Positions 1 through 64,000 of a DNA stretch of 64,000 nucleotides are shown piece by piece (within the stretch, counting starts at the first letter, position 1; the number at the start of each line of letters is the position of its first letter). This DNA is from Lentiprolixibacter aurantiacus (GTDB taxonomy: Bacteria > Bacteroidota > Bacteroidia > Flavobacteriales > Flavobacteriaceae), in assembly GCF_026241225.1 (NCBI RefSeq), contig NZ_JAPFQP010000002.1, positions 62,001-126,000 on the forward strand, given 5' to 3'. The translations under genes were made by a program, and so were the position numbers. The notes beneath the pieces are model-generated. The model searched no databases. It saw only the letters and a list, made by a program, of their open reading frames with translations, and was not told where the DNA came from.

Positions 1-995
1 ATGCTGCCGTATATATGGCCTGTTTGCAGCCGGGTGATAAGATATTGGGGTTTGACCTTGCTCATGGCGGGCACCTTACCCACGGATCGCCTGTGAATTT
101 TTCAGGTAAGCTATACAATCCGGTGTTCTATGGGGTAGAAAAGGATACGGGAGTACTGGATTACGACAAGATAGAAGCTATCGCGCTCAAAGAACAGCCA
201 AGGATGATTATCGCCGGTGCTTCTGCGTATTCACGGGACATGGATTTCCAGCGTTTTCGGGAAATCGCGGATAAAGTAGGAGCCTTTTTGCTGGCAGACA
301 TTGCGCATCCGGCTGGCTTGATTGCCAAAGGCTTGTTGAGCGATCCCATACCACATTGCCATTTTGTAACTACAACAACCCACAAAACGTTGAGGGGGCC
401 CAGAGGAGGGCTCATACTCATGGGCGAGGATTTTGACAATCCGTTTGGGATCCGGTTGAAAAGCGGCAAGCTCAGGAAGATGTCTGCATTGATTAATCTG
501 GCTGTTTTTCCGGGAAATCAGGGAGGTCCACTGGAACACATAATCGCTGCAAAGGCCATTGCATTCGGGGAAGCACTGACTGATGGGTTTATGGACTATA
601 TGAGGCAGGTAAAGAAAAATGCCACAGCCATGGCTGAGGCGTTTGTGGCCAGGGACTATCATATTATTTCCGGAGGGACTGATAACCACGTAATGCTCAT
701 TGATCTGCGAAACAAGAACATCACAGGAAAGGATGCCGAGCGTGTACTGGAATCTGCAGACATTACCGCCAATAAGAACATGGTACCCTTTGACGATAAG
801 TCGCCCTTTATTACTTCGGGAATCCGTTTCGGAACTGCTGCAATCACCACAAGGGGACTGAAGGAATCTGATATGGCTACTATTGTAGACTGGATTGATA
901 AGGTACTGACCAGCCCGGAAGATGAATCGGTTATCAAACAGGTCCGGTCGGAGATCAATGCAATGATGAAAGAAAGGCCCTTATTTGACTGGTAA
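1..995 (+). CDS. glyA: Serine hydroxymethyltransferase, 3' part (5' end outside window)
   Basis: PLP enzyme that interconverts serine and glycine and supplies one-carbon units as 5,10-methylene-tetrahydrofolate; cytoplasmic. The frame is open from the first bases of the window, so roughly the first 95-100 residues of a normal ~425-residue protein are missing. Seen here: the conserved [10 protein letters not shown] and NFSGKLY segments, the [10 protein letters not shown] stretch holding the PLP-contacting Asp and His, and the PLP lysine in [14 protein letters not shown] (codon 384-386). The insertion after GGLIL and the C-terminal SGIRFGTAA and TTRGL motifs are typical of Bacteroidota GlyA. 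The next gene is convergent. Confidence 0.96.
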
Positions 996-1006
996 AAATG
1001 CCGTAA

Positions 1007-1044
1007 AATGGAAAACCAGTAGCCCTATATACCGGCTTTCCATT
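1007..1044. terminator. Possible bidirectional hairpin between convergent genes
   Basis: AATGGAAAACC (1007-1017) can pair imperfectly with GGCTTTCCATT (1034-1044) between the stops of glyA and the minus-strand gene. There is no long T-run, so the terminator role is only inferred from position. Confidence 0.3.
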
Positions 1045-1051
1045 ATCAAGA

Positions 1052-1714
1052 TCAATGATTTAGCATGTGGAGGTCACCTGAAATGAAAGACCTGCTTCGT
1101 AAATCATAGATTACGGCATCTTCTTCTGAGTCAAAGTATAAAGCCCAGTACCGAAGATATACGGGATCTGCATACTTCGATATAGTTTCAGAGAATTTGG
1201 GTTGTATTGGAATCAATTGCTCCTCTATTACGGGGATGTATATTTCATAGGGAGATTCACCCTTGCCATTTGCAAAATGCGTATGATGTTCTGTGAGTGC
1301 TGCCAGAATGAGATCGAGCTCCATTTCAACACTATGGGGATAAATCTTTTTGATTATCAGGGTAACATCATTAAGCTCCAAAGCCAATTCTTCTATTTCA
1401 ATAGGACATTCATTAAGCTGCTGAAGCTGCCAAACGCGTTTGGTTAGGGGATTAGCCCCATTAATATGGATGTAATCCATATTTCCCGTACCCCAATGGC
1501 CGTTTTGCAAATGAAATAGTAGTTCATTAAGGGCAAGGGGGCAGTGCATTTCAACGACCAGATTACCACGGTCTCCACTTTGAGAGCAACTTCTTACCAA
1601 AGCAGTGGAGTAGTAGTCTTTTTCGAGGTTACGTTTGAAATCATCCAGCCCGGAAATGGGTGGATTGCCATCCAGACGGATACGAAGATTCTTTCTGAAG
1701 CCTTCTCTTTGCAT
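1052..1714 (-). CDS. Hypothetical protein, 220 aa
   Basis: I do not recognise this family. The product is soluble-looking, acidic, without signal peptide or membrane segment. It contains several segments of alternating hydrophobic residues, in the middle and near the C-terminus, that look like beta-strands, and a His-rich EHHTH near residue 142. The ATG at 1714 is preceded by a good -7 element (TAATTTTG, 1752-1745) and, 28 bp further upstream, by a palindrome that is also found upstream of the degenerate LytTR gene at 5099-5830. It may therefore be a target of that regulator or of the adjacent two-component system. Coding is supported by length and by the promoter, but no function can be assigned. 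Confidence 0.7.
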   Translation of the reverse strand: MQREGFRKNLRIRLDGNPPISGLDDFKRNLEKDYYSTALVRSCSQSGDRGNLVVEMHCPLALNELLFHLQNGHWGTGNMDYIHINGANPLTKRVWQLQQLNECPIEIEELALELNDVTLIIKKIYPHSVEMELDLILAALTEHHTHFANGKGESPYEIYIPVIEEQLIPIQPKFSETISKYADPVYLRYWALYFDSEEDAVIYDLRSRSFISGDLHMLNH

Positions 1715-1744
1715 AGATATAGGGTGTTGAGACTTCCGCTACAT

Positions 1745-1752
1745 CAAAATTA
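1745..1752 (-). promoter_or_regulatory. -7 promoter element TAATTTTG for the 1052-1714 gene
   Basis: Reads TAATTTTG on the minus strand, matching the Bacteroidota -7 consensus TANNTTTG, 30 bp before the start codon. The AAAACC/GGTTTT palindrome ends exactly 28 bp upstream of it. Confidence 0.55.
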
Positions 1753-1780
1753 GATTTAATACTTCATTCGGGTTTATAGG

Positions 1781-1804
1781 AAAACCATAGAATAATTATG
1801 GTTT
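1781..1804 (-). promoter_or_regulatory. Palindromic operator candidate, copy 1
   Basis: AAACCAT (1782-1788) and ATGGTTT (1798-1804) form a perfect 7-bp inverted repeat around AGAATAATT. On the minus strand this site and copy 2 (5884-5908) agree at 24 of 28 positions. Both lie 28 bp upstream of the -7 position of a minus-strand gene. This is seen in the sequence; a regulator-binding role is inferred. Confidence 0.55.
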
Positions 1805-1877
1805 AACTATAAAATGAAGATTATTTCCGGATATGGGATAAAATACTACCGCTTAAATGCTTGAAAGAGGGTAATTC

Positions 1878-2552
1878 CTAAATGAACCCTCTGTTACGGG
1901 ATTCGGTGATCAGCGCCTGATCATTCTGCTTTTCCACGCCAAAAATAGCCTTGAGGTGGCGTTTTCGGTTTTCTATACCCGGAAGTGACAGAGATATATA
2001 ATTTACCATATCCTTGGTTTTGGTACCTATGGAAAGGTGATATAATATCTTTTTATCGTTTTCATCAAGTGCCAGGTCATTGGCCATCCTTTTGCGTATG
2101 GCAGCCAGTGCTTTCTGTGTGTAATAGGGTGGAGCTTTCAGAACAGTTTTGACCATTGCCTGAAGGGATTGCTGGTCTATCTCTGATTTTACCATATAAC
2201 CTTCGGGATCAACACTTTGCATAATGCTGTTGATCCTGTAATTATCACTAAAGGAAGACATGAACACGATCATGGAGTCCGGGCTGGTTGTGCGTGCCCA
2301 TATACCCAAATCTTCCCCGGTCTTAACAGTACCCTCGCTACTTGGACCCAGCTGAATGTCCAGAAGAAGGATATCATAGGGGAAGGATTGCAAAGAATCC
2401 TTTATCTTCTGCTGTGCTTCTTTATAGGATTTGGCGGTATCTACCTTTACCGTGAAGTCTTCAAACTGAGTGTCCTCCAGTATAAACTTGTAGCCCAGTG
2501 TAGTCATTTCATGGTCATCAACGGCAAGAATCTTAATCACTTTCATAGTCAA
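1878..2552 (-). CDS. Response regulator, receiver plus LuxR-type HTH, 224 aa
   Basis: DNA-binding output protein of a two-component system. The receiver domain (about residues 5-135) shows the acidic pair in VDDHE (Asp12/Asp13) and the phospho-acceptor Asp65 in LLLDIQLG. A Lys in YMVKSE stands at the conserved receiver lysine. The C-terminal ~60 residues contain a diverged LuxR/NarL helix-turn-helix (ILYHLSIGTKTKDMVNYISL...). Its ATG overlaps the stop of the upstream kinase by 4 bp (ATGA, 2549-2552), so the two are translationally coupled and almost certainly cognate. Family membership is clear; target genes are unknown, with the neighbouring 1052-1714 gene a candidate. Confidence 0.9.
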   Translation of the reverse strand: MTMKVIKILAVDDHEMTTLGYKFILEDTQFEDFTVKVDTAKSYKEAQQKIKDSLQSFPYDILLLDIQLGPSSEGTVKTGEDLGIWARTTSPDSMIVFMSSFSDNYRINSIMQSVDPEGYMVKSEIDQQSLQAMVKTVLKAPPYYTQKALAAIRKRMANDLALDENDKKILYHLSIGTKTKDMVNYISLSLPGIENRKRHLKAIFGVEKQNDQALITESRNRGFI

Positions 2553-4663
2553 TCCTTTTTAATTTGCTGTAATTCACCTTCCACATTTACGAGCATGTTC
2601 GCCTGAGGCGCTTCCGTATCGTATGGTAAAATTACAGTTATATGGGCACCTTTCCCAATACTGCTTTCAATATTCCAGCTTCCATTTATCTTTTCAACCC
2701 GCGACTTTATGTTCCTGTGGCCTATGCCTTTCTTCATTTTTCTGGTATTGAATCCACGGCCATCATCACTTATTGTAATTTTCAACATGTTATCCCATAA
2801 GATAAGATCTAGTTTAACCTTGCTGGCATGGGCGTGCTTAACTACATTTTGGATGCTCTCCTGTACAATGCGATACAGGTTGATCTTTATTTCACCATTC
2901 AGCCCATCCCATTCCAGATCCTCATCGTAGTTAAGTTCGATGGAAAGTCCGGATGAGGCTTCTGTTTCCCTGATCAAATCCTGAATAGATGCAATAAAAT
3001 TGTTGAATTTCTGGTAGGCTGCATCATTCAGTTCGTGTGAAATAGCCCTTATTTCCTCCTGTACGTCCTTGAGCTTGTCGATAGCATCACTACGCATGGC
3101 CATGGCATTGTCGTCACTTTTACCATTGAGGCCCAGCAACACCATTCGGATCCCGTTTAATGCTCCCAGCACTCCGTCATGGAGTTCTTCCGAAATCCGT
3201 TTTTGTTCAGACTGTTTTCCTTCCTCCACCTTCTGTTTCTGGCTAAGCATGAGGTTAAAGATTTCCTGGTTCGCTTCCTGTTGCTCTTGCTCAAAACGCA
3301 GTCGCTGTACCCGGATCCGCTGGGTAATGATAATAAGTCCGGCAATAGCCAGGAGAATAAGCCCCAGTGCTATTCCCAGGATCAACTGCCTTTCTTTTGC
3401 AAGTGTTGCTGCAGCGGCCAGGGCTTCATCTGTTTCCCTTTCAATACGCGCAAATTTATCCCGTATCTGTCGTTCTTCAGATTGCAATCGTTCACTAAGA
3501 CTGACGTATTCATTGAAGTACTGATCTTTATCCGGGGCAATACTCCCCAATAATTTTAAGGACTCCAGCTTGCGCTTGTAGTTGGAACTCAGTTCTGCTT
3601 GTTCCAGTGCATTCTGTGCATGGAAGATGGCTTCTTCAGTACGGCCCAGTTTGTTGTAATAAGTGGCAAGGTTGAAACTTGTAGTGGACAGCCCCTGGTT
3701 ATTATTCTCAAGCAGGTTTATTCGATAAGCTTTGCTCAAATCGGCCAGGACATTGATGGTGTCGCCGCTTAAGAATCGACTGATTGCCAAATTATTAAGG
3801 GTTTGAGCGTACGCCCGGGGGCGTTTGGTTTCCAGGCCTTCGTAATCCAGAGCCGCTTCAAAATAGGGGATAGCTTCCTGCCACTTTCCCTGTTCTTTAT
3901 ACAGATTTCCTAAATTGTTTTCTAAAGACCGCTTATATCTGATCCGGTCATTCTCATCCATCAAATTCAAATACTCTTCTGCCTTCTTAAAGAACCCCAG
4001 GGAACGGTCATATTCCTTTAACTCCTTTGTTATGCTGCCCAGGTTGTTGTAGCATAAAAAGAGATGGGTAGTGTCCTTGATTGGTTCCAGGATTTCAATA
4101 GCCTCAAAGGTAGTTTTCTCGCTTTCCACATAGGCTCTTGCTTTTTGTTGCTCTGTTGCCATGTTGTACAACAGCCTTCCTGAATACTTCAGGTTACCCA
4201 ATTCCTTGTAAAGGGAATGGGCGCTGTAGTAGTAGTAAAACGCACTATCTCTGAGTGATTTACTGCTAAAGAAATTTGCTAAGTCCCAATTTGAATTGGC
4301 AAGCTCGCGTTTATCTTCAAGGGCTTGGGCCAGGTTTTGCAATTCCCGGTTATTCTCTCGAAATCTGAGGGAATCTCCCAGTCTCAGGTAAGCCAATGAA
4401 AGCTGGGAATAATAATTGATTTTTAAGGTGTCTGGAGCGTTTTCTGAAATGTTCTCTGTTGCTTTGTTCAGGAAGCGCTGCCTGGAATCCGAAGGTAAAT
4501 CCGGGTTTTTTCCGTATTCCAGCCAGAGGGTAACACTATCAGCAACCTGATTGCTGTTCTGATCTCCGTTATTTGTGCTATTTCCGCCACAAGCTATTAT
4601 GCCCAAGATTAACAGATATACGCCTATTTTCAGAAAGGGATGTTTTTCAATAGCCTCCAACAT
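2549..4663 (-). CDS. TPR-containing sensor histidine kinase (HisKA_3 type), 704 aa
   Basis: Membrane sensor kinase of the NarX/LiaS-like class. The N-terminus has a hydrophobic segment ending in GIIACGG that resembles a lipobox. Residues ~45-400 are helical TPR-like repeats and probably form the periplasmic sensor. A second hydrophobic span (~425-447) leads to a coiled coil and the dimerisation box RISEELHDGVLG with phospho-His495. The HATPase domain follows, with an N-box (VQESIQNVVKHA) and G-box (DDGRGF). It overlaps its response regulator by 4 bp. A strong terminator-like hairpin ends only about 13 bp before its start codon, so expression probably depends on read-through from the mini-lipoprotein gene or on a promoter inside that gene. 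Confidence 0.92.
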   Translation of the reverse strand: MLEAIEKHPFLKIGVYLLILGIIACGGNSTNNGDQNSNQVADSVTLWLEYGKNPDLPSDSRQRFLNKATENISENAPDTLKINYYSQLSLAYLRLGDSLRFRENNRELQNLAQALEDKRELANSNWDLANFFSSKSLRDSAFYYYYSAHSLYKELGNLKYSGRLLYNMATEQQKARAYVESEKTTFEAIEILEPIKDTTHLFLCYNNLGSITKELKEYDRSLGFFKKAEEYLNLMDENDRIRYKRSLENNLGNLYKEQGKWQEAIPYFEAALDYEGLETKRPRAYAQTLNNLAISRFLSGDTINVLADLSKAYRINLLENNNQGLSTTSFNLATYYNKLGRTEEAIFHAQNALEQAELSSNYKRKLESLKLLGSIAPDKDQYFNEYVSLSERLQSEERQIRDKFARIERETDEALAAAATLAKERQLILGIALGLILLAIAGLIIITQRIRVQRLRFEQEQQEANQEIFNLMLSQKQKVEEGKQSEQKRISEELHDGVLGALNGIRMVLLGLNGKSDDNAMAMRSDAIDKLKDVQEEIRAISHELNDAAYQKFNNFIASIQDLIRETEASSGLSIELNYDEDLEWDGLNGEIKINLYRIVQESIQNVVKHAHASKVKLDLILWDNMLKITISDDGRGFNTRKMKKGIGHRNIKSRVEKINGSWNIESSIGKGAHITVILPYDTEAPQANMLVNVEGELQQIKKD

Positions 4664-4675
4664 ACATCCAATTTA

Positions 4676-4712
4676 TAAAAAATGAACCGTATGCCCAACG
4701 GTCATACGGTTC
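4676..4712 (-). terminator. Rho-independent terminator after the mini-lipoprotein gene
   Basis: A perfect 10-bp stem, GAACCGTATG (4684-4693) with CATACGGTTC (4703-4712), has a 9-nt loop and is followed on the minus strand by a run of six T (4682-4677). It lies between the lipoprotein stop (4741) and the kinase start (4663). Confidence 0.8.
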
Positions 4713-4740
4713 AGGTTTTATTTGATAATTAACAGTACTA

Positions 4741-4968
4741 TCATTCTCTTTCCGAAACGGGAATGTCATCACCGTCTGTACCTTCCCTTTCTGATACCGG
4801 GATATCATCGCCATCCGTGCCTTCTCTTTCTGATACCGGGATATCGTCACCATCCGTACCTACTTCATATAATATCTGATCTTCTGCAGTGCTTTCAGCT
4901 TCACATGAAACCAACCCTATACTAAAAAGAACTACTACTAAAATGCTGGCAATTTTTCTCATCTTCAA
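4741..4968 (-). CDS. Mini-lipoprotein with three 13-residue tandem repeats, 75 aa
   Basis: Predicted exported lipoprotein: a basic start, hydrophobic core, and lipobox GLVSC (Cys22), followed by a short acidic linker and then three identical copies of GTDGDDIPVSERE that run to the last residue. At DNA level the repeat unit is 39 bp (4744-4860), with silent differences between copies, so the peptide is under selection. It sits between a LytTR protein and a TPR histidine kinase with its own terminator, which suggests a separate abundant transcript. I cannot assign a function; a ligand or partner of the adjacent sensor is an inference from position only. Confidence 0.75.
   Translation of the reverse strand: MKMRKIASILVVVLFSIGLVSCEAESTAEDQILYEVGTDGDDIPVSEREGTDGDDIPVSEREGTDGDDIPVSERE
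4744..4860 (-). repeat. Three 39-bp in-frame tandem repeats
   Basis: Three consecutive 39-bp units encode GTDGDDIPVSERE each time, with several synonymous substitutions between units. The array forms the whole C-terminal half of the mini-lipoprotein. Confidence 0.9.
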
Positions 4969-5098
4969 TGGTTTTTAGTTATTGTTAGGAATTCTATTAC
5001 CCTAACTTATTAAAGATGATCAAGGGGTATTGCACTAAACGCCTGTCATTTAGTAGGTGACCGGGTTTTGTGAGTAACTGACCTGATTTTAAAAGAAT

Positions 5099-5830
5099 TT
5101 ACCTGGATGAGGAAATCGAATTTCGGGATAGAATTTTCTTCAATTCGTCAATATTGGGTCGGTAAGACCTGGAGAAGGGCAATTGCTTCTTTCCTGTTTT
5201 AAGTGTGCACATTGATTTCCCGAAATTAATACGGGAAACATAGTTCCGGTTAAGAATATAACTCTGATGTACCCTGATGAAGTTTTTTGGGAGCTGGGTT
5301 TCAAAGGTCTTCAAGGTCTTATATGCGCTTATTACACTACCATCTTTCATATGAAAGTCCGTAGTATTATTGTCGGCCTTAAGGAAGAGTATGTCGTCTG
5401 TATTGAGATACTGGTAGTCGTTGTACGATTTAAGGCATAGGGTAGGGCTTGCCTCTTCCAGGGGGATTTGCTTCTGAAGCCGCCTTACGGTTTTGCGAAT
5501 ATCAAACTCGTTGAATGGAAGCAACCAGTAATCAAAGAAGTTGTATTTGATTGCATCATAGGCATAATCCTTAGACTTCGATACAGCAATGAAAATCGGG
5601 AGCTCTTTCATATACTGATATAATTCCGTCACCATGTGAAAGTATTCATGTGCCCTGTCATTGAGGTTTATAAATACGATATCAGGGAGGTATTTAATGA
5701 TGGAATTTAAGCCGGAATGGCTGTCGCGCGCTTCATCTATACAGGTAAAATCACCATAGTCCTCAAGGAAGTGCTGCAACTGCAGTTTTGAGGATGCTTC
5801 GGCATCAACTATGGAGTAGGTATAGGGCAT
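5099..5830 (-). CDS. LytTR DNA-binding protein with degenerate receiver, 243 aa
   Basis: Residues ~130-235 form a LytTR DNA-binding domain (DDILFLKADNN, FIRVHQSYILNRNYV). Residues ~1-120 have the receiver fold but lack the phosphorylation residues: the acceptor position is Asn55 (DIVFINL), the conserved Lys is Leu104 (DYWLLPF), and the first acidic pair is reduced to Asp9-Ala10. It therefore probably works without phosphorylation, as an atypical receiver. A palindrome shared with the 1052-1714 promoter lies about 54 bp upstream of its start and suggests autoregulation (inference). Confidence 0.88.
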   Translation of the reverse strand: MPYTYSIVDAEASSKLQLQHFLEDYGDFTCIDEARDSHSGLNSIIKYLPDIVFINLNDRAHEYFHMVTELYQYMKELPIFIAVSKSKDYAYDAIKYNFFDYWLLPFNEFDIRKTVRRLQKQIPLEEASPTLCLKSYNDYQYLNTDDILFLKADNNTTDFHMKDGSVISAYKTLKTFETQLPKNFIRVHQSYILNRNYVSRINFGKSMCTLKTGKKQLPFSRSYRPNIDELKKILSRNSISSSR

Positions 5831-5847
5831 AACCTGTAATATTATGA

Positions 5848-5855
5848 TGAAATTA
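5848..5855 (-). promoter_or_regulatory. Weak -7-like element TAATTTCA for the LytTR gene
   Basis: TAATTTCA on the minus strand matches TANNTTTG at six of eight positions. It stands 28 bp downstream of the palindrome, the same distance as at the 1052-1714 promoter. Confidence 0.35.
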
Positions 5856-5883
5856 CCTATTCACCTGAAAATAAGGCTATAGC

Positions 5884-5908
5884 AAAACCTTAGAATTATT
5901 ATGGTTTT
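5884..5908 (-). promoter_or_regulatory. Palindromic operator candidate, copy 2
   Basis: AAAACC (5884-5889) and GGTTTT (5903-5908) flank an AT-rich core. Sequence and distance to the -7 position match copy 1 at 1781-1804. Confidence 0.55.
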
Positions 5909-5979
5909 AATAATAAATCAAAGGAAACTAAGACTTTTGCAGGAAAATTCCTTAAAAAAGAGCGGATAGTTATTAAGAA

Positions 5980-7506
5980 TTATTCATCTGGCAGGTATTG
6001 CCAGGCGCCAATATCGGGCTGAACAGACCGGTCATTGCCGGAAAGGTCCAGAATCACCTCCTGGGCGAGAAACGGATTGGCATTGCCAATTGCATCTGAA
6101 TCCTGAGAAAGCCTAAAATCTTGATTTACAATATTTAAAAATGCAGGATCACCATTCAATTGTATGTTAATATATCGCGATGTATCCTGAAAATCATACA
6201 GGGGATCTTCGGTATTGCTACCGAATTGTATGATACAATGATCGAAATTGAAATTAAAGGTATTAACGCCATTATTGTTGAAAAATAACTCGTTGGAGGT
6301 ATTACCGGCCACGATACAATTGCCGAAAAAGGCCCTGGATAGATCTGCTCCTGATGCTGTGCTGCTGTTTTCTTGGAAATTATTCAGTTGAACAGCTGCT
6401 CCGGTCCCGGGCCCATTACTCCAGTAATTGGCAAATGTAGCGTGAACAAAGCGGTAATTCCCTCCCAGGTCCACATAAAAACTCGCATTACCGGCGTTAC
6501 CCGAAACCAGATTTTTCCCATTGATACTGCTATTTCGCCCCCATAAATTAACCAGGGCACTATTGTAAATCTGCGTATTGGAAATCTCCAGGGTAGGGGG
6601 AGTCGCTTCTGCTCCCCCCTCAGCCAGAAGGCCCACAGTGGCGTTCTTAATAGTTAAATGACTCACGGTATTGTTAACGCTTCCCGGTGCAAGCCAGATG
6701 CTCCCCCACTGTCCGGGAACATCGGAGAACTCCGGTTCCAGTCGGTCTCCCTCAAAGATCACTTCATTTTCCAGGCCAATGGGATCCGTACTTAATGCAC
6801 CGTTTACCTCAAGGGAAGCGCCCGGGCCAACCCAGAGTCCAGATTCTTTGTGAAAATGAACCCTGCTGCCAGCGGCCATATTGAGTGTTTCCCCGACAGG
6901 GACAGCAGCGTAACCGTAGACAACATAGGGCTTGTCACTGGTAAAATTCAGCTGTTGCGGTTGTAAATAAAATCCCTGAACCGATATATCAGAACCGTCC
7001 GGGTTAAGTCCTATGGATATGGTTTCCTTGGAACCATCAGCAAGGGTGGCCGGGTATAGGAATACAGCATCCCTTATTAAAGTAACCAGTGGAACATCCT
7101 GGGAACTGTTCCCTGAACCAAAGCGCAGTATATCAGTATAGAGAAATTGATTTTGGTTAAAATCACTTATATCCAGGGTAGTTTCTATAAACACATAAAG
7201 GCTGTCCCGGGCAAGAATGGGCACGTTTTCAAACTCCTTTCCAGGAAGGCCATCTACATTGAGTCGATATCCGCTGTTTTCCCCATCCAGAAGTCCTACA
7301 AAAGGGATGCGAAGATCACTATCAGTTGGATTGTATACTTTCAGGGTATAAGTGCTGCTGCTTATCCCGGTAAATACGGTGTCCAGAAATACGGTATCCT
7401 TTGAAAACAGAAGTTGCCCCTGGCTGCGCTCAAAATCAAAGTCCTTCCTGCAGGAGAGCCCCAGGATGCAAATGAGACTAAACAAAGCTGCCATATTTCT
7501 GGACAT
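5980..7506 (-). CDS. Beta-helix surface lipoprotein, 508 aa
   Basis: Exported lipoprotein (lipobox LGLSC, Cys19). The N-terminal ~150 residues look like an immunoglobulin-like fold. From ~190 to 490 there are repeated short strands with Asn- and Gly-rich turns (GNAGNASFYVDLGGNY, FGNCIVAGN, NFDHCIIQFG) typical of a right-handed parallel beta-helix. The end, QPDIGAWQY, resembles the last turn of 'choice-of-anchor Q' beta-helix proteins. Binding or cleavage of polysaccharide is possible but no catalytic residues can be named. It starts 6 bp after the thioesterase stop, so it is the last gene of a three-gene operon. Confidence 0.8.
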   Translation of the reverse strand: MSRNMAALFSLICILGLSCRKDFDFERSQGQLLFSKDTVFLDTVFTGISSSTYTLKVYNPTDSDLRIPFVGLLDGENSGYRLNVDGLPGKEFENVPILARDSLYVFIETTLDISDFNQNQFLYTDILRFGSGNSSQDVPLVTLIRDAVFLYPATLADGSKETISIGLNPDGSDISVQGFYLQPQQLNFTSDKPYVVYGYAAVPVGETLNMAAGSRVHFHKESGLWVGPGASLEVNGALSTDPIGLENEVIFEGDRLEPEFSDVPGQWGSIWLAPGSVNNTVSHLTIKNATVGLLAEGGAEATPPTLEISNTQIYNSALVNLWGRNSSINGKNLVSGNAGNASFYVDLGGNYRFVHATFANYWSNGPGTGAAVQLNNFQENSSTASGADLSRAFFGNCIVAGNTSNELFFNNNGVNTFNFNFDHCIIQFGSNTEDPLYDFQDTSRYINIQLNGDPAFLNIVNQDFRLSQDSDAIGNANPFLAQEVILDLSGNDRSVQPDIGAWQYLPDE

Positions 7507-7512
7507 GTGGAC

Positions 7513-7911
7513 TTATTTATTTTCTCCAGTAAAGAGGCTCTTGATGCTATTCGGGATGCGCATAGGTTTCAGGGTGCTGCCATTCAGCAGGCACCAGTCG
7601 GTTTCGGAACGCACGAGGAGTCCCCGCTCAGGATGTGTAATTTCCACAATCCTTTTGGATGTTACGCCACTATTCTGTGCCACATGGGTTTTGATTAATA
7701 GTTCTTCCCCTAGAAAGGCTGCCTTTCGGTAAACAATATGATGGGATAATACTACCCAGACAAACTCTTTTTTAATACTTTCCGGGGCTTTTAACATCCA
7801 GTGTTCTTTGGAAATGTCCTGTATCCATTCCAGGTATCTCACATTGTTTACATGCTGCAGGTCATCCAGATCGTCCTGCTTTACCCGTATGGTCTTTTGA
7901 TGATACTCCAT
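7513..7911 (-). CDS. Acyl-CoA thioesterase, hotdog fold (4HBT type), 132 aa
   Basis: Small cytoplasmic hotdog-fold thioesterase of the 4-hydroxybenzoyl-CoA thioesterase/YbgC group. The motif DDLQHVNNVRYLEW carries the catalytic Asp and the HVNN signature. Length fits the family. Its ATG overlaps the stop of the glutaminyl cyclotransferase gene by one base (7911) and it is followed after 6 bp by the beta-helix lipoprotein gene. The true acyl-CoA substrate cannot be inferred from the context. Confidence 0.88.
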   Translation of the reverse strand: MEYHQKTIRVKQDDLDDLQHVNNVRYLEWIQDISKEHWMLKAPESIKKEFVWVVLSHHIVYRKAAFLGEELLIKTHVAQNSGVTSKRIVEITHPERGLLVRSETDWCLLNGSTLKPMRIPNSIKSLFTGENK

Positions 7912-8951
7912 TATTCTTTTAGCTTAATCCTGACCTCAAAGAGCTTATCCCAATTTTTGCCTGTTACAAAAAAGGTCTTCCTTTCAGGATGGTAAGCAAC
8001 ACCGTTGAGGACATCCAGGTCGCGGTGCTGTTTCACACGTTCTTTTAGTCCGCCAAAATTTATAACCCCTTCAATAGCGCCGCTTTCGGCATCAATGATC
8101 ATCATACTCTCTTTCTGCCAAACATTGGCGTAGATCTTCCCATCTACATATTCCAGTTCGTTGGCCTTGTTGAACACTGATTTATTAGTTACAATCTGAA
8201 TAAAGCCTTCTTCCTCCAGGGTTTCCGGATTTAACTTCCAGATTTTCTCAGTACCATCACTTTTATAAATGATATTCCCGTCGTTGCACAATCCCCAGCC
8301 TTCCCTGCTATGGCCATACTGGAACTTCCCTTTTTCCTTTAGGCTCCCCCTGTCGTAAAGAAAACCTGTCCTGCTCTGCCAGCTCAACTGGTATGCCGTA
8401 TTCCTCATTATGGTGATCCCTTCGCCAAAATAGCTGTTTTCCAGGGCGGTTTGCTGCAGGATTTCCCCCGTCTTATAATCTACTTTTCGTATATAGGAGG
8501 TACCCTTCCTGCCCGTGCTTTCATAAAGGGTGTCCTGATAGAATTCCAGGCCCTGGGTAAAGGCCCTGATGTCATGGGGATATTCGTTTACAACCTCATA
8601 GGTGTAGAGGCTGGGTGCCTCTTCGGCAAGGATGCGGATATTTTTCTTTATGACCACGGGCTTGCCCTCCAGATCAAAACTAACTTCCAGTTCCTGATTG
8701 CCAAGTGAAGGCAGATTGAAAATCAGATGATCCTCGTATTTATCAAGGGATTTCCCGTTCAGGGAATAGGAAACTCCTTCAACAGCATTTCCATCCCTGT
8801 CCTTTACTGTGATTTGTACAGTATCGTTTCGTTTCAGGGCATTCGACTGGGCATCGAACTGAACTTGAAAACGTTTGGCTGGATCCTTCTCCCCACCGCA
8901 AGCAAGGAACAATAGTACAATGGTACCGATAAGATATTTCAGGGGGCTCAT
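7911..8951 (-). CDS. Glutaminyl-peptide cyclotransferase (plant type), lipoprotein, 346 aa
   Basis: Converts N-terminal glutamine of peptides to pyroglutamate. The plant/bacterial type is a five-bladed propeller unrelated to the animal zinc enzyme. Seen: lipobox VLLFLACGG, a ~100-residue N-terminal beta domain, then propeller segments including HDIRAFTQGLEF, GYESTGRKG-like LYESTGRKGTSYIRKVD, EGWGLCNDG and LNGVAYHPERKTFFVTGKNW. Acts in the periplasm or at the cell surface. First gene of an operon with the thioesterase and the beta-helix lipoprotein. Confidence 0.92.
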   Translation of the reverse strand: MSPLKYLIGTIVLLFLACGGEKDPAKRFQVQFDAQSNALKRNDTVQITVKDRDGNAVEGVSYSLNGKSLDKYEDHLIFNLPSLGNQELEVSFDLEGKPVVIKKNIRILAEEAPSLYTYEVVNEYPHDIRAFTQGLEFYQDTLYESTGRKGTSYIRKVDYKTGEILQQTALENSYFGEGITIMRNTAYQLSWQSRTGFLYDRGSLKEKGKFQYGHSREGWGLCNDGNIIYKSDGTEKIWKLNPETLEEEGFIQIVTNKSVFNKANELEYVDGKIYANVWQKESMMIIDAESGAIEGVINFGGLKERVKQHRDLDVLNGVAYHPERKTFFVTGKNWDKLFEVRIKLKE

Positions 8952-9055
8952 AGAAATTTTAAGTAGATCAAAAAAATTGATAAAGTACTTTTAGACTTGG
9001 CCGTTGTTGAAGGTGGTATTTCCACCAACAGCTCAAAATTACATATGTATATTGA

Positions 9056-9085
9056 TTGCCCCAAATTTAAAAGGTCGTATATTTG
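9056..9085 (+). promoter_or_regulatory. Promoter of the SRP RNA gene
   Basis: TTG (9056-9058), 19 bp, then TATATTTG (9078-9085): an exact match to the Bacteroidota -33/-7 consensus. The RNA would start 5-6 nt downstream. Confidence 0.8.
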
Positions 9086-9090
9086 CAGCT

Positions 9091-9190
9091 AGGCAAGTCC
9101 TACGCGACCAGCTCCTGCAGAATCCCCCAGGGTGGGAACACAGCAAGGGTATGCGGTTGTAGCGGTGCGACGTAGGTAGCTTGCCTTTTT
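9091..9190 (+). ncRNA. ffs: Signal recognition particle RNA (bacterial small type)
   Basis: About 97-nt RNA that binds Ffh and targets nascent membrane and secreted proteins to the Sec translocon. The ends pair (AGGCAAG 9091-9097 with CTTGCCT 9180-9186) and a long hairpin can be drawn between them (CCTACG with CGTAGG, and so on). The apical Ffh-binding domain is present: CCAGGGTGGGAACACAGCA, with the GGGAACA tetraloop region and AGCAAGGG on the other side. The transcript ends in a T-run (9185-9193) directly after the closing stem. The promoter upstream is perfect. Confidence 0.93.
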
Positions 9191-9277
9191 TTTGTGCCTT
9201 AAAGTCAAGCAAATCAGGTGGATGTATTTTCAAAGGTACCATGGTTTAAGGCAGGCCATTATTAATTTCAGTCCTCT

Positions 9278-9285
9278 TATATTTG
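9278..9285 (+). promoter_or_regulatory. -7 promoter element TATATTTG of the SDR gene
   Basis: Exact TANNTTTG match only 8 bp before the ATG at 9294, so the mRNA leader would be almost absent. Confidence 0.6.
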
Positions 9286-9293
9286 CAATTACT

Positions 9294-10103
9294 ATGGCAA
9301 AAGAAGTGGTATTAGTGACAGGTGCTTCCTCGGGAATCGGCAGGGCCATTGCCGAGTACCTACACAAAAAGGGCTATGCGGTTTACGGAACCACCCGTGA
9401 TGTTTCCAAATACCCGGATTTTGGTCCTTTCAGGCTTATAAAGCTCGACGTAAATAGTGCAGAACAGGTACGCGACGCTGTGAAGGAGGTGGTTGGCAGG
9501 GAAGGGCAACTGAATATCCTTGTCAATAATGCCGGTGTGGGTATTACAGGCCCTATTGAAGAAACACCATACGATGAGATATTAAAGGCCTTTGAAACTA
9601 ATTTTCACGGTCCTATACGCATGATCAAGGAAGTACTTCCTCATATGCGTGAACAAGGCAAGGGACTTATTATCAATATCACTTCCATAGCGGGGTATAT
9701 GGGACTTCCCTTCCGGGGTGTGTACTCAGCAAGCAAGGGGGCTCTGGAACTCGTTACCGAAGCCCTGAGAATGGAGACACAGGGTTTTGACATAAGGATT
9801 ACCAACCTGGCTCCCGGGGATTTCGCCACAAATATTGCCAGCGGCAGGTACCATGCCCCTGTGAAAGAAGGATCGCCCTATCAGGAGGTCTATCAGAATT
9901 CGCTTGATCTGATGAATGCCCATGTGGATAGCGGGCAGGATCCCATTAAGGTTGCCGAAAAAACATATACTATCATAAAAAGCCATAATCCTAAAGTTCA
10001 CTACCGCGTGGGCACCCCGCTACAAAAGTTCTCTGTATTCCTGAAAAAGATTTTGCCGGATAAAGTCTATGAAGGCATGCTGAAAAAGCATTATAAGTTG
10101 TAG
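9294..10103 (+). CDS. Short-chain dehydrogenase/reductase, 269 aa
   Basis: NAD(P)-dependent oxidoreductase of the classical SDR family. Rossmann motif TGASSGIG near residue 10, NNAG near residue 85, catalytic Ser in NITSIAGYMG and the YSASK motif (Tyr-x-x-x-Lys). The C-terminal half (residues ~185-269) matches 17-beta-HSD/retinol-dehydrogenase-like SDRs. I chose the ATG at 9294 rather than an upstream in-frame ATG at 9192, because 9192 lies in the SRP RNA terminator and a perfect -7 element sits just before 9294. The substrate is unknown. Confidence 0.9.
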   Translation: MAKEVVLVTGASSGIGRAIAEYLHKKGYAVYGTTRDVSKYPDFGPFRLIKLDVNSAEQVRDAVKEVVGREGQLNILVNNAGVGITGPIEETPYDEILKAFETNFHGPIRMIKEVLPHMREQGKGLIINITSIAGYMGLPFRGVYSASKGALELVTEALRMETQGFDIRITNLAPGDFATNIASGRYHAPVKEGSPYQEVYQNSLDLMNAHVDSGQDPIKVAEKTYTIIKSHNPKVHYRVGTPLQKFSVFLKKILPDKVYEGMLKKHYKL

Positions 10104-10156
10104 TTTTGCGGCATCCTGAATAAAAGAAATTATACTACTCAATTAATTCTTCTCAA

Positions 10157-10810
10157 ATGAAATTTTTCATCGACACCGCTAACTTGGATCAAATCCGCGA
10201 GGCCCAGCAATTGGGTGTGCTGGATGGAGTAACTACCAACCCTTCTTTAATGGCCAAAGAGGGAATAACCGGCCGGAATAATATCCTCAAACACTATGTG
10301 GACATATGTAATATTGTGGAGGGAGATGTTTCTGCAGAAGTAATCGCCACAGATTTTGAGGGAATGATCAAGGAAGGTGAGGAGCTGGCCGATTTGCACG
10401 AGCAGATCGTAGTAAAGGTTCCGATGATCCGGGACGGTGTCAAAGCCCTGAAATACTTTTCAGACCATAGCATACGCACCAATTGCACCCTGGTTTTTTC
10501 AGCCGGGCAGGCCTTGCTTGCCGCCAAGGCAGGAGCTAACTATGTATCCCCCTTTATTGGTCGGTTGGACGACGTGAGTTCGGATGGACTGAACCTGATT
10601 GCGGAGATTCGCCAGATCTATGATAACTATGCCTTTGAAACCGAAATCCTCGCTGCTTCAATTAGGCATACCATGCACATTATTGATTGTGCAAAGTTAG
10701 GTGCAGATGTAATGACGGGTCCTCTTTCTGCCATAGATGGCTTACTCAAACACCCACTTACTGATATAGGTCTGGAAAAATTTCTGGCAGATTACAGGAA
10801 GGGAAATTAA
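10157..10810 (+). CDS. tal: Small transaldolase (TalC/FSA family), 217 aa
   Basis: Class I aldolase of the short transaldolase/fructose-6-phosphate aldolase group, in the non-oxidative pentose phosphate pathway. Schiff-base Lys87 in VVKVP, TTNPS near residue 28, and SPFIGRLDD at 131-139. Phe133 stands at the position that is Tyr131 in E. coli FSA and Phe178 in transaldolase B; exchanging Phe178 for Tyr turns transaldolase B into an FSA, so Phe here predicts true transaldolase activity. The next gene is convergent. Confidence 0.92.
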   Translation: MKFFIDTANLDQIREAQQLGVLDGVTTNPSLMAKEGITGRNNILKHYVDICNIVEGDVSAEVIATDFEGMIKEGEELADLHEQIVVKVPMIRDGVKALKYFSDHSIRTNCTLVFSAGQALLAAKAGANYVSPFIGRLDDVSSDGLNLIAEIRQIYDNYAFETEILAASIRHTMHIIDCAKLGADVMTGPLSAIDGLLKHPLTDIGLEKFLADYRKGN

Positions 10811-10847
10811 ATTCAGGCCCCTCAATAAATTTACGCTTTCCGAAAAA

Positions 10848-12224
10848 TCAGAAGGATTGATAGACATTGGCAAAGCCATCTATAATAACTCCATCCTTTG
10901 CAATAATCCCTTTATTGGAATCTGAGATGATCAGGGTATGGGTAATGGCGTCGAAGTCGTCTGCCCAATATTGCTCCGAAGGGGAGAGGTTGTGGTTTTC
11001 AATTAGTGATTTCCAGCGATTAATATCCGTCCTCAGGTTGATGCCAATAAAATTGTACCTGGGATATTTGGATTTCAACTTGGCTATCCTTTTGCTGATG
11101 TTTCTGAAATGTCCCATTTCACTACCAGACCAGAAGTAGAAGACGGTCTCTTGGCCCCTGGAGAGCTCTGAGAGTGAAACCGGGCTTTCATCGGAAGAAT
11201 AGAGCGTCAATTCTGGCAATTCCTTGCTGGGTTGCATTCTCTTGATTCCTTCATACAGGTCATTGATTTCCCCTATATGTCTGTTGTTGCCTGAAAGTTT
11301 ATGGAAGTCTGATATAAACCTGCCAATATTTTCCTCATTATCGTGCTTTAGCAGGTAATCCATAGCTACATTACGGAACAGGTTATCCCGTAGCTCTATT
11401 TCCTGTACCAGGCTATCTATAAGAAACAGCTTGTGTTTGTTGAAATGTAATTGGTTGCTTTCCAATTCTATATCCCCGCATTTTTCCATGCAACCCATGT
11501 AGGACATGTTGCCCAGGTGATACTTCATAAAGTTGTAATAGGGCCTGAGATAGGCCAGCCCCTTATAGTTGAAGTTGATATCCTGGCGGTAGTCATAAAA
11601 ATTGGCCGGTAATTTATGAAAGATCTTTTCCCCGGTTTTTTTCCTGTGGTAGAAAGGATAGGCCTCCATGTAAATGTAAGTCCCATATTCTATACCAGCC
11701 TTCGCCATATCATAGGCTCCCTGTGAAATGCTGTATTCATCAAACAGGTTTTGTAAACTTTCCAGTTTGGTATTTCTCAGGGAATCTATTTTTGCCGCAA
11801 ACGTAGCTGGTTCCAGCTTGTATAGATGGTATACCAAGCGCTCTTCAGCTTCATCGGCCAAAAACATCTCCACCATAAAATTGTTGATTTCCTCACCACT
11901 TCCGGAGAAAACCAGGGATTCATCAAAATTGATGGTATTTAAGCGCAACTGGATACTATCGCCTTTTTCAAGGTATACGTACTGCTCTTCAGGATGATGC
12001 TGGAAATGGTGCAAGCCCTCAACTACCGAATCCAGTTCAATGGCAAACCGATTGAATTGATCAAGGTAAGCAGTATCCAGAGGTTCATCTCCTCTGAACA
12101 AAATTACTTTGTCGTTTGTTGGGTTTACAATTTCGCCGGCGAAGAAAACGGAGGAGGAATTACTTTCCTTTTTCCCGCAACTAACAGTCAGTACTACAAG
12201 AAGGCAAAATAAAAATCTTGTCAT
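10848..12224 (-). CDS. Thioredoxin-like lipoprotein without active-site cysteines, 458 aa
   Basis: Exported lipoprotein (lipobox VLTVSCGKK). N-terminal ~100 residues resemble the beta-sandwich domain that precedes TlpA-like domains in Bacteroidota (VFFAGEIVNPTNDKVILF...). A long helical region spans ~110-310, and a thioredoxin fold follows from ~325 to the end. Where TlpA proteins have FWASWCxxC, this one reads FYFWSGSEMGHF, so both redox cysteines are lost. It cannot act as a disulfide oxidoreductase and may have a binding or structural role. Divergent from the ABC-F gene. Confidence 0.8.
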   Translation of the reverse strand: MTRFLFCLLVVLTVSCGKKESNSSSVFFAGEIVNPTNDKVILFRGDEPLDTAYLDQFNRFAIELDSVVEGLHHFQHHPEEQYVYLEKGDSIQLRLNTINFDESLVFSGSGEEINNFMVEMFLADEAEERLVYHLYKLEPATFAAKIDSLRNTKLESLQNLFDEYSISQGAYDMAKAGIEYGTYIYMEAYPFYHRKKTGEKIFHKLPANFYDYRQDINFNYKGLAYLRPYYNFMKYHLGNMSYMGCMEKCGDIELESNQLHFNKHKLFLIDSLVQEIELRDNLFRNVAMDYLLKHDNEENIGRFISDFHKLSGNNRHIGEINDLYEGIKRMQPSKELPELTLYSSDESPVSLSELSRGQETVFYFWSGSEMGHFRNISKRIAKLKSKYPRYNFIGINLRTDINRWKSLIENHNLSPSEQYWADDFDAITHTLIISDSNKGIIAKDGVIIDGFANVYQSF

Positions 12225-12367
12225 ATGCTACAGGGCAGTTGGTAGTAAACAAAGCTAAAAAAACGCCGATATGCTTGCTGTTAATAGGGCGTTAAAATAC
12301 CCTTAATAGTATACAAACAGAGATAAAAACCCTCCTTTTTGTATTGTTAAAGCACTGTATTTTTCGC

Positions 12368-12375
12368 TATTTTTG
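12368..12375 (+). promoter_or_regulatory. -7 promoter element TATTTTTG of the ABC-F gene
   Basis: Exact TANNTTTG match 22 bp before the ATG at 12398, with a TTG 21 bp upstream (12344-12346). Confidence 0.6.
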
Positions 12376-12397
12376 CGCCAAATTTAAAAACAGGTAA

Positions 12398-14026
12398 ATG
12401 CTATCAGTAAGCAATCTTAGTGTGCAATTTGGCAAGCGCGTACTTTTCGATGAGGTAAATGTAAGTTTTACCCAGGGCAATTGTTACGGAATAATAGGCG
12501 CAAACGGCGCGGGTAAATCCACATTTCTTAAAATTCTCGCCGGTGAAATAGACGCAACCTCAGGCCATGTGCACCTGGAACCTGGCAAACGTATGTCTGT
12601 GCTGGAGCAGAATCATAATTCCTACGATGAATTTGGGGTTCTGGAGACGGTGGTTATGGGAAATAAGCCTCTTTTTGAAATTAAAAAGGAGATAGATGCG
12701 CTATATGCTGATTACAGCGATGAGAATGCTGATCGCATTGGAGAACTGCAGGTGACATTTGAGGAAATGAACGGTTGGAATGCCGATAGTGATGCTGCAG
12801 CCCTGTTGTCTAACCTGGGGATACCGGAAAGCATGCATTATTCACAGATGGGGGAGATGGAGGCTAAAATGAAGGTACGTGTTCTTCTTGCACAGGCTTT
12901 ATTTGGCAATCCGGATGTACTGATCATGGATGAGCCTACCAACGATCTGGATTTTGAAACGATAAGCTGGCTGGAAAACTTCCTGGCCGATTACGATAAT
13001 ACGGTGATCGTGGTGTCTCACGACCGCCACTTTCTCGATGCGGTTTGTACCCATATTGCCGACATTGATTTTGGGAAGATAAACCTGTATTCAGGGAACT
13101 ACACCTTTTGGTACCAGAGTAGTCAGCTGGCTGCAAGGCAACGCGCCCAGCAAAACAGGAAGGCTGAAGAAAAGGCAAAAGAGCTGCAGGAATTTATTCA
13201 GCGTTTTAGTGCCAATGTGGCCAAAAGCAAGCAGGCAACTTCACGAAAAAAAATGCTTGAAAAATTGCGGGTGGAAGACATTAAACCTTCAAGCAGGAGG
13301 TATCCGGCCATTATTTTTGACAGGGAACGGGAAGCAGGTGATCAGATCCTGAATGTTGAAAATCTTTCAGCTCAAGCTGAGGATGGTGAAATGTTGTTTC
13401 AGAATGTGAACTTAAATCTGGCCAAGGGCGACAAGGTGGCTATCCTTTCCAAAGATTCCCGGGCAACAACTGCCTTTTATGAGATTTTGACGGGCAATCG
13501 CAAAGCCGACACAGGTAAGTTCCAGTGGGGGATTACCACCTCACAGGCCTACCTGCCTGCTGATAACTCCCATTTCTTCCAGGATAAGATCAGCCTGGTA
13601 GACTGGTTGAGGCAGTGGGCCAAGACCGATGAAGAAAAAGAAGAGGTTTTTATTCGCGGATTTCTGGGCAAAATGCTTTTTAGCGGGGAAGAGGCCCTGA
13701 AAATGTGTACGGTATTGTCAGGAGGAGAAAAGGTAAGGTGCATGTTAAGCAGGATGATGATGTTGCGTGCCAATGTGCTGTTACTGGATGAACCTACGAA
13801 CCACCTGGATCTCGAAAGTATCACCGCATTTAATAATTCACTTAAGAACTTCAAGGGGACGGTGTTGTTCACTACACATGACCACCAGTTTGCACAAACC
13901 GTTGCCAACCGGATTGTGGAACTCACGCCCAAGAATATTATAGACAGGCACCTGTCACTGGATGAGTACCTGGCTGATCCCTCCATTAAGGAACAACGGG
14001 ATAAAATGTATTCCGTTTTGGCGTAA
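12398..14026 (+). CDS. ABC-F family ATPase, YbiT-like, 542 aa
   Basis: Soluble ribosome-associated ATPase with two nucleotide-binding domains and no membrane part. NBD1: Walker A GANGAGKST (residues ~33-41), a diverged signature (MGEMEAK), and Walker B MDEPTNDLD. The linker carries FSANVAKSKQATSR, typical of YbiT. NBD2: Walker A is lost (ILSKDSRATTAFYEIL), but signature LSGGEKVR and Walker B LDEPTNHLD are intact. Loss of the second P-loop is a clear departure from E. coli YbiT. A role in translation is inferred from the family. Confidence 0.9.
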   Translation: MLSVSNLSVQFGKRVLFDEVNVSFTQGNCYGIIGANGAGKSTFLKILAGEIDATSGHVHLEPGKRMSVLEQNHNSYDEFGVLETVVMGNKPLFEIKKEIDALYADYSDENADRIGELQVTFEEMNGWNADSDAAALLSNLGIPESMHYSQMGEMEAKMKVRVLLAQALFGNPDVLIMDEPTNDLDFETISWLENFLADYDNTVIVVSHDRHFLDAVCTHIADIDFGKINLYSGNYTFWYQSSQLAARQRAQQNRKAEEKAKELQEFIQRFSANVAKSKQATSRKKMLEKLRVEDIKPSSRRYPAIIFDREREAGDQILNVENLSAQAEDGEMLFQNVNLNLAKGDKVAILSKDSRATTAFYEILTGNRKADTGKFQWGITTSQAYLPADNSHFFQDKISLVDWLRQWAKTDEEKEEVFIRGFLGKMLFSGEEALKMCTVLSGGEKVRCMLSRMMMLRANVLLLDEPTNHLDLESITAFNNSLKNFKGTVLFTTHDHQFAQTVANRIVELTPKNIIDRHLSLDEYLADPSIKEQRDKMYSVLA

Positions 14027-14030
14027 GCAT

Positions 14031-14058
14031 AAAAGCACTTCCTCCGAAGTGCTTTTTT
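14031..14058. terminator. Bidirectional rho-independent terminator
   Basis: Perfect 11-bp stem AAAAGCACTTC (14031-14041) with GAAGTGCTTTT (14046-14056), loop CTCC, A-run on one side and T-run on the other. It can end both the ABC-F gene and the convergent 14058-14774 gene, whose last codons overlap its edge. Confidence 0.9.
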
Positions 14059-14774
14059 TATGCGTTGAAATATCTACTGTTCCAGATTGCCGGATTAAAA
14101 TTCTTGCCCAAAGCAAATCCGTAGAAGATGACCACGGCTGCAACCGATTTAAACATGAAAAAGAATATGATCCAGAATTCTGCCGTGGAACTGGATTTTG
14201 AGAACAGACCCTCAGGAACCAGTAATGTGGCCAGGTAGCTGATGAGAACAACCAGGGCAGTTAAATTGATAATATTCCTGAATGGCCATACCAGTGCTTT
14301 TCTCAGGGGGTGAAGATCATTTCCCCATTTGTGGATCAGGTAGTAATAACCGTTGCCTATTGGGGCGAAAAGCAGGGGGTCGTCTTTGTCTTCCAATTTA
14401 AATAGTTTGGAAGGGGCGATGATCTTGTATCCCTTTATTTCCAAATTATGCTCCTTTTCCAGTTTCTTAATCCTGGAAATGGCCTCAGCCGGTATCTGGC
14501 CTTTGAAGTATTTGGTATCCAGGAATCGCAGTCGGTAATCAATGCAGATATTCCTGATCTGGTCTATATGAAAGATGTTTTCGGTTTCCAGCAGGTCAAA
14601 GTCAAATGCATTGTCGCGCTTATCGTTTTTACCGGAAATATTGGCCTCAATCCTGTTTTCTTTTTCCTGATCCTGCCGGAGCAGTTCATAGACTTCACTA
14701 AGCAATTTATCTTCATGCGCAGTGCGCGAGCGGAGGTTTTGAAGTTTCTCCTCAATATTGGTTCTTGGTAACAT
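14058..14774 (-). CDS. Hypothetical membrane protein, 238 aa
   Basis: Not a family I can name. The N-terminal ~65 residues are charged and helical, residues ~65-160 form a soluble domain (ENIFHIDQIRNICIDYRLRFLD, KGYKIIAPSKLF, PIGNGYYYLIHKWG), and two hydrophobic spans follow (about 172-192 and 202-225). The protein is therefore probably anchored in the inner membrane by a C-terminal hairpin with its main domain in the cytoplasm. It has its own transcription unit that ends in the shared terminator. Confidence 0.75.
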   Translation of the reverse strand: MLPRTNIEEKLQNLRSRTAHEDKLLSEVYELLRQDQEKENRIEANISGKNDKRDNAFDFDLLETENIFHIDQIRNICIDYRLRFLDTKYFKGQIPAEAISRIKKLEKEHNLEIKGYKIIAPSKLFKLEDKDDPLLFAPIGNGYYYLIHKWGNDLHPLRKALVWPFRNIINLTALVVLISYLATLLVPEGLFSKSSSTAEFWIIFFFMFKSVAAVVIFYGFALGKNFNPAIWNSRYFNA

Positions 14775-14973
14775 TTTCTTTTTTTAGCAATTGCCCCAAA
14801 AATAATCAAACAGTCTGCGTACATCAAATGCCCCTAAGCGTTAAAAAATGTTAATATTATGTTAATGTGCATAAGTTTTGAAGAGCGAACTTATAGCTCA
14901 AACGGTCAATATTGTATATTGTCGGACTTTTGATGCCGTTTATCGATAGCGCCCCCATATTATCGCAAAGAAC

Positions 14974-15534
14974 ATGACCTTGAAATCGCTACATCAATTT
15001 ACCTTGGTAGTTTGCCTGCTGATAGTGGGTTATGTTCATGCGCAAATCTCAGCTGATCCTTTTAGTACCGCTGCACTCAAGCCGTCTATCCTGGAGAGCG
15101 AGGTTCTGGTCCAGAACCATAAAACTTTATTGCAAGCCTTAAAAATGACGGACCTGGATAAAATGCTGGGAAGTCGGGGCCCCATAACAATTTTTGCCCC
15201 TTCGGATACGGCTTTTAGGAAACTTTTGGGCAGAGCCCAGTCCGAATGGCTAACTCCTGAGAATAAACAGGAGTTGCTCAAAATGCTTACCTACCATATG
15301 GTGGTTGGGGAACTTACTGCCTCCCGAATGCTGCAGGCTATGGCCAGCGGCAAGGGCAGCGCTGTATTTAAAACCATTCAGGGCAATGAGATACTCGCTA
15401 CCCTGGAGGGAACCGATATCCTGTTGACGGATTGCTCCGGAAATACGGCTAAGATAAAAACAGAGGAAACCAACCTGAGCAATGGGGTAGTGCACGTAAT
15501 TGATTCAGTAATCTCCCCAGGCACTCCTGATTAA
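14974..15534 (+). CDS. Secreted fasciclin (FAS1) domain protein, 186 aa
   Basis: Signal peptide (cleavage likely after YVHAQ, residue ~24) and one FAS1 domain over residues ~45-184: NHKTLLQALKMTDLDKML, the ITIFAPSDTAF motif, LTYHMVVGEL and NGVVHVIDSVI. FAS1 domains mediate adhesion or matrix contacts; expected in the periplasm or outside. Its stop overlaps the stop of convergent pheT by 4 bp. The 199-bp upstream region is AT-rich with two ATGTTAAT-like repeats; no clear promoter was recognised. Confidence 0.9.
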   Translation: MTLKSLHQFTLVVCLLIVGYVHAQISADPFSTAALKPSILESEVLVQNHKTLLQALKMTDLDKMLGSRGPITIFAPSDTAFRKLLGRAQSEWLTPENKQELLKMLTYHMVVGELTASRMLQAMASGKGSAVFKTIQGNEILATLEGTDILLTDCSGNTAKIKTEETNLSNGVVHVIDSVISPGTPD

Positions 15535-17957
15535 CGCAATTCGGCCCCTAACTCCTTTTCATAGGCAGACCTTAGCTTGTTCATGATCTTGTCGATCTGC
15601 TTGTCTGTAAGTGTTTTGTTTTCATCCTGCAGGGTAAAGCTAACAGCGTAAGACTTCTTTCCTTCAGGTAATTTATCCCCTTTGTACACATCAAAAAGCT
15701 CTACCTGCTTAAGGAGTTTCCGTTCAGTGCGGAATGCAATTTGTTTGATTTGCTCGAAGGCTGTGCTGTCGTCCAGAAGCAGGGCAAAATCCCTTTTAAC
15801 GTCCGGGTATTTCGGGATAGGCCGATAAACAATTTCCTGCTTTTCAGCTATGTGGGTCAGGTTTTCCCATTGAAAGTCTGCGTAAAGCACTTCCTGTTTA
15901 ATGTCAAATGCTTTCAGCAGTTCAGGTCTAACTACACCAAAAGACACCAGCAGATTATCACCAAAGTAGTAATCAAGGGCTTCATTGAGCAAGGGATTAT
16001 TGCCAACCCGGCTTTCAAAGTCGCTAATACCAAAACGACTCAGCACGAGATTGGTAGTAGCCTTAAGGTAATAGAATCCCATATCTCTGGCCGGGGTTGT
16101 CCAGTCCTGGGCAAAACGGGATCCGCTTAGCAGCAGGGAAAGGTGTTTTACCTCTTCATAACCCTCACCCTTTTGGCCATAGGTTACCCCGAATTCAAAA
16201 AGCCTGAGGTTGCCCTTACGGCGGTTGAGATTATGTGCCACAGCCTCCAGTCCTGAGAAGAGCATGGATTGCCTCATCACAGATAATTCCTTGCTCAGCG
16301 GATTCAGGACAACGGTCTGTCCGGCGCGCTCACCTTCATCGAGATATTCAGAATATTCCGGATTGGTAAGGCTGTTGGCCAGTATTTCATAAAAACCTTT
16401 GGATGCCAGTAGCTGTCCGATTGCATTTTCAAGCTTGTAATCCTCGTATTTGGAAGATGGGGCGATGGATGCCGTAAGTTTTTCCGGAATATGTACATTG
16501 TCATATCCATATACCCTCAGAATCTCTTCTATTACATCAACCTCCCGTTGTACGTCTACCCTGTAAAATGGGATAGTAAGGCCCAAACCTGTTTCGGTAA
16601 CGCTTTTTACCTTGATGTCCAGGGAAGCCAGTATGGTTTTGATATTATCCCTGGGAATTTCCTGCCCAATTAGGTTATAGATCTTTTCAAAGGTGAGGAA
16701 CACCTGTTGATCTTCCATTTTTTTGGGATAGAGGTCAACAATATCTGAAGTAATGTCCCCACCGGTAATTTCACAGATCAGCAGTGCTGCGCGTTTAAGG
16801 GCATATTCCACGTTGTTGATGTCAATGCCCCTTTCAAAGCGGAACGATGCATCCGTGTTGAGGCCATGCCTTTTGGCGGTTTTCCTGATGGATACAGGAT
16901 CAAAATAGGCGCTTTCCAGGAAAATGGCCCTGGTATCTTCCGTAACACCGGTATTAATTCCTCCGAAAACTCCGGCAATGCACATGGGTTTCTCAGCGTC
17001 ACAAATCATAAGATCCTCCTCATGCAGTTCCCGTTCCTCACCGTCAAGCGTCATAAATTTAGACCCGGGCTCAGCATGCCTCACAATAATCTTATTCCCG
17101 TAGATACGATCGGCATCAAAGGCGTGCAAAGGTTGCCCCAGCTCATGCAACACATAATTGGTCGCATCCACCACATTGTTAATGGGGTTTAACCCTATGG
17201 CCTTGAGCCTGTTCTTTAACCAGTCCGGGGATTGCTGCACAATGAGGTTGCTGATGGTTACCCCGCAATATCTGGGCGCCATCCTGGCATCCAGTACGTC
17301 AACATCTATTTTCAGGGACCTGTTGGTCACCCCAAAATTACTTACGGAAGGAGTATTGAGCCCGGTATGGATCTCCTGTTGCAGCAGGCCAGCCTTGAGA
17401 TCCCTGGCCACACCAAAATGGCTCATGGCATCAGCCCTGTTGGGGGTCAAACCTATTTCAAATATTTCGTCCTGCTCCACTTCGAAAATTTCGGAACAAG
17501 GGGTGCCGGGTTCAAGTTCTTCGCTCAGCACCATAATTCCTTCATGACTGTTCCCAAGTCCAAGTTCATCCTCTGCACAAATCATCCCATGGCTGAATTC
17601 ACCCCGGATCTTACCTTTTTTGATCGTCCAGGATTCCCCTTCGGCGTTGTACAAGGTTGTGCCAATGGTGGCAACAGGCACTTTTTGGCCGGCCTCAACA
17701 TTGGGGGCGCCACAAACTATCTGTACCGGCTTTTCCTCACCAATATCCACTGTAGTCAGCTTCAGTTTATCGGCATTGGGGTGCTTGATACAGGTTAGCA
17801 CTTCACCTACCACTACGCCTTTAAGTCCTCCTTTGATAGATTCAAAAGAATGGATTCCTTCCACTTCCAGCCCCAGAGATGTTAACAGGTCTGCGGTCTT
17901 TCGTGAATCCCAGTCCAATTGGATAAACTGCTGCAGCCAGTTATAGGATATTTTCAT
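15531..17957 (-). CDS. pheT: Phenylalanyl-tRNA synthetase beta subunit, 808 aa
   Basis: Large subunit of the (alpha-beta)2 enzyme that charges tRNA-Phe. N-terminal KISYNWLQQFI start, EMAP-like tRNA-binding domain (~40-150, HPNADKLKLTTVDIG, GAPNV), B3/B4 editing domain (~210-395, VDATNYVLHELGQPLHAFD), B5 domain, catalytic-like core, and C-terminal anticodon-binding FDX-ACB domain (PKYPDVKRDFALLLDD to the end). Length is normal. pheS is not in the window. A -7 element (TATATTTG) lies about 20 bp upstream. Confidence 0.97.
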   Translation of the reverse strand: MKISYNWLQQFIQLDWDSRKTADLLTSLGLEVEGIHSFESIKGGLKGVVVGEVLTCIKHPNADKLKLTTVDIGEEKPVQIVCGAPNVEAGQKVPVATIGTTLYNAEGESWTIKKGKIRGEFSHGMICAEDELGLGNSHEGIMVLSEELEPGTPCSEIFEVEQDEIFEIGLTPNRADAMSHFGVARDLKAGLLQQEIHTGLNTPSVSNFGVTNRSLKIDVDVLDARMAPRYCGVTISNLIVQQSPDWLKNRLKAIGLNPINNVVDATNYVLHELGQPLHAFDADRIYGNKIIVRHAEPGSKFMTLDGEERELHEEDLMICDAEKPMCIAGVFGGINTGVTEDTRAIFLESAYFDPVSIRKTAKRHGLNTDASFRFERGIDINNVEYALKRAALLICEITGGDITSDIVDLYPKKMEDQQVFLTFEKIYNLIGQEIPRDNIKTILASLDIKVKSVTETGLGLTIPFYRVDVQREVDVIEEILRVYGYDNVHIPEKLTASIAPSSKYEDYKLENAIGQLLASKGFYEILANSLTNPEYSEYLDEGERAGQTVVLNPLSKELSVMRQSMLFSGLEAVAHNLNRRKGNLRLFEFGVTYGQKGEGYEEVKHLSLLLSGSRFAQDWTTPARDMGFYYLKATTNLVLSRFGISDFESRVGNNPLLNEALDYYFGDNLLVSFGVVRPELLKAFDIKQEVLYADFQWENLTHIAEKQEIVYRPIPKYPDVKRDFALLLDDSTAFEQIKQIAFRTERKLLKQVELFDVYKGDKLPEGKKSYAVSFTLQDENKTLTDKQIDKIMNKLRSAYEKELGAELR

Positions 17958-17975
17958 AGTCGGGAATTATGGGCC

Positions 17976-17983
17976 CAAATATA
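17976..17983 (-). promoter_or_regulatory. -7 promoter element TATATTTG of pheT
   Basis: Exact TANNTTTG match on the minus strand, 18 bp before the pheT start codon at 17957. Confidence 0.6.
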
Positions 17984-18081
17984 AGATAATGGGCTCTTAG
18001 ATTCAATAAAGACTGGTTCTTTGAGCAGTAAATTGCAAGTTTTTGGATCATATGGCGATATTTGTATCCAAAATAAATGCT

Positions 18082-19305
18082 ATGCGAATTAAATTAGTGA
18101 TCCTGGGGATTATCACATTACTCCTGGGATGCAAAGAGCAACCCACAAATAATTCCCTGAAAACAGGGCCATGGAGGGGAATATTAATGGTGAAGGACCA
18201 AAAAAAGTTACCCTTCACCTTTAACCTGGACATAAGGGCTGATAAATATTCTATGCAAATCAGAAACGCCGAAGAGCTTATTGAGGTTGATGAGATAACG
18301 ACTAAGGGAGACTCCATCACCATAAAGTTCCCCGTATTTGAAGGCTACATTGCAGGTACTTTTGATAGTACCCGGATAAGAGGAGTTTTTATCAAGGAAA
18401 GCCTGGATCGTATTGTTCCTTTTCGTGCAGAATTTGGTAAAAATGAGCGATTTCCTGGAACGGGAAAAGCCACTTCCGACATATCAGGGGTCTGGGAAAC
18501 CGTTTTCTACCCAATGGAAAAGGACCCCTACAAAGCCAAGGGGATTTTTACCCAGACAGGTAATCTTGTAACAGGAACATTCAGAACCGCCACAGGGGAT
18601 TATCGCTACCTGGAAGGGGTAGTGGAAGGAGACTCCTTGATGATTTCCACCTTTGACGGGGCACACGCTTTTCTTTTTACCGCGGGCATAAAGGATTCCA
18701 CCCTTAGCGGGAAATTCTATTCCGGCAACCATTCCCTGGAAACTTTTGAAGCAAAGCGCAATGAAGGTTTTGAGCTGCCAGATGCAGACAGCTTAACCTT
18801 CATAAAAGAAGGCTATGAACGTTTTGAATTTGCATTTCCGCATAGTGAAGGATCACTGATTACTTCTGATGATGCCCGGTTTACGGACAAAGTTTTAATT
18901 ATTCAAATCATGGGCACCTGGTGTCCTAATTGCCTGGATGAAAGCAAGTTCCTTGTAGAGTATCTGGAAAAAAACCCCAATGAAGACCTTGAAGTAGTGG
19001 CTCTAGCCTTTGAATACGCCAAAACAGAGGAATTGGCTTTTAAGGCAATCAACAGGCTTAGGGAAAGACTGGGAATTAGCTATCCCATACTTCTGGCTCA
19101 GTACGGGAGTTCGGACAAAGGAAAGGCAAACGAAAAACTCCCCATGCTAAATAGGGTCCTTTCCTATCCCACCACCATATTCATAGACAAGAAGGGAGAA
19201 GTGAGGAAGATATCTACCGGTTTTAACGGTCCGGCAACCGGACAGAAATACCTGGATTTTAAAGAAGATTTCCACGCCTTAGTAAGCACCTTGTTATCTG
19301 AGTAG
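18082..19305 (+). CDS. TlpA-like thioredoxin lipoprotein, 407 aa
   Basis: Exported thiol-disulfide oxidoreductase. The ATG at 18082 gives a proper lipoprotein signal (MRIKLVILGIITLLLGC); upstream in-frame ATGs add a hydrophilic stretch and are less likely. N-terminal ~230 residues are a beta-rich domain found before TlpA domains in Bacteroidota. The C-terminal ~160 residues form the thioredoxin fold with the active site GTWCPNCLDE, plus the cis-Pro region LSYPTTIFID. Unlike the 10848-12224 protein, this one keeps both cysteines. Convergent with leuB. Confidence 0.88.
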   Translation: MRIKLVILGIITLLLGCKEQPTNNSLKTGPWRGILMVKDQKKLPFTFNLDIRADKYSMQIRNAEELIEVDEITTKGDSITIKFPVFEGYIAGTFDSTRIRGVFIKESLDRIVPFRAEFGKNERFPGTGKATSDISGVWETVFYPMEKDPYKAKGIFTQTGNLVTGTFRTATGDYRYLEGVVEGDSLMISTFDGAHAFLFTAGIKDSTLSGKFYSGNHSLETFEAKRNEGFELPDADSLTFIKEGYERFEFAFPHSEGSLITSDDARFTDKVLIIQIMGTWCPNCLDESKFLVEYLEKNPNEDLEVVALAFEYAKTEELAFKAINRLRERLGISYPILLAQYGSSDKGKANEKLPMLNRVLSYPTTIFIDKKGEVRKISTGFNGPATGQKYLDFKEDFHALVSTLLSE

Positions 19306-19335
19306 ACCAATAATTGGTGATTAATTATCCTGAAA

Positions 19336-20454
19336 TTAAATAATGGTGGATTTTCCCAGCCAGATGTTTTCCCGGTTGAGGATTAGGTGTTCGTCTGTGT
19401 CATTGATATTATCAGCAATAAAATCGCCCACATACTGGGTTCCATAATGCTGCTCAGGATTCAGGTCTTGGGTGACTATCCCTTTTTTCATAGCCTTGAG
19501 CACAGAGATAACCACAGCACGTGATTCTTCATCCAGCCCATAATGGTCCAGCAGCATTGCGCCTGACAGGATTGAGGCTATCGGATTGGCAATATCCTTT
19601 CCTTTGGCCTGCGGATAAGAGCCATGTATCGGTTCAAAAAGGGCGTGTTTTTCACCAACGGAGGCAGATGGCAGAAGCCCAATTGATCCTCCAATTACCC
19701 CTCCTTCATCTGAAAGGATATCCCCAAACATATTCCCGGTAAGGATTACATCGAATTGTCCGGGGTTCAGGATCAGTTGCATGGCTGCATTGTCGATGTA
19801 CAGGTAGTTTACCGTGACTTCCGGGTAACTCTCCGCAATTCTGGAAACCACTTTTCTCCATAAACGGGAAGATTCGAGAACGTTGGCTTTATCTACCAGT
19901 GTTAGTTTATTTCGCCTGGACTTGGCGGCTTTAAAAGCGAGGTGGCTGATCCGGCTTATTTCTTCCTCCGTATACACACAAAGGTCCGAAGCCCTGGTGC
20001 CATCTGAGCTAAGCTTCTTTTCCCCGAAGTAAATACCGCCGGTTAACTCCCGGTAGATCACAAAATCCGTACCCTTGATTACCTTTTTCTTCAGGGGAGA
20101 TTTATCAATAAGGGTCGGGAATATTTTTACGGGGCGGATATTGCAGAACAGACCCAGTTTTTGCCGCAATTCCAGGAGGCCCTGTTCTGGTCTGATTTTC
20201 GCGTTGGGGTTGTTATCGTATTTGGGATCGCCGATAGCCCCAAAAAGGACAGCATCTGAGTCATAACAAAGGTCCAGGGTTTCCCTGGGAAGGGGAGTAT
20301 CGCTTTTTTCAATCGCTACGGCACCTACAGCTGCTTTCTTGAAACTAAATTCATGGCCGAAGATATCTGCCACGGCGGTAAGGCATTTTTGTGCCTGTGC
20401 CGTTACTTCAGGACCTATTCCATCCCCGGGCAATACGGCTATTTTCAGTTTCAT
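19336..20454 (-). CDS. leuB: 3-isopropylmalate dehydrogenase, 372 aa
   Basis: Oxidative decarboxylation of 3-isopropylmalate, third step of leucine synthesis; NAD- and Mg-dependent. Motifs: LPGDGIGPEV at the N-terminus, RPEQGLLELR, the YRELTGGIYFGEK loop, the catalytic Lys in LVDKANVLE, metal-binding Asp in NMFGDILSDEGG, and the NAD-binding EPIHGSYPQAKGKDIANPIA. It starts one base after the leuA stop, so the two are one operon. leuCD and the ilv genes are not in the window. Confidence 0.97.
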   Translation of the reverse strand: MKLKIAVLPGDGIGPEVTAQAQKCLTAVADIFGHEFSFKKAAVGAVAIEKSDTPLPRETLDLCYDSDAVLFGAIGDPKYDNNPNAKIRPEQGLLELRQKLGLFCNIRPVKIFPTLIDKSPLKKKVIKGTDFVIYRELTGGIYFGEKKLSSDGTRASDLCVYTEEEISRISHLAFKAAKSRRNKLTLVDKANVLESSRLWRKVVSRIAESYPEVTVNYLYIDNAAMQLILNPGQFDVILTGNMFGDILSDEGGVIGGSIGLLPSASVGEKHALFEPIHGSYPQAKGKDIANPIASILSGAMLLDHYGLDEESRAVVISVLKAMKKGIVTQDLNPEQHYGTQYVGDFIADNINDTDEHLILNRENIWLGKSTII

Positions 20455-21627
20455 CTATGCGATACTTTCAATATTTACCTTGCTGGATTCAATGATCTTA
20501 TGGATATCCTCGTCCATAATTTCCTTTTTGCGGTCTGCGTATTTCAGAAACTCCTGATATACTTCATCCAATTGCAATTTAGTAAGCTCGTAGCCTACAT
20601 TTTTAGCGCGATAGGCCAGAGCGGCCCGACCGCTCCTCGCTGTTAGAACAATGGAAGAATGATCTACCCCCACGTCCGTGGGATCAATTATTTCATAAGT
20701 CTCCCTTTTCTTGATGACACCGTCCTGGTGGATACCGGAACTATGGGCAAATGCGTTGGAACCTACTATGGCTTTATTGGGTTGAACAGGCATCCCCATC
20801 AATTGGGAAACCATCTGACTTGTGCTGTACAACAATTTGCTGTTGATGTCAGTATCCAGGTTGAGGTAGGGGTGTTGTCTTAGGATCATGACCACCTCTT
20901 CCAGTGATGTATTTCCTGCACGCTCACCAATACCGTTAATAGTGCATTCAATCTGCCTGGCCCCATGGATAACCCCCTCTATGGAGTTCGCGGTGGCAAG
21001 CCCCAGATCATTATGACAGTGGCAGGAAAGGGTTGCTTTTTCAATTCCTCTAACGTTCTCTTTCAGATATCTCATTTTCGCACCATATTCCTCCGGAAGA
21101 CAATAACCGGTAGTATCCGGAATATTCAACACGGTGGCACCTGCCTTAATAACAGCCTCGCAGACCCTGGCCAGGTATTCATTATCTGTTCTTCCTGCAT
21201 CTTCTGCGTAAAATTCAACGTCTTCTACGAAGGATTTGGCATATTTCACCGCTTCCACAGCACGTTCCAAAACCTTTTCCCTGGTAGAATTGAACTTAAA
21301 TTTGATATGTGAATCCGAAGTCCCGATGCCTGTATGTATACGAGGTCTTTTAGCATGCTTAATTGCCTCTGCCGCTACTTCAATATCTTTCTTAACCGAT
21401 CGCGTAAGTCCGCATACACGTGCATTTTTGACCACCCGGGCTATTTCTTCCACAGATTTAAAATCTCCGGGGCTCGAAATGGGAAACCCAGCCTCTATAA
21501 TGTCTACACCCAGTTCATCCAGTCTGCGGGCGATTACGAGCTTTTGCTCAGTATCTAACTTGCAGCCCGGTACCTGCTCTCCATCCCTCAAGGTGGTGTC
21601 AAAAATCTCTACCTTATCTTTACTCAT
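20455..21627 (-). CDS. leuA: 2-isopropylmalate synthase, short form, 390 aa
   Basis: Condenses acetyl-CoA with 2-oxoisovalerate, the committed step of leucine synthesis. Motifs: [12 protein letters not shown] at the N-terminus, metal-binding HCHNDLGLA, and [14 protein letters not shown]. At 390 residues it lacks the C-terminal ~120-residue allosteric LeuA dimer domain of the ~515-residue enzymes, so leucine feedback at this enzyme is not expected in the usual way. The genomic partner leuB makes LeuA more likely than homocitrate or citramalate synthase. Confidence 0.92.
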
Positions 21628-21773
21628 TATATTTGTATAATAGTTGACTTAATTACGAAAATATACTTAGTGAGACGATCTGCTTTTGTCTAAAGGGGGC
21701 ATTTACAACGTTTATTCACTTTTTCGATATATTAAAAAACTAATAATCAAGTACTTAAATCTATTTTTTTACG

Positions 21774-23318
21774 ATGACAAATGTCCACAAAGACGCTTTG
21801 TTTGTTCTGGTTAAATCCCTGTCGAAATCCGAAAAGCGGCAGTTCAAACTCTATGTGGGCAGATTGGGGGTGAATACGGACGCCAAATTTCTGGCGCTTT
21901 TCAACCTCCTGGACAAGATGAAAACCTACAATGAAAAGGTTATCCTCGAGAGTGGCATTGTAAAGAAAACGCAGCTATCCAACCTCAAGGCACACCTTTA
22001 TAAGCAGATCCTGGTAAGCCTGCGGCTAAATCCGGTGAACCAGAACATCCGTGTGCAGATACGGGAGCAGCTTGATTTTGCCACCATCCTCTATCAGAAA
22101 GGTTTATATAAACAAAGCCTCAAGATACTTGAGAAGGTCAAGGGAGTGGCCATTGAAAATGAGGAAAAGAACATTGCCTATGAAATCGTTGAGCTTGAGA
22201 AGGTCATTGAAACTCAGTATATAACAAGGAGTATTCCTGACCGGGCCGATGAACTCGCAATACAGGCCAAACACCTTTCGGACCAGAACGCGCTGACCAG
22301 TCAGTTGTCTAACCTTTCCCTTCAACTATATGGCATGATGCTCAAACTGGGTTATGTGAGGAACGATGAGGATTTGCAGAAGGTGGAGCGTTATTTCGAA
22401 ATGCATATGCCTGAGTACAAACCCGAGGATCTCGGATTCCGCGAAAAGCTTTGGTTGTATAAGGCGCATCTCTGGTACAGCTTCCTCCTCCAGGATTTTT
22501 TGTCGTGCTACAAATTCGCCAGTAAATGGGTAGACCTTTTCAATGAAAACGAGCGCATGATCTATCTGAATCCTGTCTTTTATTTAAAGGGAAACCATTA
22601 CCTGCTTGAATCTTTGTTCTTTGTTAAGTACAGTACTCAATTCAGGAGTACCCTTTTGAAGCTGGAAGAAGTAGTAAATCGCAAAAGCTTCCCGAAAAAT
22701 GACAATATTGCCTCCCTGATCTTTCTCTATGTGAATTCCAATAAGTTGAACATGCATTTTATGGAAGGCACTTTTGACAAGGCCTTGTACCTGGTGAAGA
22801 TCGTTGAATACGGCATCAATAAACACAGGGACCGTATTGACCAGCATCATATCATGGTGCTCTACTATAAAATAGCCTGTTTGTATTTCGGAATAGGGGA
22901 TAACAAGACATGCATTGCCTACCTCAAGAAGATCATCAACAACAAGAACCTGAAGATGCGGGAAGATTTAATGTGTTTCGCCAGGGTACTTAGCCTGGTG
23001 GCCCATTATGAGGCAGGAATGGATTACCATCTGGAGGTACAGCTCCGCAGTACCTACAAGTTCCTGCTTAAAATGAACGACCTGCACGCTGTACAGAAGG
23101 AGATGATCAAATTCCTGAGAAGCCTGGGAGATATCTATCCACATGAACTCAAGGGAGCGTTTCAGAAGTTGTACGACAGGCTCAAGGTATACGAGAACCA
23201 TCCATATGAAAAACGCGCATTCCTCTACCTGGACATCCTTTCCTGGCTCGAAAGCCACCTGCAGAATAAACCGGTGGCACAGGTTATACGAGAAAAGGCC
23301 CTGGCCCTTACCCGTTAA
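21774..23318 (+). CDS. Conserved Bacteroidota helical-repeat protein, 514 aa
   Basis: A cytoplasmic all-helical protein with no signal or membrane segment. The start (KDALFVLVKSLSKSEKRQFKLY) is the conserved part of a family I recall from many Bacteroidota genomes as hypothetical. Degenerate TPR-like helix pairs are visible (LYQKGLYKQSLKILEKV, ACLYFGIGDNKTCIAYLKKI). Divergent from leuA across 146 bp. No function can be assigned; a scaffold role is a guess from the repeats. Confidence 0.8.
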   Translation: MTNVHKDALFVLVKSLSKSEKRQFKLYVGRLGVNTDAKFLALFNLLDKMKTYNEKVILESGIVKKTQLSNLKAHLYKQILVSLRLNPVNQNIRVQIREQLDFATILYQKGLYKQSLKILEKVKGVAIENEEKNIAYEIVELEKVIETQYITRSIPDRADELAIQAKHLSDQNALTSQLSNLSLQLYGMMLKLGYVRNDEDLQKVERYFEMHMPEYKPEDLGFREKLWLYKAHLWYSFLLQDFLSCYKFASKWVDLFNENERMIYLNPVFYLKGNHYLLESLFFVKYSTQFRSTLLKLEEVVNRKSFPKNDNIASLIFLYVNSNKLNMHFMEGTFDKALYLVKIVEYGINKHRDRIDQHHIMVLYYKIACLYFGIGDNKTCIAYLKKIINNKNLKMREDLMCFARVLSLVAHYEAGMDYHLEVQLRSTYKFLLKMNDLHAVQKEMIKFLRSLGDIYPHELKGAFQKLYDRLKVYENHPYEKRAFLYLDILSWLESHLQNKPVAQVIREKALALTR

Positions 23319-23325
23319 CCCAATA

Positions 23326-24027
23326 CTAATCGGACATACATAAATCCCAAAGCAGTCCAGCTGGAGGGGAGGCTGTTATCTCTACCGGTTCCTTTTTCAC
23401 CGGGTGAACAAATTTCAGTGACCGGGCATGAAGGTGTATACTACCATCCGGATTACTCCTGTCGTAACCGTATTTCAGGTCACCTTTTATTGGGCAGCCA
23501 ATAGCTGACAGCTGGGCCCGGATTTGATGGTGTCTGCCCGTATGCAGGTTAATTTCCAATAGAAAGTAGCGATCCAGGTTTTTTTTGAGTCGATAGTCTA
23601 AAATAGCCAGTTTACTCCCCCCAACCTGATTGCTGTGCGCATACGACTTGTTTTGCTTCGGATTTTTTTTGAGCCAGTGCGTGAGTGTATCTGCTTCTTT
23701 TGGAGGCTTTTTCTTTACAAGTGCCCAATAGGTTTTACTGGTCTCCTTACCGGCAAATAATTGATTGAGGCGTGCGAGTGCTTTGGAAGTGCGGGCAAAA
23801 ACAACTACCCCGGAAGTTGGCCGGTCCAATCGGTGGGCTACCCCCAGAAAAACGTTACCGGGCTTATTGTATTTCTTTTTGATGTAGGCCTTTACGATTT
23901 CACTCAGGGGTTTATCCCCCGTTTTATCGCCCTGTATAATATCTCCCGGACGTTTATTAACCGCAATGAGGTGGTTGTCCTCGTAAAGAACCTGAAGGTT
24001 CTGATCGTTGCTCAGGGTCTTTATCAA
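23326..24027 (-). CDS. RluA-family rRNA/tRNA pseudouridine synthase, 233 aa
   Basis: Isomerises uridine to pseudouridine in RNA. Catalytic Asp in HRLDRPTSGVVVFARTS, followed by ALVKKKP, and the conserved TGRHHQIRAQLS and HLHARSLKFVHP segments. No N-terminal S4 domain, which fits the short RluA-type (RluC/D-like without S4) forms. It follows panB with a 3-bp gap and is probably cotranscribed. The exact target position cannot be read from sequence. Confidence 0.9.
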   Translation of the reverse strand: MIKTLSNDQNLQVLYEDNHLIAVNKRPGDIIQGDKTGDKPLSEIVKAYIKKKYNKPGNVFLGVAHRLDRPTSGVVVFARTSKALARLNQLFAGKETSKTYWALVKKKPPKEADTLTHWLKKNPKQNKSYAHSNQVGGSKLAILDYRLKKNLDRYFLLEINLHTGRHHQIRAQLSAIGCPIKGDLKYGYDRSNPDGSIHLHARSLKFVHPVKKEPVEITASPPAGLLWDLCMSD

Positions 24028-24030
24028 ATC

Positions 24031-24849
24031 CTAGTATTGTTCTTCCTCACTTGGAAAGTCGAGGTTTTTCACGTCAGCAACATACTGTGAAATAGCATTC
24101 CCCATTTCTTCATACAGGTTCATGTAACGCCTCAGGAATCGGGGGTTGAATTCGTGGGTCATCCCCAGCAGATCGTGGATCACCAGTACCTGCCCGTCCG
24201 CATACCGCCCTCCACCTATACCTATGGTGGGAATGCTCAGTTTTTCAGAAACCTTCTTTGTTAAGGCTGCCGGTATCTTCTCAAGCACAATGGCAAAACA
24301 ACCGAGTTTTTCCAGAAGAAGGGCATCTTCTAATAGTTTCTCTGCTTCTTCTTGTTCTTTGGCCCTTACGGTATAGGTTCCAAACTTGTAAATGGCCTGT
24401 GGGGTAAGTCCCAGGTGTCCCATTACGGGGATACCTGCATTGAGGATCCGCTTTACTGATTCCTTTATTTCAACACCCCCTTCTACTTTGACTGCATGTG
24501 CACCGCTTTCCTTCATAATGCGAATGGCAGATCTGAGAGCTTCCTTGGGATCACTCTGATAACTGCCAAAAGGCAGGTCAACCACCACAAGGGCACGATC
24601 TATAGCCCGTATAACCGAAGTGGCGTGATAGATCATCTGATCAAGGGTAATAGGCAGGGTGGTTTCATGCCCGGCCATTACATTGCTGGCCGAATCACCT
24701 ACAAGAATTACGTCTACTTTTGCTGCGTCAACAATTTTGGCCATTGAATAATCGTAAGCCGTAAGCATGGAGATCTTCTCCCTATTTTGTTTCATTTCTA
24801 TGAGCGACTTCACAGTCACTCTTTTGTATTCTTTTTTGGCTGTAGACAT
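24031..24849 (-). CDS. panB: 3-methyl-2-oxobutanoate hydroxymethyltransferase, 272 aa
   Basis: First step of pantothenate and coenzyme A synthesis: transfers a hydroxymethyl group from methylene-tetrahydrofolate to ketoisovalerate. Motifs: [37 protein letters not shown] (metal and substrate), [24 protein letters not shown] and [20 protein letters not shown]. Length is normal. Upstream operon partner of the pseudouridine synthase gene. Confidence 0.97.
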
Positions 24850-24956
24850 GCTTGGTTTGTTAGATCCATAAAGGTACGGAGAAATGCATAATTTTTACCA
24901 AGATTTGAGCTGCCTGACAATTATTCCCTAATTTACCAGCCTATAAAACTAACGTC

Positions 24957-25412
24957 ATGAATAAAATTATAGTCCTCATATTTTTAATCGGAACCCTGAC
25001 CACTTACAGCCAGCAGGAAGCTGAGATGGAAGTACGGAAAACCATCGAGCGTTTTTTCGAAGGTTTTCACAATCAGGATTCCACGGTGATGCGATCCGTA
25101 CTGGCAGCTAACCCCATTTTGCAAACCATAGGGGAAAACCCTGAAGGAGAAGTACGTGTTCGCCATGTCCCTTTTGATGCCCTGATCAAGGCAATTGTCA
25201 GCATACCGGACAGTGTAGCTTTTGAAGAGCGCATTAAATCTTATAAGATCAGGATAGATGGTCCTATGGCCAATGCGTGGACTGCTTATGAGTTCTGGCG
25301 CAACAATGCCTTCAGCCATTGTGGGGTAAATTCCTTTCAGCTTTATCACGATGGCAGTTCCTGGAAGATCCTCTACCTTATCGATACCCGTCGTAAAGAA
25401 GATTGCCCTTAA
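24957..25412 (+). CDS. Secreted NTF2/SnoaL-like protein, 151 aa
   Basis: Signal peptide (MNKIIVLIFLIGTLTTYSQQ) and a small alpha+beta barrel like SnoaL/DUF4440 proteins: an N-terminal helix VRKTIERFFEGFHNQDSTVM, then strands ending in NSFQLYHDGSSWKILYLIDT. Such folds bind small ligands or act as simple hydrolases or isomerases; no catalytic set can be named. Two cysteines near the C-terminal half (SHCG and EDCP) could form a disulfide. Divergent from panB. Confidence 0.8.
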   Translation: MNKIIVLIFLIGTLTTYSQQEAEMEVRKTIERFFEGFHNQDSTVMRSVLAANPILQTIGENPEGEVRVRHVPFDALIKAIVSIPDSVAFEERIKSYKIRIDGPMANAWTAYEFWRNNAFSHCGVNSFQLYHDGSSWKILYLIDTRRKEDCP

Positions 25413-25482
25413 CCCTCGTTTTTTATCGCAAATTTTGATCGTTAGCCCTGGCATAAAATCATCAGGGTTTGGCAACAGATAA

Positions 25483-25523
25483 TGACATCATGTCAGTTTT
25501 ACGGTATTGGCATATTGTTTGTC
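25483..25523 (+). promoter_or_regulatory. Candidate dnaK control region: inverted repeat plus sigma54-like element
   Basis: TGACAT-C-ATGTCA (25483-25495) is a perfect inverted repeat. Thirteen bases further is TGGCAT-N5-TTGT (25508-25522), close to the sigma54 consensus TGGCAC-N5-TTGC except for T at the final C. No TANNTTTG is seen before dnaK. Confidence 0.35.
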
Positions 25524-25582
25524 GTTTCCATGGCAGCTTGTACAATCAGTGCAACGGCAAACACTAATTTAAAAGAAGCGAA

Positions 25583-27493
25583 ATGAGCAAAATTATTGGT
25601 ATAGATTTAGGAACAACAAACTCCTGTGTTTCTGTGATGGAAGGGAATGAACCGGTTGTTATCCCCAATGCTGAGGGGAAAAGGACCACGCCTTCTGTTA
25701 TCGCCTTTGTAGAGGGCGGTGAAATTAAGGTGGGAGATCCGGCCAAGCGACAGGCGGTGACTAATCCTCACAAGACTATATATTCTATCAAGAGATTCAT
25801 GGGGAACAAATACTCAGAATCCAAGAAAGAAGCAGACAGGGTACCTTATAAGGTTGTAAAAGGAGATAATGACACTCCAAGAGTGGATATTGACGGACGT
25901 TTATATACACCTCAGGAATTGTCGGCCATGATACTTCAGAAAATGAAGAAAACGGCAGAAGATTACCTGGGTCAATCCGTAAGTCAGGCGGTGATCACAG
26001 TACCTGCATACTTCAATGACGCCCAGCGACAGGCTACAAAGGAAGCTGGTGAAATTGCAGGACTCAAGGTTGAGCGAATCATCAACGAGCCAACTGCCGC
26101 ATCGCTGGCATATGGACTGGATAAGAAAGATACAGACCAGAAGATCGTTGTTTTCGACTTTGGTGGAGGTACACACGATGTGTCCATCCTGGAGTTGGGA
26201 GACGGCGTGTTTGAGGTATTGTCCACTGACGGAGATACACACCTCGGTGGAGATGATGTTGATCAGAAAGTGATCGATTGGCTGGCTGAAGAGTTCAAGA
26301 ATGACGAGGGTATGGACCTCAGGGAAGACCCTATGGCTCTGCAGCGTTTGCGGGAAGCGGCTGAAAAAGCGAAGATTGAGCTGTCTTCATCTTCCCAGAC
26401 AGAGATCAACCTGCCTTACGTAACAGCAACAGCAAGTGGTCCCAAGCACCTTGTACGCAGCCTGTCACGCGCTAAATTTGAGCAGCTGATAAGTGATCTG
26501 GTTAAACGTACAATTGAACCCTGCGAAGCGGCACTTAAGGCTGCAGGGCTGTCTAAGAGCGATATTGACGAGATTATTCTGGTAGGTGGTTCAACAAGGA
26601 TACCTGCAGTACAGGAAGCAGTGGAGAAGTTCTTCGGCAAGAAGCCTTCAAAAGGGGTTAACCCCGATGAAGTTGTTGCCGTGGGAGCTGCCATTCAAGG
26701 TGGTGTACTTACAGGAGATGTTAAAGATGTATTGTTGTTAGATGTAACGCCATTATCTCTTGGAATCGAGACCATGGGAGGTGTAATGACCCGTCTTATC
26801 GAGGCCAATACTACCATCCCTACCAAGAAATCACAGATCTTCTCTACGGCTGCGGATAATCAGCCCTCCGTTGAGATCCATGTACTTCAGGGTGAACGTC
26901 CTATGGCCGGTGATAACAAAACCATTGGCAGGTTCCACTTGGATGGTATTCCACCTGCACCCAGAGGAACACCTCAGATCGAAGTAACCTTCGATATTGA
27001 TGCCAACGGTATTATCAAGGTTTCCGCTACGGATAAGGCTACTAACAAGACACAGGATATTCGTATTGAAGCTTCTTCAGGATTGACCGAGGAAGAAATT
27101 GAGAAGATGAAAGCAGAAGCTGAGGCTAATGCCGAAGCGGATAAGAAAGCCAAGGAGGTAGCGGATAAACTCAACGAAGCAGATGCTATGATCTTCCAGA
27201 CAGAGAAGCAACTCAAAGAGTTTGGAGATAAGCTTTCAGACGACAAGAAGAAGCCTATTGAAGAGGCCCTCGAAGGATTGAAAAAGGCTTACGAAACCAA
27301 GGATGTGGATCAGATCAGTCCCGCACTTGAGAAGATCAATGAAGCCTGGAAAGTAGCTTCCGAAGAAATGTACAAAGCTCAGGCCGAAGCACAACAGACT
27401 GGTGCTTCTCCTAACGGAGAGGATACTGCCGGAGGAGGTGATGCCAAGGAAGGAGACAATGTAGAGGATGTAGATTTCGAAGAAGTGAAATAA
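25583..27493 (+). CDS. dnaK: Chaperone DnaK (Hsp70), 636 aa
   Basis: ATP-dependent folding chaperone. ATPase motifs [58 protein letters not shown] and [11 protein letters not shown]; interdomain linker [15 protein letters not shown]; substrate domain and helical lid; acidic C-terminus [11 protein letters not shown], typical of DnaK. Stands alone here without grpE or dnaJ. Transcription ends at a strong terminator (27528-27554). Confidence 0.99.
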
Positions 27494-27527
27494 GCCGGGT
27501 TAATCCATATATACATACATTTACAGG

Positions 27528-27554
27528 GAGGGGTCAGTTGGCCCCTCTTTTTTT
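27528..27554 (+). terminator. Rho-independent terminator of dnaK
   Basis: Stem GAGGGGTC (27528-27535) with GGCCCCTC (27540-27547), loop AGTT, one G-T pair, followed by seven T. Confidence 0.9.
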
Positions 27555-27588
27555 GGTACGTCTTTTGACATAACCCTTGAATAAAGAC

Positions 27589-27596
27589 TAACTTTG
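27589..27596 (+). promoter_or_regulatory. -7 promoter element TAACTTTG just before 27601
   Basis: Exact TANNTTTG match that ends 4 bp before the ATG, so the message is probably leaderless. Confidence 0.55.
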
Positions 27597-27600
27597 TGAT

Positions 27601-28524
27601 ATGCTTAAACGGTTGATAAACACCTTCCTTGTTTCTTTAATATTCTTCTCTACAGGAATTGCACAGGAACCCCAGCTATTTAGCCGCAAGGATTTTGACC
27701 TCAGGGGCCCGGTTAAGAATTGTCTAGTAATCACCAGCTATGGACAGGAGGAGTTCGAGTTTAACCCGCAGGGTTTACTGACCAAATCAATAACCCGCTT
27801 TTCTGAAAAAGATTACAGCATAACCTATTACAAATATCAGGATTCCCTTCTACTGGAACAGCGTAATGAAAATTATATGCAGGGCCAACTGGATGAAACT
27901 ACCTCCATAGCTCATTTCTACACCAGGGATACCACATCAAATAGGATTACTGAACGCATCTATTCTTATCAGAAGGAGTTTTTGGATCAGTATGAATATA
28001 TATACAACGAGGAGAACAGATTGATACGGATTATTCGTTCCAATGAGGAGGGTGTAGATGAAACCGAAATCACTTACATCGCCGAAAATGACGAAAATAC
28101 GGTTACTTACACCATTAATGGGGTAATTCAAAAATCCATCAAGACTACTGTTAAGAATAAGGAAACGCCTGAAGAACAAGAACTTGTATTAACCAGAGAA
28201 TACCTGGGAGGCGTGCCTAACAGGGCCATTGAGGTGGTAAGGGATAATGAAGGTTTTATACGCTCTTCAAAGGAATTTTTCTTCGATGCCGAGAAAGAGG
28301 AATTTAAATTGAGGCAAAGAAAGGATTTTGAATACGATGCTGAGGGTAACCCGAGCAAAGAAACCATCCTGCTGGGTCGGGCTAAATCCAGCAAGGCATA
28401 CATTCATCAGTTAGATGGCAGTGAATTCAGGAACTGGATCAAACAGATTGTAACACCGGACAATACCTACAAAACAAGAAGGATAACCTATTTTGAGTCA
28501 GAAGAAAAAACAAAGGAAAGGTAG
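27601..28524 (+). CDS. Secreted beta-rich protein, 307 aa
   Basis: Signal peptide (LVSLIFFSTGIAQ) followed by regular beta-hairpin-like units of the kind seen in RHS/YD-repeat-like 'sugar-binding' secreted proteins: EFNPQGLLTKS, YNEENRLIRII, FEYDAEGNPSKE. Expected in the periplasm or outer membrane. The family is common but uncharacterised in Bacteroidota; function unknown. Convergent with the next gene. Confidence 0.75.
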   Translation: MLKRLINTFLVSLIFFSTGIAQEPQLFSRKDFDLRGPVKNCLVITSYGQEEFEFNPQGLLTKSITRFSEKDYSITYYKYQDSLLLEQRNENYMQGQLDETTSIAHFYTRDTTSNRITERIYSYQKEFLDQYEYIYNEENRLIRIIRSNEEGVDETEITYIAENDENTVTYTINGVIQKSIKTTVKNKETPEEQELVLTREYLGGVPNRAIEVVRDNEGFIRSSKEFFFDAEKEEFKLRQRKDFEYDAEGNPSKETILLGRAKSSKAYIHQLDGSEFRNWIKQIVTPDNTYKTRRITYFESEEKTKER

Positions 28525-28563
28525 ATTTCAACTGTTTTTGGCTTGAGAATCGGAAGTAACCAT

Positions 28564-28956
28564 TTATTGCGATGAGCCATCACCAGCAATACTGCATAGA
28601 TCAAGATTCTCCAGGATGCTATAGGTTTTCTCCATGGCCCTCTTTGAATAGTACCGGCCCATTTTCCAGTCAGCGGGATCTTTAGCTTCTTCAAGGTTTT
28701 CAATACCTAGTTCTATGGCATCCATTGCTCCTGTACAACCGCAATCTCCTACAAGGCTTTCTGTCTTTTCCAGTGCCTCCAGAGCCCTGGCTGCATAGTA
28801 TTTCTGATGATCAAAATTATGGGCTTTAAATGCCTTTTTAGTATGCGAGAGCCCATAACTAGCCGAAGTGTAAGCATCTGCACAGCTGGATTTTGGGGTG
28901 GAGGAACAAATGAGAGAAACTAAAACGGTAAGGATTAATAAGAATTTGGGATTCAT
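28564..28956 (-). CDS. Small exported helical protein with four cysteines, 130 aa
   Basis: The N-terminal signal sequence is MNPKFLLILTVLVSLICSS; the mature part has Cys25, Cys72, Cys74 and Cys121 (two disulfides possible) and is otherwise helical, with SHTKKAFKAHNFDHQKYYAARALEAL resembling paired helices. I do not recognise the family by name. Its upstream region carries a pair of 9-bp direct repeats, TTGACCACT and TTCACAACA, at 21 bp start to start, the same arrangement as in the LytTR regulator-kinase gap at 37.4-37.7 kb. It is therefore a candidate target of that system. Confidence 0.75.
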   Translation of the reverse strand: MNPKFLLILTVLVSLICSSTPKSSCADAYTSASYGLSHTKKAFKAHNFDHQKYYAARALEALEKTESLVGDCGCTGAMDAIELGIENLEEAKDPADWKMGRYYSKRAMEKTYSILENLDLCSIAGDGSSQ

Positions 28957-29012
28957 TTATTTATAGTTTGGCAGGGGCAATATGTTGTCAATTTTCTGAT
29001 ATCCCAAATCTT

Positions 29013-29042
29013 TGTTGTGAATTGGACTGGCGCAGTGGTCAA
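29013..29042 (-). promoter_or_regulatory. LytTR-type paired direct repeats upstream of 28564-28956
   Basis: On the minus strand TTGACCACT (29042-29034), 12 bp, TTCACAACA (29021-29013), then 28 bp to a weak -7-like CATATTGC (28984-28977). A further TTGACAACA lies 30 bp downstream of the second repeat. Same spacing as the two copies at 37.4-37.7 kb. Confidence 0.45.
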
Positions 29043-29070
29043 TTGCGCAGTATGAGCTATCAGATTATTC

Positions 29071-29640
29071 CTACATTCCTGCTCGTTTGTATTTCGACTG
29101 CCATTCTTCCCTCAGCAGTCCATAACAACAGGTATTTCGCTTATAGCCTTCATCCAGGTAAACGTTTTTGCGCAGAATTCCTTCCAGCCTGGCGCCCAGT
29201 TTTTCTACCGCTTTGCGCGATGCTGTATTTCGTTCATCAATACGGAATTCCACTTTTTCAAATTCCATATCTGAATAGGCATAGGTGAGCATCAGATCCT
29301 TCATCGAGGTATTCAAACCCGTTCCGTGAAATTCCCTGCCAATCCAGGTAGCTCCTATGTGCAGTACCTTGTTTATCCAGTCGATATGCATGTAACGTGT
29401 ACTTCCCGCAAAGGCCTTGATTTCCTTGTCGTAAATAATAAAGGGGATTGCCTTTTTGGATTCCCGGGCTTCCAGAGCTCTGACCACATAATCCCTGAAA
29501 CCCTGTGGATCTTCCACTCTTCCGGGCGAATAGCGAACCAGGCCCGGTTGCGAAGCGATCTTTGCGAGCTCCAGATAGTTTTCCATGCTGAGGGGTGACA
29601 GCCTTACCCGGTCATTTTCAAGTGTGGGCTGCATATTCAT
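29071..29640 (-). CDS. GNAT acetyltransferase, RimJ/RimL type, 189 aa
   Basis: Acetyl-CoA-dependent N-acetyltransferase. RimJ/L-like layout: LENDRVRLSPLSMENYLEL at the start, IGATWIGREFHGTGLNTSMKDLML as the acetyl-CoA-binding region, and the typical RIDERNTASRKAVEKLGARLEGILRKN near the end. Substrate unknown (amino group of a protein or small molecule). Its ATG overlaps the stop of the upstream hydrolase gene by 4 bp, so they are co-translated. Confidence 0.9.
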   Translation of the reverse strand: MNMQPTLENDRVRLSPLSMENYLELAKIASQPGLVRYSPGRVEDPQGFRDYVVRALEARESKKAIPFIIYDKEIKAFAGSTRYMHIDWINKVLHIGATWIGREFHGTGLNTSMKDLMLTYAYSDMEFEKVEFRIDERNTASRKAVEKLGARLEGILRKNVYLDEGYKRNTCCYGLLREEWQSKYKRAGM

Positions 29641-30281
29641 GGGATCACCTTATGGATTATTTCTTTCTTTAATTCATGACCTCCCTCAAAGGCCATTAAC
29701 TGTGCCCTGCCAGCAAAGATGGTGTTCAGTTTTGCCTGTTCACGGGCCATACGCTCCGGATTTAAATAGGGATCCTGATTACCGTAGATAAATGTGATTG
29801 GGGTTTTAGTACTGAGAAAATTAAAAGAATTCTCGTCGAGTTCCTCGGGCAGACCTCCTGCATAAAGGATCAGTTTTGCAGGCTTGATTTTGCTGTAAGC
29901 CACATACCGGCTGGCTATGGACACTCCCTGGGAGTATCCAAACACAATTAGATTGCAGTTTTTCGGGATTTTTTCCGCCTGCCATACACCATCCAGGTAG
30001 GCCATCACATTCTCCTTTTCCAAAAGGGTGTTTTCGCGCGTAAGCCAGCTCGCCCCCACATGTTTGTATTCATTGTTCAGGTAGTATTTTGAGGGGGCCT
30101 GAGGGGCTATAAAATAGTGTTCTTCTTCAGCAAAATCGGCAAAATACCTAAGGAAATACCGGCTCAGAAAACCGATGCCGTGGAAGACCAGCCAGACATA
30201 TTTGGTCTTTTCTGTAACTTGGTTCAAGGTGGAATAAGTATTCCGGTTGCTGTAGACTACATCTTTCTCCTGTACCTTCAT
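29637..30281 (-). CDS. Alpha/beta hydrolase, carboxylesterase-like, 214 aa
   Basis: Serine hydrolase of the phospholipase/carboxylesterase (YpfH-like) group. Oxyanion segment VFHGIG, nucleophile elbow GYSQG, acid in YGNQDPYL and His in GGHEL. No signal peptide, so cytoplasmic. Operon with the GNAT gene (4-bp overlap). The substrate is unknown. Confidence 0.87.
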   Translation of the reverse strand: MKVQEKDVVYSNRNTYSTLNQVTEKTKYVWLVFHGIGFLSRYFLRYFADFAEEEHYFIAPQAPSKYYLNNEYKHVGASWLTRENTLLEKENVMAYLDGVWQAEKIPKNCNLIVFGYSQGVSIASRYVAYSKIKPAKLILYAGGLPEELDENSFNFLSTKTPITFIYGNQDPYLNPERMAREQAKLNTIFAGRAQLMAFEGGHELKKEIIHKVIP

Positions 30282-30322
30282 GGGCTAAATATACACTAAA
30301 CCTCCTTGTGAATTCGAATGCC

Positions 30323-30330
30323 TATTTTTG
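30323..30330 (+). promoter_or_regulatory. -7 promoter element TATTTTTG at the head of the menaquinone genes
   Basis: Exact TANNTTTG match 14 bp before ATG 30345; it rules out the in-frame ATG at 30318 as the start. Confidence 0.65.
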
Positions 30331-30344
30331 CAAAAAAAATATCA

Positions 30345-30767
30345 ATGGAGGAATACAAAAATAAAATACTGGCGGTCTGCAATGAGGTATGTAAAAATAC
30401 ATTGATGGAAACGCTGGATATAAGTTTTGTGGATGTAGGTGAAAATTACCTGGTGGCCAGAATGCCCGTTAGCCCGAAAGTTCACCAGCCAGACGGCGTA
30501 TTGCACGGTGGGGCAACGGTAGCCCTTGCAGAGAGTGTGGGTGGCGCTGCTTCCTATGTTTTTCTGGACGGCAAAAAATACTATGTGCGTGGTATTGAAA
30601 TTGCTGCCAACCATGTCAGGAGCGTCAAAGATGGTGATGTATTTGCCAAAGCAACCATCGTGCATAAAGGAAGGACAACCCAGGTCTGGGAAATACGCGT
30701 TACCGATGCCCAGGACAACCTGATATCGCTCTGCAAGCTAACTACTATTGCAATGGAACGGTCTTAA
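30345..30767 (+). CDS. menI: Hotdog thioesterase, likely DHNA-CoA thioesterase, 140 aa
   Basis: PaaI/YdiI-type hotdog thioesterase. Motif HQPDGVLHGGATVALAES carries the catalytic Glu63, the same number as in E. coli YdiI (MenI). Located 10 bp upstream of the isochorismate synthase gene and close to menD, so hydrolysis of 1,4-dihydroxy-2-naphthoyl-CoA in menaquinone synthesis is the best guess. The start at 30345 is chosen because the -7 element occupies 30323-30330. The menI assignment rests on context and family, not on proof. Confidence 0.8.
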   Translation: MEEYKNKILAVCNEVCKNTLMETLDISFVDVGENYLVARMPVSPKVHQPDGVLHGGATVALAESVGGAASYVFLDGKKYYVRGIEIAANHVRSVKDGDVFAKATIVHKGRTTQVWEIRVTDAQDNLISLCKLTTIAMERS

Positions 30768-30777
30768 AACTTCCATA

Positions 30778-31842
30778 ATGGAACTATTTAACCGCCTAAA
30801 AAAACATTACAGGGAGGGCTTGCCTTTTGTTTTATATCGAAAGCCTGGTAGTTCCGTTTGCACAGCACTCATGCAGAATAGCGATTCTCTCGACACTACA
30901 GTGGACTTCTCTGAAACCGGTTTTGTAATGGCCCCATTCAGCGAGGGTTTGCCTGTGATCAGGGTCAGGCCAGATGAAGTCCTGACGGAAAAAATCAGAA
31001 CTGCGGGAGATCGCATGCCCTTTTCAAGGTTTATGGAGCATTCCGGGCAGTCTGGTAAAGCGGAGTATATTGACAGGGTTCGCAAGGCTCTTGAAGTAAT
31101 TAAGGCAAAAGAGCTTCAAAAAATAGTGCTGTCACGAAAAATTTCGATTAATCTAAAGCCTGATCCTTTCTATACTTTCCAGGTTCTGCTCAGGCAATTT
31201 CCTGAGGCCTTCTGTTATTTTCTCTACCACCAAAAAACAGGCATATGGATGGGTGCCAGTCCGGAAACATTGCTCAGGTATGGCAAGGATGAAATTAGTA
31301 CAGTATCCCTTGCGGGAACCCAGAAAGCAGTAAAAGGCATGGATCCTGTATGGAGCACCAAGGAAAAGAAGGAACAGGCCTATGTTACGCGTTTCATAGA
31401 GCAGGCCCTTGATGGTCTTGCAGGGTCCCTGGATATTTCGGGTACCGAAACGGCAAAAGCCGGAAACCTCCTGCACCTTAAAACCGTAATTAGGGCAGGG
31501 GACCTCAAAGCAGGGCTGCGTCAATTTATCCACGCATTACATCCAACCCCGGCTGTTTGCGGGATCCCCGCAGATAAGGCCAGAGCTTACCTGTTGGCCA
31601 ATGAAGGATATCCCAGGGCATATTACACGGGTTATCTCGGCGAGTTGAATTGGAATGAGGACAGGAACAGCCATCTCTTCGTTAATCTCAGGTGTATGAA
31701 TTTGCTGGATGATCAGGTGCATGTCTATGTTGGAGGGGGCCTTGTTGAGGGTTCCGATCCTGAACAGGAATGGCAGGAGACGGTTAACAAAAGCGAATCC
31801 ATGCTGCACCTGTTCAGGAATTCCGCTGAGGGATTGGGATAG
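30778..31842 (+). CDS. menF: Isochorismate synthase, 354 aa
   Basis: Chorismate-binding enzyme that makes isochorismate for menaquinone. C-terminal chorismate-utilising domain: KIVLSRKISI, GASPETLLRY, SLAGTQKA, LHPTPAVCGIPADKA, EGYPRAYYTGYLGELN, and FVNLRCM with VHVYVGGGLVEGSDPEQEW. The ATG at 30778 follows the thioesterase stop by 10 bp and gives a normal start; an earlier in-frame ATG at 30748 would overlap that gene. EntC-type activity is biochemically identical; the menD neighbour decides for menF. Confidence 0.93.
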   Translation: MELFNRLKKHYREGLPFVLYRKPGSSVCTALMQNSDSLDTTVDFSETGFVMAPFSEGLPVIRVRPDEVLTEKIRTAGDRMPFSRFMEHSGQSGKAEYIDRVRKALEVIKAKELQKIVLSRKISINLKPDPFYTFQVLLRQFPEAFCYFLYHQKTGIWMGASPETLLRYGKDEISTVSLAGTQKAVKGMDPVWSTKEKKEQAYVTRFIEQALDGLAGSLDISGTETAKAGNLLHLKTVIRAGDLKAGLRQFIHALHPTPAVCGIPADKARAYLLANEGYPRAYYTGYLGELNWNEDRNSHLFVNLRCMNLLDDQVHVYVGGGLVEGSDPEQEWQETVNKSESMLHLFRNSAEGLG

Positions 31843-31857
31843 GAGACTTAGCTGTTG

Positions 31858-31865
31858 TATTTTTG
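31858..31865 (+). promoter_or_regulatory. -7 promoter element TATTTTTG of menD
   Basis: Exact TANNTTTG match 8 bp before ATG 31874, just past the menF stop; TTG 21 bp upstream (31834-31836). Confidence 0.6.
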
Positions 31866-31873
31866 CACCTTCT

Positions 31874-33640
31874 ATGAAGTACTCCTCCATTCCTGCTGCT
31901 CAGGCCGTTGTGATGCATTGTAAACACAGCGGGATCCGGCATATCGTAATTTCTCCCGGTTCCAGGAATGCGCCGCTGGTACTGGGATTTACAAATGACC
32001 CTTTTTTTGAATGCTACAGTGTTGTAGATGAACGGTCGGCTGCATTCTTTGCCCTTGGGATGGCACAGCAATTAAAGGAACCGGTTGCCGCAATCTGCAC
32101 ATCAGGAAGCGCGCTGCTGAATTATTATCCGGCAGTTGCCGAGGCCTTTTACAGTGATATTCCCCTTGTGCTTATCTCTGCAGACCGTCCTTCGTACAAG
32201 ATCGATAGGGGAGATGGACAAACCATCAGGCAGGACAGGGTTTTCGACAGGCATATTGCTTATTCAGCCCATCTTCGGCAGGATGTTACGCATGCCACCT
32301 CAACTATAGCTACCCTGGCACCTCAGATGCTGGAACAGGATAAGGATCTTGAAAGCATACAGGAGGTAGTGGGGCAATATAATTATGCAGAGTTGCAACG
32401 AGCGCTGCAAACGGCTTTGCAACAGAGTTCTCCCGTGCATATTAACGTGCCCTTTGAAGAACCTTTGTACGGGCTTAGCGCAGACATCAGCGTTGAAAAC
32501 CCTGTGTATCCAACTGAAGCACCTTCACAACGTGCAATAGGAATTGAAAAATTTTCCCGGGTATGGAGAGAATCAGGCAGGAAAATGATCCTAGTAGGGG
32601 TTAATCCCCCCGGGCAGATAGAGCAGGAACTTCTAGATAGATTAGCGGAAGACTCCACCGTGCTCATCTTTACCGAAACTACTTCAAATCTCCATCATAC
32701 GAATAGCTTTCCGAGTATCGACAGCATAATAGCACCGATTGAAAAATCAGCTGATCCCAACCAGGATTTTGAAGCCTTAAAGCCCGAGATCCTTTTGACT
32801 TTCGGCGGTTTGATCGTATCTAAAAAAATCAAAGCATTTCTGAGGGAATTTAAGCCGCAGTTTCACTGGCATGTACATCCCATTAAGGCATACGATACTT
32901 TTTTCAGCCTGACACATCATGTAAAGTCCGATCCCAATACATTCCTTGAGCAGCTTTTACAGGACTATGATGATGTTCCGGGTAGCTATCGCGATTCCTG
33001 GTTACCGCGAAAGAGTTATGTGCGGAGAATGCGGTCCCGGTATCTTAAGCAAATTCCATTTAGCGATTTTAAGGCCTTTTCGCATTTAATGAATAGTATA
33101 CCGGCCGGTTATATGGTTCAACTTGCAAATAGCTCAACGGTTCGCTATGCACAGTTATTCGATATGTCTCCGGCCAACCCGGTATTTTGCAACAGGGGTA
33201 CCAGTGGGATTGATGGGAGTACTTCCACGGCTGTGGGTGCGGCTTTACACTATGATAATCCAACCCTCCTGATATCCGGCGACCTCAGTTTCCTTTACGA
33301 TATCAATGGTCTCTGGAATAATTATTTGCGTCCGGATTTGCGAATTGTAGTGGTGAATAATGGAGGGGGAGGTATCTTCCGTATCCTTCCGGGAAAGGAG
33401 GAAAGCCCGGAATTTGAACAATACTTTGAGACCCCTCAAAAACAATCACTCGGTTCTATCTGTGCCACATACGGACTTGAATATTGTGAGGCTATTGATG
33501 AGGAAAGCCTGGTAAGGGAACTGTCTGATTTTTACAATCCCTCCAGAACACCCAAATTGCTTGATATTCGAACCCCCAGAACTCTGAATGACAAAATTTT
33601 GCTGGGATACTTTGAATTTCTATCTTCGAACAAATCATAA
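31874..33640 (+). CDS. menD: SEPHCHC synthase MenD, 588 aa
   Basis: Thiamine-diphosphate enzyme joining isochorismate and 2-oxoglutarate (2-succinyl-5-enolpyruvyl-6-hydroxy-3-cyclohexene-1-carboxylate synthase). Motifs: VISPGSRNAPLVLGF near the N-terminus, VVDERSAAFFALGMAQQ with the cofactor Glu, TSGSALLNYYPAVAEAFYSDIPLVLISADRP, and the ThDP/Mg site GDLSFLYDINGLWNNY...NNGGGGIF. The ATG at 31874 is used because upstream in-frame ATGs overlap menF and a -7 element lies directly before 31874. Confidence 0.95.
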   Translation: MKYSSIPAAQAVVMHCKHSGIRHIVISPGSRNAPLVLGFTNDPFFECYSVVDERSAAFFALGMAQQLKEPVAAICTSGSALLNYYPAVAEAFYSDIPLVLISADRPSYKIDRGDGQTIRQDRVFDRHIAYSAHLRQDVTHATSTIATLAPQMLEQDKDLESIQEVVGQYNYAELQRALQTALQQSSPVHINVPFEEPLYGLSADISVENPVYPTEAPSQRAIGIEKFSRVWRESGRKMILVGVNPPGQIEQELLDRLAEDSTVLIFTETTSNLHHTNSFPSIDSIIAPIEKSADPNQDFEALKPEILLTFGGLIVSKKIKAFLREFKPQFHWHVHPIKAYDTFFSLTHHVKSDPNTFLEQLLQDYDDVPGSYRDSWLPRKSYVRRMRSRYLKQIPFSDFKAFSHLMNSIPAGYMVQLANSSTVRYAQLFDMSPANPVFCNRGTSGIDGSTSTAVGAALHYDNPTLLISGDLSFLYDINGLWNNYLRPDLRIVVVNNGGGGIFRILPGKEESPEFEQYFETPQKQSLGSICATYGLEYCEAIDEESLVRELSDFYNPSRTPKLLDIRTPRTLNDKILLGYFEFLSSNKS

Positions 33641-33649
33641 CAGTATACA

Positions 33650-33994
33650 ATGCCTAGCAAGAAATCTGAATTAATAGTCAAATACCAGAAAGACCTGCGG
33701 GAGAAGTTCAATGTGGAACCGGATATGGAACTTCTTGGTAAAGTGACAGATGGACTGGGACCATCTATTTATAATCGGGATTCATCCACGGTATCCGGAA
33801 GCGATATCAAAGAACTGGAGCGGGTAAAGAACAATTTCCTGATCAAGAAACTGGGTCTGGCAGACAGTCCGGAACTTATGGAGGCTATAAATGCGGTAAT
33901 GAAGGAATATGGTACCTCGGTTAGGACCAAATATCGGGCTGTGGTGTATTACCAGCTTACCAGGCACTTCGGCAGGGAAGGTGAATACAACTAG
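33650..33994 (+). CDS. DUF2853 family protein, 114 aa
   Basis: Small soluble helical protein that I recognise as DUF2853 from its pattern (YQKDLREKFNVEPDMELLGKVTDGLGPSIYNRDSSTVS; ELMEAINAVMKEYGTSVRTKYRAVVYYQLTRHFG). Function unknown. It begins 9 bp after menD and is probably cotranscribed. In other flavobacteria I recall this gene next to menaquinone genes; menB, which might be expected nearby, is absent here. Confidence 0.85.
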   Translation: MPSKKSELIVKYQKDLREKFNVEPDMELLGKVTDGLGPSIYNRDSSTVSGSDIKELERVKNNFLIKKLGLADSPELMEAINAVMKEYGTSVRTKYRAVVYYQLTRHFGREGEYN

Positions 33995-34094
33995 GTCTGC
34001 TTTCTAAATGCTGGAATTCGGTATTTTTCCTTTTGTATAAAGCAAATTAACACTGTCCTTCTGTAAGTGCAAATTCTGAATTAGACTTAAATCA

Positions 34095-34931
34095 ATGATA
34101 GAACTGGGGAACTATAACACCCTTAAAATATTGAGGAGTACACGGGTGGGCCTGTTCCTTGGAGATGCCGATGTGGATGACCTCTTGCTACCCAATAAAT
34201 ATGTCCCTGAACATTTTGAAATTGGCCAGGAACTCCGGGTTTTTTGTTATCTGGACCAGGAAGAGCGTCCGGTAGCCACCACAGGCACGCCCAATATTAC
34301 ACGAAACTCCTTCGCTTTCCTCGAAGTTGCAGAAGTAAATGATTATGGTGCTTTCCTGGATTGGGGCCTGGATAAACATCTGTTCGTGCCCTTCAGGGAG
34401 CAGCCAGACAGGATGGAGTCTGGCAAGCGCTATGTGGTCTATTGTTTCCTGGATCCAAAATCCCAGAGACTGGTTGCTTCAGGGCGCTGGTGGAAGTTTT
34501 TAGACAACACTTCCCTGGAACTCAGAGCAGGTGAAAAAGTGGAATTAATAGTTGCCAGGCGCTCGGATTTAGGCTGGGATGTGATCGTAAATAACAAGCA
34601 CCGCGGCCTCGTATTCCACAATCAGGTTCACAGAAAGCTGCAAACAGGGGATCGTTTGCCGGGCTATATCAGGCAAATAAGGGAAGATCAAAAGCTGGAT
34701 GTCGTGCTGGAGCCATTGGGTAGGGAAAAGCTAGAACCCGCTGCCCTTAAAGTCTTTACCCTCCTTGGTGAAAGGGGAGGAGTTCTTCACCTTCACGATA
34801 AGTCGGACCCTCAGGAAATAAGGCAGCAACTGGACATGAGTAAGAAGACCTTTAAGAAAGCGATTGGCACATTGTACAAGCAAAAAAAGATCGAAATCCG
34901 AACCGATGGCATTTATCTTGTTGCTCAATAG
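34095..34931 (+). CDS. S1-domain RNA-binding protein, CvfB-like, 278 aa
   Basis: Protein with tandem S1-like OB folds and a C-terminal winged helix, as in CvfB/YitL. Seen: ASTRVGLFLG-like RSTRVGLFLGDADVDDLLLPNKYVP at the start, NDYGAFLDWGLDKHLFVPFREQ (S1 domain 2), GWDVIVNNKHRGLVFHNQVHRKLQTGDRLPGYIRQIR (third OB), and the helix-turn-helix LDMSKKTFKKAIGTLYKQKKIEI. A role in RNA-level regulation is inferred from the family. Confidence 0.9.
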   Translation: MIELGNYNTLKILRSTRVGLFLGDADVDDLLLPNKYVPEHFEIGQELRVFCYLDQEERPVATTGTPNITRNSFAFLEVAEVNDYGAFLDWGLDKHLFVPFREQPDRMESGKRYVVYCFLDPKSQRLVASGRWWKFLDNTSLELRAGEKVELIVARRSDLGWDVIVNNKHRGLVFHNQVHRKLQTGDRLPGYIRQIREDQKLDVVLEPLGREKLEPAALKVFTLLGERGGVLHLHDKSDPQEIRQQLDMSKKTFKKAIGTLYKQKKIEIRTDGIYLVAQ

Positions 34932-34937
34932 TATAAG

Positions 34938-34959
34938 CTCATTTTAATACTAAAATGAG
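34938..34959. terminator. Weak hairpin after the CvfB-like gene
   Basis: Perfect 9-bp stem CTCATTTTA/TAAAATGAG with loop ATAC, 6 bp after the stop. No T-run follows, so termination is uncertain. Confidence 0.35.
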
Positions 34960-35085
34960 TACTGGAAATTTCAGGCAGGTCATTCCGAAACAATTGAAGA
35001 ACAATACTTCACATTTATCAAGCTGAATATTTTGTTGAAATTGAGGAATTTGGTTATTTTTAGCATTCCCTAAAAACAAAGCCGT

Positions 35086-35685
35086 ATGCCATTTATTGAG
35101 GAAAGCGATTTATTGGCCCTGCACAAAGACATCGATAAGGCGCAAATAATCAATGAGCGTCTTCTGGACCAGATAAAGTTTAAGAACAAAGAACTCAAAC
35201 GAAGCAAGATACAGAGGAATATTTTTGCCGGGATTACGGCTCTGTTTCTTGTTGGAATACTTGCCATAACATCTTTTACTGCCGGATATACCAGCTCCAA
35301 CAAGATTGATGATCCCAACCTGGTAGTCGCTTCGCTTGACAGTCTTAAAATTGTTGAGTCGCGCATCAATAACCTCAAGAGACAAAATGAAGAGTTGAGC
35401 CTTGTGAGGGAATTTTATCTGGCCAAGAATTTCCTCGAGAAACAAAAGATATATTCTGTACAGATCCAGTCATTTGTTGACAATAATGTTACCCTGGCTT
35501 CGGAAGCACTGACCAATACCTTATTTGTGAAAACCAACCCCTATTATTCTTATTCCCTGGGGACATTTGAGACCCTTGAGGAAGCTCAGGAATTTCGCAA
35601 GCAGTTGGTAAGTATGGGCTTTAATGATGCTTTTGTCGCGTCCTATCAGGATGGTAAGCGCCTTCAAATTGAAGATCCCTTTTAG
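35086..35685 (+). CDS. Membrane-anchored coiled-coil/SPOR-like protein, 199 aa
   Basis: Single-pass protein: cytoplasmic helical N-terminus (~1-45), transmembrane segment IFAGITALFLVGILAITSFT (~47-68), then a short coiled coil (~85-125) and a C-terminal ~60-residue alpha/beta part (YSVQIQSFVDN...YSYSLGTFETLEEAQEFRKQLVSMGFNDAFVASYQDG) that has the SPOR pattern. SPOR domains bind denuded peptidoglycan, so a septal or envelope role is plausible. menA starts 2 bp after its stop. Confidence 0.85.
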   Translation: MPFIEESDLLALHKDIDKAQIINERLLDQIKFKNKELKRSKIQRNIFAGITALFLVGILAITSFTAGYTSSNKIDDPNLVVASLDSLKIVESRINNLKRQNEELSLVREFYLAKNFLEKQKIYSVQIQSFVDNNVTLASEALTNTLFVKTNPYYSYSLGTFETLEEAQEFRKQLVSMGFNDAFVASYQDGKRLQIEDPF

Positions 35686-35687
35686 CA

Positions 35688-36593
35688 TTGAGTAAATTCA
35701 AAACCTGGGTTTCAGCTGCCCGTCTGAGGACGCTTCCTCTTTCTGTTTCCGGAATACTTGTTGGAACTGCCATTGCCAAGAGCAGGGGTTTTGAAGATCA
35801 TACCATTTTTTTTCTCGCTTTATTGACCACTTTAGGGTTCCAGATCACTTCAAATTTTGCAAACGACTATGGAGACGGAGTAAAGGGGACAGATAATGAG
35901 CAGCGACTGGGACCAGCCAGGGCACTACAAAGCGGGGCCCTTTCCAGGAAAGAACTGGAATACGGAATTGGAATAAGCATCTTTTTTAGCTTATTGTTTG
36001 CAGGAGCCCTGTTGTATACATCCTTTGGTTTGGCTTCCTGGGAGTATCTGCTCCTCTTTGGGGGCCTGGCCCTTTTGAGTATCTGGGCGGCAGTGCGCTA
36101 TACAGTAGGGAGTAAGGCTTACGGCTATTCCGGTCTGGGCGACCTCTTCGTTTTTATGTTTTTTGGTCTGCTTAGTGTACTGGGTACTACATTTCTGTTT
36201 ACAAAGAATATTGAGGCTAATGATTTCCTGCCTGCCATCACCATAGGATGTTTAAGTACTGCTGTATTGAACCTTAATAACCTCAGGGACCATTTCGGGG
36301 ATGCCCGTGCAGGCAAACGCACGCTGGTGGTGAAAATTGGCTTTGAAAACGGCAGGTATTACCACGTGATCCTGATCCTGATCGCCCTTCTCACCTTGTT
36401 TATCTATGACATGAATTTCAGGTCCTGGACAGCTTATCTCAATTTGCTTGCTTTTGTCCCACTGGGGATACATCTCCTTAAAGTTATACGGGTAAAGAAT
36501 CCGCGGCACCTCGATCCAGAGCTAAAAAAAATGGCTTTGAGTACCTTTGCCCTGGCCCTGATCTTCTATTTCCTGAATGATAAATTTTTGTAA
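35688..36593 (+). CDS. menA: 1,4-dihydroxy-2-naphthoate polyprenyltransferase, 301 aa
   Basis: UbiA-family integral membrane enzyme that attaches the isoprenoid tail in menaquinone synthesis. First Asp-rich motif NFANDYGDGVKGTDN (~residues 64-78), second in LNNLRDHFGDARAGKRT, and eight or nine hydrophobic spans. Start is TTG at 35688: no ATG lies before the conserved ARLRTLPLSVSG segment, and the preceding gene stops 2 bp upstream. Confidence 0.94.
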   Translation: MSKFKTWVSAARLRTLPLSVSGILVGTAIAKSRGFEDHTIFFLALLTTLGFQITSNFANDYGDGVKGTDNEQRLGPARALQSGALSRKELEYGIGISIFFSLLFAGALLYTSFGLASWEYLLLFGGLALLSIWAAVRYTVGSKAYGYSGLGDLFVFMFFGLLSVLGTTFLFTKNIEANDFLPAITIGCLSTAVLNLNNLRDHFGDARAGKRTLVVKIGFENGRYYHVILILIALLTLFIYDMNFRSWTAYLNLLAFVPLGIHLLKVIRVKNPRHLDPELKKMALSTFALALIFYFLNDKFL

Positions 36594-36629
36594 CTTTGAG
36601 AGGAATCAACTTACTAAACTTCACATAAT

Positions 36630-37382
36630 TTGGAACGACCCGTTAAGATACTTATCGTTGAGGACAATGTGATCATCGCAGATGATATGCAGTCCATGCT
36701 GGAAGAAATCGGTTATGAAATAGTAGATAATGTTATTGTATACGAGCAGGCAGAACAGGTATTGAAGACCAAGGAAGTAGACCTGGTACTAATAGACATC
36801 ATCCTTGCCTCAGACAAAACCGGAATCGATCTGGGAAAACACATACGTGATAACTACAACATCCCCTTTATTTTTGTGACTTCCAACTCGGATCGTGCCA
36901 CTGTTGAGAATGCCAAAACTGTTAAACCTAACGGTTACCTGGTAAAACCCTTTGAACAACAGGACCTGTACACCTCCATTGAAATTGCCCTATCCAATTT
37001 TGATTATTCAGGGAAATCAGAAACTGCGGCACCGCCTTCCAGCGATGACAAAATAGTTTCCAACTCAGTTTTAAGGGATTCCATATTTGTGAAGAAGCAA
37101 CACCTGTATTACCGTATACAATTTGGGGATATTCAATATATAAAGGCAGATAATGTATACCTGGAGGTACATACGATCGATAAGAAATTCCTGGTAAGAT
37201 CGCCTCTTAAGGATTATCTGGAAAAACTTCCCAAGAACAAATTCTACCGCGCTCATAAGTCGTACATCGTCAATGTAGATCATATTGACGCCATAAATTC
37301 AAAGGATATTATGATCAACAATAAACTGATCCCGATATCCAAGGATTTTAAAGAATTTATCATTTCAGCGATGAATTCCTGA
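36630..37382 (+). CDS. LytTR response regulator, 250 aa
   Basis: Two-component output regulator. Receiver with acidic pair Glu11/Asp12 (VEDN), phospho-acceptor Asp56 (VLIDIIL), Thr84 and Lys106 (YLVKPF) all intact; LytTR DNA-binding domain at ~145-245 (DIQYIKADNVYLEVHT, FYRAHKSYIVNVDHIDAINS). TTG start at 36630; no ATG exists before the receiver begins. The cognate kinase is very likely the HisKA_2 kinase 667 bp downstream. The gap between them holds two pairs of direct repeats with LytTR spacing. Confidence 0.92.
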   Translation: MERPVKILIVEDNVIIADDMQSMLEEIGYEIVDNVIVYEQAEQVLKTKEVDLVLIDIILASDKTGIDLGKHIRDNYNIPFIFVTSNSDRATVENAKTVKPNGYLVKPFEQQDLYTSIEIALSNFDYSGKSETAAPPSSDDKIVSNSVLRDSIFVKKQHLYYRIQFGDIQYIKADNVYLEVHTIDKKFLVRSPLKDYLEKLPKNKFYRAHKSYIVNVDHIDAINSKDIMINNKLIPISKDFKEFIISAMNS

Positions 37383-37402
37383 CCTTGTAAGAAATCGGAA
37401 AT

Positions 37403-37446
37403 AATGAGCCAGTATCTCCACTAGATACTGGCTCATTTCTTTTTTA
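37403..37446 (+). terminator. Rho-independent terminator of the LytTR regulator gene
   Basis: Perfect 15-bp stem AATGAGCCAGTATCT/AGATACTGGCTCATT with loop CCACT (37403-37437), followed by TCTTTTTT. Confidence 0.95.
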
Positions 37447-37452
37447 CCGTTG

Positions 37453-37482
37453 TTCACCACAGCTTTTGGATGGTTTACAACA
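37453..37482 (+). promoter_or_regulatory. LytTR-type paired direct repeat, pair 1
   Basis: TTCACCACA (37453-37461), 12 bp, TTTACAACA (37474-37482): two 9-bp half-sites 21 bp start to start, as in known LytTR operators. Exactly 28 bp further is the -7 element TATATTTG (37511-37518). Confidence 0.6.
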
Positions 37483-37510
37483 ATAATTTCTATTCCCGAA
37501 TTTCGGCTTC

Positions 37511-37518
37511 TATATTTG
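37511..37518 (+). promoter_or_regulatory. -7 promoter element TATATTTG of the first small-RNA unit
   Basis: Exact TANNTTTG match with no ORF downstream. No -33 TTG at the usual distance, as expected for an activator-dependent promoter. Confidence 0.55.
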
Positions 37519-37523
37519 GATTG

Positions 37524-37601
37524 TATTTGAAACAGTAAATTTTTTTCATTTTCATATAGTGTTCTCGTAAAAGAGGCCTTCCAGTTGGAAGGTCTTTTTT
37601 T
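37524..37601 (+). ncRNA. Candidate small RNA 1, about 75-80 nt
   Basis: Inferred transcript from the -7 element at 37511 to a terminator (stem AGGCCTTCC 37574-37582 with GGAAGGTCT 37587-37595, loop AGTT, then T-run). Body is AU-rich, contains AAAT then CATTTT and TAGTGTT at nearly the same offsets as in candidate 2. No ORF of note. The start site is estimated. Confidence 0.45.
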
Positions 37602-37666
37602 ATTGACTCTATCGATAAAAAGCATAAAAGTCCGGTGAAATGCTATTTGCATGGCATTTGGAGCAT

Positions 37667-37696
37667 TTCACAACAAGAATCGTCCAGTTCACAACA
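37667..37696 (+). promoter_or_regulatory. LytTR-type paired direct repeat, pair 2
   Basis: TTCACAACA (37667-37675), 12 bp, identical TTCACAACA (37688-37696); 28 bp further is TATATTTA (37725-37732). Same arrangement as pair 1. Confidence 0.6.
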
Positions 37697-37724
37697 TATT
37701 TCCTCCGGCAAAGCCCTGAAATTC

Positions 37725-37732
37725 TATATTTA
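37725..37732 (+). promoter_or_regulatory. -7-like element TATATTTA of the second small-RNA unit
   Basis: Matches TANNTTTG at seven of eight positions and, like the -7 element of unit 1, starts 28 bp after the second half-site. Confidence 0.45.
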
Positions 37733-37736
37733 AACC

Positions 37737-37812
37737 CGAATAAGATCCCCAAATCTTACCATTTTTTCCTTTAGTTTGTGAAAGGCTATGCACCTCTGTA
37801 TAGCCTTTTATA
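37737..37812 (+). ncRNA. Candidate small RNA 2 (or kinase leader), about 75 nt
   Basis: Inferred transcript from the -7-like element to the hairpin AAAGGCTAT (37781-37789)/ATAGCCTTT (37800-37808). Shares AAAT, CATTTT and TAGTTT at matching offsets with candidate 1. The T-run after the hairpin is weak, so part of the transcripts may read through into the kinase gene. Confidence 0.35.
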
Positions 37813-38049
37813 TTGGATCAAGGACAACCTCTTATGTTAGGCAGGGTCCTGCCGGGATGTTCTGAAGCGGATTGCAGCATACAGGAAGCTTCTCGCATCA
37901 GGTAGCACCAAAGGTGTAATACCCTTTAAAAACCTGCCTTAAGGCCACAACAAAAGGGTGTTGCATTCGTTACACTAAGGGAGATGATTTTCTCTTAGGG
38001 GAACAACCTGCTAAATCTAAAGGAATGGGGAGAAATTCCCGCTTGAATT
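37813..38049 (+). other. Structured 237-bp leader of the kinase gene, no ORF
   Basis: No ORF, no TANNTTTG. Hairpins can be drawn: GGCAG-GGTC-CTGCC (37840-37853), palindrome GCCTTAAGGC (37936-37945), CTAAGGGAGA with TTTCTCTTAG (37975-37998, with G-U pairs), and GGGGA-GAAA-TTCCC with a GNRA loop (38027-38040) directly before the start codon. Base composition is richer in G and C than the segment before. May be a long 5' leader. Confidence 0.4.
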
Positions 38050-40008
38050 ATGGTAAAACCGCATAGAAAGCTTATTCTACTTTTCTGCTTTCTCGCTGTG
38101 TTCAGTGCAATAGCACAGGACATGGTGACTCCACCGGATAATTTACTCAGGGAGTTCAGGAATACTTCTGGCAGTGAAGCCCGTTTTGAGATCTTTTTTA
38201 ATGCGGAAGATCGCTATGCCGAAAATTCTGCTTATGACTGGCTGGATGCTCTGAATGTTTTTGCCAATAATGCCGCAGCGAATCAGGATTCTGTAGCCAT
38301 GCGTCATTATAAACTGATGCAGGCCCAGGCCTATTTTGATTTGGGCGACTACGAAAAAAGTGAAGCCTTTGCCCAGGACCTCTATAACGAGAATGAAAAT
38401 CTTGAGCGGGATCACATGGAGATCTTGCTGAACCTTTTGGATATAAATTACGAACGCCTGGGACTCTATGCAAAACAAGTTGAGGTTCGTCAACAAAAGC
38501 GCGACAGGGGTTTTACCGAGAATATTACTTTCTACGATATCTATTCCAATCTGGGTCTTCATCGCAAGGCGATGAAATACTACATAGATGAGGAAAAAGC
38601 AAAAATAGCCGAGGACGATTGGTATGGTCAGGCCGTCTACAATAACAATATTGGGAATTACTTGCGCCTGGACCGGTCTCCATCCACAGCAATCTCCTGG
38701 CTTTCCAAGGCCGAGGGCTTTGTGAATGTCTTTCTGAATGATAAGAGCCGTGCCAAAACCGATGAGCAAATTAATAAGGCGCATTTACTCCATGGCATTA
38801 TTGAAGCAAACCTCGGTAAATGCCATGTGCAATTAAACCAACATGAAGAGGCTATTGGCCATCTTGAGAAAGGGTTAAGCAGCATTAAAGAATACAAGGG
38901 TGAAAATTATTCTACAGAGGAGATAGAGTGTACCCTGGCCCTGGCAGAAAGTCATATCCAACTGGGTAATTATAGCCTTGCTACAGACTTGCTGTCTGCT
39001 CCTTTGGAATTAAGCAAAATTCAATATCAGAGGAAACGCAATCGGTTGTATGCTCTCTTTTATGAAAAGACCGGTGATTTTGAAAATGCCACCAGGTATC
39101 TGAAGAGAAATACTAGAATTGCGGACTCTTTGGACCTTACCTACAATGCACTCCAAAAACAGCAACTGGCAGTGGTGGCCGGACGAGATATTGCCAATGA
39201 AAAAAGAAAGCTCGATCAGCAAAAATTGCTGAACGAACAAATAAGAAGAAATATGGAAGCCCAGGAAGGGAAGACCAACCTGGTTTTTATTTCACTGATC
39301 TTTACACTCCTTGGTTTTGCTGGGCTGGTATATGCCTACCTGAAGAGTATCAAAAACCAGCGACTGATTGCAGAACAGAACCACATTATCGAGGCATCGC
39401 TCGTTGAAAAAGATTCCTTATTAAAAGAGATACACCACAGGGTGAAGAATAACCTGCAAATGGTATCCAGCCTGCTTAGCCTTCAAACTAAAAACACACG
39501 TAGTAAGGCTGCTATTGAGGCCCTGGAAGAGGGCAAGAGCAGGGTAAAGGCAATGGCCCTGATCCACCAGAAGCTTTATCAGAACGACGACTTGTCTGTA
39601 ATTGAAATGCAGGGCTATATCGAAAGTCTCGTAAACAGCGTACAATCCGTTTTCAAGAAGGGAGGCCATAACATCAATATTACCATAGACGCAGAAGGGG
39701 TGGAACTGGATATTGACCGGGCTATTCCTTTTGGTCTTATCCTCAACGAGCTGGTTTCTAATTCCTTTAAATACGCCTTTCCCGATGATAAGGAAAATGG
39801 TAAAATCTACATACACCTAAGGAAAAACGGGGACCAGGGATTCTTCGAATATATGGATAACGGGGTGGGGCTGCCGGAGGACACCGAAGAGCGAACGCAG
39901 TCCTCCATGGGGATACGCCTGATGAACCGACTGGTCAATCAGTTGCAATCTACGCTTAACATAGATAAAACTGCAGACGGAGTTCGTTTTTGGTTCAATT
40001 TTAAATAA
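38050..40008 (+). CDS. TPR sensor histidine kinase, HisKA_2 type, 652 aa
   Basis: Signal sequence (LILLFCFLAVFSAIAQ), periplasmic TPR-like helical repeats (~40-380), one transmembrane span (LVFISLIFTLLGFAGLVYAY, ~415-435), coiled coil, then HisKA_2 dimerisation box LLKEIHHRVKNNLQMVSSLLSLQ with phospho-His463 and a HATPase domain with N-box LILNELVSNSFKYAF and G-box DNGVGLP. HisKA_2 kinases commonly pair with LytTR-type regulators, which supports pairing with the regulator at 36630-37382. Confidence 0.92.
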   Translation: MVKPHRKLILLFCFLAVFSAIAQDMVTPPDNLLREFRNTSGSEARFEIFFNAEDRYAENSAYDWLDALNVFANNAAANQDSVAMRHYKLMQAQAYFDLGDYEKSEAFAQDLYNENENLERDHMEILLNLLDINYERLGLYAKQVEVRQQKRDRGFTENITFYDIYSNLGLHRKAMKYYIDEEKAKIAEDDWYGQAVYNNNIGNYLRLDRSPSTAISWLSKAEGFVNVFLNDKSRAKTDEQINKAHLLHGIIEANLGKCHVQLNQHEEAIGHLEKGLSSIKEYKGENYSTEEIECTLALAESHIQLGNYSLATDLLSAPLELSKIQYQRKRNRLYALFYEKTGDFENATRYLKRNTRIADSLDLTYNALQKQQLAVVAGRDIANEKRKLDQQKLLNEQIRRNMEAQEGKTNLVFISLIFTLLGFAGLVYAYLKSIKNQRLIAEQNHIIEASLVEKDSLLKEIHHRVKNNLQMVSSLLSLQTKNTRSKAAIEALEEGKSRVKAMALIHQKLYQNDDLSVIEMQGYIESLVNSVQSVFKKGGHNINITIDAEGVELDIDRAIPFGLILNELVSNSFKYAFPDDKENGKIYIHLRKNGDQGFFEYMDNGVGLPEDTEERTQSSMGIRLMNRLVNQLQSTLNIDKTADGVRFWFNFK

Positions 40009-40034
40009 CTTTAAAGGACTAAATATGAGCTCTC

Positions 40035-40715
40035 ATGAAAATTACTTTTTTGGGCCACGCCACTTTATTGGTGGAAACAGAAGGCCATTCCATTTTAGTT
40101 GATCCTTTTATTACCGGAAATGAAAAAGCAGCAGGGAAAGTTGATATCAAGGACCTGAATCCTGATTTTATTCTCCTGACCCATGCCCACCAGGACCATA
40201 TCCTGGATGTGGAACCCATTGCCAGTCAGTCCGGGGCAACCATCGTCAGCAATTATGAAATAGCCATGTACTATCAGGCCAAAGGTTTTGATGTACATCC
40301 GATGAATCATGGTGGCACCTGGGAATTTCCTTTCGGGAAGGTGAAGTATACCCAGGCCGTACACACTTCTTCTTTTCCGGATGGTTCCTATGGTGGGCAA
40401 CCAGGAGGATTTCTCCTGAAGACTGAAAAAAAGATCGTGTATATAGCCGGAGATACTGCGCTAACCCAGGACATGAAACTAATCCCACTCTGGGGCAAGG
40501 TGGATCTTGCAGTACTGCCTATTGGGGACAACTTTACCATGGGTTTCACCGATGCCGTGATCGCTTCTGATTACATTAAGTGCGACAGGGTAATGGGGTA
40601 CCATTATGACACCTTTGGTTATATTGAAATTGACCGGGAAAGGGCAAAGGCGAAATTTGATGCTGCAGGAAAGAGACTCCACCTCCTGGAAATAGGTGCA
40701 AGCCTGGACGTTTGA
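40035..40715 (+). CDS. Metal-dependent hydrolase, UPF0173 family, 226 aa
   Basis: Metallo-beta-lactamase fold. ITFLGHATLLVETEGHSILVDPFI at the start, metal motif THAHQDH (~residues 55-61), GDTALTQDM with a metal Asp, and MGYHYDTF with the last His near the C-terminus. This is the UPF0173 (YtkL-like) signature. Cytoplasmic; physiological substrate unknown. It follows the kinase gene by 26 bp and may be cotranscribed. Confidence 0.92.
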   Translation: MKITFLGHATLLVETEGHSILVDPFITGNEKAAGKVDIKDLNPDFILLTHAHQDHILDVEPIASQSGATIVSNYEIAMYYQAKGFDVHPMNHGGTWEFPFGKVKYTQAVHTSSFPDGSYGGQPGGFLLKTEKKIVYIAGDTALTQDMKLIPLWGKVDLAVLPIGDNFTMGFTDAVIASDYIKCDRVMGYHYDTFGYIEIDRERAKAKFDAAGKRLHLLEIGASLDV

Positions 40716-40759
40716 TCAGACAAGCTTTTCAGATGCCTAAATTGTAGCTATTGAATGGT

Positions 40760-40914
40760 CTACCCTCCATCAATGGTGAGCATGGTACCCGTTACCATAT
40801 CGGAGTGTGAACCTGTCACAGGTATAGGATGGCCGCAACTATATCCCTGATAGTGGCTACTTTTCCAACCGGTATCCTGTTGAGCACTCCCGCAAGGTAT
40901 TCCGGATTGTCCAA
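40760..40914 (-). pseudogene. C-terminal remnant of a short-chain dehydrogenase, frameshifted
   Basis: Minus-strand translation gives NPEYLAGVLNRIPVGKVA...IVAAILYL in one frame, then a TGA; shifting frame directly after it gives TGSHSDMVTGTMLTIDGG and a stop (40762-40760). The two pieces together are the last ~50 residues of a classical SDR (VTGTxLxIDGG end). An in-frame TGA also precedes the fragment (40917-40915). The rest of the gene is gone; a different, intact SDR gene begins 25 bp upstream on the same strand. Confidence 0.82.
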
Positions 40915-40939
40915 TCATCTGTTCTTAATGAAACTTAAA

Positions 40940-41731
40940 TTAAACAACCTGGGATTTTAAAACCACCTTATGAAGCAACCTGGGAAAGAAGCGCTTCAGG
41001 TAAACACCCCTGACCTCACCCTTGCCAATATAGGCCTCAAACTTCTTTTTTTGAACCGCCTTAATGAGTCGATTTGCAAATTCAGCTGGTGTAAGGCCGT
41101 TGGCTGTCGCTTTATCCTGGTAATTCTGTGCAGAGCCGTCAGCAGTTAGTGCATTACGAGCAATATCGGTTTGAACAAAGCCCGGGCACACCAGGGTTAC
41201 ACCAACACCGTCTTTTTCATGCTCCATGCGCATTACATCAAAAAAGCCGTGGAGGGCATGCTTGGCTGCACAGTACCCGGAGCGTAAGGGAGAGCCAAAC
41301 TTGCCCATAAGTGAGGTAACTGTGACATAATGCCCGGATCCCTGACCAATAAAATAGGGCAGAAGGGTCTTACTCAAAGCTACAGTACCCAGGTAGTTCA
41401 CATCCATCAATTGTTTATAAACACTCAGTTGGGTATCCACGATCAGGGATCGCTGACTGATCCCTGCGTTGTTAACTAAGATATCGACCCTGCCGAAAAT
41501 TCCGATAGCCTGCCGCACAGTGTCCTCCATTGTGTCCGCCTCCATCAGGTCCATCCTCAGGCAGCTCACCATTTCGGGAAAAGGGCAGTTTTTAGCCACC
41601 ATCCTGAGCTTATCCTCACTGCGCGCTGAAAGGATTACTTTGTTGCCCAGTTTATTGAAGGCATAGGCCAGGGCTTCCCCTATACCAGAGGATGCCCCCG
41701 TAATCCAGATTATTTTGTCTTTAATTATCAT
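40940..41731 (-). CDS. Short-chain dehydrogenase/reductase, 263 aa
   Basis: Intact classical SDR of the DHRS7-like group. TGASSGIGEALAYAF, NNAGISQRS, catalytic Ser in VTSLMGKFG and YCAAKHAL with Tyr and Lys. C-terminal region with PGFVQTDIARNAL and a basic tail typical of DHRS7/YqjQ-like proteins. Substrate unknown. It is not the parent of the adjacent pseudogene, which has a different C-terminus. Divergent from menC. Confidence 0.9.
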   Translation of the reverse strand: MIIKDKIIWITGASSGIGEALAYAFNKLGNKVILSARSEDKLRMVAKNCPFPEMVSCLRMDLMEADTMEDTVRQAIGIFGRVDILVNNAGISQRSLIVDTQLSVYKQLMDVNYLGTVALSKTLLPYFIGQGSGHYVTVTSLMGKFGSPLRSGYCAAKHALHGFFDVMRMEHEKDGVGVTLVCPGFVQTDIARNALTADGSAQNYQDKATANGLTPAEFANRLIKAVQKKKFEAYIGKGEVRGVYLKRFFPRLLHKVVLKSQVV

Positions 41732-41760
41732 TTCAAATCTTAATTGGACCTAAAATATAG

Positions 41761-41768
41761 TAAATTTG
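41761..41768 (+). promoter_or_regulatory. -7 promoter element TAAATTTG of the menC-menE genes
   Basis: Exact TANNTTTG match 12 bp before the menC ATG at 41781. Confidence 0.6.
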
Positions 41769-41780
41769 GGGGCATAGTAG

Positions 41781-42833
41781 ATGAAGGCTCGCTACATTAA
41801 ATACCTCCTGAATTTTAAGGTGCCTGGTGGCACATCCAGAGGGATCCTCACGGAAAAGGAAACCTGGTTCCTCTTATTGCAACAGGGTAATTCTGTTGGG
41901 ATAGGGGAGTGTGGGATATTCCGTGGTTTGAGCTATGACGACCTGCCGGATTATGAGGAAAAACTAAAATGGGTTTGTTCCAATATCCATTTAGGCAAAG
42001 ACCAACTGCTTAAGGAGCTGGCCGAATATCCAAGTATACAATTTGGACTGGAACAGGCCATGCTTTCTTTGGGCAGCGAGAATCCCTTTGTGCTATTCCC
42101 ATCCGACTTTACCGCGGACCAGGACACCATACCAATAAACGGCCTGATCTGGATGGGTGATCTGGATTTTATGCAGCAGCAAATCCGTGATAAGATTGAA
42201 CAGGGCTTTAAATGCCTGAAACTAAAGATAGGAGCACTGTCCTTTGATGCTGAATTGGAACTGCTGGGACAAATTAGAAAAGAGTATTCCGCCGAACACC
42301 TGGAATTGAGGGTAGATGCCAATGGGGCTTTTCATCCTGAACAGGCCCTGGAAAAACTTAAAGCCCTGGCCCGATTGGATTTGCATTCGATTGAGCAGCC
42401 CATAAAGCCGGGGAATACCGAAGTAATGTCCGTATTGTGTGCAGAATCGCCTTTGCCCATTGCTCTGGATGAGGAATTGATCGGGATAACCGATGTAACA
42501 AAGAAGGCTCAGCTCCTACAAACAATAAAACCGCAATTCATTATCTTAAAGCCCGGCCTGGTTGGCGGGTATTCCGGTAGCGAAGAATGGATTGGTTTGG
42601 CAGAAGGACTGGATATAGGGTGGTGGATTACCAGCGCCCTTGAAAGCAACATCGGCCTTAATGCCATTGCGCAGTGGACCTATACATTAGGAGTCGGCAT
42701 GCCACAGGGATTGGGCACTGGTGCACTTTTTACGAATAATATCGAATCACCCCTGGCTGTTGAAGAAGGCAGCCTGAGGTATAAGCAGGATAGTTCCTGG
42801 AACACTGAAGTAATTTCTAAATTATGTATATAG
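41781..42833 (+). CDS. menC: o-succinylbenzoate synthase, 350 aa
   Basis: Enolase-superfamily dehydratase in menaquinone synthesis. Catalytic Lys pair in CLKLKIGAL, metal ligands in LRVDANGAF, SIEQPI and IALDEELIG, and the second Lys in FIILKPGLVGG. The family also contains epimerases, but neighbouring menE supports menC. Its last 10 bases overlap the next gene. Confidence 0.93.
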   Translation: MKARYIKYLLNFKVPGGTSRGILTEKETWFLLLQQGNSVGIGECGIFRGLSYDDLPDYEEKLKWVCSNIHLGKDQLLKELAEYPSIQFGLEQAMLSLGSENPFVLFPSDFTADQDTIPINGLIWMGDLDFMQQQIRDKIEQGFKCLKLKIGALSFDAELELLGQIRKEYSAEHLELRVDANGAFHPEQALEKLKALARLDLHSIEQPIKPGNTEVMSVLCAESPLPIALDEELIGITDVTKKAQLLQTIKPQFIILKPGLVGGYSGSEEWIGLAEGLDIGWWITSALESNIGLNAIAQWTYTLGVGMPQGLGTGALFTNNIESPLAVEEGSLRYKQDSSWNTEVISKLCI

Positions 42834-43771
42834 AACAAGGATATAAAGGATATCACGAACCCTGGAGATATGTTGTAGGATTTCTGGCGGTTTTCATTGG
42901 CTGGCAACTTATTGGAGCCCTTCCCTTAACAGCCGCAGTGGTTATCAAATCACTGGGCAGCGGTTCTTTCCCTACGTCCATTGGGGGCATGGCCGATTTA
43001 CTTGGGGCCAACCTGTTTCTTTTTCTCATGCTTATCTCATTCCTTATTGCATTCGTCTTTCTCCTTCTGGTGGTGAAGTTCCTGCACCGGCAACCCTTAA
43101 GGGCACTCACTACGGAAAGGAGTAAAATAGACTGGAAGCGGGTGTTCTTTGCCTTTGGACTCTGGGCCGTGGTTAGTGTTTTCTTCATGTTGCTTGATGT
43201 TTACCTTTCTCCGGATGATTATGTCCAGAATTTTGAATTGCGCCCCTTTTTGATCCTGTTAGTAATTGCAGTTGTTCTTATTCCTGTACAAACGAGTTTT
43301 GAGGAATATTTCATGAGGGGATACCTGATGCAGGGTATTGGTTTGATGACCAAAAAGCGCTGGATTGCCCTCTTGGGTACCTCATTCCTGTTCGGGATCC
43401 TTCACATCTTTAATCCTGAGGTAGATAAACTGGGTTATGGAATCATGGTATTCTACATAGGAACCGGACTGTTCCTGGGTATATTAACCCTTATGGATAA
43501 AGGGCTGGAGCTGGCGATCGGTTTTCATGCGGCTAACAATTTGCTGGCTGCTTTACTGGTCACTGCAGAGTGGACTGCTTTTCAAACCCCCTCCGTTTAC
43601 AAGGATGTTTCTGACCCTGAATTGGGCTGGGACGTTTTTATACCGGTGCTGGTGGTATACCCAATTATGTTGTTGGTTTTCAGAAAACGCTACGGCTGGA
43701 CTAACTGGAAAGACCGACTAACCGGTGCAGTATTACCTCAATCAGAAATTGAATCCGCTACTGATGAATAA
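42824..43771 (+). CDS. CPBP-family intramembrane protease, 315 aa
   Basis: Integral membrane protein with about eight hydrophobic spans. CPBP (Abi/Rce1-like) motifs are present: FEEYFMRGYLM (EExxxR), FLFGILHIFN (FxxxH) and GFHAANN (HxxxN). Rce1-type proteases cut membrane proteins; the substrate here is unknown. It overlaps menC (10 bp) and menE (8 bp), so it is an embedded member of the menC-menE operon. Confidence 0.9.
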   Translation: MYIEQGYKGYHEPWRYVVGFLAVFIGWQLIGALPLTAAVVIKSLGSGSFPTSIGGMADLLGANLFLFLMLISFLIAFVFLLLVVKFLHRQPLRALTTERSKIDWKRVFFAFGLWAVVSVFFMLLDVYLSPDDYVQNFELRPFLILLVIAVVLIPVQTSFEEYFMRGYLMQGIGLMTKKRWIALLGTSFLFGILHIFNPEVDKLGYGIMVFYIGTGLFLGILTLMDKGLELAIGFHAANNLLAALLVTAEWTAFQTPSVYKDVSDPELGWDVFIPVLVVYPIMLLVFRKRYGWTNWKDRLTGAVLPQSEIESATDE

Positions 43772-44852
43772 AGAAGAAACCCTTGTACATCCTGCGTTCC
43801 GACTAAATGGTATTAAATACAGCCATGAGGCATTGAAAGATGTGGCTTACAGCCTGATTAAGGAAGGAGAGCCTTTTGAACAGCAAATAGGCGATTTCCT
43901 TCTGGACTGGATCCTGGATACAGATACCATACTGGTCACAACTTCCGGGGCTACCGGGAGGCCTAAGCGCGTTTTTTTGAAAAAGGAGCAAATGGCTAAT
44001 TCTGCTCGTGCTACCGGTGAGTATTTGAATCTTAAAGAGGGAGATACTGCCCTCTTATGCCTTCCTGCGGATTACATTGCCGGAAAAATGATGCTGGTCA
44101 GGGCTATGGTTCTGGGATTGTCAATTGATTTTGAGGAACCCACTTCAGACCCGCTTTGGACCAATCTAAAAGACTACGATTTCGTTGCTATGGTGCCCAT
44201 GCAGGTACAGAATACACTTTCCAGGCTCGATAGGATCGGTACTTTGCTAATAGGTGGGGCGGCTGTATCCGATACGCTTAAGGAGTCCCTGCAATCCCTT
44301 AAATGCCGCGTATATGAAACTTATGGAATGACTGAGACCTGTTCTCATGTTGCGTTAAGGAAGCTAAATCATCTCGAAAAGGAGCAGTTGGAAAAGGGAA
44401 ATCCATTTAAGGCCCTGCCCGGAATATTGTTCTCCAGGGATGAACGCGGTTGTCTGGTAATTGAAGCCCCGGATCTCTGCCAGTCCGGTCAGGTGACCAA
44501 TGACCTTGTGGAGCTTTTGAATGATCGTGAATTCTACTGGCTGGGGAGATATGATAACGTGGTTAATTCCGGGGGGGTCAAACTCATACCTGAGGTAATC
44601 GAAGATAAATTGAAAGCGTTTATTGACGAACCTTTTATACTGGGCGGCATTCCGGATGCAAAGCTAGGTGAGGCTCTCACCCTGGTCCTCGAGGCGGAGC
44701 ATATGCCGGATGATATTCAGCAACGCCTGGATAAAGCCAAAAAACTGGAAAAGTACGAGCGCCCTAAAAAGATTGTTCACCTCGGTAGTTTTCCAAGGAC
44801 TGAAAACGGAAAAATTAAAAGGGGAGAGGTGCTTAAACAGCTTCTTCCTTAG
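43764..44852 (+). CDS. menE: o-succinylbenzoate-CoA ligase, short form, 362 aa
   Basis: ANL-superfamily adenylating enzyme activating o-succinylbenzoate. P-loop-like TTSGATGRPKRV, YETYGMTETCSHVA (A5), the A7/A8 Asp-Arg region WLGRYDNVVNSGGVKL and the A10 lysine in RTENGKIKRGEVL. The start at 43764 overlaps the CPBP stop by 8 bp; the earlier in-frame ATG at 43725 would overlap further. Shorter than the ~480-residue MenE of enterobacteria, which is usual in Bacteroidota. Confidence 0.92.
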   Translation: MNKEETLVHPAFRLNGIKYSHEALKDVAYSLIKEGEPFEQQIGDFLLDWILDTDTILVTTSGATGRPKRVFLKKEQMANSARATGEYLNLKEGDTALLCLPADYIAGKMMLVRAMVLGLSIDFEEPTSDPLWTNLKDYDFVAMVPMQVQNTLSRLDRIGTLLIGGAAVSDTLKESLQSLKCRVYETYGMTETCSHVALRKLNHLEKEQLEKGNPFKALPGILFSRDERGCLVIEAPDLCQSGQVTNDLVELLNDREFYWLGRYDNVVNSGGVKLIPEVIEDKLKAFIDEPFILGGIPDAKLGEALTLVLEAEHMPDDIQQRLDKAKKLEKYERPKKIVHLGSFPRTENGKIKRGEVLKQLLP

Positions 44853-44908
44853 ATGTCTGCCAAATATTAACCACTTCTATCCAATAAAGTATACCGAAAA
44901 TATTCATT

Positions 44909-46255
44909 ATGAATAAGATACTATTACTTCTGTTTTGCAGCATAAGCTGTATTGTTTATGGTCAGCATATCCTACCTGAAGAAGATCGAGCACGAGTGGT
45001 TGATGAGCTTCTGGAAGAGCGTTTCAGGGACGTATTACCTCGAATAATGGATGCCACGGAAATCGACATGTGGATATTGATATCCAGGGAATACAATGAA
45101 GACCCCGTGCTTCGGACGATGCTTCCGGCCACGTGGCTCAATGCCCGCAGACGAACCATCCTGGTTTTTTACCGCGATAAGCAAAGGGATACCACAGAAC
45201 GTTTGGCAGTGGCGCGGTATAATATTGGCAGGAGTATTCTCTCTGCCTGGGACAAGGAAAAAGAGCCAGATCAGTGGAAAAGGCTCATACAGATTATTCA
45301 GGAGCGTAATCCTGGGAAGATTGGCCTTAATTACTCAGATGATCACAATATTGCAGATGGGCTTGATAAGACAGACTACGATGCATTTATGAAAAGGCTA
45401 CCGTCAAAATTCAGGAAGCGGGTAGTTTCTGCAGAGCAATTGGCCGTGCGCTGGATAGAAACACGCACAGAAAGGGAAATGGTAATTTATAACCAACTGG
45501 TAAGCCTGACCCATGAGATTATTGCAGAAGCTTTTTCAGAAAAGGTGATAACGCCCGGGGTAACAACCACCACGGAAGTAGAATGGTGGTTTCGGCAGAA
45601 AGTTACGGACCTGGGATTGGAAACCTGGTTCCACCCAACCGTTGATGTGCAGCGTACGCAGGAAAAATTAGTTTCCCATCTGTATTCTTTTTCCGGCAGA
45701 CCGGAAGACATGGTGATCTTACCCGGGGATCTTTTGCATTGCGATTTTGGGATCACTTATTTGAGGCTTAATACCGATTGCCAGGAACTGGCCTATGTGC
45801 TTAAACCCGGTGAAAAGGAAGCGCCTGAATTTCTCAGGGATGCCCTTAAGGATGGTAACCGGGTACAGGACTTCCTGACAGAAAATATGATCGCCGGGAG
45901 AACTGGCAACCAAATCCTGTCTGTAGCACTAAAAGCAGGTAAGCAAGCCGGATTAAGGCCGGCCATTTACACCCATCCGCTAGGAAGTTACGGGCATTCT
46001 GCAGGCACTACGATTGGTATGTGGGATTCACAGGGAGGGGTCATGAAAGATGACGGTGAGAATTACCCCCTTAATCCCGATACTGTCTATGCTATTGAAC
46101 TGAACACTACAGTCTACATCCCTGAATGGAAACGCGATATACGGGTAATGCTGGAAGAAGCCGGCTATTTTGGCAAGGAAGGGTTTCGCTACGTAAACGG
46201 AAGGCAAACTGAACTTCTGCTAATTCCCAGGGTAAGCCAGCATCTGGGTAATTGA
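44909..46255 (+). CDS. Secreted M24-family metallopeptidase (Xaa-Pro type), 448 aa
   Basis: Signal peptide (LLLLFCSISCIVYGQ), creatinase-like N-terminal domain and pita-bread M24 domain. Metal ligands recognisable as Asp in LHCDFGITY, Asp in LNTD, His in HPLGSYGHSAGT, Glu in YAIELNTT and Glu in MLEEAG. Expected in the periplasm, cleaving peptides, possibly next to Pro. Convergent and directly abutting with the carboxylase gene. Confidence 0.87.
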   Translation: MNKILLLLFCSISCIVYGQHILPEEDRARVVDELLEERFRDVLPRIMDATEIDMWILISREYNEDPVLRTMLPATWLNARRRTILVFYRDKQRDTTERLAVARYNIGRSILSAWDKEKEPDQWKRLIQIIQERNPGKIGLNYSDDHNIADGLDKTDYDAFMKRLPSKFRKRVVSAEQLAVRWIETRTEREMVIYNQLVSLTHEIIAEAFSEKVITPGVTTTTEVEWWFRQKVTDLGLETWFHPTVDVQRTQEKLVSHLYSFSGRPEDMVILPGDLLHCDFGITYLRLNTDCQELAYVLKPGEKEAPEFLRDALKDGNRVQDFLTENMIAGRTGNQILSVALKAGKQAGLRPAIYTHPLGSYGHSAGTTIGMWDSQGGVMKDDGENYPLNPDTVYAIELNTTVYIPEWKRDIRVMLEEAGYFGKEGFRYVNGRQTELLLIPRVSQHLGN

Positions 46256-47884
46256 TTATACCTGTAATACCCCCATATTAAAGGGTTTTGTTATAGGCGA
46301 CTGGTTGGCTGCCTCAACACCCATGGATATCCATTTGCGGGTTTCCAGGGGGTCGATAATGGCATCAGTCCACAGATGTGCCGCCGCGTAATAAGGGGAG
46401 ATCTGATGGTCGTAGCGCGCTTTGATCTTGTTGAACAGCTCCGTCTCTTTTTCTTTGGTTATGGTCTTCCCCTGTTTTTTCAGGGTCGCTTTTTCAATCT
46501 GCAGCAGTACCTTGGCAGCGGAATTTCCACTCATTACTGCCAGTGCTGCACTGGGCCAGGCAACAATTAGCCTGGGATCATACGCCTTACCGCACATTGC
46601 ATAATTTCCTGCACCGTAGCTGTTGCCGATAACCACAGTGAATTTAGGCACTACAGAATTACTTACCGCGTTGACCATTTTGGCTCCGTCTTTAATAATT
46701 CCGCCGTGCTCACTTTTGCTTCCCACCATAAATCCGGTTACATCCTGCAGGAATACCAGTGGGATTTTTTTCTGGTTGCAGTTGGCAATAAAACGTGTGG
46801 CTTTGTCGGCAGAATCGGAATAAATCACTCCTCCAAAGCGCATTTCTCCTTTTTTTGTCTTGATTACTTTCCTTTGGTTGGCAACAATTCCAACCGCCCA
46901 TCCGTCTATCCGGGCATAACCTGTTAGGATGGTTTTTCCATAGCCCTCCTTATACTGCTCAAATTCAGAATTGTCTACCAGGCGTTTGATAATATCCAGC
47001 ATGTCATAGGGTTCTGATCGGGAAATAGGCAGAAGCCCGAAGATCTCATCTGGGTTTTCACTGGGCAGGGCAGGCTTTTCACGGTTAAATCCGGCATTCT
47101 GTGGCGCACCCATTTTATCAATGAGATTTTTAATGGTCTCAAGGGCGTGTTTGTCGTCCTTGGCCTTGTAATCCGTTACCCCGCTTATTTCGCAATGGGT
47201 GGTTGCCCCGCCAAGGGTCTCATTATCCACATCTTCCCCAATAGCTGCTTTTACCAGATAGCTTCCTGCAAGAAATATACTTCCGGTTTTGTCCACGATC
47301 AATGCTTCGTCGCTCATAATGGGGAGATAGGCACCACCAGCCACGCAACTCCCCATTACGGCAGCAATCTGGGGAATGCCCATACTGCTCATCACGGCAT
47401 TGTTGCGGAAAATACGCCCGAAATGTTCTTTGTCCGGAAATATCTCATCCTGCATGGGCAGGTAAACGCCTGCACTATCTACCAGGTAGATAATGGGTAA
47501 ACGGTTTTCAATGGCTATCTCCTGTGCACGAAGGTTTTTCTTGGCGGTGATCGGGAACCAGGCTCCGGCTTTAACGGTAGCGTCATTGGCAACAACTATG
47601 CATTGCCTGCCGCGCACATAGCCGATGACTACGACCACGCCACCCGAAGGACAACCACCGTGTTCTTCATACATCTCATCGCCTGCCAGGGCTCCGATTT
47701 CTATTTGATCTGATTTGGGGTCGAGAAGGAACTCAATGCGTTCCCTTGCTGTTAACTTGCCCTGTGCGTGGTGTTTTTCAATCCTGCTTTTTCCTCCGCC
47801 TTCTTTAACCTTTTTCAGCTTTCTTCGCAGTGAACTTAGCTGTAATTTATTGTGATCTTCGTTTTTATTGAAGGTGATATCCAT
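46256..47884 (-). CDS. Acyl-CoA carboxylase, carboxyltransferase (beta) subunit, 542 aa
   Basis: Biotin-dependent carboxyltransferase subunit of the propionyl-/methylcrotonyl-CoA carboxylase family. Crotonase-like halves: KLTARERIEFLLD and GGCPSGGVVVVIGYV near the start, VDSAGVYLPMQDEIFPD, GSCVAGGAYLPIMSDE, and in the second half VFLQDVTGFMVG and YGAGNYAMCGKAYDPR. The sequence around LPMQDE points to methylcrotonyl-CoA carboxylase (leucine degradation). The biotin-carrying alpha subunit is not adjacent in the window. Confidence 0.92.
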   Translation of the reverse strand: MDITFNKNEDHNKLQLSSLRRKLKKVKEGGGKSRIEKHHAQGKLTARERIEFLLDPKSDQIEIGALAGDEMYEEHGGCPSGGVVVVIGYVRGRQCIVVANDATVKAGAWFPITAKKNLRAQEIAIENRLPIIYLVDSAGVYLPMQDEIFPDKEHFGRIFRNNAVMSSMGIPQIAAVMGSCVAGGAYLPIMSDEALIVDKTGSIFLAGSYLVKAAIGEDVDNETLGGATTHCEISGVTDYKAKDDKHALETIKNLIDKMGAPQNAGFNREKPALPSENPDEIFGLLPISRSEPYDMLDIIKRLVDNSEFEQYKEGYGKTILTGYARIDGWAVGIVANQRKVIKTKKGEMRFGGVIYSDSADKATRFIANCNQKKIPLVFLQDVTGFMVGSKSEHGGIIKDGAKMVNAVSNSVVPKFTVVIGNSYGAGNYAMCGKAYDPRLIVAWPSAALAVMSGNSAAKVLLQIEKATLKKQGKTITKEKETELFNKIKARYDHQISPYYAAAHLWTDAIIDPLETRKWISMGVEAANQSPITKPFNMGVLQV

Positions 47885-47959
47885 ATCTTCGTACTGGTTC
47901 GAAATCGACCTTAAAGATACGGACTAATATTCATTAACCCTGGTATAAATTATAAGGAG

Positions 47960-48940
47960 ATGTCTACTGAAATTCGTTGGGGGATTGTAGGTCTGGGAAA
48001 GATAGCTGATACTTTTGCCCGTGATCTGGCACTGGTCCCTGAGGCTGCTCTAACTGCGGTTGCCTCCCGTGGCCTGAAGAAAGCTGAAGCATTTAAAGAA
48101 AAGCACAAGGCAGTCTACGCTTTGGGCAGTTATGAGGAATTGTTCAACTGTCCCGAGGTGGATGTTATTTACATCGCAACCCCTCATTCCCATCACGCCC
48201 CTCTGGCCCTGCGTGCTATGGAGTGCGGCAAGCATGTACTTTGTGAAAAGCCCATGGGTGTAAACCGGGAGCAATCATCCACCATGCTCAATATGGCCAG
48301 GGAGAAAAAGGTGTTTTTTATGGAGGCCCTGTGGAGCAGGTTCATGCCGGCAATTGTGAGGGCAAAAGAACTTGTGGACTCCGGCGCCCTTGGAGAGGTC
48401 CGCTATATTCATGCAGATTTTGCTTTCTATGCGTTGGATCGCGATCCGGAAGGAAGGCTGTTGAATCCGGAGTTGGCCGGGGGGTCTTTGCTGGATATTG
48501 GGATATACCCGGTTTTCCTGTCTTATATGCTACTGGGTAAACCTGAAAAAGTGCATGGCGTTTCTCGCTTTCACCAAACGGGTGCTGAGATAGAAACCAG
48601 TATGATTTTTGAATATGACGGAGCCCAGGCACTGCTGTTTAGTGGTCTCACCTGCAATTCGGAAATGAAGGCCATGATTTGCGGCACCAAAGGAACCATT
48701 TATGTACATCCCCGCTGGCATGAATCCCAGGAACTGACACTGCAGCTTGGAGATGAAGTACATTCGCTACCACTGCCCAAGTTGGGAAAGGGATATGTAC
48801 ACGAGATTAACGAGGTGCACAATTGCCTTAATAAGGGTCAGTTACAAAGTGAATTATGGAGTCATCAGAATAGCCTGGACCTCATAGAGCTACTGGATTT
48901 AGTGCGTTCCCAGAACGGTATTCGATTTCCATTCGAATAA
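47960..48940 (+). CDS. Gfo/Idh/MocA family oxidoreductase, 326 aa
   Basis: NAD(P)-dependent dehydrogenase: N-terminal Rossmann fold with GIVGLGKIADTFA, IATPHSHHAPLALRAMECGKHVLCEKPM (catalytic Lys in EKP), and a C-terminal alpha/beta domain with LDIGIYPVFLSYMLLG. Closest pattern is dihydrodiol dehydrogenase/GFOR-like sugar dehydrogenases. Substrate unknown. Single-gene unit. Confidence 0.9.
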   Translation: MSTEIRWGIVGLGKIADTFARDLALVPEAALTAVASRGLKKAEAFKEKHKAVYALGSYEELFNCPEVDVIYIATPHSHHAPLALRAMECGKHVLCEKPMGVNREQSSTMLNMAREKKVFFMEALWSRFMPAIVRAKELVDSGALGEVRYIHADFAFYALDRDPEGRLLNPELAGGSLLDIGIYPVFLSYMLLGKPEKVHGVSRFHQTGAEIETSMIFEYDGAQALLFSGLTCNSEMKAMICGTKGTIYVHPRWHESQELTLQLGDEVHSLPLPKLGKGYVHEINEVHNCLNKGQLQSELWSHQNSLDLIELLDLVRSQNGIRFPFE

Positions 48941-49013
48941 ACAAAAGGTCAGCCACTAGGGCAACAATCATCGAAAATTACGATATTTGGTGTTTCACTA
49001 AACTAACAGCTCT

Positions 49014-49196
49014 ATGGGAATGAATAAGAACACGGTCCTTGCCTGGGCCACCTTTATTATGATTTTTGTTGGAATTGGTCTTATTGCACTAGGTGCTTTT
49101 CGCTATGATGAGGTTGCGGGCTGGGGTTTTGCCTCCGTAGGGATTGGTTTTTTTGCTATTGCCTGGGTGTTTAATGCCTTGAAAGGGCGGGTATAG
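49014..49196 (+). CDS. Small two-helix membrane protein, 60 aa
   Basis: Two hydrophobic spans (VLAWATFIMIFVGIGLIALGAF and WGFASVGIGFFAIAWVFNAL) joined by a short RYDEVAG turn. It matches my memory of a small flavobacterial membrane protein family (CAL67264-type). Function unknown. Lies 53 bp before ettA and may be cotranscribed. ATG at 49014 or 49020 could start it. Confidence 0.8.
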   Translation: MGMNKNTVLAWATFIMIFVGIGLIALGAFRYDEVAGWGFASVGIGFFAIAWVFNALKGRV

Positions 49197-49249
49197 TAGA
49201 ACTTCCAATACTTTTCATTTTAACTTTTTAACAAAATAATCTTTATTAA

Positions 49250-50944
49250 ATGTCTGACGATAAGAAGGTTATATTTTCTATGGCAGGGGTTACTAAAACC
49301 TATAAGAATGCCAATACGCCGGTACTTAAAAATATTTACTTAAGCTTTTTCTACGGGGCTAAAATCGGCATACTGGGGCTTAATGGTTCCGGTAAATCAA
49401 CATTGTTGCGAATTATTGCCGGCAGGGATAAGAACTACCAGGGGGATGTGGTTTTTTCACCTGGCTACAAGGTAGGATTGCTGGAGCAGGAACCTGAGCT
49501 GGATCCGGAAAAAACAGTTCTGGAAGTAGTCAGGGAAGGAGTGGCCGAAACAGTAGCTGTACTTGATGAATACAATAAGATCAACGATATGTTTGCCCTT
49601 CCGGAGGTTTATGAGGATCCGGATAAAATGGAAAAGCTGATGAATCGCCAGGCCGCACTGCAGGATGAGATAGATGCCTCAAACGCATGGGAATTGGATA
49701 CCAAACTCCAGATAGCCATGGATGCGTTGAGAACACCTGAGCCAGACAAACAGATCAAGGTACTTTCTGGCGGTGAGCGAAGGCGCGTTGCTTTGTGCAG
49801 ACTATTGCTGCAGGAGCCCGAGGTATTATTGCTGGATGAGCCTACCAACCACCTGGATGCGGAATCTGTGCACTGGCTGGAACACCATTTGGCACAGTAT
49901 AAAGGCACAGTGATTGCTGTTACACACGACCGTTATTTCCTGGATAACGTTGCCGGATGGATTCTGGAACTGGACCGTGGTGAAGGCATCCCATGGAAAG
50001 GCAACTACAGCAGCTGGCTGGATCAAAAAGCCAAGCGCCTGGCCCAGGAAACCAAGGAAGCATCCAAGAGGCAAAAAACCCTTGAACGCGAGCTGGAATG
50101 GGTACGGCAGGGTGCAAAGGGCCGTCAGGCAAAGCAAAAGGCACGTCTTAATAATTATGACAAGCTTCTGAATCAGGATCAGAAGCAACTGGTGGAAAAA
50201 CTTGAGATTTATATCCCGAACGGACCCAGATTGGGAACTAATGTTATTGACGCCTCTGGGGTAAGCAAGGCATTTGGTGACAAGCTACTTTACGAGGATC
50301 TTAACTTTAAGCTGCCTCAAGCTGGTATTGTAGGCATAATTGGCCCCAATGGAGCAGGTAAGACCACGATATTTAAAATGATCATGGGTGAAGAGGACCC
50401 TGATAAAGGGGAGTTTGCTGTTGGCGAAACAGCCAAGATCGCCTATGTAGACCAGAGTCATTCCAATATTGACCCAAATAAAACCATATGGGAGAACTTT
50501 AGTGATGGTCAGGAATTGATAATGATGGGGGGTAAGCAGGTGAATTCAAGAGCCTACCTGAGCAGATTTAATTTTTCGGGTAGTGAACAAAATAAAAAGG
50601 TAAGCATGCTTTCCGGTGGTGAGCGAAACCGTCTCCACTTGGCTATGACCCTGAAGGAGGAAGGAAATGTTTTGCTGCTGGATGAACCTACAAACGATTT
50701 GGATGTGAATACTTTGAGGGCACTGGAGGAAGGACTGGAAAGTTTTGCCGGTTGCGCCGTGATTATTTCCCACGACAGGTGGTTCCTGGATCGTATCTGT
50801 ACGCATATCCTGGCTTTTGAAGGGGATTCACAGGTGTATTTCTTTGAAGGATCCTTCTCAGAATACGAAGAGAACAAGAAAAAACGCCTGGGCGATGATA
50901 TCATGCCCAAGCGTATTAAATACAAAAAGTTGATCCGGGATTAA
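49250..50944 (+). CDS. ettA: Energy-dependent translational throttle protein EttA, 564 aa
   Basis: ABC-F ATPase that binds the ribosomal E site and gates translation by ATP level. Two complete NBDs: Walker A GLNGSGKST and GPNGAGKTT, signatures LSGGERRRVALC and LSGGERNRLHLA, Walker B LLDEPTNHLD and LLDEPTNDLD. EttA-specific features: SMAGVTKTY start, long arm within NBD1, and the linker RQGAKGRQAKQKARLNNYDKL. Unlike the 12398-14026 ABC-F, both P-loops are intact. Its stop overlaps the convergent gene by 4 bp. Confidence 0.95.
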   Translation: MSDDKKVIFSMAGVTKTYKNANTPVLKNIYLSFFYGAKIGILGLNGSGKSTLLRIIAGRDKNYQGDVVFSPGYKVGLLEQEPELDPEKTVLEVVREGVAETVAVLDEYNKINDMFALPEVYEDPDKMEKLMNRQAALQDEIDASNAWELDTKLQIAMDALRTPEPDKQIKVLSGGERRRVALCRLLLQEPEVLLLDEPTNHLDAESVHWLEHHLAQYKGTVIAVTHDRYFLDNVAGWILELDRGEGIPWKGNYSSWLDQKAKRLAQETKEASKRQKTLERELEWVRQGAKGRQAKQKARLNNYDKLLNQDQKQLVEKLEIYIPNGPRLGTNVIDASGVSKAFGDKLLYEDLNFKLPQAGIVGIIGPNGAGKTTIFKMIMGEEDPDKGEFAVGETAKIAYVDQSHSNIDPNKTIWENFSDGQELIMMGGKQVNSRAYLSRFNFSGSEQNKKVSMLSGGERNRLHLAMTLKEEGNVLLLDEPTNDLDVNTLRALEEGLESFAGCAVIISHDRWFLDRICTHILAFEGDSQVYFFEGSFSEYEENKKKRLGDDIMPKRIKYKKLIRD

Positions 50945-51723
50945 AACGGAAGATTGGGGTACCAATCCAACTGTACAACTTTGATTTCTGGATCCCCAGC
51001 AGCAACCAGCTCTTTGAATCTGGCTACATCACTTACATCAGGGTTTCCCCTGAAATGGTAGGGGTATACTTCTCTGGGCTTAAATTCCAATACTGCATCG
51101 GCGGCGCTTTCCACAGTCATGGTGTAAGGGAGGTTCATGCAAACAAAGGCCTTGTCAATATCCTGCAGGGCGCGCATTTCCGGTATATCCTCGGTATCCC
51201 CTGAAAAATATAAGCGCATCCCGTCTTTACTCAGCACATAGCCATTGCCCCGTCCTTTGACGTGGAATTTCAGGGCTTCCTCCCTTAGATTGTACATGGG
51301 AATTGCCTCAACAGTTATTCCAAAGCGTTCTTTTTCGTCTCCATTGCTTAAGACGTCCACCTGAGTAGCAAATGTTTCAGGAAGTTCATCGGCTACAGCC
51401 TGTGGGACTATTATTTTTGCCTTTCCCGTATCCAGTCCTTCCAGAGTTTCAACATTGAAGTGATCTCCATGGAAATCTGTTATAAGGATAAGGTCTGGTT
51501 TCGGATAGCCTTTAAATCTATCAGCACCTCCCACAGGGTCTATGTAAAGGGTATGTTCACCCCACTTCAGAACCGCCGTAGCGTGTTCAACAGGATATAT
51601 TTTCAAGGCTTCAGTTTCTGTCTGGGCTGCATTATCACCTTGTACTGCATCGCTTTTTTCAGTTTTTGCGTTTTGCTTGCAACTACACAACAAAACCAGG
51701 CAAATAATTGTGAAATACTTCAT
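50941..51723 (-). CDS. Metallo-beta-lactamase-fold lipoprotein, 260 aa
   Basis: Exported lipoprotein hydrolase (lipobox LVLLCSC). MBL features: ATAVLKWGEHTLYIDPVGGADRF, LILITDFHGDHF (a THxHxDH-like motif with Asp at the first metal position), FSGDTEDIPEM and EVYPYHFRGN near the end. UlaG-like family. Start at 51723 gives a compact signal peptide; an ATG at 51735 is the alternative. Periplasmic; substrate unknown. Confidence 0.87.
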   Translation of the reverse strand: MKYFTIICLVLLCSCKQNAKTEKSDAVQGDNAAQTETEALKIYPVEHATAVLKWGEHTLYIDPVGGADRFKGYPKPDLILITDFHGDHFNVETLEGLDTGKAKIIVPQAVADELPETFATQVDVLSNGDEKERFGITVEAIPMYNLREEALKFHVKGRGNGYVLSKDGMRLYFSGDTEDIPEMRALQDIDKAFVCMNLPYTMTVESAADAVLEFKPREVYPYHFRGNPDVSDVARFKELVAAGDPEIKVVQLDWYPNLPF

Positions 51724-51897
51724 TAAATACGGCATTTAAGTTCGTATGTAAAAGTACGTCATTATCTATTTTTTAAGGACGATTTGTATTTTTTTTAAGG
51801 TTGAGAAATCTAAATGGGCAGGTATTGCGTATATAGACTGACAGGAACAAACCTGTACACATAAACAAGACAAGAACATAATTAATTTATTTACACT

Positions 51898-52785
51898 ATG
51901 ACGGAGCAAAAAAATAACAATGGATTAAAGGTTATTGCCGGCCTTTTAGGGGTTATTCTACTCGGTACCATAATCTACACTGTTAGCCTTTATCAGGACA
52001 AGAAAAAAACCACTACCGCACTTACCAAGGAGAAAGAACTGGTTGTGGAGGACTTAAATAGCCTTAAATCTGAATACGATAAGGCTATTCTGGAGAGCAA
52101 TGCAACCAATGAGGAATTGGTTATTGCCAGGGACAGAATTGCCAAGTACATCGATTCTGTTGAAACAATGAAAGCCGACATATCTGCTTTATCTCGTTAC
52201 AGAAGGCAGGTTAGAGTACTAAGAGCTGAGCGAGAGCAATTGCTTAAGCAGGTAGATTCCCTGACCCAGTCTAACGCCCTGATTGCGATGCAAAGGGACA
52301 GCACGTTTACCGAGCTGGAAAAGCAAACTGTATTTAACGATTCACTTGTTGTTCAGAATACACAACTTGCTGCCGCCGTAGAGCGCGGATCTGCTTTGAA
52401 TCTATCCAGTTTTACGGTAGATGCCGTTCGTGAGCGTAGCAGTGGAAAACTTGTATCAACGTCAAGAGCCCGTAGTACAGATAAATTCAAAATCTGTTTT
52501 ACCGTTGCTGATAATATTATCGCCGAGGCCGGAGATCGTGAATTCCTTATTGAAGTATTGGATCCTCAGGGTAATATCCTCGGAGGTGGTCTTTCCAAAA
52601 CCACAGAAGAAGGTGCTTCTGTAAGCTACAGCAAGGGTACAAACTTCTATTATGAAAACAATTCGCTGGATGTATGTGATTATATCAATAAACCAGCGGG
52701 AGATTTCCAGAAAGGAAACTACATGGTCAATGTATATGATGACCGTTTAAAATTGTTGGGAACTTCCAAGTTTACTTTGAAGTAG
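51898..52785 (+). CDS. Membrane-anchored coiled-coil protein, 295 aa
   Basis: N-terminal transmembrane span (LKVIAGLLGVILLGTIIYTVSLY, ~residues 10-32), then a long coiled coil (~35-160) and a C-terminal beta-rich domain (~165-295; FKICFTVADNIIAEAGDREFLIEVLDPQGNILGGG...DRLKLLGTSKFTLK). This pattern is known as a conserved hypothetical in flavobacteria; function unknown, most likely a periplasmic envelope protein. It has its own terminator. Confidence 0.8.
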   Translation: MTEQKNNNGLKVIAGLLGVILLGTIIYTVSLYQDKKKTTTALTKEKELVVEDLNSLKSEYDKAILESNATNEELVIARDRIAKYIDSVETMKADISALSRYRRQVRVLRAEREQLLKQVDSLTQSNALIAMQRDSTFTELEKQTVFNDSLVVQNTQLAAAVERGSALNLSSFTVDAVRERSSGKLVSTSRARSTDKFKICFTVADNIIAEAGDREFLIEVLDPQGNILGGGLSKTTEEGASVSYSKGTNFYYENNSLDVCDYINKPAGDFQKGNYMVNVYDDRLKLLGTSKFTLK

Positions 52786-52790
52786 GACTT

Positions 52791-52806
52791 TAGTTAGTTA
52801 GTTAGT
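52791..52806 (+). repeat. Four tandem TAGT units after the stop codon
   Basis: TAGT repeated four times directly after the stop of 51898-52785, giving stop codons in all frames. Confidence 0.8.
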
Positions 52807-52809
52807 TTG

Positions 52810-52840
52810 AAAAAGGGGCACTGTTTAGTGCCCCTTTTTT
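52810..52840 (+). terminator. Rho-independent terminator
   Basis: Perfect 13-bp stem AAAAAGGGGCACT/AGTGCCCCTTTTT with loop GTTT, then T; ends the 51898-52785 unit. The A-run on the other side could also serve convergent fumC. Confidence 0.95.
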
Positions 52841-52876
52841 ATTTCCACAGCGGAATACCTGGAAGGTCTGAAGTCC

Positions 52877-54274
52877 TTATTTAAGGGATCCTACCATTTC
52901 TTCCGGCTTAACCCATTCGTCGTACTCTTCTGCCGTTACATACCCGAGGTTGATGGCTTCCTCTTTAAGGGTGGTGCCGTTTTTGTGTGCCGTATTGGCG
53001 ATCTCAGCCGCTTTGTAATAACCAATCTTAGTATTCAATGCCGTTACAAGCATAAGCGAGTTGGAAAGCAGCTTCTGTATAACTTCCTGATTGGGTTCTA
53101 TGCCCACCGCACAGTTCTTTTCAAAACTCACACAGGCGTCACCGATTAATTGGGCGGATTGGAGGACATTGGCGGCCATAACAGGTTTAAATACGTTGAG
53201 TTCGTAGTGGCCCTGGGTACCTCCCACCGTAACGGCCACATCATTGCCCATAACCTGGGCGCAGACCATGGTAAGGGCTTCGCATTGGGTTGGATTCACT
53301 TTGCCGGGCATTATGGAACTACCGGGCTCATTTGCCGGAAGGATAATTTCCCCAATGCCGGATCGTGGACCGGAGGCGAGCATACGAATATCGTTTGCAA
53401 TTTTATTAAGGGAAACAGCGAGTTGCTTCAGGGCACCGTGTGTTTCCACCAGGGCGTCATGGGCTGCCAGAGCTTCAAATTTATTAGCAGCAGTTTTAAA
53501 GGGATGCCCGGTGAAATCCGCAATATATTTAGCAACTAACACATCGTAACCTGAAGGTGTATTCAAACCGGTTCCTACTGCTGTTCCTCCCAGTGCCAGT
53601 TCGCTAAGGTGTTCCAGGGTATTTTTCAGCGCCTTCACACCATGATCCAGTTGGGCTACATACCCTGAAAATTCTTGTCCCAGGGTCAGTGGAGTGGCAT
53701 CCATGAGGTGGGTGCGCCCAATTTTTACAATCTTCTCAAAAGCTTTGGCTTTGTCATTAAGTGTATCACGAAGCTGGACCACACCGGGGATGGTATTCTC
53801 CACCACCTTTTTGTATATGGCTATGTGCATGCCTGTTGGAAAGGTGTCATTAGACGACTGGGACTTGTTTACATCGTCGTTAGGTGTAAGCACCTTTTCT
53901 CCTTCTCCTATAGCCCCGCCTGCAAGCACCTGGGCCCTGTTGGCAATAACTTCATTTACATTCATATTGCTTTGGGTGCCAGAGCCGGTTTGCCAGATGA
54001 CCAATGGGAATTGCTCATCGTGCTGCCCGTCAAGGATCTCATCGCAGACCTGGGCAATTAGGTCGCGTTTGTTCTCTGGTAAAACGCCCAGTTCACAGTT
54101 GGCAAAAGCAGCCGCTTTTTTTAAATAGGCAAAGCCGTAGATGACTTCCAGTGGCATGGAAGCCGCAGGGCCAATTTTAAAATTATTCCGGGAACGTTCC
54201 GTTTGGGCACCCCAGTACTTGTCGGAAGGGACCTGTACTTCGCCCATAGTGTCCTTTTCTATTCTAAAACTCAT
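52877..54274 (-). CDS. fumC: Fumarate hydratase class II, 465 aa
   Basis: TCA-cycle enzyme converting fumarate to malate; iron-independent tetramer. Superfamily signature [12 protein letters not shown]-terminal [41 protein letters not shown] and [20 protein letters not shown]. Length normal. A perfect -7 element lies 25 bp upstream (54306-54299). Confidence 0.98.
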
Positions 54275-54298
54275 AGATCGCGTATTTTTTGGTCTTTA

Positions 54299-54306
54299 CA
54301 AAGTTA
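54299..54306 (-). promoter_or_regulatory. -7 promoter element TAACTTTG of fumC
   Basis: Exact TANNTTTG match on the minus strand, 24 bp before the fumC start. Confidence 0.6.
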
Positions 54307-54398
54307 GGGTATATGCCTTTCTTAAACGAGCGGCGGCCCTATTTTTGATACCTGATAATTTTTTTTGAACCGATTTGACTTTATTGTACTTTTCACTA

Positions 54399-54406
54399 TA
54401 TCTTTG
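54399..54406 (+). promoter_or_regulatory. -7 promoter element TATCTTTG before 54427
   Basis: Exact TANNTTTG match with TTTG 21 bp upstream (54374-54377). It overlaps the in-frame ATG at 54406 and therefore places the start at 54427. Confidence 0.65.
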
Positions 54407-54426
54407 TGCCCATAACAATACACACT

Positions 54427-54600
54427 ATGTTTGATTTTGACCAGTATTTAGGATTTCTTGCCTTCCTCACCATAGTTACAATTGGTTTCTGGCTGATGAT
54501 GTTTTTACTATTGTTTGTAATCCCGTACTGGGTTACCGGAAATATCCGTGAAATGTTGAAAGAAAAACGCGAGGCCAAACGAGCCAAGCGGGAAGCATAA
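54427..54600 (+). CDS. Small single-pass membrane protein, 57 aa
   Basis: Short protein with a hydrophobic stretch (FLAFLTIVTIGFWLMMFLLLFVIPYWV) and a strongly basic tail (LKEKREAKRAKREA). Start at 54427 is fixed by the -7 element at 54399-54406. It has a promoter and a terminator of its own, which supports it as a real gene. Function unknown. Confidence 0.75.
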   Translation: MFDFDQYLGFLAFLTIVTIGFWLMMFLLLFVIPYWVTGNIREMLKEKREAKRAKREA

Positions 54601-54627
54601 AAAAAGAAGCCATCTGGCTTCTTTTTT
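54601..54627. terminator. Bidirectional rho-independent terminator
   Basis: Stem AAAAAGAAGCCA/TGGCTTCTTTTT with a 2-nt TC core (effective loop larger), followed by T-run; between the small membrane protein gene and the convergent receptor gene. Confidence 0.85.
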
Positions 54628-54646
54628 GTTTCATATAACTCTTTGC

Positions 54647-57169
54647 TTATCTGGACGAACCTTCAAATTCAAAATCGTCGTCCCCTCCGTTTCCGTTCCT
54701 TCTTCGACCATTACGCTGATCCTGTTGCTCGTTGAAACGATATAGAAATGACATGGTTATCTGCCGTTCCCTCCACTGGAATTCACTGTAGGTAAATACG
54801 TTGTCGGTCCGCACTTCGGAACGACGTTTCCTGGAGTTAAAAAGGTCACTTACATTAAGGGACAGGGTGGCCTTGTCTTTTATGATGTCCTTGCTGAAGG
54901 CCAGGTTTGTACTCAGGATTCCCTTATTCTCGCTTTGTGCATTTCTTGTAGGGCCCCTGTAAAATACATTAGATTGAAAATCAATCTGGTAGGGCAGGGG
55001 TATCTTGGCGCTTACCCGGGTGAACCAGGTAAAATTGTCCGCATCAAAATTCTGTGTGACCTCCTCGCCCAGGAAATTTGTAAAGGTATAATCCCCACGT
55101 ATATTTTGTTGAAACAGGTTCAGGTTCCAGGTTAGCCTCCAGCTTCTCTTGGGAACATAGGTAGTGGTAAACTCCCACCCAATGCGTTCATCCGTTGCCA
55201 GGTTAACGGGTGTCCTTCGCTGTACTGGCACGAGTACCGGATTACCAGGATCATCAGGATTTTCAATCTCTACAAAATCGCCTGTTTCCTGCTGTATAAA
55301 CTGGAACACTCCGGTAGAACGATTATAGTAAGCTGACGTGTTGAAGGTCAGTTTTTCCCAACGTTTCAAATACCCGAAATCGAAAGCATTGGTGTATGTG
55401 GGGTCAAGGTCGGGGTTTCCCTGGAACAAGTTGGTGTTGCTGGACCGCGAAGGGAATGGGTTGATAAAACGGTTTCTCGGGCGGCGCAATCTTCGGCTGT
55501 AACTCAGGGTAAGTTGTTCCTCTTGTGAAAATTCATAGCCCAGGAACAGGGAAGGAAACCAGTCAACATAGTCCTTATTATCCACCTCTCCTGTATTGAC
55601 CAGTTCTATGCCAATATCAGAGGCTTCCATCCGCAAGCCCCCAAGTATATTGAACTTGTTAAACTTAGAGCCCAGCTGGGCATAGGCCGCATTGACGTAT
55701 TCCTTATAGTTGAGCTCGTTGCTGAAGTTCGGATCTACATCCAGGTTACCGTCCTCGAGTATACCAAAATCAAAATCAGTATTGAAATTATTGAAAGTAC
55801 CACGGTATCCCAGTTCAAATTGCGACTGGTTGTCTTCCCCGAATGGCAAAACATAATCAAATTGAACCAGCTGGTTCTCCTGGGTTTCATCATTGATGGT
55901 CTGCTCGGTAGGCAGATTGATGTTCTCACCCAGAACTACCTCATTGATAATCGAATTCTCAATTTCGTTACCTCTGGAGTACTGGTAATCTGCCGTAAGG
56001 ATGTGACCATCTCTTTTGAAACGTTTGACAAAATTTACGGAATACTGCACCGTTTCGTCCTCATTGTCTTCATTGGTAAACCGATTCCTTTCAATGGTAG
56101 GATTTAGAGCGGCATCGAAATTAAAAAAATCAATATTCGTTTCGCTGTTTCCACCCCTGCTGCGTATTACTAGGGAATTAGTAATGCTGCTGGTATCATC
56201 GAAAAAATATTCAAAGCCTACATTGGTATTAAATCCATCACTTTGTCGCTGGTAATTGCGTATTTCGTCCTGGAAACTTGCTGTTGTGCCATCGGGGTTC
56301 AGGTTCTCCTGTTCAAAAAGGGCGTTACCTGGTGCATCCCTGTATCGGTAGGTTGTATTTGTGAAGATGTTGAATTTTTCTCTTCTGAGGTTCAGGCTCA
56401 CGGCACCTCCAAAGTTATCGGGAGTACCGGCAAATACATTGACAGATCCATTTAAACCGGCTGTTTTACTTTGTTTAAGTACAATATTCAGGATACCTGC
56501 TGTCCCTTCTGCGTCATAACGAGCGGATGGGTTGGTTATTACTTCCACTTTTTCTATGGCTTCTGCAGGCAGCTGCTGAAGGGTTTCCGGATTTAAACCG
56601 GATAGGGCCGAAGGTTTTCCATTGATCAGGATACGGACACTTTCATTACCCCTGAGGCTGATATTGCCCTCCACATCCACAGTTACCGAAGGAACATTGT
56701 CCAGTACGTCCGTAACAGAGCCCCCTCTTACGGTAAGGTCAGATCCTACATTGTACACTTTTTTATCCAGGCGGAGCTCTACCGTAGTACGTTCACCAAC
56801 AACCTCTACTGCCTCCAGTTGTTCTGCATCTATTCCCAAACTGATATTTCCCAGGTCTGTAGAAGCCCGGAAGGTTTGATTTGGAAGTTCATAAGTTTTA
56901 TACCCAAGGTATTCTACACGCACATTATACTGACCTGGAAATGTCTCCACGCTGAATTTTCCCGAGCTATCCGTGATACCCCCGGTAATGAGGTCTGGCC
57001 TTCTTACGCTTTGCAAGACCAGTGTGGCATATTCAAGTGGCTGACCGGTTTCCTGGTCAAACACTGATCCAGTGACGGTGATGGATTGAAGACGATTTTG
57101 ATTTTGAGGGCGTTGGCTATTAGCGAGGCTAAATACGAGAAGACTCGCTAGAATTAGAATATACTTCAT
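54647..57169 (-). CDS. Outer-membrane TonB-dependent receptor-like protein, 840 aa
   Basis: Signal peptide (LILASLLVFSLANS), carboxypeptidase-regulatory-like domain (~30-115: ITVTGSVFDQETGQPLEYATLVLQ), plug domain (~125-225: SVTDVLDNVPSVTVDVEGNISLRG, IEKVEVITNPSARYDAEGTAGILN), then a large beta-barrel of the OMP_b-brl_3 type. Tail is Arg/Gly/Asp-rich after the last strand (FLYRFNEQQDQRNGRRRNG). Ligand unknown. The gene upstream abuts it (57169/57170), so the two form one operon. Confidence 0.92.
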   Translation of the reverse strand: MKYILILASLLVFSLANSQRPQNQNRLQSITVTGSVFDQETGQPLEYATLVLQSVRRPDLITGGITDSSGKFSVETFPGQYNVRVEYLGYKTYELPNQTFRASTDLGNISLGIDAEQLEAVEVVGERTTVELRLDKKVYNVGSDLTVRGGSVTDVLDNVPSVTVDVEGNISLRGNESVRILINGKPSALSGLNPETLQQLPAEAIEKVEVITNPSARYDAEGTAGILNIVLKQSKTAGLNGSVNVFAGTPDNFGGAVSLNLRREKFNIFTNTTYRYRDAPGNALFEQENLNPDGTTASFQDEIRNYQRQSDGFNTNVGFEYFFDDTSSITNSLVIRSRGGNSETNIDFFNFDAALNPTIERNRFTNEDNEDETVQYSVNFVKRFKRDGHILTADYQYSRGNEIENSIINEVVLGENINLPTEQTINDETQENQLVQFDYVLPFGEDNQSQFELGYRGTFNNFNTDFDFGILEDGNLDVDPNFSNELNYKEYVNAAYAQLGSKFNKFNILGGLRMEASDIGIELVNTGEVDNKDYVDWFPSLFLGYEFSQEEQLTLSYSRRLRRPRNRFINPFPSRSSNTNLFQGNPDLDPTYTNAFDFGYLKRWEKLTFNTSAYYNRSTGVFQFIQQETGDFVEIENPDDPGNPVLVPVQRRTPVNLATDERIGWEFTTTYVPKRSWRLTWNLNLFQQNIRGDYTFTNFLGEEVTQNFDADNFTWFTRVSAKIPLPYQIDFQSNVFYRGPTRNAQSENKGILSTNLAFSKDIIKDKATLSLNVSDLFNSRKRRSEVRTDNVFTYSEFQWRERQITMSFLYRFNEQQDQRNGRRRNGNGGDDDFEFEGSSR

Positions 57170-57652
57170 CTAAATTTCTGAATCAGAATTATTCTTGTTG
57201 TTTTTCTTCTTCTTCCTTTTTTTCTTATCCTTTCTTTTAACCTGAAATCTATTTTTCTGAAGTTCCTGGAAGGCGAGAAATTTGTCTTCAGGAAGGCCTG
57301 CTTTTAATTCTTCTTCCTGATTTTTCTGGATTTTTTCTATACTCTCGCGCATCTTATTTGGTTCCAGCTTTAACAACTGCAATTCTATGCGCTGTTGAAC
57401 ATATTTGGTGAGTATACTACTAACTACAGCCTGTTCAAATTCATTAAGGTTCAGGGCCTCGGTAATTTTGGGCATTTCCTGTTCCACAATCTCAGGTGCA
57501 GTAAGTGCTTTGGGTTCCTGCTGCTGCACCGGACCGGCGGGAGCCATGTTCCGTTGCCTGCCGAAGCGATTGCCCATGGTCTGGGCATTTAGGTTAGAGA
57601 TACCTAGTAGCAGTATAAAAAGGCCGATTAGTATTATTCCGTTATATTTCAT
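57170..57652 (-). CDS. Secreted protein with Lys-rich tail, 160 aa
   Basis: Signal peptide (LIGLFILLLGISNLNAQ), a Gln/Pro-rich linker, a helical core (~50-135: ITEALNLNEFEQAVVSSILTKYVQQRIELQLLKLEPNKM) and a tail dominated by Lys, Arg and Asn. The core resembles the helical Spy/LTXXQ-type layout often seen in Bacteroidota, but I cannot confirm that. Abuts the outer-membrane receptor gene with no gap, so it may assist that receptor. Confidence 0.8.
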   Translation of the reverse strand: MKYNGIILIGLFILLLGISNLNAQTMGNRFGRQRNMAPAGPVQQQEPKALTAPEIVEQEMPKITEALNLNEFEQAVVSSILTKYVQQRIELQLLKLEPNKMRESIEKIQKNQEEELKAGLPEDKFLAFQELQKNRFQVKRKDKKKRKKKKNNKNNSDSEI

Positions 57653-57791
57653 TACCCCTCATTCTTGGAGTGTAAAATTAGCAGAAGGTTTAACGCTACT
57701 CGGTTAATTGTTTGTTAAAGCGCACATTGAAATTCGCAATATCGCTATTGGGATAGTCGATATCACTACCGGATAAAAAGTCGGGGATGTA

Positions 57792-58133
57792 CTACAGCAG
57801 CTCGTTTATTTTATCCGCTGGGCGGGCTATCACGGCCTTATTGCCCATAAGTACAATGGGTCTTTCTATCAGTTTGGGGTGTTCGGCCAGCGCAGCTATC
57901 AGCTGGGAATCGCTGAGTTCCTTACCCTTGTAATCACTTTTCCAGATAGCTTCATTTTTACGCACCAGGTCTATAGGGGAGATGTTAAGTGCCTTAAGTA
58001 ATGCCGTGATTTCCTCCCTTGTCAGCGGATTGTCCAAATAGCGGACTATTTCAAATTTTTCTCCTGATTTTTCAAGGAATGCGAGCCCTTCACGGGATTT
58101 ACGGCAGCGGGGGTTATGATAGATTTTAATCAT
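57792..58133 (-). CDS. ArsC/Spx-family reductase, 113 aa
   Basis: Thioredoxin-fold protein of the ArsC family: MIKIYHNPRCRKSREGLAFL with Cys10 at the catalytic position, VRYLDNPLTREEI, and LIERPIVLMGNKAVIARP at the C-terminus. This pattern fits glutaredoxin-coupled arsenate reductase (ArsC, YffB-like). No ars operon surrounds it, so a true role in arsenate resistance is uncertain. It precedes nothing in common with the prfB gene 31 bp upstream apart from strand. Confidence 0.87.
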   Translation of the reverse strand: MIKIYHNPRCRKSREGLAFLEKSGEKFEIVRYLDNPLTREEITALLKALNISPIDLVRKNEAIWKSDYKGKELSDSQLIAALAEHPKLIERPIVLMGNKAVIARPADKINELL

Positions 58134-58164
58134 TAATTTAGGTAATGAATGTTCGTTTTAATAA

Positions 58165-59266
58165 TCAGGCTTCTTTTTCCTTTTGCCCCATCATCATGAG
58201 GTAGGCTTTTAGAAATGCATTGAGGTCACCATCCATAACGGCATCCACATTTCCGGTTTCCTCACCTGTGCGGACATCCTTTACGAGCTTGTAAGGGTGC
58301 ATCACATAATTACGGATTTGCGACCCCCATTCAATCTTCATTTTGGACGATTCTATGGCGTCTCTTGCCTCCTGCTTTTTCCGGAGTTCTATTTCGTAAA
58401 GCTGGGACTTCAGCATTTTTAGGGCGGTGGCACGGTTATCATGCTGGGACCGGGAATCGGAACAGGAAATTTGTATACCCGTGGGTTTATGGACCAGCTG
58501 AACCTTGGTTTCCACCTTGTTGACATTCTGTCCTCCAGCACCGCTGGAACGCGCAGTGGTTATTTCGATATCAGAAGGATTAATCTCAATTTCAATGCTG
58601 TCATCCACCAGAGGATAAACATAAACAGAGGCAAATGAGGTATGGCGTTTGGCATTGCTGTCGAAAGGTGAAATTCGCACCAGCCGGTGTACCCCATTTT
58701 CTCCCTTCAACCATCCGAAAGCATAGTCCCCATCAATCTGCAGGGTTACTGTTTTAATACCCGCTACATCACCTTCCTGAAAATTGAGTTCTTTAACCTT
58801 GTAGCCGTTTTTCTCACTCCACATCAGGTACATACGCATAAGCATAGCTGCCCAGTCGCAGCTTTCCGTACCTCCGGCACCTGCCGTTATCTGCAAAACA
58901 GCCACCATATCGTCACCCTCTTCCGAAAGCATGTTCCGGAATTCCAGGTTTTCAATAGCAGTAAGGGCTTTATGGTATTGTGTGTCTACTTCCCCGGCAT
59001 CAACTTCGCCTTCCTTGTAGAATTCGAGTAAAACCTCCAGGTCATTGGTCAGGGTCATACCCGCTTCAAAATCGGCAACCCACTTCTTTTTCTTCTGCAA
59101 AAATTGCATATGCTCCTGGGCTTTTTTGGGGTCATCCCAGAAATCAGGAGCTAAGGTTTTTTCCTCTTCGTTCTCTATTTCAATGCGTTTGGCATCTATG
59201 TCAAAGATACCTCCTTAGCGCACCAAGGCGCTCCATGAGATCTTTATACTGATCTGTAGTAACCAT
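58165..59266 (-). CDS. prfB: Peptide chain release factor 2, with programmed +1 frameshift
   Basis: Releases peptides at UGA and UAA. ATG at 59266 opens 21 codons that end at an in-frame TGA (59203-59201). The slippery site CTT TGA C (59206-59200) is preceded by AGGAGG (59215-59210) with one codon between, the same arrangement as in E. coli prfB. A +1 shift joins the long frame (59202-58165, 345 residues), total about 366 residues. Motifs: [13 protein letters not shown] (stop-codon recognition) and [12 protein letters not shown] with the GGQ. Autoregulated: low RF2 slows termination at the UGA and favours the shift. Confidence 0.96.
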
Positions 59267-59282
59267 GCTTTTTTACTTTCCT

Positions 59283-59290
59283 CAAAAATA
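59283..59290 (-). promoter_or_regulatory. -7 promoter element TATTTTTG of prfB
   Basis: Exact TANNTTTG match on the minus strand, 16 bp before the prfB ATG at 59266. Confidence 0.6.
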
Positions 59291-59351
59291 CGCTATAAAC
59301 ATGGTTGAGCAACCAAATTTGCATAAATTTAAAATTTCAACACGGAACGCT

Positions 59352-61775
59352 ATGAAGACATTGACCATCTGTAAATTCCTACTACTATTTCCATGCCTGT
59401 CCCTTACTGCACAATTTTCTAGTAACAGTAAGGATTACCAGAAATTCCAGGGTTTTTTCAACTACTATCACGATGATAAAAACGACCGCATATATCTGGA
59501 GGTAGAAGACCTGGAGAAAGATTTCCTTTATGTCTATTCCCTCAGCAGCGGCATTGGAAGCAATGATATTGGCCTGGACCGTGGTCAATTAGGGAACGAA
59601 CAGGTTGTGTTTTTTGAAAAGGCCGGAAACAAGCTCTTGTTGGTACAACCTAACCTCAGGTTTCGGGCCATTACAGACAATGCGCTGGAAAGCAAGGCCG
59701 TAGAGCAGGCCTTTGCCAGATCCGTGCTCTATGGCTTTCCTATAGAGGAAGAAATCAACGATACCTTCATTATTGACATTACGGATTTCCTGATGCGTGA
59801 CGCTCATGGGGTTGCTGCCCGACTAAAAAACTCCGGACAGGGTACTTATACCCTGGATAAGTCCCGCAGCGCTATGGCCATGGATCGAACGCGAGCATTT
59901 CCCAAGAACCTGGAGTTCGATTTTACCCTGACCTTCAAGGGCGAACCCAAAGGCCGCTACATCAGTTCTGTGACCCCTAATCCCAACCTGGTTACGGTTG
60001 CGCAACATCACAGCTTTATTGAACTGCCCGATGACAATTATAAAAAGCGTGAATTTGACCCCAGAAGTGGGTCTTACCCCTTTTCTTATTACGACTATGC
60101 CACACCTGTTGAGGAGCCTATCCTGAAACGCTTTATTACAAGGCACCGGCTGGAGAAAAAAGATCCTTCTGCGGAGGTAAGTGAGGCTGTTGAACCCATA
60201 ATTTACTACCTGGATAACGGCACCCCTGAGCCTGTCCGCTCAGCTCTTCTGGAAGGTGGACGCTGGTGGAATGAAGCTTTCGAAGCCATTGGCTTTAAGA
60301 ATGCCTTTCAGTTGAAGATGTTGCCGGATAATGCGGACCCACTGGATGCCCGCTATAATGTGATTCAATGGGTACACCGGTCTACCCGGGGCTGGAGTTA
60401 TGGCAGTAGCATTACTGACCCACGCACCGGTGAAATCATCAAGGGACACGTTAGCCTGGGCAGCCTGAGGATACGCCAGGATTTTATGATTGCACAGGCT
60501 TTGATGAATCGCCCTTATGCCCAGCGGGATGATAATCACCAGCCCATGCTGGAACTGGCATTGGCCCGTATTCGTCAGCTATCTGCACACGAAATCGGGC
60601 ATACGCTTGGTTTTACGCACAATTTTGCAGCCAGCACAAACAACAGGGCCTCAGTGATGGATTATCCCCATCCTAATTTTGAAATCCGCGATGGCAACAT
60701 CGATTTCTCCAATGCATACGATACCGGAATAGGGGAATGGGATAAGGTTACAGTGGCTTATTCCTATTCCCATTTTCAATCGGGGACAAATGAAAAACAG
60801 GCACTGAATGCCATACTGGATCAGGCCAGAGAAGACGGGTTGCGATTTATATCCGACCAGGATGCGAGGCCCATGGGCAGTGCGCACATCTTAGCGCATT
60901 TATGGGATAATGGAGAACAGGCTGCGGATGAGCTGGAAGAGGTACTGCAGATAAGAAAGGTGGCCATATCCAATTTTTCAGCTGAGAATATCCCTTCCTA
61001 TCAGCCATATACGGTTCTGGAAGACGTCTTTGTACCCCTGTACTTTTTCCACAGGTATCAGACAGAAGCAGCTACAAAAGTAATTGGAGGTATGGATTAC
61101 AACTACGCGGTCCGGGGGGACAGACAGGGAATTTGGAAAATGGCAGACAAGGACCTGCAGGAAAGTGCTTTGCAAAGTATTCTGAAAACCCTCGATGCCA
61201 GTGAAATAGCAATCCCCCGGGAGAAATTACCGCTGTTTCCGCCCAGGGCTATAGGCTACAACAGAAGTCGGGAATCTTTCAGGGGAAAGACTGGGGTAAG
61301 CTTTGACGCCCTTTCTGCAGCCGAAACTGCAGCCGATATGACACTGGGATTTTTGCTCCATCCGGAACGTGCTTCCCGCCTTGTTCATCAAAAAAGCCTG
61401 GAATCCAAACAGTTGGGATTAAAGGAGGTTATGGAAAAAACGGTGGAAGAAACCATTTTTAAAGAAGAGAAAGATTCCTACCTGGCCGAAGCACAGCACA
61501 TTATAAACTATAGAGTCCTGTTCCATATTATGAACCTGGCCCAGCACGAAGATGTGCACCCGCAGGTCAATGCGCTGGCCCATGAACAGCTAAAGAGTTT
61601 GAGGGCGTCCCTGTTAAAGTCCAGGGCAAATGGTACTGCTGTGGAAATGGTAAGGAGAATAGATCGTTTTTACAGCGACCCTGAAGAGTTTAAAGTGATA
61701 CCCTCGCCAAAGATACCCGATGGCTCGCCTATTGGAATGGACTGTTTTACACCTTATCAAACACATGGAGATTAA
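59352..61775 (+). CDS. Secreted zinc metalloprotease, DUF5117/DUF4953 type, 807 aa
   Basis: Signal peptide (KFLLLFPCLSLTAQ) with start at 59352; an in-frame ATG at 59265 would add a hydrophilic 29-residue leader and overlap the prfB promoter. The N-terminal ~250 residues match DUF5117, with a central beta domain, and the zinc site is AHEIGHTLGFTHNF (HExxHxxxxxH). Large conserved family in Bacteroidota, presumably periplasmic or secreted. The next gene starts inside its last codons. Confidence 0.9.
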   Translation: MKTLTICKFLLLFPCLSLTAQFSSNSKDYQKFQGFFNYYHDDKNDRIYLEVEDLEKDFLYVYSLSSGIGSNDIGLDRGQLGNEQVVFFEKAGNKLLLVQPNLRFRAITDNALESKAVEQAFARSVLYGFPIEEEINDTFIIDITDFLMRDAHGVAARLKNSGQGTYTLDKSRSAMAMDRTRAFPKNLEFDFTLTFKGEPKGRYISSVTPNPNLVTVAQHHSFIELPDDNYKKREFDPRSGSYPFSYYDYATPVEEPILKRFITRHRLEKKDPSAEVSEAVEPIIYYLDNGTPEPVRSALLEGGRWWNEAFEAIGFKNAFQLKMLPDNADPLDARYNVIQWVHRSTRGWSYGSSITDPRTGEIIKGHVSLGSLRIRQDFMIAQALMNRPYAQRDDNHQPMLELALARIRQLSAHEIGHTLGFTHNFAASTNNRASVMDYPHPNFEIRDGNIDFSNAYDTGIGEWDKVTVAYSYSHFQSGTNEKQALNAILDQAREDGLRFISDQDARPMGSAHILAHLWDNGEQAADELEEVLQIRKVAISNFSAENIPSYQPYTVLEDVFVPLYFFHRYQTEAATKVIGGMDYNYAVRGDRQGIWKMADKDLQESALQSILKTLDASEIAIPREKLPLFPPRAIGYNRSRESFRGKTGVSFDALSAAETAADMTLGFLLHPERASRLVHQKSLESKQLGLKEVMEKTVEETIFKEEKDSYLAEAQHIINYRVLFHIMNLAQHEDVHPQVNALAHEQLKSLRASLLKSRANGTAVEMVRRIDRFYSDPEEFKVIPSPKIPDGSPIGMDCFTPYQTHGD

Positions 61776-62787
61776 TCTGATTAGTGATACGGTTACGCGT
61801 CCCGGGAAGGGAATGCTGGCCGCAATGATGGACGCTGAAGTTGGGGATGATGTCTTTAAGGCCGATCCCACAGTAAACGCACTGGAATCCGAGGCTGCTG
61901 CTATGTTCGGCAGGGAAGCTGCGCTGTTTTTTCCCAGTGGTACAATGACCAATCAAACAGCAATTAAACTGCATACAAATCCGGGTGACCAGCTCATTTG
62001 CGACCACTACGCCCATGTTTACAATTACGAGGGCGGAGGAGTGAGCTTTAACAGCGGGGTTTCCTGTAAACTGATTGAGGGTCAACGGGGTATGATTACC
62101 GCCACCCAGGTAGAGAAGGCAATCAATCCACCGGATTTTTATCACAGCCCGTTAACCCGACTGGTATGCATTGAGAATACTACAAACAAAGGAGGAGGCG
62201 CTTGCTGGGATTTTGAAGAACTCAAGCGAATAAGGAAAGTGTGTGATGCTCACGGGCTTTCCTATCACCTGGACGGTGCCAGATTGTGGAATGCCATGGT
62301 GGCCAAAGGGGAAACTGCAGAGCAGTATGGTAGAATGTTTGATACCATAAGCGTTTGTCTCAGTAAGGGATTGGGATGCCCGGTTGGTTCACTGTTAATT
62401 GGTGATCGGGAGCATATTGATAAAGCCCTTCGGGTAAGAAAGATCCTGGGAGGGGGCATGAGGCAGGTCGGTTACCTGGCTGCTGCAGGTTTATATGCTC
62501 TTAGGAATAACATCGAAAGGCTGGTGGAAGATCACAATAAGGCCAGTGAGATAGGGCAAACCCTTTCAAAATTGGAATTTGTAAAAAAAGTGGAGCCGAT
62601 AGAAACAAACATTATAATCTTTGAGGTTGAAGAGAAAATAATAACAGCTGAATTATTCACCGAAACCCTGAAGAAAAACAATATTCATATTATCAGTATG
62701 GGGCAGGGCAAATTACGTATGGTAACGCATCTGGACTATACAGGCGCCATGCATAAAGAGCTCTTAAAAAGGCTAACGTCCTTATAA
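61765..62787 (+). CDS. Low-specificity threonine aldolase, 340 aa
   Basis: PLP enzyme splitting threonine into glycine and acetaldehyde. Conserved LISDTVTRPGKGM start, EVGDDVFKADPTVNALE, the PLP Lys in SVCLSKGLGCPVGS and GGGMRQVGYLAAAGLYAL. ATG at 61765 overlaps the protease stop by 11 bp, so it is translationally coupled. Its own stop overlaps the convergent DUF1508 gene by 6 bp. Confidence 0.93.
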   Translation: MEINLISDTVTRPGKGMLAAMMDAEVGDDVFKADPTVNALESEAAAMFGREAALFFPSGTMTNQTAIKLHTNPGDQLICDHYAHVYNYEGGGVSFNSGVSCKLIEGQRGMITATQVEKAINPPDFYHSPLTRLVCIENTTNKGGGACWDFEELKRIRKVCDAHGLSYHLDGARLWNAMVAKGETAEQYGRMFDTISVCLSKGLGCPVGSLLIGDREHIDKALRVRKILGGGMRQVGYLAAAGLYALRNNIERLVEDHNKASEIGQTLSKLEFVKKVEPIETNIIIFEVEEKIITAELFTETLKKNNIHIISMGQGKLRMVTHLDYTGAMHKELLKRLTSL

Positions 62788-63105
62788 AATTTCATCCTCA
62801 GGAATGTCCTGTATGCGTTTTAACAGGTGTTTTATCCCGTTCTCCATACCTGCCTCGGATGAGAAAAGTCCGCTTTTTCCGACGATCTTCCCCTGTTTAT
62901 CCCTCAAGCTGAACAAGAATTTTCCGTTGTAGTTGGTCTTTCGTTCTACACGAATGGATCTTTCCGATGCAGGAATTAAGCGTCTCAGGGATTCACGGGC
63001 TTCCTTTTCGCTTTTGTAATCCACACTATTCAGGAGGGTTCGGCCCTGCATGGTTTTTAGCAGGAAGCGGTAAGTGTTTTCTTTTTCTTTTCGGATTTCG
63101 TACAT
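62782..63105 (-). CDS. DUF1508/UPF0339 (YegP-like) protein, 107 aa
   Basis: Small soluble protein with two copies of the ~50-residue YegP motif: residues ~3-50 (KENTYRFLLKTMQGRTLLNSVDYKSEKEARESL) and ~57-104 (YNGKFLFSLRDKQGKIVGKSGLFSSEAGMENGI). Family of unknown function, often linked to stress. It follows the ybaB-like gene by 27 bp on the same strand. Confidence 0.88.
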   Translation of the reverse strand: MYEIRKEKENTYRFLLKTMQGRTLLNSVDYKSEKEARESLRRLIPASERSIRVERKTNYNGKFLFSLRDKQGKIVGKSGLFSSEAGMENGIKHLLKRIQDIPEDEIL

Positions 63106-63132
63106 CTCTAAAAGTTGCGCAATGCGAGCAAT

Positions 63133-63459
63133 TTATTTAAGAAAGGCATCCATGCCAGGTATATTAGGCATTCCTTCCTTGGCAACCGCAGCCAGTTCTT
63201 GTTCGTGGATCTGAGTGGCTTTATCAATGGCCTTATTCAGAGTGAGAACCAGATAATCCTCGAGTTGTTCCTTATCGGCAAGGAGTTGGTCGTCAATTTC
63301 AATTGCCTTGATCGTCCTGTTTGCGGTTAAAGTGACAGAAAGGAGTCCATCTGAGGAAGCTTCCTGAATGCTTACGGAATTCAACCTCTCCTTTGTAGCT
63401 TTTACTTTTTCCTGGGTTTCTTTTAGTTTACCCATCATGCCCATCAAATCTCCAAACAT
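63133..63459 (-). CDS. YbaB/EbfC nucleoid-associated protein, 108 aa
   Basis: DNA-binding dimer of the EbfC family. Typical layout: N-terminal helix [23 protein letters not shown], central beta-sheet [27 protein letters not shown]-terminal helix [24 protein letters not shown]. Not linked to recR or dnaX here. A -7 element (TAAATTTG) precedes it. Confidence 0.92.
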
Positions 63460-63481
63460 ATTATTGTGATTTAGTTGAACC

Positions 63482-63489
63482 CAAATTTA
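63482..63489 (-). promoter_or_regulatory. -7 promoter element TAAATTTG of the ybaB-like gene
   Basis: Exact TANNTTTG match on the minus strand, 22 bp before the start codon at 63459. Confidence 0.6.
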
Positions 63490-63514
63490 CTAATTTGTTG
63501 CTCAAATGTAAATC

Positions 63515-64000
63515 ATGCGATCAACTCTGAAATTCGTTTCCATATTGGCATTAAGTAGTATTTTAGCCGCCGCATGTCAAAATCATAAAGGTAACCAAAT
63601 GGCCAGTACGCCTCCTAAAGCAAAAAAAGTAGAGAAAGCACTTACTATTCACGGAGACACCCGTATTGATCCTTATTACTGGTTAAACGAACGGGAAAAT
63701 CCTGAAGTTATAGCATACCTGGAACAGGAAAATGCTTATTACCAGGCGGCTACGGCCCACACAAAGGAGTTTCAGCAGCTGCTTTTTGATGAAATGAAAT
63801 CCCGTATAAAGGAAGATGATTCCTCTGTTCCTTACAGACTGAACAATTACTGGTATGCTACACGATATGAAAAGGGCAGGGAATACCCTGTTTACACCCG
63901 AAGGGCCGGTTCATTGGATGCGCAGGAGGAGATCATGTTTGATTGCAATGTGCTTGCCGAAGACCAGGAATACTTTAACCTAAGGGGTATTTCCATAAGC
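63515..64000 (+). CDS. Prolyl oligopeptidase family (S9A) peptidase, N-terminal part
   Basis: Open frame from ATG 63515 to the window edge (162 codons). Lipoprotein-like signal (LSSILAAACQN), then the S9A N-terminal pattern: PKAKKVEKALTIHGDTRIDPYYWLNERENPEVIAYL, ENAYYQA, LFDEMKSRIKEDDSSVPY and NYWYATRYEKGREYPVYTRR. This matches protease II/oligopeptidase B-like enzymes; the catalytic domain lies outside. Divergent from the ybaB-like gene. Confidence 0.88.
   Translation, partial: MRSTLKFVSILALSSILAAACQNHKGNQMASTPPKAKKVEKALTIHGDTRIDPYYWLNERENPEVIAYLEQENAYYQAATAHTKEFQQLLFDEMKSRIKEDDSSVPYRLNNYWYATRYEKGREYPVYTRRAGSLDAQEEIMFDCNVLAEDQEYFNLRGISIS

Follow-up and report, generated by a model that had tools for sequence, protein, structure and literature searches.

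Candidate LytTR-controlled small RNAs in multicopy form in the Flavobacteriaceae, with a predicted lipoprotein mRNA target and a putative anti-sRNA paralogue

LytTR-type domains bind operators made of two direct repeats of about 9 bp with about 12 bp between them, and such domains are carried by the response regulators AgrA, VirR and RgaR. The control of several near-identical RNA copies by one response regulator is also known, namely for the Qrr RNAs under LuxO and the csRNAs under CiaR, which differ from the system described here in regulator family, RNAs and phyla. In the Firmicutes, RNAIII, VR-RNA, VirT and VirU have been named as small RNAs (sRNAs) activated by LytTR regulators, and in Clostridioides difficile RgaR acts on SpoZ via repeats whose G residues at -51 and -72 are critical (available part of PMC10602386). 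The locus presented here would follow the same logic as AgrA-RNAIII, VirR-VR-RNA/VirT/VirU and RgaR-SpoZ, that is a response regulator activating an sRNA via two direct repeats, and the spacing of 21 bp between the critical bases of RgaR-SpoZ is also that of the present operators (same part of PMC10602386). Unlike these Firmicutes systems, it consists of a multicopy family scattered over the genome, with a single near-invariant core and a -7 promoter of the Bacteroidota type, and it includes a paralogue complementary to another putative sRNA family.

Within the Bacteroidota, the closest described case is that of FopS and GibS in Bacteroides thetaiotaomicron (RF04319), which are multicopy paralogous sRNAs pairing near start codons; as for the RNAs reported here, an unpaired 5' part is followed by a terminator, and GibS and FopS are partly similar but diverged (available part of PMC11697453). 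The term LytTR is absent from that part of the text, and neither of the two RNAs of the present locus matches the FopS RF04319 covariance model. In Flavobacterium psychrophilum, Rfp18 is a conserved flavobacterial sRNA affecting the expression of secreted metalloproteases; by its description it is set apart by a strong structure with at least three stem-loops, and neither LytTR nor direct repeat occurs in the available part of the text (PMC9723704). Our impression is that few flavobacterial sRNAs have been studied so far, and a literature search that included sequence strings and covered articles proper, as distinct from supplements and bioRxiv, found no publication on the sRNA family, target or sponge pair considered below.

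The window, i.e. the whole 64,000-nt stretch of Lentiprolixibacter aurantiacus DNA under analysis, comes from a marine flavobacterium near Eudoraea and Zeaxanthinibacter, which hold the regulator's best relatives (95% and 91% identity, respectively). It encodes on its plus strand a response regulator of 250 aa with a TTG start (36630..37382), in which both the receiver (PF00072, E 8.1e-20) and the LytTR domain (PF04397, E 1.4e-18) score above the Pfam cut-off, and a TPR / HisKA_2 / HATPase_c histidine kinase (38050..40008; PF07568, E 4.8e-27; PF02518, E 7.9e-9) that is its presumed partner. The regulator gene is followed by a terminator-like hairpin and T-run read directly from the letters (37404..37446), and the 667-bp gap up to the kinase contains two promoter-terminator units, each composed of two 9-bp direct repeats, a -7 box, about 75 transcribed bases as predicted and a terminator. 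The list of open reading frames holds none of 60 aa or more in this gap, except for a mechanical 95-aa ORF on the minus strand (37365-37652) that overlaps unit 1.

In unit 1, the predicted operator (37453..37482) is formed by TTCACCACA (37453) and TTTACAACA (37474), and is followed by the -7 box TATATTTG (37511..37518); in unit 2, both half-sites read TTCACAACA (37667 and 37688; operator 37667..37696) and the -7 box is TATATTTA (37725..37732). In both units the half-sites stand 21 bp apart from start to start, i.e. with N12 spacing, and the -7 box, which we take to be of the Bacteroidota type, begins 37 bp after the second half-site, leaving 28 bp between them. A sequence-only reading of the window had placed these operators and -7 elements exactly, base for base, and its geometry holds for both units, as do the three motifs it had found common to them, AAAT, CATTTT and TAGT(G/T)TT, which lie respectively 26/26, 36/35 and 46/47 bp after the start of the -7 box. 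Regarding the hairpins, its position for unit 2 (37781-37808) was right, and that of unit 1 proved slightly longer than it had given, at 37569-37600 with the T-run extending to 37601.

The repeats are far from being a local accident. Across the 3.13-Mb genome, four places carry the exact half-site pair, and two of these are at the locus; a reversed control has none. The operator with its -7 box, with up to three mismatches allowed, is found at 11 sites vs. none in the reversed control. Among 80 relatives retained with a regulator 85-95% identical, the gap 3' of the regulator gene contains at least one operator with -7 box in 78, the exceptions being L044 and L068, and the distance from the second repeat to the -7 box in these gaps is 37 bp in 125 of 134 matches, 38 bp in eight and 36 bp in one. 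The repeats are thus conserved alongside the regulator, and their loss from related genomes that keep the flanking genes, which the sequence-only reading had named as grounds for abandoning its interpretation, is not what is observed.

The predicted unit-1 RNA is about 79 nt long (37523..37601, plus strand, 5' end placed from the -7 box) and scores E 2.4e-13 with the covariance model R1, in which this very sequence is included. Its terminator hairpin and T-run (37569..37601) show double-sided compensatory changes at 10 of 14 alignment pairs, and the core CATTTTCATATAGTGTTCTC is recognisable with up to three mismatches at the regulator locus of 40 of the 80 relatives. In the alignment of 40 unit-1 sequences (the window and 39 relatives, the degenerate L056 being left out), all but two of the 24 positions 37543-37566 are invariant, bearing in mind that the sequences had been preselected by allowing at most three mismatches to a 20-nt segment of the core. 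The consensus structure presents a largely unpaired core and then the terminator; against this, the single-sequence fold of the window's own unit 1 engages part of the core in weak pairs. With its covarying terminator and conserved core, the short promoter-terminator unit is thus conserved as an RNA, as expected for a trans-acting sRNA. A known Rfam family can be dismissed as its identity, as neither unit matches any family at gathering score in an Rfam 15 scan of the window, and the csRNA model reaches E 2 only, below gathering. The sole Rfam match in the window is the Bacteroidales small SRP RNA RF04183 (9084-9190, plus strand, 110.6 bits).

Unit 1 is not confined to the regulator locus, a feature that, like the conserved complementary partners described below, lay beyond the reach of the sequence-only reading. 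In this genome the R1 model has two strong matches, one being unit 1 itself and the other a distal copy on the minus strand (G000:C2:253395-253465), lying outside the window, 154 kb away, and preceded by an operator and -7 box of its own. In a family sample of 199 genomes, about one per genus, 37 genomes have a match at E <= 1e-3 and 32 at E <= 1e-8, referred to as strong, for a total of 102 matches, one to five per genome, of which a few weaker ones correspond to unit 2. A looser first set of 80 core matches included one spurious match (L103, minus strand) and two unit-2-like ones (L114, L168); the 77 copies examined, which are part of the 102 model matches, have at most two core mismatches and pool regulator-adjacent and distal copies. 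The half-site pair at 21 bp precedes 74 of these 77 copies, 70 of them with the -7 box at 37 bp as well, the corresponding numbers for 228 control stretches taken within these loci being two and none. Chance repeats are ruled out by these control stretches (0/228) together with the reversed controls (0). As for spread beyond the family, an order sample of 246 genomes speaks against it, the six strong genomes all belonging to the same family; ten other genomes have weak matches (E 9.9e-5 to 8.4e-4), probably due to chance.

The distribution of the RNA follows that of the regulator. A close orthologue of the latter (E <= 1e-90) is present in 35 of the 199 genomes, and all 32 genomes with strong unit-1 copies fall within these 35 (Fisher p 6.6e-34, not corrected for phylogeny). 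The three regulator genomes lacking strong copies (G030, G077 and G096) belong to a group of four in which the regulator has diverged furthest (69-77% identity), and the fourth of these, G057 (76%), has the weakest of the strong matches. Within this sample of 199 genomes, strong unit-1 copies occur solely alongside a close regulator orthologue. It could be argued that the repeats are bound by a different LytTR or other regulator, the response regulator being merely a neighbour, as the genomes hold several candidate relatives of it; this is improbable given the operators found 3' of the regulator in nearly all relatives, the restriction of strong RNA copies to genomes with a close orthologue and the concentration of the three missing cases among the most diverged regulators. 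Control by the adjacent response regulator is the reading retained below.

The position of the units upstream of the kinase raises a further question, namely whether they could be kinase leaders or attenuators, starting at the operators and being either terminated or read through into the kinase. Such leaders would accommodate both the short unit-2 T-run and the stretch between unit 2 and the kinase, for which the list shows no ORF reaching 60 aa. On the other side, unit-1 copies with operator and terminator are found away from the regulator, e.g. the distal copy at C2:253395, and in up to 27 of 77 relatives a further operator with -7 box stands close before the next ORF (e.g. L008-L011, L023 and L025), some of these operators being possibly that of unit 2 itself. 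A role as kinase leader or attenuator only is ruled out by the copies remote from the regulator, and a leader function altogether appears highly improbable; likewise, the suggestion in the sequence-only reading of read-through into the kinase received no positive support. The kinase-proximal operator of the relatives rather favours direct control of the kinase there, and no such third operator is recognisable in the present genome.

Besides the units, other operator-like sites of the genome, some with two or three mismatches, precede genes that, by our own reading of the sequences, resemble those for collagen-like, leucine-rich-repeat, T9SS-sorted and other secreted proteins and for an ECF sigma factor. 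At C1:766178-766242 (minus strand, L088), an operator and -7 box lead into a stretch of about 130 bases that appears noncoding and then a strong terminator, which makes this unit a candidate for a further small RNA. At G000:C1:1447233-1447297 (minus strand, L085), an operator and -7 box precede a long gene read by us as collagen-like, the short leader of which contains CCCAAATCCTATAAAT, resembling the unit-2 core.

Regarding what unit 1 may act upon, a stretch of 23 nt of its core (37544..37566) is perfectly complementary to the start-codon region of a lipoprotein mRNA (G000:C1:440445-440467). A search of the genome with the 21-nt reverse complement of the core, allowing up to three mismatches, returns five matches, i.e. 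the two sRNA genes and one other with no mismatch, and two with three mismatches; besides the sRNA genes, the sole match with fewer than three mismatches is therefore the perfect one, which lies across the lipoprotein start codon. By our own estimate, about 1e-6 chance matches of a 21-mer are expected over the 6.3 Mb of both strands. The lipoprotein-like ORF has a CAP domain (PF00188, E 1.1e-15) and adjoins a Colicin V/CvpA-type gene (PF02674), and the perfect duplex with unit 1 spans 23 bp.

Homologues of this lipoprotein exist in all 35 genomes searched (45 matches), some of them only 30-45% identical. For pairing energies, the best homologue of each of 30 genomes was taken, seven more regions being added separately, with each ORF's first ATG serving as control start. 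The predicted duplex reaches -18 kcal/mol in 24 of the 30 homologues, vs. 3 of 647 starts of other ORFs and 2 of 86 starts of the MK type, and unit 1 thus shows the conserved predicted pairing with an mRNA that is expected of a trans-acting sRNA. Counting against it, G160, G102, G086, G164 and G135 clearly fall below the threshold, with weak or no sites (-6.4 to -15.7 kcal/mol), and G050 just misses it (-17.7 kcal/mol). Among genomes with strong unit-1 copies, neither lipoprotein homologue of G057 has a pairing site, and no lipoprotein start is readable in G150. In the three regulator genomes devoid of strong unit 1, none of the four homologues has a site either (-5.2 to -10.2 kcal/mol), as expected if the lipoprotein is the target, these homologues being also more distant. 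In the 10-nt UTR part of the site, 22 of 46 substitutions keep pairing (p 0.03 vs. one third), or 19 of 42 when distinct sites are counted (p 0.07), five rows without a site having been dropped, a pattern that lends weak support to targeting by unit 1.

The conserved stretch is U-rich and longer than the usual seed, which would suit a protein-binding element, be it contacted by an RNA chaperone or acting as a decoy that captures an RNA-binding protein; its match to the lipoprotein start would then be incidental. We consider this unlikely when set against a perfect match located at a start codon, where so few chance matches are expected, and against strong predicted pairing in most homologues but hardly any control start. 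The lipoprotein mRNA is hence taken as the one precise predicted target of unit 1, which the complementarity and its conservation support well. Other conserved targets were sought and discarded; in 12 genomes, the 40 sites containing AACACTATATGA comprise 29 sRNA copies, six lipoprotein sites and five without a common gene start. As an exact 12-nt match was required, there may be weaker targets besides.

The predicted unit-2 RNA is about 75 nt long (37737..37811, plus strand, putative 5' end) and matches its own covariance model R2, which includes it, with E 2.2e-10; it ends in a terminator hairpin with a short T-run of four T (37781..37809), read directly and conserved in relatives. The alignment used for this unit (A2) holds 29 of 41 sequences, picked for a clear terminator. 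With up to three mismatches, the unit-2 core is found at the regulator locus of 40 of the 80 relatives; since the unit-1 core is found there in the same number, half of the relatives have no recognisable unit 1 and half no recognisable unit 2 at this place. Cultured relatives possessing the two units include Eudoraea chungangensis (L043) and Muriicola jejuensis (L031). In Cellulophaga, the loci L030 and L033 each have one hybrid unit bearing both cores, and CATTTTCATATA is common to units 1 and 2 in several loci; the hybrids back the view that the two units are paralogues. The central proposal of the sequence-only reading, two paralogous sRNAs driven by LytTR-type operators, is accordingly borne out as a prediction by the conserved repeats, the recurring terminators, the hybrids and the co-occurrence with the regulator. 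Of note, 11 of the 28 regulator genomes examined show no recognisable unit-2 core, in a set from which G164 and G135 were left aside and in which the -7 filter may miss some units.

Unit 2 has its own, quite different complement. The segment CCCCAAATCTTACCAT (37747..37762, plus strand) is perfectly complementary to tandem RNA units at G000:C1:478644-479127, outside the window, over 16 nt in the first and second units and 15 nt in the third. The array sites begin at C1:478644, 478911 and 479116 (region C1:478600-479200, L332:4600-5200) between ORFs that we read from their sequences as purF-like and sod-like, and each array unit is made of a -7-like box, CCATAGCATAAGTAGGTTAAGTT(C/T)ATGGTAAGATTTGGG and a terminator-like hairpin. 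A search of 12 genomes for the complement of the unit-2 core, RTAAGATTTGGG, shows at least three tandem sites at intervals of 150-610 bp in every one of them, and the full array motif as well. Complementarity to another sRNA, the hallmark of an sRNA sponge, is thus present (16/16/15 nt), transcription of the array being presumed. The array RNAs score 17.5-17.7 bits with the FopS model RF04319, for which gathering is 56, and match no Rfam family at gathering score.

A 26-nt segment of unit 2 is predicted to form a duplex of -27.2 kcal/mol with the array. Over 20 unit-2 variants, hand-picked for a recognisable core and including the identical G000 and G126, the predicted energies with the array of the present genome lie between -17.5 and -30.3 kcal/mol, compared with averages of -9.5 to -11.9 for shuffled sequences; for 16 of the 20 variants none of 200 shuffles pairs as well, the exceptions being G106, G026, G032 and G176. 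Counting against a tight partnership, the central base of unit 2 varies and the array is unchanged. In a search that left the pairing part largely open, the array motif is present in 157 of the 199 family genomes (reversed control of the rows listed, 0), far beyond the 35 with a close regulator orthologue, and many of the listed copies are a variant one A shorter that pairs more weakly (-22.1 kcal/mol). The lack of a recognisable unit-2 core in part of the regulator genomes and the presence of the array motif in many genomes devoid of a close regulator orthologue indicate that the two are not obligately linked.

The match between unit 2 and the array is most simply explained by a sponge, but the array must also have a life of its own. 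Alternatively, both RNAs might act on mRNAs only, in which case unit 2 would be complementary to the array through shared ancestry or a shared target sequence, a possibility to be taken seriously even if we hold it for somewhat doubtful. The far wider distribution of the array motif than of the regulator, the regulator genomes in which the unit-2 core is unrecognisable and the occurrence of CATTTTCATATA in both units would all agree with it. It has to contend with a perfect complementarity of 15-16 nt to each of the three array units here, the tandem sites in each of the 12 genomes and duplex energies that, for most of the hand-picked variants, are better than those of every shuffle.

The array promoters themselves may provide a lead. 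In the consensus of 79 copies, loose direct repeats TTYAnCnRA stand 20 bp apart, the second one 37 bp before the -7 box, and their sequence is unlike that of the unit-1 and unit-2 operators; in 12 other array copies, the last of the array wherever the whole of it is visible, a different near-invariant promoter is shared. As this geometry resembles the LytTR type, a second regulator of similar type may be involved, which is put forward as a lead only.

Taken together, a mechanism can be proposed in which the regulator probably activates the RNAs, unit 1 silencing one mRNA and unit 2 sponging another RNA family, a scheme we hold with good though not full confidence. The neighbouring kinase would switch the LytTR regulator, presumably by phosphorylation, and the regulator would bind the two 9-bp direct repeats, the second copy of which lies 28 bp before the -7 box, and thereby activate transcription from dispersed short RNA genes, namely the two units of the locus and one or more distal unit-1 copies. 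The unit-1 RNAs would then pair by 23 nt across the lipoprotein start codon and block translation. Through CCCCAAATCTTACC, located in the 5' portion of its core, unit 2 would pair with the widespread array small-RNA family and titrate it, the direction of this effect being that expected of a sponge. More tentatively, and with a likelihood that we put just short of even, the whole may constitute a two-armed switch, in which dispersed sRNAs induced by one LytTR system silence a lipoprotein and their diverged twin serves as a dedicated anti-sRNA against a second sRNA family, the motif of which occurs in most of the sampled genera of the Flavobacteriaceae (156/198).

What is known already is the logic of the Firmicutes systems, and what appears new is the proposed LytTR-to-sRNA logic in multicopy form, in another phylum and with a candidate anti-sRNA arm. 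The present analysis provides a conserved sRNA family, the probable activator of this family, the code of its promoters, its copy number and one precise, well-supported predicted target, as well as a candidate sRNA-sRNA partner, the motif of which is found in most of the sampled genomes, about one per genus (157/199). Each of these links can be tested in cultured environmental strains. If the proposed scheme is true, the LytTR-to-sRNA logic of the Firmicutes also exists, in multicopy form, in the Bacteroidota.
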